Part shown: piece by piece, positions 1 to 36,481 of the stretch
How the letters are laid out: every line of letters begins with the position of its first letter
How positions within the stretch are numbered: position 1 is the stretch's first letter
Assembly (NCBI GenBank): GCA_938008185.1
Contig: CALLLR010000122.1
Span: 1 to 36,481, forward strand
Origin: an uncultured Saprospiraceae bacterium
GTDB taxonomy: Bacteria; Bacteroidota; Bacteroidia; Chitinophagales; Saprospiraceae
Reading direction: 5' to 3'
Length of the DNA stretch: 36,481 bases
The notes under the pieces: model-generated
Databases searched by the model: none
Told to the model about the DNA's origin: nothing
What the model saw: only the letters and a program-made list of their open reading frames with translations
Program-made: the position numbers and the translations under genes

Positions 1-333
1 TTTCACCTTATATCCTTCCTTTTTGAGCAATTCGATGATTTTAGAGCGGTGATTACCCTGAATCATAATCTCTCCATTTTTGACGGCGCCCCCTACTCCA
101 CATTTGGATTTGAGTATTTTCCCGAGGGCTTTCATGTCCTCATCGCTACCCACGAATCCAGTAATCAAGGTGACCTCTTTCCCGCGGCGTTGTTTTCGGT
201 CAATATGTACCCGAAGATCTTGTTCTGAAGGGTCGGGTGTATCCTGGTCATGATTTTCGTTAGAAGGAGGGGTAAAATCAGGATTGGTCGAAAAGACAAA
301 GGGGCTATTATTATTTTTATTTTTTTTAGACAT
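1..333 (-). CDS. SUI1/YciH-family translation initiation factor (3' end outside window)
   Basis: The reverse strand from the ATG at 333 stays open to the window edge, giving 111 residues without a stop, so the C-terminus is cut off. Residues 1-45 are a polar, Asn/Pro/Asp-rich leader. The SUI1 fold follows, with the basic segment DRKQRRGKEVTLITGF and the family hallmark KCGVGGAVKNGEIMIQGNH. Bacterial SUI1/YciH proteins are eIF1 homologues that bind the small ribosomal subunit and influence start-codon fidelity. Only a few residues should be missing, since the family ends soon after the helix reached here. The start is the first ATG after an A-rich stretch. Family assignment is strong from the motif; the exact role in this organism is inferred. 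Confidence 0.88.
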   Translation of the reverse strand, partial: MSKKNKNNNSPFVFSTNPDFTPPSNENHDQDTPDPSEQDLRVHIDRKQRRGKEVTLITGFVGSDEDMKALGKILKSKCGVGGAVKNGEIMIQGNHRSKIIELLKKEGYKVK

Positions 334-348
334 GAAATTAAATTGTAA

Positions 349-882
349 TTATAATAAGATACCCGCTTCCTTTTTAATGGCAACGAGTGCTTTATCGAGT
401 GGCATAAATTCTCGATCTTGCAGATGCGCGAATAATCCTTGTATATAATTTTCGAGTGAAGTATCAGCACCTTGTTGCTTATATACTTCGCTTACGACGT
501 TCATCACATCATCCCGGGCGATTTTGATAATCTGCCAAAGCTGCTGAGAAATATATACCTGTTGGGTAATATTATGTTCAAATTCTTGTTGTGTAGCAAT
601 CATCATAGACATCCGTAAATCTCCGGCAGTCATTCCTTCCTGTCTCAAGCGCAGGATCAGGTTGGGAATTGCGATTCTTTCGCAGAACAATGACAACCGC
701 TCGTAGGCCTGCAGGCGCAACGGAATTGTCGTCGACTGCTGATTTTGCTTAAATTCCAGTGATTTCAGCTGATACTGGCTGGCGAGATACTGTTTCATCA
801 AATAAAAAACGGTAAAAAATACAATTAGTGCTGGAACAGTGATTTTGATGATTTCAAGAAGAATCTCAATGATAGCATTCAT
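349..882 (-). CDS. Conserved membrane-anchored protein of unknown function
   Basis: 177 residues starting MNAIIEILLEIIKITVPALI. One N-terminal transmembrane helix (about residues 5-30) is followed by a soluble, mostly helical domain rich in Gln, Arg and Leu. I recognise it only as a Bacteroidota-type hypothetical protein; no catalytic motif is visible. The frame is open to an upstream ATG at 933, but a good promoter (-33 TTG and -7 TACTTTTG, 915-944) lies between the two starts, so 882 is preferred. The gene ends 15 nt before the start of the SUI1 gene on the same strand, so the two probably form an operon. Confidence 0.75.
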   Translation of the reverse strand: MNAIIEILLEIIKITVPALIVFFTVFYLMKQYLASQYQLKSLEFKQNQQSTTIPLRLQAYERLSLFCERIAIPNLILRLRQEGMTAGDLRMSMMIATQQEFEHNITQQVYISQQLWQIIKIARDDVMNVVSEVYKQQGADTSLENYIQGLFAHLQDREFMPLDKALVAIKKEAGILL

Positions 883-914
883 AAAAAAATAGTTATTGGT
901 CTTAATTTTGTCGA

Positions 915-944
915 CAAAAGTAACGAAAGACATTGAGATGACAA
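915..944 (-). promoter_or_regulatory. Bacteroidota-type promoter for the 349-882 gene
   Basis: On the minus strand, TTG (942-944) is separated by 19 nt from TACTTTTG (915-922), matching the Bacteroidota primary-sigma consensus TTG-N19-TAnnTTTG. Transcription would begin near 908, about 26 nt before the ATG at 882. The position also argues against the upstream ATG at 933. Confidence 0.6.
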
Positions 945-1019
945 CAATTCATAATTCGCTATTGTTTGGTGAGTAGACAAGCATTATAGATTTTAGCTGT
1001 ATTTAAGCGACAAATTCTG

Positions 1020-1027
1020 TATTTTTG
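1020..1027 (+). promoter_or_regulatory. Candidate -7 box upstream of the IscA-type gene
   Basis: TATTTTTG fits the Bacteroidota -7 consensus TAnnTTTG and lies 52 nt before the ATG at 1080. No clear TTG sits at the -33 spacing, so support is partial. Confidence 0.35.
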
Positions 1028-1079
1028 TGAATAGGGTGTGTTTTACATACTTTAAAAGAAAATAATAAAACCTGTAGAT

Positions 1080-1436
1080 ATGAACGATACCAAAGAAAAA
1101 ACGACGATTCAACCAATTACGCTGACGGATGGAGCGGTTAAACATCTGCAAAGAATTATGGAAGAACAGAAAGTATCCGCTGATCACGGGTTGCGGGTTG
1201 GGGTAAAAGGAGGCGGTTGTTCCGGTTTTTCTTATATCCTTGGTTTTGACCAAAAGAAAGAGAACGATGATGTTTACGAGGTGAATGGAATGCGTGTTTT
1301 TATGGAAAAGGCACACGCTATTTACTTATTGGGCATTGAGATTGACTGGCTAGAAGGTTTAAACAATCGAGGTTTCACTTTTAATAATCCTAATGCAAAG
1401 GAAAGCTGTGGATGTGGAACTTCCTTTTCTGCCTGA
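1080..1436 (+). CDS. IscA/SufA/ErpA-type iron-sulfur cluster carrier
   Basis: 118 residues, the usual length for A-type carriers. They receive Fe-S clusters from the SUF/ISC scaffold and pass them to apo-enzymes in the cytoplasm. The three conserved cysteines are visible: Cys47 in GGGCSGF and Cys110/Cys112 in the terminal SCGCGTSF. The HesB/IscA fold covers residues 13-115. The gene stands alone, with a strong terminator directly after it. Whether it is SufA-like or ErpA-like cannot be decided from sequence alone, so no symbol is given. Confidence 0.93.
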   Translation: MNDTKEKTTIQPITLTDGAVKHLQRIMEEQKVSADHGLRVGVKGGGCSGFSYILGFDQKKENDDVYEVNGMRVFMEKAHAIYLLGIEIDWLEGLNNRGFTFNNPNAKESCGCGTSFSA

Positions 1437-1455
1437 TTTTTATTTTTTAATTTAT

Positions 1456-1497
1456 AAAAAACTCCGTCTCAGCATTAAGCCGAGACGGAGTTTTTTT
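1456..1497. terminator. Bidirectional rho-independent terminator
   Basis: The arms ACTCCGTCTC (1461-1470) and GAGACGGAGT (1482-1491) pair perfectly. They are extended by a run of A on the left and seven T on the right, so the hairpin terminates both the plus-strand IscA-type gene and the convergent minus-strand gene 1533-2513. Confidence 0.9.
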
Positions 1498-1532
1498 ATC
1501 TATCTCTTATTAGGTAGAACCAAGAAATATTC

Positions 1533-2513
1533 TTAGTTAAGGTTTGCTACCTGATGACTGGTAATTTCAGTACCAATTCTTGTTGTTACGATGTACAATT
1601 GCTGGGTAAGGCTAGAGATTTCTTCTTCGAAAAAATCAACTTCACCCGCCTGGAAAGATCTTTCAAAGATCACCTTACCTAATAAATCAGTTACTTTAAC
1701 AGAAGAGTTTAGACGATCTGGATTAGAAACTGTAATCGTAAAGGCTTCTTTAGCTGGATTAGGAAAGATAACGATGTTTCCGTTATTTGTTTTTTCGCGC
1801 ATTACTTCGATTACATCAGAATATTCGAAAGCACCATCAAAATCCATTTGCTTTAAACGATAGTAAAGGCTGCCTGGACGATTGATCTTGTGCATGTATT
1901 TGTAATTTTGAACTTGGTCGGTTGTACCTTTCCCAGTTACAAAAGTTACTGTTTCGAAAGAACGAGCATCTAAGCTATATTCGACTTCGAATCCTTCGTT
2001 ATTCACTTCTGAATCAGTAGTCCATTCTAAAGAAATACCAGCATCTACACTATTTCCTCTAAAAGAAGTCAATTCAACGGGTAAAATTACATCAGCACAC
2101 TGAGCGCCTTCTTCCGTTCTTGAACTTGGAATGAAGAAAATAGGATCACTTTCAATCATATCACCGTTGTTACAACGTACACAGTATCGAAAATATCCAG
2201 GAACGGTAATCCGCACAATATTACCTGGCTGAGCTGGCGTTATTTCCTGCTGGTCACCACCACCATTACTTCCTGCTACAAAAAAATCACGAGCGACTCC
2301 ACCGCGTCCAGCACAAGCAGCTGCGGCACTACCAGAATTTAAACTAATTGGTACACCAGAACAGACTCGAAAAGCAGTAGTATTTCCTGAATTGTAGGTA
2401 AATGTACCATTGGTGTAAGATACAGAACCAGTTAAGGTCACCTGAGCAAATAAATCTAAGGAGGTAGCCAAAAATAGGCCTAACATTAGGGAGAATTGTA
2501 AAAATTTACGCAT
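1533..2513 (-). CDS. Secreted protein with type IX secretion sorting domain
   Basis: 326 residues. The signal peptide covers about residues 1-23 (hydrophobic core, then LDLFAQ). An unrecognised Gly/Ala-rich domain with several cysteines follows (about 25-140). Next comes the FN3-like module common before Bacteroidota sorting tails, opening LPVELTSF (about 143-245) and containing LYYRLKQMDFDG. The C-terminal domain starts at VIFPNPAKEAF (about 248-326) and is a type A Por-secretion sorting domain, which directs export by the T9SS and cell-surface attachment or release. The cysteines in the N-terminal domain suggest disulfides outside the cell. The cargo function is unknown. It is monocistronic, with a long upstream non-coding region. 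Confidence 0.85.
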   Translation of the reverse strand: MRKFLQFSLMLGLFLATSLDLFAQVTLTGSVSYTNGTFTYNSGNTTAFRVCSGVPISLNSGSAAAACAGRGGVARDFFVAGSNGGGDQQEITPAQPGNIVRITVPGYFRYCVRCNNGDMIESDPIFFIPSSRTEEGAQCADVILPVELTSFRGNSVDAGISLEWTTDSEVNNEGFEVEYSLDARSFETVTFVTGKGTTDQVQNYKYMHKINRPGSLYYRLKQMDFDGAFEYSDVIEVMREKTNNGNIVIFPNPAKEAFTITVSNPDRLNSSVKVTDLLGKVIFERSFQAGEVDFFEEEISSLTQQLYIVTTRIGTEITSHQVANLN

Positions 2514-3000
2514 GTTTTAAAGATTTTATGAGAGATTAATTAATTTACTTAATATTTTTTTTGTGCCAAAACTTACTACAGATCATACCGAGTCACGGCT
2601 GTAAACTACAACATCAGTGTAAATACTAACATTAGTTACGTATTCTTTTCGTCGCAACACTATTTCTTATGCTAAATATTTGGGGCTCAGCGTTATATAC
2701 CGACTATAATTTTTTATTGAACCTTTTGAGAAAATAATTCAAGAAGACAAAATTCTTTTACAAAAATATATTGTTACTTAGATTTTACTAAACAAATATA
2801 TTGTCAAATTAAAATTGCTGAATGTGTATTGAAATCGGTTTGTGGTTAGTTAAAGAAATATGAAAATTAATCCATAGATAGAAAGGACCAGATTTTAAAA
2901 TGTTCACGTTTCTTAGAAATAACTGTAGTTTTTGGGAACTAAAAATTACTACCAGAGTGCAATATATAAGATATTTTCTAATTAAAAAAAAAAAAGAACA
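2514..3000. other. AT-rich intergenic region without genes
   Basis: No convincing ORF is seen. It contains two copies of AAATATATTGT at 2764-2774 and 2794-2804. Each overlaps a minus-strand match to TAnnTTTG (2761-2768 and 2793-2800), without -33 partners at the usual spacing. They could be promoter or operator elements for the gene ending at 1533, which would then have a leader of about 250 nt. Confidence 0.45.
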
Positions 3001-3035
3001 AAAAAAGTTCGCTTTGCTCTTGGCAAAGCGAACTT
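2990..3035 (-). terminator. Rho-independent terminator of icd
   Basis: The stem pairs AAGTTCGCTTTGC (3005-3017) with its exact complement at 3023-3035 around a 5-nt loop. On the minus strand it is followed by a long U-rich tract. It lies 30 nt after the stop codon at 3065. Confidence 0.88.
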
Positions 3036-3064
3036 AGGTATTCTAAACTAAAAAGAATTAACTT

Positions 3065-4330
3065 TTACATATTCTTAATGATCTCTTTCCCAAATTGTGA
3101 GCACTTTAGAAGTTTCGCACCGGTCATTAATCGTTCAAAATCGTAAGTTACCCGCTTGGAACGGATGGATTTACCAACCCCTTTTACGATCAGATCAGCT
3201 GCTTCGTTCCACCCCAGATAACGGAACATCATTTCTCCCGAAAGGATGACGGAACTAGGATTTACTTTATCCAATCCAGCATATTTGGGTGCCGTACCGT
3301 GCGTGGCTTCAAAAATTGCAATACCAGTGTTGTAATTGATATTTGCTCCGGGTGCGATACCAATGCCTCCTACCTGTGCAGCGAGGGCGTCTGAAATATA
3401 ATCACCGTTTAGATTGAGGGTAGCGATCACTGAATATTCGGCAGGTCTGAGAATAATCTGTTGTAAAAATGCATCCGCAATCACGTCTTTGATGAGAATC
3501 GCTCCTTTTGCCAGTGCTTTTTCCTGCATCTTGTTGGCTTTTGCCTTTCCACTCTTGGCAGCTACTCTATCATATTGCGCCCAGGTCCAGACTTTGTCAC
3601 CGTATTCGCGCTCGGCCATTTCGTAGCCCCACTCTTTAAACTTACCTTCGGTAAATTTCATGATATTCCCCTTGTGTACCAAAGTCACAGAAGGCTTTCC
3701 TTCTTTGATTGCGTGCTCGATAGAAGCACGAACCAAACGTTCCGTTCCTTCTTGAGATACCGGCTTGATTCCTAAAGAAACGCTTTCAGGAAATCGAATT
3801 CCTTTCGCCTTCATATCTTCCAGCAAAAACTTTCTCAATTTTTTGAGCTTAGCCGTACCCGCTAAATATTCGATACCCGCGTAAATATCTTCTGTGTTTT
3901 CACGGAAAATAATCATATCTACATCCTGTGGACGTTTTACAGGAGAAGGAACACCTTTGAAGTAAACCACCGGACGTACACAAGCGTATAAATCCAATTT
4001 TTGACGCAGCGCCACATTTAGTGATCTAATCCCTCCACCAACCGGGGTTGTCAGTGGCCCTTTGATGGCTACTTTACTCTTTTTGATTTCACGGAGTGAT
4101 TCTGCGGGTAACCATTTACCTGTTTTGTCAAAGGCTTTTTGACCTACCAAAATTTCCTGCCAGGCTATTTTCCGTTTTCCTTTGTAGGCTTTCTTGACAG
4201 CTGCGTCAAAAACCTGAACGGCGGCTGCCCAGATATCCGGACCAATTCCATCTCCCTCAATGAAAGGAATAATTGGATTGTCAGGAACGTGTAGTTCGTT
4301 ATTTTTAAAAGTGATTTTCTGTCCACTCAT
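3065..4330 (-). CDS. icd: NADP-dependent isocitrate dehydrogenase
   Basis: 421 residues, full length for the E. coli-type homodimeric enzyme that converts isocitrate to 2-oxoglutarate and CO2 in the TCA cycle. Substrate-binding residues are visible in [11 protein letters not shown] (Ser103, Asn105, Arg109), Arg119, and Arg143/Tyr150 in [14 protein letters not shown]. The segment [15 protein letters not shown] has the Lys-Tyr pair that selects NADP in this subfamily. Ser103 corresponds to the serine phosphorylated by AceK in E. coli; no aceK is in the window. The gene is monocistronic, with its own terminator and a -7 box about 69 nt upstream of the ATG. It supplies 2-oxoglutarate, the nitrogen-status signal read by PII, which is encoded 18 kb away. 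Confidence 0.96.
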
Positions 4331-4398
4331 TTTTGGATAAAATTTTATGATTATACCGGTTAATTAATTGAATACTAATTTTTTAGCTTAAATTTCTG

Positions 4399-4406
4399 CA
4401 AATGTA
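4399..4406 (-). promoter_or_regulatory. Candidate -7 box for icd
   Basis: The minus strand reads TACATTTG here, an exact fit to TAnnTTTG. The predicted leader is about 60 nt. No TTG is found at the -33 spacing. Confidence 0.4.
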
Positions 4407-4501
4407 GAAATTTTATTTCTTATTTGGAGAATCTTCCTTTTAAAAAATAATTAACACCCTTTTACTGTTATGTATACGTCACAATTGTGACAACAGATTC
4501 G

Positions 4502-4509
4502 TATTTTTG
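4502..4509 (+). promoter_or_regulatory. Candidate -7 box for the thioredoxin-fold gene
   Basis: TATTTTTG fits TAnnTTTG and lies 26 nt before the ATG at 4535. It falls inside the extension that a GTG start at 4487 would imply, which argues against that start. A TTG at 4485-4487 is closer than usual (14 nt). Confidence 0.4.
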
Positions 4510-4534
4510 GTGTTTATTTAAACAAAATTCTCTT

Positions 4535-5998
4535 ATGATGTTAAGAACCTTAACGCTATTTTTTTTCTTTGTCACTTCATTAACAATTTCGCCGCTGTTG
4601 GCCAGTGACTCTGGTCATAAAATCACCGTCGAAATTGAAAACTTTGATCAGCCTGAGGCTTACCTGGCTGGTTATATCGGCGATACTCCTTATATTTTAG
4701 ATACGGTGGCGGTAAAGAATGGAACAGTCGTTTTTTCTGGCGACACGCTACTCGACGCAGGCGTTTATCTGATTGTATTGCCACCAGACAATAAGTTTAT
4801 TCAAATTTTTGTAGACGTTAAGAATCAGAATTTTAATCTAAAAGCTAACTACGCCATGCTCGACAAGCAGGCTTTTACCATCACCGGTTCTCCCGCAAAT
4901 AAATTATTTTATGAATACGTCAATTTTTTGTCCACCAAAGGTCCTCAGGCCCGAGATTTACAAGAGCAAATCAAGGCGACAGAAGCAGAAGGAAAACCGG
5001 TAGACCAACTGCAGGATGCGCTGCAGGAGGTTAATAATAGTGTAAAAACTTACCAGCAACAATTAGTTAAAAATAACCCAAATTCTCCCGTAGCTACCTG
5101 GATCAAGTTTGGTTTTGAAACGGACATTCCCGAATTTATGGGTAACGAAAGTGAGGTGCAATTTCAGCGGTATATGTTCAGAAAAAAACATTTTTTTGAG
5201 CATATAAACTTTAATGATGCCAGCCTCTACCGTAATCCAATGTTGCCTAAAAAAGTGGATTACTACCTCGAACAGCTCACTCCGGCCACTCCGGATTCTA
5301 TCATTGTAGGAGTAGATTATATTTTAAATAAAGTAAAACCAGTCGAGAAAACATTCCGCTACTATCTCAGCCAACTCCTCAACCTGTACGCCGAGGAGGC
5401 TCAAACCAAAATTGGAATGGATGCCATATATGTTCACCTGGTCGACAATTACTATGCCCGTGGAATGGCTCCCTGGTTAGAGAAGGAACAACTGGAAAAA
5501 ATTATGCTGGAATCTCAGCGCCGCCGCCCCACCCTGATTGGTCGCAGAGCGATGAATATTGAGATGCGTAAAGAAGACGGCAGCAAAATTTCTCTTTATG
5601 ATATTGAGAGTCCGTATACCGTATTATACTTTTGGCGATACGATTGTAGTCACTGTAAAAAATCCACTCCATTCGTCACTGAATTTTACGAAAAGTTTAA
5701 GGACAAAGGCGTAAAAGTTATGGGTACTTGCGTAAAATTGAAAGAAAAAGACATAGAGGAATGCTGGAAGTATGTCCACGAAAAAGAAATGGATGACTGG
5801 ATTAATGTGGTGGATCCTGGTAATTTATCAAAATTTACCGCAAAGTACGATACCCGAATTACGCCTCGGATTTTTATTCTCGACAAAGACAAAAAAATTT
5901 TGATTAACCGAATAGGGGCCGAACAACTCGAAGAAGTGATGGAGCAAATCATCGAAGAAGACAGCCGCAAACTCAAAGAAAGCCTGGAGAATAAGTAA
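4535..5998 (+). CDS. Secreted thioredoxin-fold protein (DUF4369/DUF5106-like, TlpA/ResA-like)
   Basis: 487 residues from the ATG at 4535 (a second ATG follows at 4538). A signal peptide (about 1-24, ending PLLA) is followed by a DUF4369-like beta domain (about 27-125), a long helical middle region (about 130-340, DUF5106-like) and a C-terminal thioredoxin domain. The redox pair is Cys371/Cys374 in WRYDCSHCKKSTPF, and the cis-proline lies in TRITPRIF. Such proteins act in the periplasm or at the outer membrane as thiol oxidoreductases. An additional Cys in MGTCVKL is unusual. The frame is open upstream to a GTG at 4487, rejected because a promoter box lies there and a signal peptide starts at 4535. 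A long hairpin follows the gene. Confidence 0.85.
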   Translation: MMLRTLTLFFFFVTSLTISPLLASDSGHKITVEIENFDQPEAYLAGYIGDTPYILDTVAVKNGTVVFSGDTLLDAGVYLIVLPPDNKFIQIFVDVKNQNFNLKANYAMLDKQAFTITGSPANKLFYEYVNFLSTKGPQARDLQEQIKATEAEGKPVDQLQDALQEVNNSVKTYQQQLVKNNPNSPVATWIKFGFETDIPEFMGNESEVQFQRYMFRKKHFFEHINFNDASLYRNPMLPKKVDYYLEQLTPATPDSIIVGVDYILNKVKPVEKTFRYYLSQLLNLYAEEAQTKIGMDAIYVHLVDNYYARGMAPWLEKEQLEKIMLESQRRRPTLIGRRAMNIEMRKEDGSKISLYDIESPYTVLYFWRYDCSHCKKSTPFVTEFYEKFKDKGVKVMGTCVKLKEKDIEECWKYVHEKEMDDWINVVDPGNLSKFTAKYDTRITPRIFILDKDKKILINRIGAEQLEEVMEQIIEEDSRKLKESLENK

Positions 5999-6061
5999 TC
6001 GCTGCTGCTTTTCTTTTGAAGTTTCTTAAAAAATAATAACTTTACGTAACAGACTTTAGAG

Positions 6062-6154
6062 AACCGCTAATCAGATTTAACTAAGTGATGAACAACTGAT
6101 AAAATACCAATTTATTAATTGTTCATTACTAAAGTTCTGTTTAGCGGTTTTTTT
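6062..6154 (+). terminator. Long imperfect hairpin with T-run (terminator or small structured RNA)
   Basis: Outer arms at 6062-6075 and 6136-6149 pair with one mismatch. Inner arms at 6084-6095 and 6119-6130 pair with one mismatch (G-U compatible), and a third pair lies at 6097-6103/6111-6117. Together they make an 88-nt fold closed by a 7-nt loop. Seven T follow at 6148-6154, as in a rho-independent terminator. It is unusually long for a simple terminator. Confidence 0.65.
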
Positions 6155-6223
6155 GTAGTTGTCTCATAAATTTTATACCAATTACCAGGAAGCAGCCATT
6201 CCAGACCTTGCCATACCTTAACA

Positions 6224-7249
6224 ATGAACGAACACCTAGATCCTTCCGGCGAACACCTTGAACCTGCCGATCAGCAATTGGAAAAGGCCTTACGTCCTCA
6301 GGCATTAGAAGACTTTTCCGGTCAACCGAAAATAGTTTCAAACTTAAAAATTTTTATTGCTGCGGCCAGACAAAGAGGTGAAGCGTTGGATCATGTCCTG
6401 TTACATGGTCCTCCGGGACTGGGAAAGACCACCCTTTCACACATTATCTCCAACGAACTGGAAGCCAATCTAAAAATGACTTCGGGCCCAGTTTTAGAAA
6501 AACCAGGAGACCTGGCGGGTCTACTTACCAATCTGCAAGAGGGTGATGTTTTGTTTATTGATGAAATTCATAGACTGAATACCGTCGTAGAAGAATATCT
6601 CTATTCGGCAATGGAAGATTACCGGATTGACATCATGATCGACAGTGGACCCAACGCCCGGAGTATTCAAATCTCTCTTGAACCTTTTACCTTGATCGGC
6701 GCTACCACCCGGATGGGCCTACTCACCGCACCGATGCGTGCCCGATTTGGCATCAATTGTCATCTGGACTATTATGATGTCGCCATTCTGGAAAAAATAA
6801 TAAAACGGTCCGCCGGAATTTTAGATGTACCGATTGACACCGCAGGCGCACAAGAGATTGCCCGTCGTAGCCGTGGTACACCCCGGATAGCCAACGCCCT
6901 ACTCCGCCGGATTCGAGATTTTGCGCAAATAAAAGGAGATGGTAAGATTGGAATCAAGATCGCCAAATTTGGTTTGGAAGCACTGAACGTCGATAGCAGT
7001 GGTCTGGATGAAATGGACAATAAAATCCTTTCCACCATTATTCATAAATTTAAAGGAGGTCCGGTTGGAATCACTACGATTGGTACGGCAGTAGGAGAAG
7101 AAGCAGGAACAATTGAAGAGGTACACGAGCCTTTTCTAATCATGGAAGGTTACTTACAGCGAACACCAAGGGGCCGGGAAGCGACTGAGAAAGCTTACCA
7201 ACATTTAGGTATCGTACCACCTTCGCAGTCAAATACCCTCTTTGCTTAG
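6224..7249 (+). CDS. ruvB: Holliday junction branch migration helicase RuvB
   Basis: 341 residues, full family length. RuvB forms hexameric AAA+ rings that drive branch migration of RuvA-bound Holliday junctions in recombinational repair. Walker A GPPGLGKT is at 62-69, Walker B DEIH at 113-116, sensor 1 in GATTR (159-163), and the arginine finger region in MRARFG (Arg174). The middle domain and the C-terminal winged helix ([15 protein letters not shown]) are intact. The gene stands alone; ruvA and ruvC are not in the window. An acidic N-terminal extension of about 18 residues precedes the conserved [12 protein letters not shown]. Confidence 0.97.
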
Positions 7250-7293
7250 CTTTGTTGACATGCTAAGTATACTCATGTTTTATTGGTAGGAAT

Positions 7294-7336
7294 CTTCCTT
7301 AAAACACCTGTCCTTAAGACAGATGTTTAGAGGAAG
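7294..7336 (+). terminator. Hairpin downstream of ruvB
   Basis: CTTCCT (7294-7299) pairs with AGGAAG (7331-7336). Inside it, AACACCTGTC pairs with GACAGATGTT (one G-U position) around the loop CTTAA. There is no T-run, so it may be a factor-dependent terminator, an RNA-stabilising hairpin or an unrelated dyad. Confidence 0.4.
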
Positions 7337-7484
7337 GCATTTAAAGTTGTTCAACACCTTTTACGATAAAATTTTTTGCAGTCAAAATTTATAAGTTCCC
7401 TTCATGATGAGGATAGGTAGCCTAAACGTCCGTAGGTTGATCAAAATAGGTTTAGGTTCGGTACGTTTGACTTAACAATTTAGA

Positions 7485-7580
7485 TCAGAATCGTTTTGTA
7501 CGCGAAGAAGTAAGATTTGCCATTAAAACAATTCCTCCTCCCAATAAAAAACTTCCCGTAGCAATGTACAAAATAAGCAT
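7485..7580 (-). CDS. Possible 31-residue single-span membrane peptide
   Basis: The minus strand from the ATG at 7580 to the TGA at 7485-7487 encodes 31 residues beginning MLILYIATGSFLLGGG. A single hydrophobic stretch of about 20 residues is followed by a short basic tail (SRTKRF). That layout is common for bacterial small membrane proteins. No convincing promoter is visible, and an ORF this short can arise by chance in an 800-nt gap, so this is only a candidate. Confidence 0.3.
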   Translation of the reverse strand: MLILYIATGSFLLGGGIVLMANLTSSRTKRF

Positions 7581-8044
7581 AGTCTTGTGTTTTGTAAGTT
7601 TTGTAAATAGTCAATTAAAAAAATATGCACAAGAGGGATTACAACACATCATAAATACTTTAAATCCAATAAACAGTTGTTATCTTTAGGACGCAATTAG
7701 CCTCCATTAAGTAACGGAATTGTCTACTTAATTTAGTTTAAAAATTCAAATGGTATTTAAATGGATGCAGTGCGGTAAGTGGTACTACTCTAGTAAAGCA
7801 TCAGAACAGCTCTACTATTAATATAGTCTCAACTAATTAATCTCGTTTTTTTCTTAATATGTACGGTGGGAGTACTGCAATTTAGGATTATTTTTTAATT
7901 CTACAAAAAAATCATAAAAAATATTTAGATTTATCTTCGTCTAATTTATTCTAAACAATACACTATGTATAGGTATTAAATGCATCTAACTTAAGTGAGC
8001 TTTAATCAACTTAGATTAGAGTGTAGTGAACTTTACGCAAAAGT

Positions 8045-10615
8045 CTATTGCTTTACGAACATAGTAGTCCAGGCACGATCCGCAACGATAAAACTTACCT
8101 GGTAAATGCCGTTGGTATAATCAGACACATCAATAGTTTGATTTGAGATACCATTGAACGAATTAACCAACTGCCCTAAGTTATTATGAATTAAAACCTG
8201 ACCGATGTTCAAATCGGATTTGATAAATAACTGATCCATCACGGGATTCGGCATGATTAGAATATCATTAGCTAAGGTCGGATCATTGGTATTTACCAAA
8301 TCAAGAATATCGGCAGCATACCTTGGTAAAAACTGGTAGTTTGAATCAAAAGGTTCGTCAAAATCAAATTGTCCTCCTATTCCAATAGCATCAAAATTAG
8401 CAGGTAAAGTAGTTCCGAATAGTTCGGTGTCTGCGTCAATATACATCGTGTATTCGTTGGTACCGTCCGTTACTGTATAATTTTCCCCTGCGGGTTGGGC
8501 GTCTACACTCACAACCGTTAGATTATTGATTCGGATCAATTTAGATTCTTCATCTTCTCCCAGGTCAGTCGTAAATTCTGGAGCAAACAAAGCATTATCT
8601 GATGATAGTAAAATTACAGAATCCGCCGTTATCTGTTGTAAACCTCCGAATTGGTCAATGATTCCTATCACGGATACTTCATCTCCTTCGGTGACGGTAT
8701 AGTCGTAATCTGTACCTCCGGCAAAGACCGCAATTCCATCATCATTATCATTTTTATCAACCATCGTAAATAATAATCCACCAGAATTCAGATTAACACC
8801 GTAGACCACCCCACGTAGTTCACAAGAAACGTCAATAGAATCGACAATTCCTTGCTCATCAACGGTAGTTACATCCTGAATTTCCAAAAGTGGATAAATA
8901 TCAGGATCAATTCCGTCATTGTCCACAATGGTAATGACCAAATCCCCCATAGAACCAATCACCGCTCCATCCGCATCGGACAGGTTAAGGATAATTGTTT
9001 CAGAACCTTCTACAATAATATCATCAAGTAAAGAAATACTGAATTCTCCGTCGCTCACGCCTCCGTTTCCATCACTGCCAAAAGTGACCAGGGTATTATT
9101 TAAAACATAGTCGGTACCATCAATTGCCGATCCACCGACAATATTCAGGGTAACAGATGCAGTATCCATCTCACCAGTATTGGCCATTGACAAGCGGAAG
9201 GTAGCCATGATAGCTCCTTCATCTACGTCTTCCAGACCATTTTCAAAAAAGATATACGGAGTAGCAGAACAAGCATCGTTGGCAGCGCCGGGAGTAGCAT
9301 AAATAAAATTACCACTACCACCAGAAATTACGTTGGTGTTAGTGGTTGAAAAGCCCCAGGATTCCGGCTGGTTATTATCACTTTCCAAATCACAAAGACT
9401 TAAAGATGGTCCTTCACCGTCCGCGATTTCCGGCCAGCCAGCAGCATCGTTGTAGACCACCACATCTACCAGCTCTCCGTTGGCGTCCAGGAGAGTTATG
9501 TCTTCTCCGTTGTCGTTCAAACCACCGGACGTCCAGGCAATGGCATTGGTGCCAAAAGTAGCATTGAACGCAGAAGCGTCTTCTACCAGTAATAGATATG
9601 CTCCCGGTTGAATCATCACGGAAGGAAAGGTAAATTCTATACCCGACGAAAAAGTGTATCCTTCGAGGTTAACAGCAGCATCCCCAATATTGGTTAATTC
9701 GATAAAGTCAAAATTGTTGTCAGCCCCAGGAATGTTGTACATGATTTCGGAAATGACAATATCATTCGGAGGAAGGGGAAGAACGGTAACCGTACCCACC
9801 ATATCAAAGTTGACGTGAGGATCACATTGGTAATCATAAACGCCAACTTCGGTAAAAGTATAACTGAAAGTCCAGGCAGCACCAGAAGCAGCACCATTCC
9901 CAAATCCTTCTGGATTATCAGGATAAGTAGCCAGTGTACCATTTACATTGTGAAAACCACCGACATTGGTCCATTCCACTGTCTGTCCTGCAAAGATGGT
10001 AATATCAGCGGGAGTAAAAATATTACTGGAAACCTCCACCATCACATCCGCAGCCGGACAGACTGCCGTATTGGCAGCTCCAGGGGTACCGAGTACTTCT
10101 ACTCCGTCGAAGATCGTTCCCGTGGGATTGGTCGCATCAAACCAATTAGCTGCTTTGTTATTGTCTCTGTCCGGACTGCACAATTCCAGAGAAGATCCAT
10201 TTCCGTCGGCACCAGATGGCCAGGGAAAAACATTGCTATAATCAACCAGATCCATTATATTGCCGGAGGCATCAACCAGTTCGATGTCCTCACCATTATT
10301 ATTCAATCCGCCAAATTCCCACTGGATCGCCATTACACCGTAGGAATCCATCATTGCTTGAGCATCACCTGCTACGAGCAAGTAAGCATTGGCACCAATA
10401 GAAGTACCCGAAGCAAAGGTAAGGTCGATACCCTGTGTAAAATTCCATCCGGAAAGATCAACGGCTGCACCACTATTGTTAAATAACTCAATGTACTCGG
10501 TAGAATCCTGACCAGCGTCGGGAGAATTGTACATGATTTCATTGATGACGATCTGAGCCTGGATGACCCCAAACAAAGTCGTCATAAAGAAGAGGGTTGT
10601 AAAAAGTCTTTTCAT
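8045..10615 (-). CDS. T9SS-exported multidomain surface protein: lamin-tail, cupredoxin, lamin-tail, Calx-beta
   Basis: 856 residues. The signal peptide is residues 1-20. A first lamin-tail-like domain (about 21-160) opens IVINEIMYNSPDAG. A plastocyanin-like domain follows (about 187-279) with a full type 1 copper ligand set: His222, Cys264, His267, Met272. A second lamin-tail domain (about 284-448) opens DIVISEIMYNIPGAD. Next are a Calx-beta-like domain (about 452-566, ending ITIVDNDG), a beta-rich segment (about 575-772) resembling OB-fold/DUF5689 modules, and a type A sorting domain (about 783-856, starting ILIMPNPVMDQ). The protein is very acidic with many Asp/Asn, in line with Ca2+-binding beta modules. 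It should be exported and placed on the cell surface by the T9SS. Its function is unknown. It lies alone in its transcription unit. Confidence 0.88.
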   Translation of the reverse strand: MKRLFTTLFFMTTLFGVIQAQIVINEIMYNSPDAGQDSTEYIELFNNSGAAVDLSGWNFTQGIDLTFASGTSIGANAYLLVAGDAQAMMDSYGVMAIQWEFGGLNNNGEDIELVDASGNIMDLVDYSNVFPWPSGADGNGSSLELCSPDRDNNKAANWFDATNPTGTIFDGVEVLGTPGAANTAVCPAADVMVEVSSNIFTPADITIFAGQTVEWTNVGGFHNVNGTLATYPDNPEGFGNGAASGAAWTFSYTFTEVGVYDYQCDPHVNFDMVGTVTVLPLPPNDIVISEIMYNIPGADNNFDFIELTNIGDAAVNLEGYTFSSGIEFTFPSVMIQPGAYLLLVEDASAFNATFGTNAIAWTSGGLNDNGEDITLLDANGELVDVVVYNDAAGWPEIADGEGPSLSLCDLESDNNQPESWGFSTTNTNVISGGSGNFIYATPGAANDACSATPYIFFENGLEDVDEGAIMATFRLSMANTGEMDTASVTLNIVGGSAIDGTDYVLNNTLVTFGSDGNGGVSDGEFSISLLDDIIVEGSETIILNLSDADGAVIGSMGDLVITIVDNDGIDPDIYPLLEIQDVTTVDEQGIVDSIDVSCELRGVVYGVNLNSGGLLFTMVDKNDNDDGIAVFAGGTDYDYTVTEGDEVSVIGIIDQFGGLQQITADSVILLSSDNALFAPEFTTDLGEDEESKLIRINNLTVVSVDAQPAGENYTVTDGTNEYTMYIDADTELFGTTLPANFDAIGIGGQFDFDEPFDSNYQFLPRYAADILDLVNTNDPTLANDILIMPNPVMDQLFIKSDLNIGQVLIHNNLGQLVNSFNGISNQTIDVSDYTNGIYQVSFIVADRAWTTMFVKQ

Positions 10616-10886
10616 GTTATTTTTTTTAGCGTACCGAACAGACCATACTGGCCAGCATACTGATGATCAAAATTTTTTATGCGAAAATAATAGAAAAGAT
10701 TTATTATTTCATTGAGTCGTGTCCCCAGCTTTTGAGAGAATAACGCCAGTTAGATTCTTTTACGTCTCCATCCGGTCGTTGTGCCGTGTGTCGGGCAATG
10801 AAAGCAATTTACTTTCTGCCTATGCTCATAGTTGGACTCGGTCAGATCGGTCTTTTCTTTCTTTTCCTGCTGCGATCGTCCGTAAT

Positions 10887-11843
10887 CTAAACGCTTTCTT
10901 GTTTCTCCGGTAAAAACACCTCCGCCATCATGCACCGTACACTCCCACCACCATACGTCTCAATCGTCGGAATGGGCGCGTATAAAATCTCAGTATGCCG
11001 TTCCAGGTGCCGAATCTGATCGGGACGCAGGGAGGCATGGGCCTGAGAAGACATGATGACGTAAGAAACGTTATTACTATTTTTTACCTGGAGCATATTG
11101 CCAGCAAAGGCGTTCATCTGATCGAGGGTGATATTGATTATTTCTTTTTGGGTATCGTAAAAATATTTTTTTAAGGTATCCCGCTCTTTGGCATCCAGAA
11201 TTGATTCCAGACAAATTACCACAAATGTCTTGCCAAGGGCCATCATCACGTTGGTGTGATAAATTGGCTGTCGGCCGCCATCCACCGCGTGGAAGACTAC
11301 TTTTCGGTAGTTTAATAATTTACAAAAAACCTCCAGTACCTCCAGATCAGTCCGTGGACTCAGGCAGGCATAGACGATACTATTCACCCGATCCAAAACC
11401 ATACTGCCCGTTCCTTCCAAAAAGAAACCCTTGTCTTCGTAGGTATCCAGATTGAAGACGGCGTGAACTTCCAATTTTTCCGCCAATTGATCAATGATGG
11501 CTTCGTTGCGTTCAAATCGACGGGATTCGGATTGCATTGGATACGTGATGGCTGTCCCATTTTGGTGAAAACTTACCCAGTTATTAGGAAAAACCGCGTC
11601 GGGTGTAATAGGGTCATTCTGATCTTCCATTACCGTAAGCCGTATTCCTTTTTCCTTTAGCAGGTTGACGAAATTATCGAATTCGGCCAGTGCTTTTTCA
11701 CGAATGGTTTCAGAAGATTCTCCAGTTTTTTCGGGTTCTGTCTGAAAGGCATTGCTTTTGGCGGTTTCTGCATTATAACCAAAATGCTGGGGACGAATCA
11801 TCATCAAGTGATCCGTAATCTGTACTTTATTGGGCTGGGTCAT
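10887..11843 (-). CDS. Amidinotransferase-fold hydrolase of the CtlX/arginine-deiminase superfamily
   Basis: 318 residues with the beta/alpha-propeller guanidine-modifying fold. Conserved motifs are FPNNW (85-89), EGTGSMVLD (143-151, Glu143), YHTNVMMA with His196, and the terminal GGGSVRCMMAEVF with the nucleophile Cys304, so the catalytic residues are all present. The family is named after CtlX, a citrulline hydrolase; other relatives act on arginine or methylated arginine, so the substrate here is inferred only to be a guanidino or ureido compound. It is cytoplasmic, with no signal peptide. It stands alone, divergent from the lipoprotein gene at 12036. Confidence 0.85.
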   Translation of the reverse strand: MTQPNKVQITDHLMMIRPQHFGYNAETAKSNAFQTEPEKTGESSETIREKALAEFDNFVNLLKEKGIRLTVMEDQNDPITPDAVFPNNWVSFHQNGTAITYPMQSESRRFERNEAIIDQLAEKLEVHAVFNLDTYEDKGFFLEGTGSMVLDRVNSIVYACLSPRTDLEVLEVFCKLLNYRKVVFHAVDGGRQPIYHTNVMMALGKTFVVICLESILDAKERDTLKKYFYDTQKEIINITLDQMNAFAGNMLQVKNSNNVSYVIMSSQAHASLRPDQIRHLERHTEILYAPIPTIETYGGGSVRCMMAEVFLPEKQESV

Positions 11844-11935
11844 ATTGTAATTATGAATATTTTGGGTAAAGATAGTGATTTAGAATGTGAATCGAAATGT
11901 GAATTAGAATATGTACCTGTTAAAGATTAAATCGG

Positions 11936-12000
11936 ATTTCAAACATATTATATTTTGGAATAATATTTGTTGTTAGTATATTTGAATTTCAAACATATTA
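11936..12000. repeat. Two direct repeats 50 bp apart in a divergent promoter region
   Basis: ATTTCAAACATATTA occurs at 11936-11950 and exactly again at 11986-12000. On the minus strand each copy contains TATGTTTG, a match to the -7 consensus, pointing towards the CtlX-type gene. The plus-strand promoter for the gene at 12036 lies between them. The copies could be tandem start sites or a regulator's paired sites. Confidence 0.5.
11954..11984 (+). promoter_or_regulatory. Bacteroidota-type promoter of the lipoprotein gene
   Basis: TTTG (11954-11957), a 19-nt spacer and TATATTTG (11977-11984) match the full consensus. Transcription would start near 11990, about 46 nt upstream of the ATG at 12036. 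The frame extends upstream of 12036, but that extension would overlap this promoter. Confidence 0.65.
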
Positions 12001-12035
12001 ATATTTTACCGTATTTATTAGTTGAATTCAATACC

Positions 12036-12488
12036 ATGAAACATTTTACTAAATTTTTCCTTTTTGTTATTCTACTTATTTTGGAGTTGGCCTGTACTTC
12101 CAGCAGCGAACTCGATCCCAATATCCGACAACGAGTAAAGTCCATGCGCGCCGGAATGAATACCGTATCCACAAAACCAGTGGTTATGATTTATGATTTT
12201 AATCCTGAAACCTTCAGCCTGGAATATCGGGCGGTAGAAGTAGAATATCCAACGGGTAATCAGCTACAAGACTTAATTAATACATTTTTGGCGACGCATC
12301 ATTTTGGTCGAAAGGCCACCAACTTGCGGCTAAAAAATATTATGATTTTAAACAATCAAACGGTACTGGAATTTTCTGAAACCGCCGAATTTGCTACCCA
12401 TAAAGATCGAAAATTTTTTATGGATGCACTAGAAATGACCATTAGCCGAAACACGAATCTTACAGACTTTTTGATAAAGAATATTTGA
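12036..12488 (+). CDS. Lipoprotein, possibly with a GerMN-like domain
   Basis: 150 residues. A hydrophobic signal ends in the lipobox LELAC with the lipidated Cys20, so the mature protein should be anchored to a membrane. The rest is one compact alpha/beta domain of about 120 residues. The order (a strand VMIYDFNP, then YRAVEVEYPTGNQLQDLINTF, then a strand and helix ending ALEMTISR) resembles GerMN domains, but similarity is weak and this is inference. The start was moved to 12036 because it begins the signal peptide and lies just downstream of a good promoter. A gene for a coiled-coil membrane protein follows after 198 nt. Confidence 0.7.
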   Translation: MKHFTKFFLFVILLILELACTSSSELDPNIRQRVKSMRAGMNTVSTKPVVMIYDFNPETFSLEYRAVEVEYPTGNQLQDLINTFLATHHFGRKATNLRLKNIMILNNQTVLEFSETAEFATHKDRKFFMDALEMTISRNTNLTDFLIKNI

Positions 12489-12686
12489 GTTGTTGAAACG
12501 CTGCGCTTTTGAAATATTGAGGTTACGAAAAAGTTCAACATTTATCATTATTTTAACGACGAAATCTTTCGACAACTGCTTTATATCCAAAACTTACTTC
12601 AACGTTAAACCGTCTCTCCGGAGACTATCTTATACCTTGGAGTTAAGGCCCTTACACTCGGTTCTTATTCCACAAATCACTGTGAA

Positions 12687-13670
12687 ATGACCAGAAATTT
12701 ATCTATTGCCCTCGGATCCTGTGCGATCATTGGACTTAGTTTTTTTAGTATTCAACAAGTTGGAAGTATCGTTAAAAAAAATGAGCTATTGGTCAAGCAA
12801 GACCGTTATATCAGCGAATTAAAAACCGTCAGCAAAGAAGACGATTCCGTCATCATTGACCTGCGTTCCGAAAATCAGGTATTGAAAGAACAAATTCATA
12901 TGCTGAATGATAGTATTGAATATTTAAATAATGCTATCGCGAAGTTACGCAGATCCAACAAGCGACAAAACCGCGCCATTGCCGACGTAAAAGCGCAGGT
13001 GGAACTTTACCAGGCACGGTACGATCAACTAGAACTGGAAATGCAGGAAACCAAAATAATGGCTCTGCCGGACAAAGCGGCGAATAGTAAAAAAATTGCG
13101 GACCTGGAAGCTGACAAAGCAGCATTAATGGTTCAGTTACAGGAACTGCAAGCTCAAAAAATGAGCTACGAAGCCATTAAAGCAGAAAATGAAATGGAAC
13201 TACTTTACCGACAATCAGCCGAGGCCAATTACCAGCGGATCACCAATATTATGAACAATACTCAGGTTCAATTTAACAGTATCAATCTTTTAGCAAAATC
13301 AAATGGTAAATCTTTGAAAAAAATTCGTAAAAACTGGAACTATACGACGATCGATTTTCAACTCATTTCCGACGATTTAAGAATACTAATGGAAAAAAGA
13401 TTTTTAGTCAGGGTCGTAAATACGGATACACAAGAAATTTTAAAAACCATTGCGGAAGGCGAAGGCGGTGAAAAAGCTTTTGAGGACTTCGAAATGGACG
13501 GTGCAATTGTGCAATTTACGGGTGGAAAAGTAAATGTCTCCTATTATAATCATCAACCAAAAACCGGACAAAATTACGAAGTACAGATTTTTTATCTGGA
13601 TGATTCTGGTAAAGAATATTTACTACGCCACGGAACAAAGCAATTTGTTAAAAATGGTAAAACCATCTAA
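12687..13670 (+). CDS. Membrane-anchored coiled-coil protein of unknown function
   Basis: 327 residues. An N-terminal transmembrane helix (about 5-26) is followed by a long coiled coil (about 30-195) rich in Leu, Lys, Glu and Gln with heptad spacing. The C-terminal beta-rich domain (about 215-325) contains FLVRVVNTDTQEI and YEVQIFYLDDSGKEYL. The single span and charge pattern suggest that the coiled coil projects into the periplasm. I do not recognise a family. Bacteroidota have many such envelope proteins. A terminator follows directly. Confidence 0.75.
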   Translation: MTRNLSIALGSCAIIGLSFFSIQQVGSIVKKNELLVKQDRYISELKTVSKEDDSVIIDLRSENQVLKEQIHMLNDSIEYLNNAIAKLRRSNKRQNRAIADVKAQVELYQARYDQLELEMQETKIMALPDKAANSKKIADLEADKAALMVQLQELQAQKMSYEAIKAENEMELLYRQSAEANYQRITNIMNNTQVQFNSINLLAKSNGKSLKKIRKNWNYTTIDFQLISDDLRILMEKRFLVRVVNTDTQEILKTIAEGEGGEKAFEDFEMDGAIVQFTGGKVNVSYYNHQPKTGQNYEVQIFYLDDSGKEYLLRHGTKQFVKNGKTI

Positions 13671-13710
13671 AAAACTGGTCTAAAAATAAAATAACAACAA
13701 AATTTAAATT

Positions 13711-13745
13711 ATACTTGTGAATAAATTATTCACAAGTATTTTTTT
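13711..13745 (+). terminator. Rho-independent terminator abutting the next start codon
   Basis: ATACTTGTGAAT (13711-13722) pairs with ATTCACAAGTAT (13728-13739) around a 5-nt loop and is followed by a T-run to 13745. The ATG of the next gene is at 13749. It therefore ends the coiled-coil gene, but it could also act as an attenuator or leader hairpin for the gene at 13749. Confidence 0.8.
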
Positions 13746-13748
13746 GCC

Positions 13749-14228
13749 ATGAAAATTAAACTAACCCTCCTTTTTCTATTCCTAAGTCTTATTATTTTTC
13801 CAGACTCCGCAAATGCGGTGGTACAGCCTACTCGGGATAATCTGCCTGCCTATACCAAAGATATCAACGGATTTTCGGCTGCCTCGCTCGATGATCTCCT
13901 TCATCTGAACGCCAGAGAACTCGGAAAAAAAAGGGGCAAAAAGTTAAAACTGAAAGAACGACTTGGTCTGTTTTTAATAAAAAAAGAAATCAAACGGGCC
14001 CGTAAAAAAGGAAAAACCGACGCAGAAATTATTCAGGCACTCAATGAACCCCGTGATAGCGGTAAAAAAACGGGCGCATTTATTCTCGGCTTACTATTGG
14101 GTCTAATCGGCGTATTAATCGCATACCTGGCTTTTAGAAAACAGGCGAGATTCGCCTGGTACGGATTATTAACCTATTTAGGAATTCTGGCCCTGGTCTT
14201 ATTCTACAGCTTTTATAATAATAACTAA
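13749..14228 (+). CDS. Small inner-membrane protein with signal peptide and two TM helices
   Basis: 159 residues. The signal peptide is about residues 1-23 (ending DSANA). A short linker with SLDDLLHLNARELGKK leads to a very basic stretch (about 58-90, many Lys/Arg). Two transmembrane helices lie at about 110-128 and 137-155. The basic region between signal and helices is reminiscent of Bacteroidota small membrane proteins related to stress-inducible Pmp3-like proteins, but the Pmp3 domain itself is not evident. Function unknown. Its ATG lies only 3 nt after the T-run of the upstream terminator, so its promoter must overlap or precede that hairpin, or it is expressed by read-through. Confidence 0.7.
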   Translation: MKIKLTLLFLFLSLIIFPDSANAVVQPTRDNLPAYTKDINGFSAASLDDLLHLNARELGKKRGKKLKLKERLGLFLIKKEIKRARKKGKTDAEIIQALNEPRDSGKKTGAFILGLLLGLIGVLIAYLAFRKQARFAWYGLLTYLGILALVLFYSFYNNN

Positions 14229-14296
14229 CATCAACTACATTTTCAAAACCATGAGTTTATAACCTGGTGAATGGTTTGGGAATTATAACGAATACA

Positions 14297-14860
14297 TTAA
14301 CTACTCAATACGGTATTTGCCCAGGCCGCCAGAGATGGCATTTTTTGGTCGACCCGAATGGCCGCAGCGGCCGCGTTTTCTTCCTTTTTCCCTTCTATTA
14401 GTACGGTCCACATTCCGAGTCCAAACCCAAATTCCATGTCAGAAATAGAATCTCCCACAATAATAGATTTTTTAAAATCAATTTCCGGAAAAGCAGCTTT
14501 GGCTTTTAACGCCATTCCGGGGTTGGGTTTATGCAGACTTTCGGGCATTAACTTTGCGGCCGTGGCAGTGTATACTGCGTCCACCTTTCCTCCTTTATTT
14601 TTCAGATCCCTCAACATATACTCGTGGATAAGATCAAGATCTGCCTGGGTCATCAGACCTTTTCCAACACCTTTTTGATTAGTAACAATAATAATTCTAT
14701 TAAAAATTTTATTTAACTTTATTATTGCGTTTAAGCTACCCGGCAGATAATCGAACTCGTCCAGATTCGTAATGTACGCTCCCGGATGACGTCGGTTAAT
14801 CACTCCGTCCCGATCTAGAAAAAGTGTCCATGATTTATCAAATTTAGGTAATTGCATCAT
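14297..14860 (-). CDS. HAD-IIIA phosphatase, GmhB/HisB-N-like
   Basis: 187 residues from the ATG at 14860 (a second ATG follows directly at 14857). HAD motifs are complete: motif I FLDRDGVINRR with Asp16/Asp18, motif II IVTNQKGVGKG, the lysine in HKPNPGM, and motif IV GDSISDMEFG. By context and similarity it would be the D-glycero-D-manno-heptose 1,7-bisphosphate phosphatase of LPS heptose synthesis. However, the Cys/His zinc loop of classical GmhB is missing before HKPNPGM, so the substrate is uncertain. It starts 4 nt after the gmhA stop, so the two are co-transcribed. The frame is open further upstream (to 15010), but that part lies inside gmhA. Confidence 0.82.
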   Translation of the reverse strand: MMQLPKFDKSWTLFLDRDGVINRRHPGAYITNLDEFDYLPGSLNAIIKLNKIFNRIIIVTNQKGVGKGLMTQADLDLIHEYMLRDLKNKGGKVDAVYTATAAKLMPESLHKPNPGMALKAKAAFPEIDFKKSIIVGDSISDMEFGFGLGMWTVLIEGKKEENAAAAAIRVDQKMPSLAAWANTVLSS

Positions 14861-14864
14861 TTTA

Positions 14865-15455
14865 TTATTTAGAACTTTGATTACCAAAAATTCTTTTTTC
14901 AACCAATTCGCAGATGATATGTCCCAGGAGGATGTGACATTCCTGGATTCGAGGTGTATCGGTGCTGGGTACGTTAAGTAGATAGTCCACCATCGTGGCC
15001 AGTTTTCCACCGCTCGCTCCCGTCATACCAATAACTTCCATATTTTTTGTTTTGGCCATTTGAGCTGCTTGCAAAATATTGGGAGAATTTCCGGAAGTAG
15101 AAATAGCAAACAAAAGATCCCCCGGACGGCCTTTTGCCGCGACGGAACGTGCATAGGCGGAAGCAAAATCGTAGTCATTGGCAACGGCGGTCAGGAAAGA
15201 AGTATTGACGTGCAGGGCCTCGGCGGGCAATGGATCGCGATCCAGATAAAACCGACCGGAGAATTCTCCGGCGAGGTGTTGAGCGTCAGCAGCGCTGCCT
15301 CCATTACCACAAAAAAGGAGTTGTCCACCGTTTTTAAGGGTCTTTACACAACGAGCAGTAATGGTTTCCAATTGGTTGAGCAGCACGATATCGGCAAGCA
15401 TAGCTTGTTTAATGGAAATGCTTTCGGAGATGACGGTACGGATTCTTTTGTCCAT
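14865..15455 (-). CDS. gmhA: Sedoheptulose-7-phosphate isomerase (GmhA-type SIS protein)
   Basis: 196 residues with one SIS domain. GmhA converts sedoheptulose 7-phosphate to D-glycero-D-manno-heptose 7-phosphate, the first step of ADP-heptose synthesis. The hallmark CGNGGSAADAQHLAGEF carries His60 and Glu64; Gln171 and His179 in RIQECHILLGHI complete the predicted metal site. The sugar-phosphate loop is STSGNSPN (120-127). The alternative is the related DiaA replication protein, but the following HAD phosphatase gene, 4 nt away, favours heptose metabolism. Confidence 0.85.
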   Translation of the reverse strand: MDKRIRTVISESISIKQAMLADIVLLNQLETITARCVKTLKNGGQLLFCGNGGSAADAQHLAGEFSGRFYLDRDPLPAEALHVNTSFLTAVANDYDFASAYARSVAAKGRPGDLLFAISTSGNSPNILQAAQMAKTKNMEVIGMTGASGGKLATMVDYLLNVPSTDTPRIQECHILLGHIICELVEKRIFGNQSSK

Positions 15456-15468
15456 TGGAAAAAATGCT

Positions 15469-15515
15469 GTTGGCTATTTGGCCATTTACTATTTGCTTCT
15501 CTTTATCGTGAAGGG
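15469..15515 (+). repeat. Copy C of a TAGC/ATTTGC-type intergenic repeat
   Basis: The segment containing CTATTTGCTTCTCTTTAT resembles sequence at 18403-18430 and, inverted, at 18612-18667. It lies between the NUDIX gene and gmhA. It is probably a low-complexity dispersed intergenic repeat. Confidence 0.35.
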
Positions 15516-15576
15516 AAAGCAAGCAGCTGAGGTGAATAATTATTGGAAAACGCTCCATTACCTTTTGCGTACAAAA

Positions 15577-16212
15577 TTATTTCCTGGTCAATTCGGTTCG
15601 AATGACATCCAGGATATTCCCGTAAACTTTACGTTGTACGGAGAGAAATTTTTCCGGTTTGATCCAGAATACAAGATCAATATTTTCTTCCAGTTGGGGA
15701 ATAAATTTCTCTTGTTTTGTAGTCATACGATACCAGTGCGTTTTTTTCAGTATTCTTCGGTTTTTATGATCTCGATAAGTATGGTACGTCTTCGTAATTT
15801 TCTTCCCTAATTTGAGTTCTTTGATTCCGGTCTCTTCTTTAACTTCCCGAATAGCGGCTGCTTTGGTTTGTTCTCCTTTGTCAATTTTACCTTTAGGAAG
15901 ATCATAAAAGCCCTGGCGGTGAATCATTAAGATTTTTTTCTCTTTAGTTTTTTTAAAAACCAACCCACCAGCGGCCTCAATTACTTTGAAAACCGCTTTA
16001 AACTCCTGAAAGCAAGCTTTGGAGTTATTGCAGTGTAAAACAACGAAGGTAAATTTATTCGGTTTTTCCAGACTATCAATATAATTCAGTAAAGATTTGG
16101 GTTTACCAGAATAACGAGCGATCAAGGCTCCTTTGGTAATTGGGAATAGTTTCTTCACATATTTACTATTCACAATAAAAAGTGGTGTGCTGTTGATATA
16201 TATTTTGTACAT
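15577..16212 (-). CDS. NUDIX hydrolase with N-terminal extension
   Basis: 211 residues. The NUDIX box is complete and canonical: GKIDKGE, seven residues, then REVKEETGI (around 112-134), giving the metal-binding glutamates. These enzymes hydrolyse nucleoside-diphosphate-linked compounds; the substrate is unknown. Residues 1-75 form an additional alpha/beta domain seen in Bacteroidota members. The gene diverges from pyrE with only 27 nt between the two start codons. I recall this neighbourhood in other Bacteroidota, which would hint at a link with pyrimidine or PRPP metabolism (inference). Confidence 0.88.
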   Translation of the reverse strand: MYKIYINSTPLFIVNSKYVKKLFPITKGALIARYSGKPKSLLNYIDSLEKPNKFTFVVLHCNNSKACFQEFKAVFKVIEAAGGLVFKKTKEKKILMIHRQGFYDLPKGKIDKGEQTKAAAIREVKEETGIKELKLGKKITKTYHTYRDHKNRRILKKTHWYRMTTKQEKFIPQLEENIDLVFWIKPEKFLSVQRKVYGNILDVIRTELTRK

Positions 16213-16215
16213 TTG
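16208..16215 (+). promoter_or_regulatory. Candidate -7 box of pyrE overlapping the NUDIX start codon
   Basis: TACATTTG fits TAnnTTTG exactly and lies 24 nt before the pyrE ATG. It overlaps the first codon of the divergent NUDIX gene (16210-16212). No clear TTG is found at -33. Confidence 0.4.
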
Positions 16216-16239
16216 TTGCCGTTTATACTAAATTTTTAA

Positions 16240-16896
16240 ATGAAGAACAGAAAAGAAGAAATTGCAACTGAAATTGCACATAACTTACTGCAAATAAAGG
16301 CAATAAAATTAAATCCGGCAAACCCATTTACCTGGGCCTCGGGGATTTTGTCCCCAATATACTGCGATAATCGTATCGTTCTATCCTATCCGCCGGTCCG
16401 AAAAGCAGTCATTGCCGCCATGGTGCAAAAATCTACCTCTTTTCAGCCTTTTCAGGTAGTAGCCGGGGTAGCAACCGCCGGAATTGCTCACGGAGCCTTA
16501 CTGGCCGAGGCTTTAGATCTTCCGTTTGTATACGTACGTAGCAAAGCCAAAGGACATGGTCGGCAAAACCAAATCGAAGGCGAATTACGTGGAAATGAGC
16601 GGGTATTGGTGATTGAAGACTTGATTTCTACCGGAGGAAGTAGTCTGGAAGCGGTGGAAGTCCTACGCAACCGGGGTTGTAACGTAGCGGGGGTACTCGC
16701 TATCTTTTCCTATGGATTTCCGGCAGCTAAAGTGGCTTTCGAAAAAGCAGATTGTCCTTTCGCAACACTTTCTAATTACGAAGCGCTCATTGCAGCGGCT
16801 ATCGACATAAACTATATTGATCAAAAAAATCTGGCATCTTTAAAGGAATGGACTAAAAATCCACAAGAATGGCAAGGTCCAACTCAAAAATTCTGA
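16240..16896 (+). CDS. pyrE: Orotate phosphoribosyltransferase
   Basis: 218 residues. It joins orotate and PRPP to make orotidine 5'-phosphate, step 5 of pyrimidine synthesis, as a cytoplasmic dimer. The PRPP-binding motif VLVIEDLISTGGSS is intact, as is the catalytic loop YVRSKAKGHGRQNQIEG with its lysines and histidine. The N-terminal FTWASGILSPIYCDNR is the orotate-site segment of the family. The M42 peptidase gene follows after 29 nt and is probably co-transcribed. Confidence 0.95.
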   Translation: MKNRKEEIATEIAHNLLQIKAIKLNPANPFTWASGILSPIYCDNRIVLSYPPVRKAVIAAMVQKSTSFQPFQVVAGVATAGIAHGALLAEALDLPFVYVRSKAKGHGRQNQIEGELRGNERVLVIEDLISTGGSSLEAVEVLRNRGCNVAGVLAIFSYGFPAAKVAFEKADCPFATLSNYEALIAAAIDINYIDQKNLASLKEWTKNPQEWQGPTQKF

Positions 16897-16925
16897 TTCC
16901 AAAAGATAACCTAAACCTATAAATT

Positions 16926-18014
16926 ATGGCAATCATTAATCAAAAGTCTGAAAAATTCCTTCAGAAATATCTTAATAACGCTTCTCCTACGGGCTTTGAA
17001 AGTCCAGGACAAAAATTGTGGTTGAATTACCTCAAACCCTACGTAGACGAACAACACATCGACGACTACGGGACAGCTTACGGAATTATTAATCCCGGAC
17101 AGGATTACCGTGTGGTCATCGAAGGACACGCCGACGAAATTAGCTGGTTTGTTAATTTCATCTCTGACGACGGTTTTATCAGCGTTATCCGCAATGGTGG
17201 TTCAGATCATATTATCGCTCCTTCCAAACGAGTAAATATTCATACCAGCAAAGGGATTGTAAAAGGTGTTTTTGGCTGGCCGGCTATTCATCTCCGAAAA
17301 GGAGCCGATGCAAAACTATCACCTACCCTCGAAAATATTTTTATCGACGTCGGTGCCAAGGATAAAAAAGAAACCGAAAAAATGGGTATCCACGTAGGTT
17401 GTGTCATTACTTTTGAAGATGAAATGATGATGCTCAACGACAAATATTACGTTGGACGTGCTCTCGATAATCGGATGGGTGGATTCTGCGTCGCCGAGGT
17501 AGCTCGATTGATTAAAGAAAGTAAAACAAAACTACCTTATAGCTTATACATCGTTAATTCGGTACAGGAAGAAATTGGTTTACGGGGCGCACAGATGATT
17601 GCCGAACGGATCAAACCCAACGTAGCCATCGTGACCGACGTAACGCACGATACCCATACGCCATTAATTACCCCCAAGAAAGTAGGCGATATAAAAGCAG
17701 GTCTAGGTCCCTCTGTAACTTACGCTCCGGCGGTACACAATAAATTGCTGCAACTCATTATTAACACCGCAGAAAAGAAGAAAATCAAATTCCAGCGCGA
17801 GGCTTCCAGCCGAGCAACGGGCACGGATACCGATGCTTTTGCTTATTCCAACGCTGGGGTTCCGGCGGCCTTGATTTCTTTGCCATTGCGCTATATGCAC
17901 ACGACCGTAGAAATGGCGCATAAGGATGATGTGGAAGCAGTCATCAAATTGATTTTTGAAAGTTTAAAAAATATTAAGAAAAACCACAACTTCAAATATT
18001 TAGACTTGAAGTAG
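16926..18014 (+). CDS. M42-family aminopeptidase
   Basis: 362 residues, full family length. M42 enzymes are cytoplasmic di-metal aminopeptidases forming large tetrahedral assemblies. Metal ligands and catalytic residues are visible: His68 (EGHADEISWF), Asp181 (ALDNRMGG), Glu215/Glu216 (QEEIGLRGA), Asp238 (VTDVTHD) and His325 (RYMHTTVE). The inserted dimerisation domain (about 75-170) is present. Members were formerly named cellulase M or FrvX; the peptidase assignment is the supported one. It follows pyrE closely on the same strand. Confidence 0.93.
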   Translation: MAIINQKSEKFLQKYLNNASPTGFESPGQKLWLNYLKPYVDEQHIDDYGTAYGIINPGQDYRVVIEGHADEISWFVNFISDDGFISVIRNGGSDHIIAPSKRVNIHTSKGIVKGVFGWPAIHLRKGADAKLSPTLENIFIDVGAKDKKETEKMGIHVGCVITFEDEMMMLNDKYYVGRALDNRMGGFCVAEVARLIKESKTKLPYSLYIVNSVQEEIGLRGAQMIAERIKPNVAIVTDVTHDTHTPLITPKKVGDIKAGLGPSVTYAPAVHNKLLQLIINTAEKKKIKFQREASSRATGTDTDAFAYSNAGVPAALISLPLRYMHTTVEMAHKDDVEAVIKLIFESLKNIKKNHNFKYLDLK

Positions 18015-18026
18015 CTTAAGTTCCCC

Positions 18027-18132
18027 GGAGCTGTCTCATCAGTAGTTACCGAAAAAGAGAAACCAAACAATTGCCACAAAACCGCAAAGGCATAAAGTTT
18101 TTATTCTTTTTTAAACCTAATGAGACAGCCTC
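18027..18132. mobile_element. MITE-like element, 106 bp, GCTGTCTCAT termini
   Basis: The left end GGAGCTGTCTCATCAG and the inverted right end (reverse complement GAGGCTGTCTCATTAG) agree at 13 of 16 positions. The AT-rich interior has no ORF. Such ends are typical of insertion-sequence termini, so a non-autonomous derivative or remnant is likely. Confidence 0.55.
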
Positions 18133-18148
18133 AACAACTTTTCATTCC

Positions 18149-18316
18149 TAGTGCCTCGGGCATAAATTAATTGAGTATATGGACTGGTAATTTTAAATCT
18201 GCTCTGCGTTAGAAAATTCCTCATTATGCTACGGCATAACTCCGGATTTTCTGCCTTGATCAGCTGTAAAATTACTGCCTCCATAAACTCACTAACTTAT
18301 TGCCCAAGGCACTAAG
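18149..18316. repeat. 168-bp fold-back element (long imperfect palindrome)
   Basis: The left arm from TAGTGCCTCGGGCA and the reverse complement of the right arm (TAGTGCCTTGGGCA) align over roughly 80 bp with few gaps, at an estimated 75-80% identity. The two arms meet near ATGCTACGGCAT at about 18227-18236. The whole would fold into one long hairpin as RNA or single-stranded DNA. There is no ORF. It is probably a dispersed fold-back or MITE repeat. Confidence 0.65.
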
Positions 18317-18402
18317 TACAAGGCACGAAATTTTGTCATATAACTTTATAAAATCAATAGATAATCAACCTTGTTCATGCGACAGAATTAAATACCATGT
18401 AC

Positions 18403-18430
18403 TTAGCCATTAGCTATTTGCTTCACTCGA
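18403..18430 (+). repeat. Copy A of a TAGC/ATTTGC-type intergenic repeat
   Basis: TTAGCTATTTGCTTCACT matches the reverse complement of copy B (18612-18667) at 16 of 18 positions, so the two form an inverted pair around the 18440-18529 element. Confidence 0.35.
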
Positions 18431-18439
18431 TCGAAAATA

Positions 18440-18529
18440 GGGGCTGTTCAATGAAGTGTGTCATTTGGCCACCCACACCTCGGTACTAAAGGAAGCCCAG
18501 CCCGCTGACACACTTTACGGGACAGTCTC
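18440..18529. mobile_element. 90-bp element with 24-bp terminal inverted repeats
   Basis: The left end (18440-18463) and the reverse complement of the right end (18506-18529) agree at 18 of 24 positions, including a shared AAGTGTGTCA. The interior is 42 nt and more GC-rich than its surroundings. The left end also matches 20 of 24 positions at the window edge (36453-36476) and shares AAGTGTGTCATTTGGC with 34966-34981. This points to a minimal derivative of a DDE transposon family. An IS256-type parent is a guess. Confidence 0.55.
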
Positions 18530-18611
18530 AAGAGAGGGAAAATATTGTGCAACAAGAAGCAAAACTCCTTATTTTATAGAATTTCAAATGGCTCTAATGA
18601 AGATGTCTCTC

Positions 18612-18667
18612 ACTTCAAGTTAAAGAGAAGCTAATAGCTAACGGCCAATAACCAATAGCTAAAAATT
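18612..18667 (-). repeat. Copy B of a TAGC/ATTTGC-type intergenic repeat
   Basis: An inverted copy of the sequence at 18403-18430 that also resembles 15469-15515. It ends about 16 nt before the ATG at 18683 and so forms the leader of that gene. Confidence 0.35.
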
Positions 18668-18682
18668 TATAGAATTTTTACA

Positions 18683-19075
18683 ATGAAAAAGGACATTCCA
18701 CAGAAAAAAGTACAGGATCTGGCCATTGCGGTAGTACCCCGCGACGGAGATTTATGGGACGTTTATGTGATCAATCTAAAAGACGAACCAATAAAAAACG
18801 TTCTGATAAATTCCAGGGGGTATGGAAGTATTAATAACGAAGCGGTACAGACTACGGTTTTGCGCCATTTTTTTCCAGTTATTGGCCCTTTACAACTGCA
18901 TAAAATTGAGCCGATTACGAAGGAAGTTCTGGTTTTGACCAACGAATACTGGGTAAGCTTTAACTATGAAGACTATATGTTTGACAAAAAATATGTCTTT
19001 GTAAAAGGGAGTATTGATCCGATGAATTTCACCTTGATTCCTTTTTTAAACGAGCAAGGCGTAATGATTAGGTAA
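18683..19075 (+). CDS. Conserved hypothetical cytoplasmic protein, 130 aa
   Basis: 130 residues with no signal peptide or membrane span. It is predicted beta-rich, with strands such as LWDVYVINL, VLINSRGYGSI, VLVLTNEYWVSF and KYVFVKGSI. I recognise only a Bacteroidota-wide hypothetical family; no function is suggested by motif. Upstream lies the repeat cluster; an imperfect hairpin (19079-19102) follows. It may be monocistronic. Confidence 0.75.
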   Translation: MKKDIPQKKVQDLAIAVVPRDGDLWDVYVINLKDEPIKNVLINSRGYGSINNEAVQTTVLRHFFPVIGPLQLHKIEPITKEVLVLTNEYWVSFNYEDYMFDKKYVFVKGSIDPMNFTLIPFLNEQGVMIR

Positions 19076-19078
19076 TTT

Positions 19079-19102
19079 TTAGTTTCTTACGAAAGAAAAC
19101 TA
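19079..19102 (+). terminator. Weak hairpin after the 130-aa gene
   Basis: TTAGTTTCTT and AAGAAAACTAA can pair around ACGA with one bulge. The T-run is upstream rather than downstream, so termination on the plus strand is uncertain. Confidence 0.3.
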
Positions 19103-19216
19103 ATCTTAAATCAAAGACGTTATAAAAAAAAGGTTGCCCGAAAGAGCAGTGTTTACTTAATTTTCTTTGTGGCGAATATAAGTTTTGTCCTTTACCTGGT
19201 AATTAAATAAAATATT

Positions 19217-19885
19217 ATGGCTGACAATTTATTGGTTCGTTTTTTAGGCGTATTGGCCATCTATCTAGGCCTTGTATTTTTAGGAGGAGAAATTGGACAA
19301 ATGATTCTGTATCCGATTCATCTGCTGGTTACTTTTCTACATGAACTTGGTCACGCGTTGGGAGCTTTGATTACGGGAGGAGATGTATTGGCTTTGCAAG
19401 TCAACGATGATGGTAGCGGCTGGACTAAAACGCAGGGCGGCAATCTGGGAATCATTTTGATGGGCGGATATTTGGGAAGCGCTCTTTTAGGAAATATATT
19501 GTTTTATATTGGTGCCAATGGTGGTAAAATTGCCAAAGGTACCTTGTTTGTCCTCATGGGATTTATGGTTTTTGCGGGCATCATGTGGTTTAATTCTCTG
19601 TGGACGACCGGATTTTTGCTGGCCTTTTCGATCGTACTTTATTTCCTTACGACCAGGACCAATTTGCACCGGGAGATTCTCATGTTTTTAGGATTGGCCA
19701 CCATTCTCTATATTATTCAGGATTTTAACGTAGGACCGCGTTCTGATTTAGAAAAATATGCGGAACTATTAGTTTTTATTCCCGTTAATGTATGGATGTA
19801 TATCTGGCTGGCCGTCGCCGTATTATTGACGGCGCTGAACATTTACGCCATTCTTAAAATGAGTCGTCGCAAACAAATTAGTTAA
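19217..19885 (+). CDS. M50B-like integral-membrane zinc metallopeptidase
   Basis: 222 residues with about six hydrophobic helices. The zinc motif HELGH (His42, Glu43, His46) lies in the second hydrophobic segment, as in site-2-protease relatives. GGYLGSALLGN (around 83-93) matches the region after the catalytic helix. A possible third-ligand region is DFNVGPRSD (about 169-177), but that assignment is inferred. The family includes Bacteroidota and actinobacterial M50B-like proteins whose substrates are unknown. Its TAA overlaps the ATG of the next gene (TAATG), which indicates translational coupling with the flavin-nucleotide-binding protein. Confidence 0.8.
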   Translation: MADNLLVRFLGVLAIYLGLVFLGGEIGQMILYPIHLLVTFLHELGHALGALITGGDVLALQVNDDGSGWTKTQGGNLGIILMGGYLGSALLGNILFYIGANGGKIAKGTLFVLMGFMVFAGIMWFNSLWTTGFLLAFSIVLYFLTTRTNLHREILMFLGLATILYIIQDFNVGPRSDLEKYAELLVFIPVNVWMYIWLAVAVLLTALNIYAILKMSRRKQIS

Positions 19886-20460
19886 TGGAAATTGATTTTA
19901 CAAACTCCGCCGAGGAAATTATCAGAAACCTCTTTAAGGATCTTGAACGGGCTACGGTAGATCGAAAACATCCTTTCCGTTTTTGTTATTTAGCGACTAC
20001 AGAAATAGATCAATTTCCAGCGCAGCGAACCGTAGTCTTACGGCGGGTTTTACCTAAACAGGAACTGCTTATTTTTACCGATTACCGCTCGCCCAAGATT
20101 CAGGAAATCAAGCAACAAAATCAGGTCTCGCTTCTATTTTACCATCCCCGCTTACAGCAGCAAATTCGTTTTCAGGCGACCGCTAAGATTCATCACCAGG
20201 ATTCTCTTTGCCTGACGGAATGGAATAAACTCAGCGACCACGGAAAAAACGATTATCAAACTATCTTACCGCCCGGAACAGATCTTTCCTACTACCAAGA
20301 AAGCCCTAGCCATGATTCATCCTTCGGCTCTGACTTTTTTTCTATTCTTTCTTTAAAACCAAGAAATATTGACCTGTTGCAATTAGGAAGAGGCGGACAT
20401 ATACGAATGGTCGGGGAGTTTGAAAATGGCGAATGGACGGGCAGGCGGGTGATGCCGTAG
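19885..20460 (+). CDS. Pyridoxamine 5'-phosphate oxidase-like flavin-nucleotide-binding protein
   Basis: 191 residues with the split-barrel PNPOx fold. The N-terminal part FPAQRTVVLRRVLPKQELLIFTD (split here as PAQRTVVLRR and LLIFTDYRSPK) carries the residues that bind the FMN phosphate in relatives. The C-terminal segment LLQLGRGGHIRMV resembles the end of Alr4036-type proteins. The specific PNPOx C-terminal signature is not obvious, so pyridoxal synthesis is not claimed. It starts at the last base of the preceding stop codon. Confidence 0.8.
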   Translation: MEIDFTNSAEEIIRNLFKDLERATVDRKHPFRFCYLATTEIDQFPAQRTVVLRRVLPKQELLIFTDYRSPKIQEIKQQNQVSLLFYHPRLQQQIRFQATAKIHHQDSLCLTEWNKLSDHGKNDYQTILPPGTDLSYYQESPSHDSSFGSDFFSILSLKPRNIDLLQLGRGGHIRMVGEFENGEWTGRRVMP

Positions 20461-20596
20461 GGCAGAATGTTAATTGTTAATAGAAATGTTGCGCAAAAAT
20501 TCAAAATTCGATATGAGCATCCAATATTGAATATTGATTTAGGGCCTGTTAGGGACGGAAAGAAGTAGATCTATATTCCTAAAAATTTTCGGGTCG

Positions 20597-22135
20597 TCAC
20601 TCCCCATTCCGCTCCCGGATCACCTCTCCAATTGCCCGCCGCATTATCTTCGCTTTCAACCAGCTGACACAATCTAGGTACAAAAAAGCGCGTTTTTCGT
20701 ACTGATTATTTTCCAGTATCTGGAGTTTTTTAAGATATTTTGTCATCACTTCTTTACGTTCGTAAATGGGCGTATTAATGATTTCTTTAAAGAAGAACAG
20801 AAAGCAGGTTTGTACTTTATTATCCAGATTTTTTTTGGTAAAGAATACTGAATAATTTCTAATTAGCGAAGGTAAAAGCTTATAATTTTCCAGTTCAAAA
20901 TGCACCATTAAAAACATGAGGCGGGCGTAGGCCTGAATATCGGATCGGAGGGAAGCATTGGTCATGTCCAAAATATAATTCAGATATTTGATGGCTTTAT
21001 CCGGTTGGTTATTTCCCAGATACATCCAGGCAATTTTATAATAAAAAATCATGACTTTATGTGTGTCCAGAATATCCTTGTACCGCTCTAAACGGGCCAG
21101 TGTCTTTTTGATACTCTTTACTCCTTCGTCGAAAGTACCGTTCAGGAAATGTAAGTTCAATCTGCCGGAGTGGGTATACAAAAAAGAAAGTACCTGCGTG
21201 TTTCGGTTAAATCGATGGTAATTCGTTTTACGGAATGTTTCCAGTTCTGCGTGGTAGCGAGCGTAGGTTTTCTGTTTTTTTAAATTATAAGTACAAGTCA
21301 ATAAATAATGATAACCCCGTAAATACAAATTAATATCCCGGGTTTGTAATTCATCGTATTGCTGAAAAACCTGGATCCACTGTGCGGCGTATTTGTAGCA
21401 ATTTTCAAAATCATTTAAAATATAATAATACCAGACGTGGGACTGATTAAGGAGCACCCTTTCCATTTGACCCGGGGGCATATTTCCAGGTGCGGGAATT
21501 TGTTGTTCAAAAAACTGACGAACTTTTTCCGCTTCCGCAGCATTTTTTACGTGGCCTTTTTCAATATAAAACCGGTGTAATAACATTTTTAAATTACTCA
21601 GTCTAACGCGGTTGGACAAGGTATCAATCTTATTGAGGGCCTCTTCCGTAATTTCTTCAATGAATTTGGTTTTCTGACGGGTGATATGTCGGGAATGGAT
21701 GAGTTTTTCTAATTCAATAATGGTGATCAGATTAAAATCGTGGTGGTGTTCCTTTGCCAGTTTTTTTGCTTTCTGCAATACTTTTAATGCCTGTAAATGA
21801 AATCCTTTTCCGTACAGGATGTGCACAAAGTCGATGTATTCCCGGAGTTGAATATTAGAATTTTTGGATTTTTTCAGCATCCGCAGGCTGGTCAGGATTT
21901 GTTCGTATAAATGACGTTTGGCATTGGAATATTTGACCGGAGAGAGGTTGCCAAGTTTGGAGCGAATGGCGCGCTCGTCCAGTATTTTTTGCTTGTCCAT
22001 ACTGTCAAATAGCTGCATATAGAGCAATTCTTCACTGCTCTTAATTCGCTCCGCAAAAAGGCGGAAAGTTCGCTTTTCCGATTTGGTTAAAGATTTAATT
22101 AACCTGAATAAGTCATCTGTTTTGGATATAGCCAT
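20597..22135 (-). CDS. Large helical (TPR-like) conserved protein of unknown function
   Basis: 512 residues from the ATG at 22135 (the frame also allows a TTG at 22144). The N-terminal 90 residues are basic and helical (MAISKTDDLFRLIKSLTKSEK). The rest is a series of amphipathic helices with TPR-like spacing, for instance YYKIAWMYLGNNQPDKAIKY near 370-390. There is no signal peptide or membrane span, so it is probably cytoplasmic and acts in protein-protein contacts. The N-terminal block is conserved in many Bacteroidota. It diverges from glnK-amtB, with 190 nt between the starts. Confidence 0.75.
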   Translation of the reverse strand: MAISKTDDLFRLIKSLTKSEKRTFRLFAERIKSSEELLYMQLFDSMDKQKILDERAIRSKLGNLSPVKYSNAKRHLYEQILTSLRMLKKSKNSNIQLREYIDFVHILYGKGFHLQALKVLQKAKKLAKEHHHDFNLITIIELEKLIHSRHITRQKTKFIEEITEEALNKIDTLSNRVRLSNLKMLLHRFYIEKGHVKNAAEAEKVRQFFEQQIPAPGNMPPGQMERVLLNQSHVWYYYILNDFENCYKYAAQWIQVFQQYDELQTRDINLYLRGYHYLLTCTYNLKKQKTYARYHAELETFRKTNYHRFNRNTQVLSFLYTHSGRLNLHFLNGTFDEGVKSIKKTLARLERYKDILDTHKVMIFYYKIAWMYLGNNQPDKAIKYLNYILDMTNASLRSDIQAYARLMFLMVHFELENYKLLPSLIRNYSVFFTKKNLDNKVQTCFLFFFKEIINTPIYERKEVMTKYLKKLQILENNQYEKRAFLYLDCVSWLKAKIMRRAIGEVIRERNGE

Positions 22136-22325
22136 AATTAACAATAAGAGATAATTTGTTGAAAATCAATTAGTTGGCTATAATTTGGCGGGCTTACACA
22201 CCACAATTTTACGAAAATTTAGGAGAATTAGGCAGAAATGCCTGTTAATTTTGCCTTTATAATCATCTAGGTGCACCATTTTCGAATTTTTTATTCACCA
22301 TCCAAACCAAACCTTAAAACAAGAT

Positions 22326-22670
22326 ATGAAAAAAATTGAAGCCATCGTCCGGGCCTCCAAATTTGAAGAGGTCAAAGAAGCACTCGGAAAAAAGGAAATT
22401 AACTTTTTTACTTTCTACGAAGTAAAAGGATACGGTCATCAGGCCGGCAAGCACCTTACCTACCGGGGAGCTGCCTACGATATCGGGTACATCGGCAGAA
22501 TAAAAATTGAATTACTCATCTCTGAACCTTACGTCGCTGCCGCCATTGAAGCTATTTCGGAAGCTGCCAAGACCGGCGAAAAAGGAGACGGACTCATTAC
22601 GGTAAGCAATATTGATGAAATCATAAACATTAGAACTTCATTAACTGGAAGTGAAGCAATTAATAGTTAA
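22326..22670 (+). CDS. glnK: PII nitrogen-regulatory protein (GlnK-type)
   Basis: 114 residues. PII trimers sense ATP/ADP and 2-oxoglutarate and gate ammonium uptake. The T-loop contains Tyr46 and Tyr51 (TYRGAAYD), Tyr51 being the uridylylation position in proteobacteria. Other family features are the N-terminal MKKIEAIVRASKFEEVKEAL and GEKGDGLITVSNIDE. Its position 53 nt before amtB identifies it as the GlnK-like partner that blocks the transporter. A possible promoter (TTTG at 22155-22158, then TATAATTTG at 22179-22187) has one base too many in the -7 box. A small GAAA-loop hairpin lies in the leader near 22226-22250. Confidence 0.93.
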   Translation: MKKIEAIVRASKFEEVKEALGKKEINFFTFYEVKGYGHQAGKHLTYRGAAYDIGYIGRIKIELLISEPYVAAAIEAISEAAKTGEKGDGLITVSNIDEIINIRTSLTGSEAINS

Positions 22671-22723
22671 CCCGTCATTTTCCAGAAATAAAATAAACTC
22701 TTAAACTTTAAATAAACGTAAGA

Positions 22724-23980
22724 ATGGAACAAGTAACACCTGAAATGCTCAACGAGGTACTCGCCGCCGCAAATGAGGCAAAATTTATGGCCAATAATTT
22801 ATGGCTACTCGTAGCGACCGTTTTAGTATTTATCATGCACTTAGGCTTTGCCACGCTCGAAGCCGGATTGGTACAAAAAAAGAACGTGGTCAACATACTT
22901 TTCAAAAACGTCATGATCGTTTCTATTGGATTGTTGACTTATTATATCATTGGATTTAATCTCATGTATCCCGGTACGAATGCGGGAGGATTTTTTGGAT
23001 TTTCCGGTTTTGGTCTTACGCCGCCTGAAGGTGGTTTGACTGCTGCCTACGGAAATTATACCTATTACACTGACTTTATTTTTCAGGGAATGTTTGCGGC
23101 TACCTGCTGTACGATCGTTTCCGGTGCGGTAGCGGAAAGAATCAAATTAGTTCCCTTTCTGGTTTTCTGTACTCTATTTGTTACCTTTTCTTACCCCATT
23201 ACGGGCATGTGGAAATGGGGAGCTGGCTGGCTGGATGCAATGGGTTTTTACGATTTTGCCGGGTCCACTTTAGTACACTCCGTTGGTGGCTGGGCGGCGC
23301 TTGCCGGAATAATTTTACTCGGTGCCAGAAAAGGAAAATATACGGAAAAAGGGATCAAGCCCATTCCGGGTCACAGTATGCCACTTGCAGCCATTGGTGT
23401 ATTCCTGTTATGGTTTGGTTGGTTTGGATTTAATGGAGGTTCCGTTTTATCCGCAGATCCTGCCGCTGTATCCCTGGTTTTTGTGACGACTTCCCTGGCC
23501 GCTGCTGCCGGAGCGATTGGCGCCTTTGTCGTTTCTTATCTAATGTTTAAATCTTACGATCTTTCGATGGTTTTAAATGGGATTTTAGGTGGACTGGTTG
23601 GAATTACGGCGAGTGCCGATGGAGTAGCGATACCAAGCAGTATCATCATCGGTTTGGTAGCTGGTATTCTTATTCCCTTATCCGTTACTTTCTTTGATCG
23701 AATGAAACTGGATGATCCCGTGGGAGCCACGTCCGTACACCTGGTGTGTGGAATCTGGGGAACGATTGCCGTAGCCATCTTTGGAAATTACGGAGAAGGA
23801 GTAGGGACGCTTTGGGCACAGCTAGTGGGTATTGTTGCCATCGGTGCGTTTACCTTTACTTTTTCTTTTGCTGTATTCTATCTCTTGAAAATAATTTTTG
23901 GAATCCGGGTGTCTTCCGAAGAAGAAGTAAAAGGACTAGACGTAGAAGAACACGATTTGAGCGCTTACGCTTTTAACTAA
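22724..23980 (+). CDS. amtB: Ammonium transporter
   Basis: 418 residues with eleven predicted transmembrane helices. It conducts ammonium through the inner membrane as a trimer. The twin pore histidines are His185 (STLVHSVGGW) and His339 (GATSVHLVCGIWG). Asp177 (FYDFAGS) matches the structural aspartate, and FQGMFAATCC carries the Phe gate region. The C-terminal cytoplasmic tail ends in an acidic segment (SSEEEVKGLDVEEHD). It has no obvious cleaved signal peptide, unlike E. coli AmtB. It is preceded by glnK and followed by two hairpins and a beta-barrel gene. Confidence 0.96.
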   Translation: MEQVTPEMLNEVLAAANEAKFMANNLWLLVATVLVFIMHLGFATLEAGLVQKKNVVNILFKNVMIVSIGLLTYYIIGFNLMYPGTNAGGFFGFSGFGLTPPEGGLTAAYGNYTYYTDFIFQGMFAATCCTIVSGAVAERIKLVPFLVFCTLFVTFSYPITGMWKWGAGWLDAMGFYDFAGSTLVHSVGGWAALAGIILLGARKGKYTEKGIKPIPGHSMPLAAIGVFLLWFGWFGFNGGSVLSADPAAVSLVFVTTSLAAAAGAIGAFVVSYLMFKSYDLSMVLNGILGGLVGITASADGVAIPSSIIIGLVAGILIPLSVTFFDRMKLDDPVGATSVHLVCGIWGTIAVAIFGNYGEGVGTLWAQLVGIVAIGAFTFTFSFAVFYLLKIIFGIRVSSEEEVKGLDVEEHDLSAYAFN

Positions 23981-23988
23981 TACCGTAA

Positions 23989-24024
23989 ATGCTGGTTGAG
24001 TACCATCTTTTACTCAACCAGCAT
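23989..24024 (+). terminator. Hairpin downstream of amtB
   Basis: A 14-bp perfect stem (ATGCTGGTTGAGTA at 23989-24002 with 24011-24024) and an 8-nt loop, followed by an A/T-rich stretch without a clean T-run. It is probably a terminator, perhaps partial, before the beta-barrel gene. Confidence 0.65.
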
Positions 24025-24076
24025 ATTATTTATATAACACTAAAATACCAAATAATAATTTCATCCAGAAAAGCGA

Positions 24077-24104
24077 GAAGGCCTCTGCGCGAACAGAAGC
24101 CTTC
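24077..24104 (+). terminator. Second hairpin between amtB and the beta-barrel gene
   Basis: GAAGGCCTCTG (24077-24087) pairs with CAGAAGCCTTC (24094-24104), one mismatch, six-base loop. No T-run follows. It may be a processing site or stabilising element in a long amtB-porin transcript. Confidence 0.45.
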
Positions 24105-24260
24105 CTCAAGAACAACGGAGTATCCGCCATTCCTTGCTAAAGTAAATTTAATCAGAAAAAGCAGATCAACCAAATTATTTTGGAACAATTTGTCGGTTCT
24201 GACCGGGTATTCCTTGTTCAAATTTTAAAAATTTTCTCTTAAAATTTAAAAATCAGAACA

Positions 24261-25364
24261 ATGAAGAACTTTACAATTTTAATGATTTCTCTAATCTTAC
24301 AGATAGGTGCACTTACCGCGCAGGATAGCGTTGAATCTATGCTGCTAACGTCAGAATCAGCAACGCCAAAAACAACAGAAACGCTGGAAAGCGCGGAAGC
24401 GGATACGACTGCGGTAGCAGATGCTAAAATTCAATTTGGTGGTTCTATTGACACTTATTACCGGGTAAATTTCAACGCAGATGCGGAGGTTGCCCCGGGA
24501 ACTTCCTTTGCCAACCTTCCTGGGTTCGCCCTGGGAATGGCCAATTTGACGATTTCTAAAGAGGGTGCTAAAGCAGGTTTTATGGCGGATCTCGTTTTTG
24601 GACCGCGGGGAGAGGACGCTACTTTTCTCTCTGGACTTTTAAGATCAACCCGTGATGGTTCCAGTAATAGTAGTAACATTGTTAACCAGTTATATGCTTA
24701 CTGGAATGTCTCCGACAAATTTAAGGTGACGATCGGGAATTTTAATACGTTTTTAGGATATGAGGTTATTTCTCCAACCGGCAATTTTAATTACTCCACC
24801 AGTTATATGTTTTCTTACGGACCTTTTTCACATACCGGATTAAAGTTTGATGCGGATTTGGGGAATGGCTTTTCTTTGATGGCCGGGGTTTTTAATCCAA
24901 CTGATTTTACAGAATATAATCTACTCAACGAGTACGTAGGAGGATTACAACTGGGTTATGATTTTGGAAAAGGAAGTGTGTATTTGAATGGTCTTTTTCA
25001 GGATGGTTTTTACCAGTTGGATATCACTGGTGGTATAGACGTTACCGAAAAAATTTATTTAGGATTAAATACAACGGTGGCTAAGGATAATTTTGCGGGC
25101 GTGGCATTGTACGCACAGGCTGCGGTCATGGAAAACTTGAAGCTGGGAATTAGAGGAGAGTATTTTGCTGATAACGGTATTGAGGTAATTGCCAGGGATG
25201 AAAATCTTATTGATTTTACGTTTTCCGCAAATTATACCATTGGTAATTTAACGTTGATTCCTGAATTTAGACTTGATGCGGCTTCGCAACCAATCTATCA
25301 AGATGAATTGGAATTTAATAAATCGCTGGCCTCTTTTGTGTTAGCAGCCGTATATGGATTTTGA
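24261..25364 (+). CDS. Putative outer-membrane beta-barrel porin
   Basis: 367 residues. The signal peptide is about 1-20 (ending ALTAQ). A short Ser/Thr/Glu-rich linker (about 22-55) leads to a barrel of alternating strands from IQFGGSIDTYYRVNF to the terminal SFVLAAVYGF. The last residue is Phe, as in many outer-membrane barrels. It fits the OmpL-like/BBP2 porin type found in Bacteroidota. Its position right after glnK-amtB suggests a route for ammonium or another small nitrogen compound across the outer membrane; this is inference from context. The leader has an AT-rich dyad (AAATTTTAA/TTAAAATTT) near 24220-24247. Confidence 0.8.
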   Translation: MKNFTILMISLILQIGALTAQDSVESMLLTSESATPKTTETLESAEADTTAVADAKIQFGGSIDTYYRVNFNADAEVAPGTSFANLPGFALGMANLTISKEGAKAGFMADLVFGPRGEDATFLSGLLRSTRDGSSNSSNIVNQLYAYWNVSDKFKVTIGNFNTFLGYEVISPTGNFNYSTSYMFSYGPFSHTGLKFDADLGNGFSLMAGVFNPTDFTEYNLLNEYVGGLQLGYDFGKGSVYLNGLFQDGFYQLDITGGIDVTEKIYLGLNTTVAKDNFAGVALYAQAAVMENLKLGIRGEYFADNGIEVIARDENLIDFTFSANYTIGNLTLIPEFRLDAASQPIYQDELEFNKSLASFVLAAVYGF

Positions 25365-25422
25365 TTTAAATACTTTTGTGTTTTATGTAAATGTTATGTT
25401 CACAGATTAACTAACTAATTCG

Positions 25423-25462
25423 GAAGGCAATGACTGCAAATAGGTCATTGCCTTCGCTTTTT
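25423..25462 (+). terminator. Rho-independent terminator of the porin gene
   Basis: GAAGGCAATGAC (25423-25434) pairs perfectly with GTCATTGCCTTC (25444-25455) around a 9-nt loop, followed by GC and a T-run (25458-25462). It closes the ammonium module. Confidence 0.88.
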
Positions 25463-25493
25463 CCCTTTCCCATATTCTTAGTATCTTTCGACT

Positions 25494-25889
25494 ATGAATA
25501 TGTCTCCGAATCAAGTTTTTCTACTAGATGGAGCCGGTGCTTTGCTAACCGCATTTTTAACGGGTGTGATTCTGACTTACTTTCATCCCCTTTTTGGTAT
25601 GCCGGTTGAAAAGTGTTATGTATTAGGAGCCGTGGCGGTGATCTTTTCTATTTATTCTTTTAGTTGTGCTATTCAATTAAAAAAAAAACATGCGCCTTTC
25701 CTAAAATTTATTGCCATTACGAATGGAATTTATTGTTTGATTACCACTGGATTTGTCATCTATTATTTTTCGGAATTATCAACGTTGGGAGTTATCTATT
25801 TTGTGGTAGAAACACTAGTGGTCGCATTTGTTATCGCATTAGAATGGCGAGTAGCAAACCAGCTTTCTACCGTTAATTATCAATCATAG
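25494..25889 (+). CDS. Four-helix membrane protein of unknown function
   Basis: 131 residues with four predicted transmembrane helices (about 10-30, 43-62, 70-90, 98-118) and short loops. I recognise it only as a Bacteroidota hypothetical membrane protein. A second ATG lies two codons downstream at 25500. TATCTTTCG ends about 8 nt before the start, close to a -7 element, which would give an almost leaderless transcript. It lies between the ammonium module and the esterase. Confidence 0.7.
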   Translation: MNMSPNQVFLLDGAGALLTAFLTGVILTYFHPLFGMPVEKCYVLGAVAVIFSIYSFSCAIQLKKKHAPFLKFIAITNGIYCLITTGFVIYYFSELSTLGVIYFVVETLVVAFVIALEWRVANQLSTVNYQS

Positions 25890-25942
25890 AATTTCAATTG
25901 GAATTTCCTACCTTCGCTTAAAGCAAAACACAAAAGTATATC

Positions 25943-27940
25943 ATGAAAAATTGTCTAAACCCTTATCTATCCCTCACCCTTTTTTTGTTATTATCATTAT
26001 TTGCCTGTCATCCCGTAGCGGAACAACCCCTTTCTACAGGATCTTTATTTTCGGATCATCTGGTTTTACAACAACAACAGTCCGTTCCAGTTTGGGGAAA
26101 ATATACACCGGGAGAAAAGGTCACCGTCACGGGGTCCTGGGGGGAATCCATCACGGGCCAGGCGGGCGAAACAGGAGCCTGGCAACTCCGTATTCCAACA
26201 CCCGCGGCGGGAGGTCCTTACGAAATGGCCATCACCACGGCTGATTCGACGATCCAGTTAAAAGACATAATGATCGGGGAAGTCTGGCTGGCTTCCGGCC
26301 AGTCCAATATGGAGATGCCACTCCGGGGATTCGGGACAAAGGAACCTATTGATAATGGTCTTGCCGAAATTGCGAATGCCGACTATCCCGCTATTCGGTT
26401 CTTCAAAGTTGCGCGCAGCCTTAGTGCCATTCCGCAGGATACCCTCGTCGGAACCTGGCAGGTATGCGCTCCGGCGCAGGCCGAGGATTTTAGCGCTACC
26501 GGATATTTCTTTGCCAAAAAATTATATCAAGAATTGAAAGTTCCCATCGGTATTATCAATTCCAGTTGGGGAGGAACGGTCGCCGAGGCCTGGGTCAGTA
26601 AATCCGGTTTATCCGAATTTCCACATTTTATCGAAATGATATCTACTTACAATCCTACCGTTACCAATAACTGGACCGGTGCATTTGAGAAAATACCCAT
26701 ACCGGAAAATCTGGACGAACTGGAAGCAATGAATCTGGACACCAGAGAAATTTCATCCCCTGATTTTGACGACCGGACCTGGGCAAAAATGTCACTGCCC
26801 GCAGGAGCATGCCGCACCGAAAATTTTATTTCCGGTAACGTGGCCTCACAGCGGTTAAACGGTGTTTTTTGGTACCGAAAACAAGTAGAGATCATTGATC
26901 CGAATACCGATTATACGTTGACCATTGGCGCGATCGACGACGCGGATATTATTTATTTTAATGGAAACAAAATTGGCGCCACCTGGAGTTGGAATGCGAA
27001 AAGAGCATACCTGATTCCAAAATCTATGATAGAGAGTGGAACGAATATTATTGCCATTGAGCATTTCGATGGTGGTGGCGGCTCTACTATTTCTGGTCCA
27101 ATGCAATTAAAATCTGCAGACGGGAAAGTAGTCGGTCTGGAAGGGGAGTGGTCTGGTCTTTTCTACGCTGAACTAATTAGCAAATCGCTGTTGGTTTATG
27201 GACTGGATCAGCAAGACAAATTGAGCCAACGGCCCTTGTTGGCCCTGAGCGATCCCAACGGGTTACCGACGTCTTTATACAACGCCATGATCCATCCTTT
27301 GGTCCCGTATTCTCTGGCCGGTACCATCTGGTATCAGGGCGAATCCAACGTTGGACGGGCGAAGGAATACGAAGTGCTATTTCCGGCGCTGATTGGTGAT
27401 TGGCGGGAACAATGGAAGCGGGAATTACCTTTTTATTTTGTGCAGATTGCTCCTTACGAATATACAGGTAATAAGTTGTCTCCTCCACTGCGCGATGCTC
27501 AACGCAAGAGCCTGCGTACCCCAAAGACGGGGATGGCTATAACGATGGATATTGGCGACTCTCTTAGCATACATCCTGGCAATAAGCAGGCAGTAGGAGA
27601 ACGGTTGGCGAGGTTGGCCCTGGTCAACGATTATGAAAAAGTAATGGTTCCTTCTGGGCCGGTATATAAAAACTTTAAGCTGGACGACCATCGAATTATT
27701 TTGCATTTTGAGCAAGCGAAGGACGGATTGGTACTAAGAGGAGGCGCAGGTTTTGAGATCGCCGGAGCAGATAAAAAATATGTTCCTGCCAAGGCCGAAG
27801 TATTTAACAATCAAATAATTCTGAGTGCTCCGCAAATCTCCGCGCCACGTTATGCCCGTTATGGATGGCGAGATTATTTTGCTGGTACTTTATTTAATCG
27901 GGTTGGATTGCCCGCATCCTCCTTTTCTACCGAAGATTAG
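25943..27940 (+). CDS. Sialate O-acetylesterase-like lipoprotein
   Basis: 665 residues. The signal ends in the lipobox LFAC with Cys22, so the protein should be membrane-anchored, probably facing the periplasm or cell surface. The SGNH/SASA hydrolase domain has the nucleophile Ser121 in ASGQSNMEMPL, the WGGT and WYQGESN blocks, and the Asp-His pair in DSLSIHPGNKQ. A beta-galactosidase-like jelly-roll domain (about 270-395, with GAIDDADIIYFNG) is inserted in the catalytic domain, as in many Bacteroidota members. It would remove O-acetyl groups from sialic acids or plant polysaccharides; the glycan cannot be told. No sus-like genes are adjacent. Confidence 0.88.
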   Translation: MKNCLNPYLSLTLFLLLSLFACHPVAEQPLSTGSLFSDHLVLQQQQSVPVWGKYTPGEKVTVTGSWGESITGQAGETGAWQLRIPTPAAGGPYEMAITTADSTIQLKDIMIGEVWLASGQSNMEMPLRGFGTKEPIDNGLAEIANADYPAIRFFKVARSLSAIPQDTLVGTWQVCAPAQAEDFSATGYFFAKKLYQELKVPIGIINSSWGGTVAEAWVSKSGLSEFPHFIEMISTYNPTVTNNWTGAFEKIPIPENLDELEAMNLDTREISSPDFDDRTWAKMSLPAGACRTENFISGNVASQRLNGVFWYRKQVEIIDPNTDYTLTIGAIDDADIIYFNGNKIGATWSWNAKRAYLIPKSMIESGTNIIAIEHFDGGGGSTISGPMQLKSADGKVVGLEGEWSGLFYAELISKSLLVYGLDQQDKLSQRPLLALSDPNGLPTSLYNAMIHPLVPYSLAGTIWYQGESNVGRAKEYEVLFPALIGDWREQWKRELPFYFVQIAPYEYTGNKLSPPLRDAQRKSLRTPKTGMAITMDIGDSLSIHPGNKQAVGERLARLALVNDYEKVMVPSGPVYKNFKLDDHRIILHFEQAKDGLVLRGGAGFEIAGADKKYVPAKAEVFNNQIILSAPQISAPRYARYGWRDYFAGTLFNRVGLPASSFSTED

Positions 27941-27983
27941 CTTATTTTGCCTTTTTTTTGGTAAAAGAGTGAAAAAAATTAAA

Positions 27984-28010
27984 ATAAATGATAGCAATGC
28001 TATCATTTAT
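27984..28010. promoter_or_regulatory. 27-nt near-perfect palindrome, possible operator or terminator
   Basis: ATAAATGATAGCA (27984-27996) and TGCTATCATTTAT (27998-28010) are exact reverse complements around one base. It lies 44 nt after the esterase stop and 127 nt before the ABC gene. There is no immediate T-run, so a DNA-binding site is at least as likely as a terminator. Confidence 0.5.
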
Positions 28011-28027
28011 GATTATTTTGCTGTTTT

Positions 28028-28045
28028 TTCAGAAAGTATTCTGAA
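28028..28045. promoter_or_regulatory. TTCAGAA-N4-TTCTGAA dyad upstream of the secretion operon
   Basis: Perfect 7-bp arms around AGTA, 18 nt downstream of the 27984-28010 palindrome. The size and symmetry fit a dimeric repressor or activator site. No regulator gene is adjacent. Confidence 0.4.
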
Positions 28046-28136
28046 CATTTCTTAAAATATAGCGTTACAGCCGTGGATTTAGGATAAAGTTAAAGAAGTT
28101 TAGTAGTTTAACCTACAAAAATAGAAGCGACAAAAT

Positions 28137-29777
28137 ATGGGCTTATCATCGGTAAAGCGATTTTGGAATTTGTTATCACAATATAAATCTGAAATCAGGC
28201 AAATATATATCTATGCGATTTTTATTGGAGTAGTAAATCTTACTTTACCATTGGGTATTCAGGCCATAATCAATTATATTCAGACGGGAGAAATAACCTC
28301 TTCCTGGATAGTTTTGGTTGGTTTTGTATTAATAGGAATTGCGATTACGGGCACTTTGCAGGTAGTACAGTTGAGGATTGTGGAAAATATTCAGCAAGAC
28401 CTTTTTGCGCGGTCCGCTTTTGAATTTGCTTACAGGATTCCAAAAATTACATTCTTTCAACTTGATAAGATTCACGCACCCGAGCTGGCCAATCGTTTTT
28501 TTGATACTCTAACCATTCAGAAGGGATTACCAAAAATTTTAATAGACTTTTCGCTGGCTATTTTTCAGATTACTTTTGGATTGATTTTACTGGCGATCTA
28601 CAGTCCCTATTTCATTATTCTTGGATTTTCTTTGGTCGTAATTCTGGTATTAATATTTAGAATTACGGGACCAAGCGGTTTGCAAACGAGTTTAATGGAG
28701 AGTAAATATAAATATCGACTGGTCCATTGGCTTGAGGAAGTCGCACGGGTTAACCGGAGTTTTAAATTAAACGGGTACAGTAAGTTTCATCTTGAGAAAG
28801 CGGATGATATCGTCGTAGGATATTTAGGCCAGCGGGAAAAGCATTTTCAGGTGTTGATTAATCAATTTCGATTTTTCATCGCTTTTAAAGTATTTCTGGC
28901 AGCGGGTTTATTGATCCTTGGTGGGTTTTTGGTGTTTAGTGATGAGATGAATTTAGGGCAGTTTGTCGCCGCAGAAATTGTGATCATCTTGATAATAAAT
29001 TCCGTAGAAAAGGTATTAAGAATTATTGATACCATTTACGATGTATTGACCGCTCTGGAAAAGATTGGCTACGTGACTGATCTAAAACTAGATACCAATA
29101 CCGGTACCGCAGAAATAGAAGAAGAAGCTGCTTTGAGTATAGACGCGGTAGATATTGAATTTAGTTTTCCGGATGAAAAGAGAAGTATTTTTGAAAATCT
29201 TTCGTTTGAGATACCTGCGGGTGGAAAGGTCTGTATCACCGGAAAATCAGGAAGTGGTAAAACTTTATTATTACAAATTATTGCTGGTATTCATCAGATT
29301 GCAGATGGAGAAATTTATATTGGTGGTGTGCCGCTGGTTAATTATAACCGAGATAATTTATATGCACAAATTGGTATCGCTTTTCCAACCAACCAACTCT
29401 TTGAAGGAACCTTTAAAGAAAATATTCTGATAGGGCGTTTGATTTCTGATAAAAGTCTGCAGGAAGTCACGAAAATTCTTTCTCTCGATCGGTATTTTGT
29501 CAAACAACCAAAAGGAATCGATAGCTTTGTCGATAGTGGCGGAAGAAGGCTTCCACGGAGTATTATTCAAAAACTATTAATCGCCAGAATTTTGGTGGCT
29601 CGACCGAAGCTTTTACTGCTCGAAGATCCACTGCAGTTTGTAGAAGAACAAACCAAAAAAGCCATTATCGATTATATTATGAGTCCCGAAAGAGACTGGA
29701 CCGTAATAGTTGTCGCGGATTATTATTACTGGAAAGAAAAGACAACCTCAACGATTAATTTATCACCTTTAATTTAA
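28137..29777 (+). CDS. Type-I-secretion-like ABC protein with degenerate ATPase motifs
   Basis: 546 residues: an ABC exporter membrane domain (about 1-310, six hydrophobic segments, no peptidase C39 domain) and a nucleotide-binding domain (about 335-546). Walker A GKSGSGKT (369-376) is intact. Aligned by eye, the other motifs are altered. The Q-loop glutamine position is Pro417, the LSGGQ signature is LPRSI (472-476), the Walker B end reads LLLLEDP (Glu496-Asp497, reverse of DE), and the H-loop histidine is Asp528 (VVADYYYW). It may bind ATP but hydrolyse it poorly or not at all. It is the first gene of an operon with HlyD-, thioesterase- and TolC-type genes, so a secretion or efflux role is likely. 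Confidence 0.85.
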   Translation: MGLSSVKRFWNLLSQYKSEIRQIYIYAIFIGVVNLTLPLGIQAIINYIQTGEITSSWIVLVGFVLIGIAITGTLQVVQLRIVENIQQDLFARSAFEFAYRIPKITFFQLDKIHAPELANRFFDTLTIQKGLPKILIDFSLAIFQITFGLILLAIYSPYFIILGFSLVVILVLIFRITGPSGLQTSLMESKYKYRLVHWLEEVARVNRSFKLNGYSKFHLEKADDIVVGYLGQREKHFQVLINQFRFFIAFKVFLAAGLLILGGFLVFSDEMNLGQFVAAEIVIILIINSVEKVLRIIDTIYDVLTALEKIGYVTDLKLDTNTGTAEIEEEAALSIDAVDIEFSFPDEKRSIFENLSFEIPAGGKVCITGKSGSGKTLLLQIIAGIHQIADGEIYIGGVPLVNYNRDNLYAQIGIAFPTNQLFEGTFKENILIGRLISDKSLQEVTKILSLDRYFVKQPKGIDSFVDSGGRRLPRSIIQKLLIARILVARPKLLLLEDPLQFVEEQTKKAIIDYIMSPERDWTVIVVADYYYWKEKTTSTINLSPLI

Positions 29778-29780
29778 ATT

Positions 29781-31160
29781 ATGCTCAATATATCAGAAAA
29801 TAGTATTAATTCTTATATAAATTTGAGTGACTTTAAATCATTTGGTTTATTAAGAAAATCCAAGGTCAAAAAACTGTCCTTGTTTTTGTTTTTGGCTTTA
29901 TTACTAATATTTATTATCGCCTTGTTTTTACCCTGGACCCAAAATATTCAAGCAAAAGGTCAGGTCACTACACTTTTACCGGAACAACGTCCTCAGGCGA
30001 TACAATCCGTTATTTCCGGTCGGTTGGAAAACTGGTTCGTAAGGGAAGGCGATTTTGTCATGGCGGGAGATACCATTGTACATCTATCGGAAGTAAAAAG
30101 TGAATATTTTGATCCGGATTTGATTGCCCGGACCACCGAGCAGGTAGATGCCAAAAGTCAGAGTATCACTTCGTATGATGCCAAAGTAAGAGCGCTGGAA
30201 AAACAGTACAAAGCACTGGAACAGTCGCTGATCCTGAAAATGGAACAAACCAGAAATAAAATTCAGCAAGGCCGTAATAAAATAAACACCGATAGTATTG
30301 ATCTGGTGGCTTTTAAATTAAATCTGGAGATTGCTGAAAATCAGTTTGAGCGAACTCAGCAATTATTTGATAAAGGGCTGAAATCACTATCTGAACTGCA
30401 GGAGAAAGAATTGAAATTACAACAAACCCGGGCAAAGGTGACGGTTCAGGAAAACAAATTACTGAACCAAAGAAATATGCTGATTAATTCAAAGATTGAG
30501 TTGGGGGCCATTGAAAATGAGTACGTAGATAAATTGTCCAAATCGCAATCGGATCAACAATCTGCGCTTTCAGCCAAACTCGAAACCATGGCGGCTACCT
30601 CTAAATTGCAAAACCAATTAAGTAATTATAGTCAGCGTCAACAATTCTATTTTATTACCGCACCACAATCTGGTTACGTCACCAAGACCGTTAAAAAGGG
30701 GATCGGAGAAATTGTCAAAGAAGGTACTGATATTGTGACGATTATGCCCGACGTATATGACCTGGCGGTAGAAACATATTTGCTGCCACAGGATTTACCG
30801 TTGATTCGTCCGGGGGATGAAGTAAGGTTGCGTTTTGATGGTTGGCCTGCCATTGTAATTAGTGGCTGGCCGGAAGCCTCTACCGGAATTTTTTCGGGTA
30901 ATATTGTGGCGATTGATCGGTTCATTAGTGAAAATGGTTATTACCGGATTATGATCAGTCCCAATAACGAAGAAAAAGAATGGCCCCAAATTCTGAGGGT
31001 AGGAACGGGAGTCAACTCTTTTATTTTATTGAATGATGTACCCATTTGGTACGAAATATGGCGACAGTTAAATGGCTTTCCAGCTGATTTTTACAAGAAG
31101 GCCGAAGGGGAAAAAGAAGAAAAAATTAAGCGTAAAGCACCCGCAAAATCAATTAAATAA
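29781..31160 (+). CDS. HlyD-family periplasmic adaptor
   Basis: 459 residues. One inner-membrane helix (about 30-52) is followed by the first lipoyl half (about 65-108), a long coiled-coil hairpin (about 115-295), the second lipoyl half (FITAPQSGYVTKTV, about 295-335) and a beta-barrel domain (about 340-430). These proteins bridge the inner-membrane exporter and the TolC-type channel. Its start lies 3 nt after the stop of the ABC gene and its stop 1 nt before the thioesterase gene. The C-terminal tail is very basic and Glu/Lys-rich. Confidence 0.9.
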   Translation: MLNISENSINSYINLSDFKSFGLLRKSKVKKLSLFLFLALLLIFIIALFLPWTQNIQAKGQVTTLLPEQRPQAIQSVISGRLENWFVREGDFVMAGDTIVHLSEVKSEYFDPDLIARTTEQVDAKSQSITSYDAKVRALEKQYKALEQSLILKMEQTRNKIQQGRNKINTDSIDLVAFKLNLEIAENQFERTQQLFDKGLKSLSELQEKELKLQQTRAKVTVQENKLLNQRNMLINSKIELGAIENEYVDKLSKSQSDQQSALSAKLETMAATSKLQNQLSNYSQRQQFYFITAPQSGYVTKTVKKGIGEIVKEGTDIVTIMPDVYDLAVETYLLPQDLPLIRPGDEVRLRFDGWPAIVISGWPEASTGIFSGNIVAIDRFISENGYYRIMISPNNEEKEWPQILRVGTGVNSFILLNDVPIWYEIWRQLNGFPADFYKKAEGEKEEKIKRKAPAKSIK

Positions 31161-31161
31161 T

Positions 31162-31545
31162 ATGAATTTTTATTCAAGGAAATTAATCAAACCAGGCGAT
31201 CTTAACGCACGAAATACGCTATTTGGTGGTGCATTGTTGAGATGGATTGACGAGGAGGCGGGTATCTATGCCATGACCAAACTGGACTCAAAGAACGTTG
31301 TGACAAAATATATGTCCGAAATTAATTTTGTCAATTCTGCGGAGCAAGGGGATGTGATTGAAATCGGACTCGGCTTTAATAAAATAGGGCGTACGTCCAT
31401 CAGTTTTTCTTGTGAAGTGCGTAATGTATTTAATAAAAGAACGATCATCAAAATTGATAATATTGTTTTTGTCCTGGTTGGTGAAGATGGAAAACCTAGA
31501 CCCCACGGAAAAACCCTCGATAATTTAAAGCTCTTAAAATCCTAA
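31162..31545 (+). CDS. Hotdog-fold acyl-CoA thioesterase
   Basis: 127 residues from the ATG at 31162. The same frame is open upstream to 31072, but that part overlaps the HlyD gene and would make an odd Lys-rich leader. The ACOT/YciA hallmark NTLFGGALLRWIDEEAGIYA covers the hotdog helix with its catalytic acidic residues; the strands VTKYMSEINFVN and DVIEIGLGFNKIGRTSI fit the family. It hydrolyses acyl-CoA to free acid and CoA in the cytoplasm; chain specificity is unknown. It lies inside the export operon, 1 nt after hlyD and 6 nt before the TolC-type gene, so it is surely co-transcribed with them. Confidence 0.88.
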   Translation: MNFYSRKLIKPGDLNARNTLFGGALLRWIDEEAGIYAMTKLDSKNVVTKYMSEINFVNSAEQGDVIEIGLGFNKIGRTSISFSCEVRNVFNKRTIIKIDNIVFVLVGEDGKPRPHGKTLDNLKLLKS

Positions 31546-31551
31546 AAAGAA

Positions 31552-32952
31552 ATGCTGGAATTACTGAAAGGGAGATGTATTTGGGTCGTAATATTTTTAT
31601 TAACTTTTTTGGTTGGACAGGCACAACCAGACAGTACTGTTTTGTCTTATCAGGAATATCTGGTCAATATCCTTAACTATCATCCGATTGCCCAACAGGC
31701 CAATCTAAAACTGGAGTTGGCCGACTTAGCGTGGTTGTCCGCCAAGGGTAATCTGGATCCAACCCTCAATGCAGACTGGAACCAAAAGAATTTTGATGAT
31801 AAAAGATATTACCGGATTTTTAACAACCGCTTACGGGTCCCGACCAAATACGGTATTTCGGTCGTAGCGGGATACGAAAATACGCAAGGTGTTTTTTTAA
31901 ATCCCGAAAAAACGACGGACGAGTTTGGATTATGGAACGTCGGAATCGAAGTAGATGTGCTGCAAGGATTGCTGGTAAACGAACGGCGGATCGCCTTAGA
32001 TCAGGCCATTGTCATGCAGGATATGGCATTTAATCAACAACAGATTATTCTTAACGAATTACTTTTCTCCGCCTCTCTGGCCTATCTGAATTGGCAACAA
32101 TTTTTTTACGTACAATCTGTTCTATTAGAAAACGAAGTATTAGCGACGCAGTATTTGGAAAATACAAAGGAGTCTTTTTTCGGTGGAGAAAAAACGGCGA
32201 TGGATACCTTAGAGGCTTTTATTTTATTACAGGATGCCATTGCTTTGACCAATTATAACAACGTTGATCTACAAGATTCCAGACAAATGGTTGAGAATTT
32301 TTTGTGGTTTAATCAAGTGCCGCTGGAATTAGAACCCCTTACCAAACCCGAGGATTACCGCCGTGAGTTATTTACCGTAAGCGATGTCAGAAATATTCAG
32401 GAACTGACCCGGACCAATCCTTTAATTATGGAAAAACTGAATAAACTGAATTTAAATGAGCTGGACTTAAGACTCAAAAAAGAAAAATTAAAACCCAAAC
32501 TAAAGGCAAAAGTTAATCCCTTGCTGGCGACTACTGATAATCTGGTGCCTACCTATAATACTTCGGATTACAAACTGGGATTCGAGTTCTCTATGCCGCT
32601 ATTTTTACGATCCGAAAGAGCCGATGTAAAAATGGGGGAAATCAAAATTCAGGAAGGTTTGCTGGATGTTCAAAATAAGCAAAACGAGATCCTTAACAAG
32701 ATCGAAAGTAATCTGTTACAACAAATCATCTTGCGGGATCAGGTTAATCTGATCGCTCAAAACGTAGCGGGTTATAAGGCATTACTCGACGGGGAAAATA
32801 TAAAATTTCAATTCGGTGAAAGCTCCGTATTTTTACTCAATAAAAGGCAAGAAAAATACATCAACGGTCGGATCAAACTGATTGAATTAAATTTAAAACT
32901 GAATTCGGTTCTGCTAAAATATCTTTATTATATCAATGATCTGGTTCGATAA
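31552..32952 (+). CDS. TolC-family outer-membrane factor
   Basis: 466 residues. A signal peptide (about 1-24, ending VGQAQ) is followed by the repeated helix-strand layout of outer-membrane efflux proteins: long helices (about 45-75, 150-255, 275-305, 365-450) alternating with short barrel strands such as RVPTKYGISVVAGYEN and YKLGFEFSMPLFL. It forms the outer-membrane channel for the ABC-HlyD pair in the same operon. It is the last gene of the unit; 98 nt separate it from the oxidoreductase gene, without a clear terminator. Confidence 0.87.
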   Translation: MLELLKGRCIWVVIFLLTFLVGQAQPDSTVLSYQEYLVNILNYHPIAQQANLKLELADLAWLSAKGNLDPTLNADWNQKNFDDKRYYRIFNNRLRVPTKYGISVVAGYENTQGVFLNPEKTTDEFGLWNVGIEVDVLQGLLVNERRIALDQAIVMQDMAFNQQQIILNELLFSASLAYLNWQQFFYVQSVLLENEVLATQYLENTKESFFGGEKTAMDTLEAFILLQDAIALTNYNNVDLQDSRQMVENFLWFNQVPLELEPLTKPEDYRRELFTVSDVRNIQELTRTNPLIMEKLNKLNLNELDLRLKKEKLKPKLKAKVNPLLATTDNLVPTYNTSDYKLGFEFSMPLFLRSERADVKMGEIKIQEGLLDVQNKQNEILNKIESNLLQQIILRDQVNLIAQNVAGYKALLDGENIKFQFGESSVFLLNKRQEKYINGRIKLIELNLKLNSVLLKYLYYINDLVR

Positions 32953-33050
32953 AATAAGGTTGAATTACAATAATTTATAGTCGGGGGTTATCTTCCGCAG
33001 AGGTAAGTTCACTTTATGAATTAGTTTCCTTCATTTAATCCAAACTCAAG

Positions 33051-34187
33051 ATGAAAAAAATATCCAGAAGAAAATTCAACCAATCATTTTTAAAAGGAGT
33101 AGGGATTGCTTCCGTGGCCACCACCTTACCTGCTGCTTGTGCTGCCGGAATCGGCGCGACCGATGGTAAAAAGTTGGGGGTAGCCCTGGTAGGGTTGGGT
33201 GGTTACAGTGCTGGTCAATTGGCTCCCGCCCTGCAAGACACCAACCATTGTTATCTGGCGGGGATTGTAACGGGAACCCCGGAAAAGGAAAAAATCTGGG
33301 CGGATAAATATAACATTCCAAAAGAAAATATTTATAATTACGAAAATTTCGATACCATTGTTAAAAACAATTCGATTGATATTGTCTACGTGGTTTTGCC
33401 CAATAGTATGCATGCTGATTTTTGTATCCGGGCGGCACGTGCCGGCAAGCATGTGATTTGCGAAAAACCAATGGCGATGAACGTGGAAGAATGTGATGCG
33501 ATCATTGCGGCTTGTAAAAAAGCGAAGGTAAAATTAGGGATGGGGTATCGGTTGCAGTCTGAGCCTTACACCCAGGAGGTCAAGCGGATGGTACGGGAGA
33601 AAACCTTTGGAGATATCCGGTACATCACTGCCGAGGCAGGGTATTTTTCTGCCAGCAATCCCAATCAGTGGCGACTGAACAAAGCTTTGTCCGGTGGTGG
33701 TGCCTTGGTCAATATGGGCGTTTATGCTATTCAATCGGCCATCTATGGAACGGGAGAAAATCCAGTTTCCGTCTCCGCGCAGGAGTTTAGCACACGGCCC
33801 GAATATTTCAAAGAAACGGACGAATCCATCGCTGCCCAGTTTGAATTTCCGAGAGGGATCGTCGGAAATATTTTTACCTCGCATAATGTAAACGTCAACA
33901 GCATGTACGTAGGTGCGTCTAAAGGTTGGTTTGAATTGCGCCCCGCGAATAGTTATGGTCCTTTAAGTGGTCGGCGTTCGGATGGTACTGAAATCAAGTT
34001 CTCGCACGAATCCCAGCAAAAATTGCAAATGGACGATTTTGCCCAGCACATAAAAGAAGGTACCGTCAACCGGGCACCCGGAGAAATGGGCAAACGGGAT
34101 ATGATTATTGTGGAAGCTATTTATCGGTCTATCCGGGAGGGTGGGAAAAAGATTCCGCTGGATTTGGGGAGAATGGGGATTGTGTAG
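33051..34187 (+). CDS. Gfo/Idh/MocA-family oxidoreductase with Tat signal
   Basis: 378 residues. The twin-arginine motif SRRKFNQSF (5-13) with a hydrophobic stretch predicts export of the folded, cofactor-loaded protein by Tat. A cysteine at 30 (LPAAC) could be a lipidation site, though Pro at -3 is atypical. The NAD(P)-binding Rossmann domain starts VALVGLGGYSAGQ (44-56). The hallmark lysine is Lys139 in ICEKPMAMN. The C-terminal domain (about 165-375) matches glucose-fructose-oxidoreductase relatives. It probably oxidises or interconverts a sugar in the periplasm; the substrate is unknown. It converges with the Uma2-type gene, 8 nt between the stops. Confidence 0.86.
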   Translation: MKKISRRKFNQSFLKGVGIASVATTLPAACAAGIGATDGKKLGVALVGLGGYSAGQLAPALQDTNHCYLAGIVTGTPEKEKIWADKYNIPKENIYNYENFDTIVKNNSIDIVYVVLPNSMHADFCIRAARAGKHVICEKPMAMNVEECDAIIAACKKAKVKLGMGYRLQSEPYTQEVKRMVREKTFGDIRYITAEAGYFSASNPNQWRLNKALSGGGALVNMGVYAIQSAIYGTGENPVSVSAQEFSTRPEYFKETDESIAAQFEFPRGIVGNIFTSHNVNVNSMYVGASKGWFELRPANSYGPLSGRRSDGTEIKFSHESQQKLQMDDFAQHIKEGTVNRAPGEMGKRDMIIVEAIYRSIREGGKKIPLDLGRMGIV

Positions 34188-34195
34188 ACGATTTT

Positions 34196-34786
34196 TTATT
34201 CTGGAAAATCAATATTGGTTCGGTAGTACAAATCTTTCATTGGAATCGAAATATCAATAGATTGAAAAAAAACGGTTTTATCTATTCCCTCAAATCTTGT
34301 TATTTTCCAAAGATCACTATTTTCTGGTTTATAATGTACATCAACAATATATCTCTTCTGATCGATAATTACATATTCTTTAAAGGAAGGGATTTGCCGG
34401 TAGAGATGGAATTTATCTCCCCGGTCATATTCCGCAGTTGATTTTGAGAGCACCTCAATGATAAGTACCGGATTAGTTACGGAATTAGGCTCTTCTGTTG
34501 CCATTTTAATATCACCACAAATAACCATCGTATCCGGATAAACGTAACTATTGGTTTTTTGTATATGTAATTTTATATCTGTATTAAGTGGTAAGCATTT
34601 GGAATCATTTTCCTTCAACCTGCTGCGTAATTCACCAAATATATTTCCACAAATCAGGCCGTGATTTAACGTTCCACCAGCCAGCGCGTATATTTTACCA
34701 TCATGATATTCATATTTACAACTGGATTCAATTTCTTGTTGAATATATTCCTCTACTGTTAGGTTATTTATTTTACGAGCCTTCAT
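34196..34786 (-). CDS. Uma2-family (DUF820) PD-(D/E)xK nuclease-like protein
   Basis: 196 residues. The family core is visible: Glu26 in YEYHDGKIYALAGG, the YPD motif (83-85) with Asp85, and LIIEVLSKST with Glu111, followed by YDRGDKFHLYR. These match the restriction-endonuclease fold of Uma2 proteins, which are frequent in Cyanobacteria and some Bacteroidota, often in many copies and of unknown role. Its base composition is AT-rich like the neighbourhood. It stands alone in a region with decayed repeats, consistent with horizontal spread (inference). Confidence 0.85.
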   Translation of the reverse strand: MKARKINNLTVEEYIQQEIESSCKYEYHDGKIYALAGGTLNHGLICGNIFGELRSRLKENDSKCLPLNTDIKLHIQKTNSYVYPDTMVICGDIKMATEEPNSVTNPVLIIEVLSKSTAEYDRGDKFHLYRQIPSFKEYVIIDQKRYIVDVHYKPENSDLWKITRFEGIDKTVFFQSIDISIPMKDLYYRTNIDFPE

Positions 34787-35096
34787 AAAGAATATTTTTG
34801 ACTATTAAATTTTTGCTTTTTTCTTCCTTCTATCTTTCGGAAGAAATAGCTCTTGCTGCGCAAACAACTATTAGTTAGATTTATAGATAGTCTAATATAA
34901 ATATAATCATAGAGTTTTACAAACTTCACTGATCAGAATTAATTGAGTATGGAGACTGTATGGCCAAGTGTGTCATTTGGCGTCCCGTATCTTGTGTTTT
35001 CCGGGAAGATGCCCGGGACAGGCTCTAAAGGAAATCTTTCGCGGTGCGTTCCCTCATCGCACTGTCGTACGATGCCCTCCCTTCGGTCGGGATCGG
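34787..35096. other. Intergenic region with repeat remnant
   Basis: The left half is AT-rich and contains TTAGA/TCTAA dyads. The right half (from 34952) holds a transposon-terminus-like repeat and then a GC-richer stretch (35030-35095) that includes a GTGCG/CGCAC hairpin. No gene is convincing. Confidence 0.5.
34952..35026. mobile_element. Degenerate inverted-repeat element related to 18440-18529
   Basis: The left end begins GAGACTGT and continues to AAGTGTGTCATTTGGC, the latter identical to the left end of the 18440 element. The right end, reverse-complemented, begins AGAGCCTGTCCC. It is probably a decayed copy of the same short element. Confidence 0.45.
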
Positions 35097-35957
35097 TCAC
35101 TTACCTTCCCGGATCACGCCTTCTTGTACCACCGAAGCCACCAACTTACCTTGTCGATCAAAAAAATTGCCCCGCGAAAATCCCCGACCATTTGAAGCAC
35201 TCGGACTATCGAGTGCGTAAAGCAACCAATCGCTCATATTAAAATCTCGGTGAAACCACATCGCGTGATCCAGACTGGCCAAAAATAAATTGCCTCGTTT
35301 GGTTTTTGCCTGGTGTGGATTGACGGCCGTCAATAAAAGGTTATAGTCGGAGGCGTAGGCCAGCAGTTGGTGTTGTAAAGGAATAGAGGCTTCCAGTTTT
35401 TCCTTTGCGCGCAACCAGATATTTCGGAAAGGAGGGGCCGGGTTAGGATTAAGGGGATCAGGTTTTTCTACCGGACGAAATTCAATGGCGCGGGGATGAA
35501 TTCCTTTCATCCGACGGTAGAGTAAGGGATCAATGGCTTCGAGAAATTTGAGTTGTTCGACGTCCGTCAGAAGTTTTTCTGGTGGTGGTACTTTGGGTGC
35601 CATAATTTGGTGATCAAAACCTTTTTCCTTTTTTTGAAAAGATACAGCCATGACAAAAATCGTTTTCCCCTTTTGTCGTGCCGTTACCCGTCGGGTGGTA
35701 TAGCTACCCCCATCCCTGATCGTGTCCACGTGGTAGATTATCGGAAAATTACAATCACCACCCAGAACAAAATATGCGTGCATCGAGTGCGCAAGCCGAT
35801 CTTCCGGAACGGTTTGATAAGCCGCGTGTATCGCCTGTCCGAGGACCTGTCCACCAAAAACCCGACCCCACGGGGTCATAAAGGATTGTCCTCGGTAAAG
35901 ACAAGGGTCCAACGTTTCCAGAGTGAGCAATTTTATTAAATCTTCAATATTTTCCAT
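35097..35957 (-). CDS. tesB: Acyl-CoA thioesterase II
   Basis: 286 residues, the family's usual length. It has two tandem hotdog domains that hydrolyse medium- and long-chain acyl-CoA in the cytoplasm. Family blocks visible include GRVFGGQVLGQA (N-terminal hotdog), LAYASDYNLL with the catalytic aspartate, SLDHAMWFHRDFN, and SASNGRGFSRGNFFDRQG followed by ASVVQEG with the catalytic glutamine. A -7 box lies about 16 nt upstream of the ATG. It is the second acyl-CoA thioesterase in the window; it is not linked to the export operon. Confidence 0.93.
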   Translation of the reverse strand: MENIEDLIKLLTLETLDPCLYRGQSFMTPWGRVFGGQVLGQAIHAAYQTVPEDRLAHSMHAYFVLGGDCNFPIIYHVDTIRDGGSYTTRRVTARQKGKTIFVMAVSFQKKEKGFDHQIMAPKVPPPEKLLTDVEQLKFLEAIDPLLYRRMKGIHPRAIEFRPVEKPDPLNPNPAPPFRNIWLRAKEKLEASIPLQHQLLAYASDYNLLLTAVNPHQAKTKRGNLFLASLDHAMWFHRDFNMSDWLLYALDSPSASNGRGFSRGNFFDRQGKLVASVVQEGVIREGK

Positions 35958-35972
35958 CTATATTTTTTTGCG

Positions 35973-35980
35973 CAAATATA
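35973..35980 (-). promoter_or_regulatory. Candidate -7 box of tesB
   Basis: The minus strand reads TATATTTG, an exact TAnnTTTG match, about 16 nt before the ATG. The leader would be under 10 nt. No TTG lies at -33. Confidence 0.45.
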
Positions 35981-36159
35981 GTCATGTTTTGAGGGTAGGA
36001 GAGATAGAATAGCGAATTTGTTTGGTTTAGAAAATGAGAAATCAGATGAAAGGAAGGAAAAGTGGAGACTTGTAATGGAAATGCAGACAATCGATAAAAC
36101 GGGCAAATTGATTCGAAGGAAAGTGACTAATTGAGTGAAATGAACGAAGCAGACATAGA

Positions 36160-36184
36160 CAAGCCCTCAGGGAGGGCTTGTTTT
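36160..36184 (+). terminator. Perfect GC-rich hairpin with short T-run
   Basis: CAAGCCCTC (36160-36168) pairs with GAGGGCTTG (36172-36180) around AGG, followed by TTTT. It has the form of a rho-independent terminator but no gene ends upstream of it on the plus strand. Confidence 0.5.
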
Positions 36185-36452
36185 CCCACCCCCTGCGCGA
36201 GGCCCAACGTCTCGCTCCTAGCCCCTGCCTTGAGAAGAGGCAAAGCAGTGGCCATCCAGTCCCGACCGCAGAACACGATCGCCTAGGTAAGAAAACCAAT
36301 ATTTTTTTACAAACGTCTTTGCTGCAACCTGAAAAAATGGCTTCAATTGCTATTGGTTATTACTAAGATGATCGAATCCCGGAAATTCCATAAAAAAAAG
36401 GCAACTATTTTAAAAAAATAGCTTAATACGTCCATAAACGAAGTGATTCAAC

Positions 36453-36481
36453 GGGGGTGTTCAATTAACTGTGTCTAATCA
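36453..36481 (+). mobile_element. Possible transposon terminus at the window edge
   Basis: The 24 nt from 36453 agree at 20 positions with the left end of the 18440-18529 element (common core TGTTCAAT and TGTGTC). An insertion sequence or a related short element may start here and continue beyond the window. Confidence 0.45.

Follow-up and report, generated by a model that had tools for sequence, protein, structure and literature searches.

The ATPase is the defining feature of ABC transporters. The described systems closest to the locus reported here include type I secretion (HlyB–HlyD–TolC) and the PCAT/NHLM exporters of bacteriocins, which contain a peptidase, with which it shares gene order, HlyD, TolC and the fold of the transmembrane domain (TMD). 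MacAB-TolC and the tripartite RND and MFS pumps likewise arrange a membrane fusion protein and TolC around an inner-membrane transporter, and the RND and MFS pumps are ion-driven. Their inner-membrane components have MacB, RND or MFS folds, whereas the family described here has an ABC type IV exporter fold in that position. In TM287/288, BmrCD and TmrAB one half carries non-canonical catalytic residues, like the half encoded here, and in TM287/288 and BmrCD catalysis is kept by the partner half. The same division is described for TmrAB (PMC8277102).

LmrA-MD and MsbA-MD resemble some members of this family in consisting of a type IV exporter TMD without a nucleotide-binding domain (NBD). They are laboratory truncations of ATP-driven pumps and were assayed without HlyD or TolC, whereas NBD decay in the family is natural and tied to an operon. 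Ion-coupled transport by NBD-truncated LmrA and MsbA is reported in three papers (PMC2704374, PMC6155054, PMC4979069), in which a TM6 glutamate of LmrA also matters for that transport. This residue, Glu314, and Glu280 of the family both lie in TM6. A further layout of this kind is HlyBD2-OMP2 of Blastomonas fulva, a sphingomonad hlyB-hlyD-omp operon that is treated as an ABC-type pump identified from genome analysis (PMC9505733). Its gene sizes resemble those of the Sphingobium member of our family (L383).

The locus lies in a stretch of 36,481 nucleotides (the window) from an uncultured Saprospiraceae bacterium whose genome assembly is 64% complete and comprises 281 contigs. We propose, with a probability of roughly 55%, that it encodes a tripartite exporter derived from an ABC exporter that works without ATP hydrolysis, an ion gradient through the TMD perhaps being its drive.

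The exporter gene of the window and its operon

The Pfam models ABC_membrane (36.8 bits) and ABC_tran (63.6 bits) both match the window protein above their gathering thresholds, and the AlphaFold model (pLDDT 85.4, pTM 0.73) shows an exporter half that is complete. Comparison of this model with the PDB placed chain 6rai_B of TmrAB at the top (Z 29.5, rmsd 2.1 Å, 536 residues), with HlyB (8dck_B, Z 29.1) and chains of PCAT1 and MsbA (Z about 29) likewise close.

Motif positions (Table 1) were fixed by a MAFFT alignment of the window protein with seven exporters from the same genome. In HMMER alignments to solved ABCB-type NBDs, IAFPTN lies over LVSQEP, LPRSI over LSGGQ and LLLED over LLLDE, with a single one-residue gap between the Q-loop and the signature and none inside the motifs. 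Together the alignments confirm the original prediction, which had read Walker A as intact and placed Pro417, LPRSI, the ED pair and Asp528 at the remaining sites by eye. The D-loop is also replaced (QFVEE where SALD is expected), and the A-loop position, residue 344, is Phe. Canonical motifs elsewhere in the domain, named beforehand as evidence against these placements, were not found. A search of the NBD for an alternative signature placement gave none, the sole signature-like string being DSGG at residues 466–469, six residues upstream of the aligned site. Set against the features of an ABC transporter, the protein has the type IV fold and Walker A and lacks the signature, the Walker B/catalytic Glu pair, the Q-loop glutamine and the H-loop histidine. 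Judged from these replacements, the ATPase appears to be lost in proteins of the window type. ATP binding by the NBD is plausible, given the kept Walker A and the aromatic A-loop.

Table 1. Features of the exporter gene and its downstream neighbors, in window coordinates
Feature	Coordinates	Strand	Basis
ABC-exporter half, type IV fold, degenerate NBD	28137..29777	+	546-aa intact ORF, Pfam, AlphaFold model
TMD, residues 1–320	28137..29096	+	alignment, model
Glu280 in TM6 (model helix 273–314)	28974..28976	+	alignment, model
Walker A GKSGSGKT, residues 369–376, intact	29241..29264	+	translation, MAFFT alignment
Pro417 replacing Q-loop Gln	29385..29387	+	alignment
LPRSI (472–476) replacing LSGGQ; within DSGGRRLPRSIIQK, kept among the window's nearer relatives	29550..29564	+	alignment
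Glu496-Asp497 replacing Walker B Asp and catalytic Glu	29622..29627	+	alignment
Asp528 replacing H-loop His	29718..29720	+	alignment
HlyD-type membrane fusion protein	29781..31160	+	Pfam HlyD_D23, HlyD_3 above cut-offs; 3 bases past ABC gene
Hot-dog acyl-CoA-thioesterase-like protein, between HlyD and TolC	31162..31545	+	Pfam 4HBT 53.8 bits
TolC-type outer-membrane factor	31552..32952	+	Pfam OEP 57.8 bits

The type I secretion gene set (ABC exporter, HlyD, TolC) is present together in the window. Among homologous loci with room downstream, HlyD is found in 100 of 107 and TolC in 100 of 107. Unlike the exporters of type I secretion and PCAT systems, the window protein lacks the ATPase motifs (Walker A excepted), has no Pfam match to a C39 domain and scores far under the NCBIfam cut-offs. 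No cut-off of the NCBIfam T1SS/PCAT exporter models was reached among the best 25 of 161 matches. The best two, NHLM_micro_ABC1 and LssB, scored 156.2 bits against a cut-off of 853.3 and 155 against 693, and the HlyB model scored 103.1 against 725.55. On the window HlyD, TIGR01843 scored 110.9 bits, under its cut-off of 208.65.

A thioesterase gene lies between the HlyD and TolC genes in 21 of 63 family loci (L019–L081), 14 of these 21 being labelled Saprospiraceae or Portibacter, and is found in 15 of 107 loci of a separately chosen set. A TetR-like regulator of one subfamily is encoded at most two genes upstream in 49 of 150 loci, a count that takes in two copies of the window locus, both without a match; Pfam matched the TetR_N domain in both upstream regulators scanned. 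Because relatives carry these regulators and the thioesterase, the cargo may, as a weak indication, be a hydrophobic or acyl-type small molecule and not an RTX protein.

Motif losses and selection across the family

In a scan of named genomes we found 69 distinct loci, and 61 relatives with 37–93% identity were aligned with the window protein (62 rows). Nearly all 61 homologues carry the window's motif losses. The relatives belong to Saprospiraceae, Flavobacteriaceae, Cyclobacteriaceae, Marinilabiliaceae, Raineyaceae, Schleiferiaceae and others, and a few contigs are labelled Gemmatimonadota or Planctomycetota. A profile built from the TMD by itself had a match in 98 of the 395 genomes sampled from the phylum (E ≤ 1e-10), the score range between 95 and 225 bits being empty.

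In a set of 118 NBDs of the degenerate clade, which omits L001 and L088, both of them copies of the window locus, and in which two genome collections overlap (L037 and L089 are from the same genome, by coordinates), Walker A is intact in 110. An LS.G[QE] signature occurs in none of the 118, Asp-Glu in one (L070), the H-loop His in five and the Q-loop Gln in seven, leaving 106 without any of these four. The exceptions L070, L075, L076 and L081 retain His together with Asp-Glu or Asp-Asp, with the Walker A Lys missing. Walker A has gone along with the remaining motifs in L059, L152 and two plasmid-borne members, one from Aureibacter and one from Sphingobium, and in the Sphingobium protein Pfam detects no NBD any more. 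The residues that replace the motifs vary from clade to clade. Complete plasmid records and the genomes of isolates (Portibacter, Echinicola, Wenyingzhuangia, Raineya, Flavobacterium) show the losses as well. Six of ten plasmid records annotate the member as ‘ABC transporter ATP-binding protein’, and the other four have no feature there. Some members carry an N-terminal extension of 150–200 aa, which had no match in two Pfam scans. The window protein had been suggested to represent a family-wide, poorly described variant in Bacteroidota. This is upheld, and the variation extends to graded decay and full loss of the NBD. No description of the family was found in the open-access literature searched, subscription papers being mostly outside that coverage.

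TMD trees were built with similar rows thinned and the fragments L082 and L177 omitted, one rooted on canonical exporters (with very long outgroup branches, so that the root is unsure) and the other on the basal rows. All five basal rows have LSTG[QE], Asp-Glu and His, and of the 23 intermediate rows 21 have Asp-Glu and 16 have His, with a signature in none. Read from these alignments along the TMD tree, NBD decay is stepwise. We looked in the window's genome for a sister family that joins this TMD to a canonical NBD and rejected the idea, as the seven other exporters of the genome scored at most 23 bits or had no match to the TMD profile.

Present-day members include proteins with intact motifs, without a signature, with Walker A only, without Walker A and without an NBD.

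The TMD holds 39 of the 44 invariant columns in the 62-row alignment, and the NBD holds five. Every family pair tested (400 of 400) shows higher conservation in the TMD than in the NBD, as do 123 of 190 basal/intermediate pairs and 5 of 385 canonical pairs. This pair test used rows with a standard Walker A only and 400 random pairs per set, of which 385 canonical pairs passed the length filter; the 190 basal/intermediate pairs are every pair among 20 rows. The canonical control set consisted of 32 Bacteroidota exporters picked by recognizable motifs, paralogues and orthologues mixed. Between the window gene and L041, dN/dS is 0.012 for the TMD and 0.055 for the NBD, at a dS of 1.4–1.5, which is close to saturation. 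By these sequence measures, purifying selection acts on the TMD and the NBD alike in the window's clade, and selective weight has shifted from the NBD toward the TMD. The DSGGRRLPRS stretch of the NBD is conserved in the same clade. Purifying selection on the NBD, together with this conserved stretch of its own, indicates that the NBD of the window's clade retains some function.

Members without an NBD and conserved residues of the TMD

We read 36 TMD-only genes, from three GTDB families. They encode 332–379 aa and end directly past the TMD. In all 36 the HlyD gene comes next (overlapping or at most 101 bases away), followed by TolC, and a TetR-like gene lies upstream of nine. The TMD-only genes form a single clade (SH-aLRT 99) nested in the degenerate clade. 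At least three independent NBD losses had been considered and were rejected, since the trees place these genes in one clade. A hand count of short frames per matched genomes gave 24/66 in family f3 (three doubtful genes omitted), 52/139 in f10 and 32/128 in f9. We infer that f9 is the family of Pontibacter; G800 and the L063 genome agree in contig number, coordinates and score.

Two TMD-only proteins were scanned, and in both ABC_membrane was the sole Pfam match and every NCBIfam match (6/6 and 4/4) fell under its cut-off. A TMD-only protein is modeled as an ABC-exporter TMD (pLDDT 87.1), with TM-scores of 0.83 to HlyB (8dck_A) and 0.84 to 6rai_B. We also searched the six TMD-only genomes found first for a family NBD encoded separately, but NBD profile A3 was undiscriminating there and matched 43–52 places per genome. 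Frames of at most 350 aa in these six genomes scored at most 107 bits; attached family NBDs, scored with a similar profile, mostly exceed 155, with L152 at 95, so that these scores speak only weakly against a separate NBD.

Residues of the TMD are largely kept in this clade. We compared 36 TMD-only with 71 NBD-bearing rows, two sets that differ in size and diversity. Of 60 columns with at least 90% conservation in NBD-bearing members, 44 keep the same residue at ≥90% in the TMD-only set. These 44 include Glu83, Glu116, Asn119, Arg120, Gln128, Lys129, Glu188, Ser189, Lys192, Tyr193, Arg233, His236, Glu280, Lys292, Asp302 and Lys309, with Glu280 and Lys292 present in 36 of 36 genes. Coupling helix 2 (residues 198–214), which we take to be the segment that would dock on the NBD, is the sole segment of ten with an entropy above that of the NBD-bearing members, helix roles being assigned from the model and from what is generally known about this fold. 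Within it, Phe209 falls from 99% in NBD-bearing members to 4 of 36 in the TMD-only set. Such relaxation is the pattern expected where the docking partner has been lost. That 36 natural genes without an NBD keep both the operon and these residues suggests, at the level of sequence, that they function without the NBD.

All 71 NBD-bearing degenerate rows have an acidic residue, Glu or Asp, at position 280, and Glu is found there in 15 of 15 intermediate and 4 of 5 basal rows as well as in the TMD-only genes. The basal rows, whose motifs are intact, already hold Glu83, Lys129, Lys192, Arg233 and His236 (5/5), with Lys292 in just one of the five. Those five residues and Glu280, being present before the motifs decayed, did not originate with the loss of the ATPase and may serve substrate passage.

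Energy source and alternative explanations

Export against a gradient without ATP needs another energy source. By analogy with LmrA-MD and MsbA-MD, the homodimeric TMD would itself carry out transport, driven by an ion gradient. In the simplest arrangement, the inner-membrane part would be a TMD homodimer that feeds HlyD–TolC without ATP hydrolysis. Candidate sites for coupling or for the substrate are the conserved charged residues Glu280 in TM6, Glu83, Lys129, Lys192, His236 and Lys292. In the window lineage, the remaining NBD would probably bind nucleotide without turnover, or act as a mere dimer clamp or regulator. On one reading, the TMD of the ancestor could already couple ions, which would have made the ATPase dispensable. 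The work on LmrA and MsbA (PMC2704374, PMC6155054, PMC4979069) also reports that full-length MsbA with the Walker A Lys deleted is ATPase-impaired and transport-inactive, whereas NBD-less MsbA is active, that full-length MsbA confers more resistance than MsbA-MD, and that addition of ATP to LmrA-MD under a membrane potential gave no current. From the Lys-deletion and resistance results with MsbA, a dead NBD left in place is not necessarily harmless. Among the three readings that the original prediction had offered, a different energy cycle remains the best candidate. A broader proposal is that the family forms a widespread natural class of tripartite exporters, in which an ABC TMD has turned into a stand-alone ion-driven secondary transporter and the intermediates are still alive. 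We hold this tentatively, at a little under even odds.

The main rival to ion coupling is a gated passive conduit, in which the TMD dimer would serve as an unenergised gate, anchor or platform for HlyD–TolC and the cargo would move downhill or enter from the periplasm. NBD loss with the TMD, HlyD and TolC kept does not demand a new energy source, and ion coupling in this family is argued from analogy. However, some twenty invariant polar or charged TMD residues, including the TM6 Glu and Lys, exceed the apparent needs of an anchor, and the ancestor was probably a pump, since basal members retain the catalytic motifs. We consider such a conduit unlikely. ATP hydrolysis could also persist if the NBD of the window type were a non-canonical ATPase acting through Glu496/Asp497 and the DSGGRRLPRS stretch. 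The 110 intact Walker A motifs among 118 NBDs would fit this, as would purifying selection on the NBD and the conservation of clade-specific stretches. But the replacements differ between clades, Walker A is gone from L152, L059 and the Aureibacter and Sphingobium members while the operon persists, and in the 36 TMD-only genes the operon persists without any NBD, which together make such an ATPase very improbable. An assembly or annotation artefact, or a decaying pseudogene, might be suspected given the fragmented genome of the window. Identical losses appear in isolate genomes and complete plasmid records, however, and dN/dS is low; losses shared across species with low dN/dS reflect neither chance nor a pseudogene, and the likelihood of this explanation is negligible.

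A degenerate half could instead pair in trans with a canonical ABC half that is encoded elsewhere and hydrolyses ATP, as the original prediction had raised. Degenerate-site heterodimers exist, for example TmrAB (PMC8277102), and additional PF00664 exporters are encoded in every one of the 11 family-bearing genomes searched. Near the family genes, another NBD ORF occurs within 6 kb at 8 of 107 loci and is exporter-sized only at L169 (583 aa). The extra ORF at L078 is the family gene's own NBD beyond a masked stretch, and the NBD ORFs at L131 and L176 were set aside on their size and place. Upstream NBD ORFs in f25 (953–987 aa) were considered as a partner half and rejected, those of L130 and L134 reading, from their sequence, as UvrA-like excinucleases that carry two ABC modules and lack an exporter TMD. 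In genome G375 (99% complete), the three other PF00664 exporters each have a reciprocal best hit in every one of the seven genomes with which it was compared, all of them family-bearing. These three therefore look like general exporters, not a dedicated partner. No dedicated partner half is evident within 6 kb across the 107 loci or in G375, the window's own genome being 64% complete. Unlike the degenerate half of TmrAB-type transporters, moreover, the window half has lost all site residues but Walker A, and a half without an NBD could not build a two-NBD sandwich. With a single exporter-sized neighbor in 107 loci and only general exporters in G375, pairing with another half is quite improbable; such a partner could be a general exporter acting in trans.

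If an ion gradient does power export by the TMDs of this family, they would to our knowledge be the first ABC exporters found in nature to operate without ATP. Work on LmrA-MD and MsbA-MD led to the claim that the TMDs of exporters can serve as ion-coupled carriers, and this would then be testable in proteins that have been stripped of their NBD naturally. Products of genes labelled ‘ABC transporter ATP-binding protein’ may work without ATP, a point to bear in mind when Bacteroidota genomes are interpreted. Should ion coupling be demonstrated, the family would potentially constitute a new class of tripartite transporters.

Motif loss and the Q-loop glutamine

A C39-peptidase exporter encoded in the window's own genome lacks the Q-loop Gln and retains LSTGQ, the Asp-Glu pair and the H-loop His; absence of this Gln alone is therefore a poor sign of inactivity. 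Four family loci (L070, L075, L076 and L081), on contigs labelled Gemmatimonas, Gemmatimonadaceae or Kuenenia, have the Walker A Lys replaced, yet keep the H-loop His together with an acidic pair, either Asp-Asp or Asp-Glu. This pattern represents a different order of decay.

N-terminal extensions and distribution

Many basal and intermediate family members, and some from Cytophagales, carry an N-terminal extension of 150-200 aa; examples are L071, L081 and proteins of ~680-832 aa such as L163 and L170. It is possibly the remnant of a C39-like domain; no Pfam match to the extension was found in the two proteins scanned. The family extends beyond Bacteroidota, since an alphaproteobacterial member, its NBD not recognisable, is present on Sphingobium plasmid pHAL16. 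The gene directly upstream is of the DabA type (subunit of an inorganic-carbon transporter, PF10070).

Features discussed, with coordinates
Feature	Position	Context
N-terminal extension	L071:7506-8000	family member
N-terminal extension	L081:7497-8000	family member
DabA-type gene and adjoining family member region	L383:1362-3914 and 3958-8156	Sphingobium plasmid pHAL16
Hot-dog acyl-CoA-thioesterase-like gene	window 31162-31545	between HlyD and TolC
C39-peptidase exporter	L008:631-3084	own genome

Cargo and multiple copies

A hot-dog acyl-CoA-thioesterase-like gene separates HlyD from TolC in a third of the family loci (21/63), and this insertion hints at an acyl or lipid cargo. One genome, G606, holds two copies consisting of the TMD only and one full-length degenerate copy (L342, L343 and L344), and all three are accompanied by separate HlyD and TolC genes. 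These copies offer a natural side-by-side comparison of TMD-only and full-length degenerate forms.
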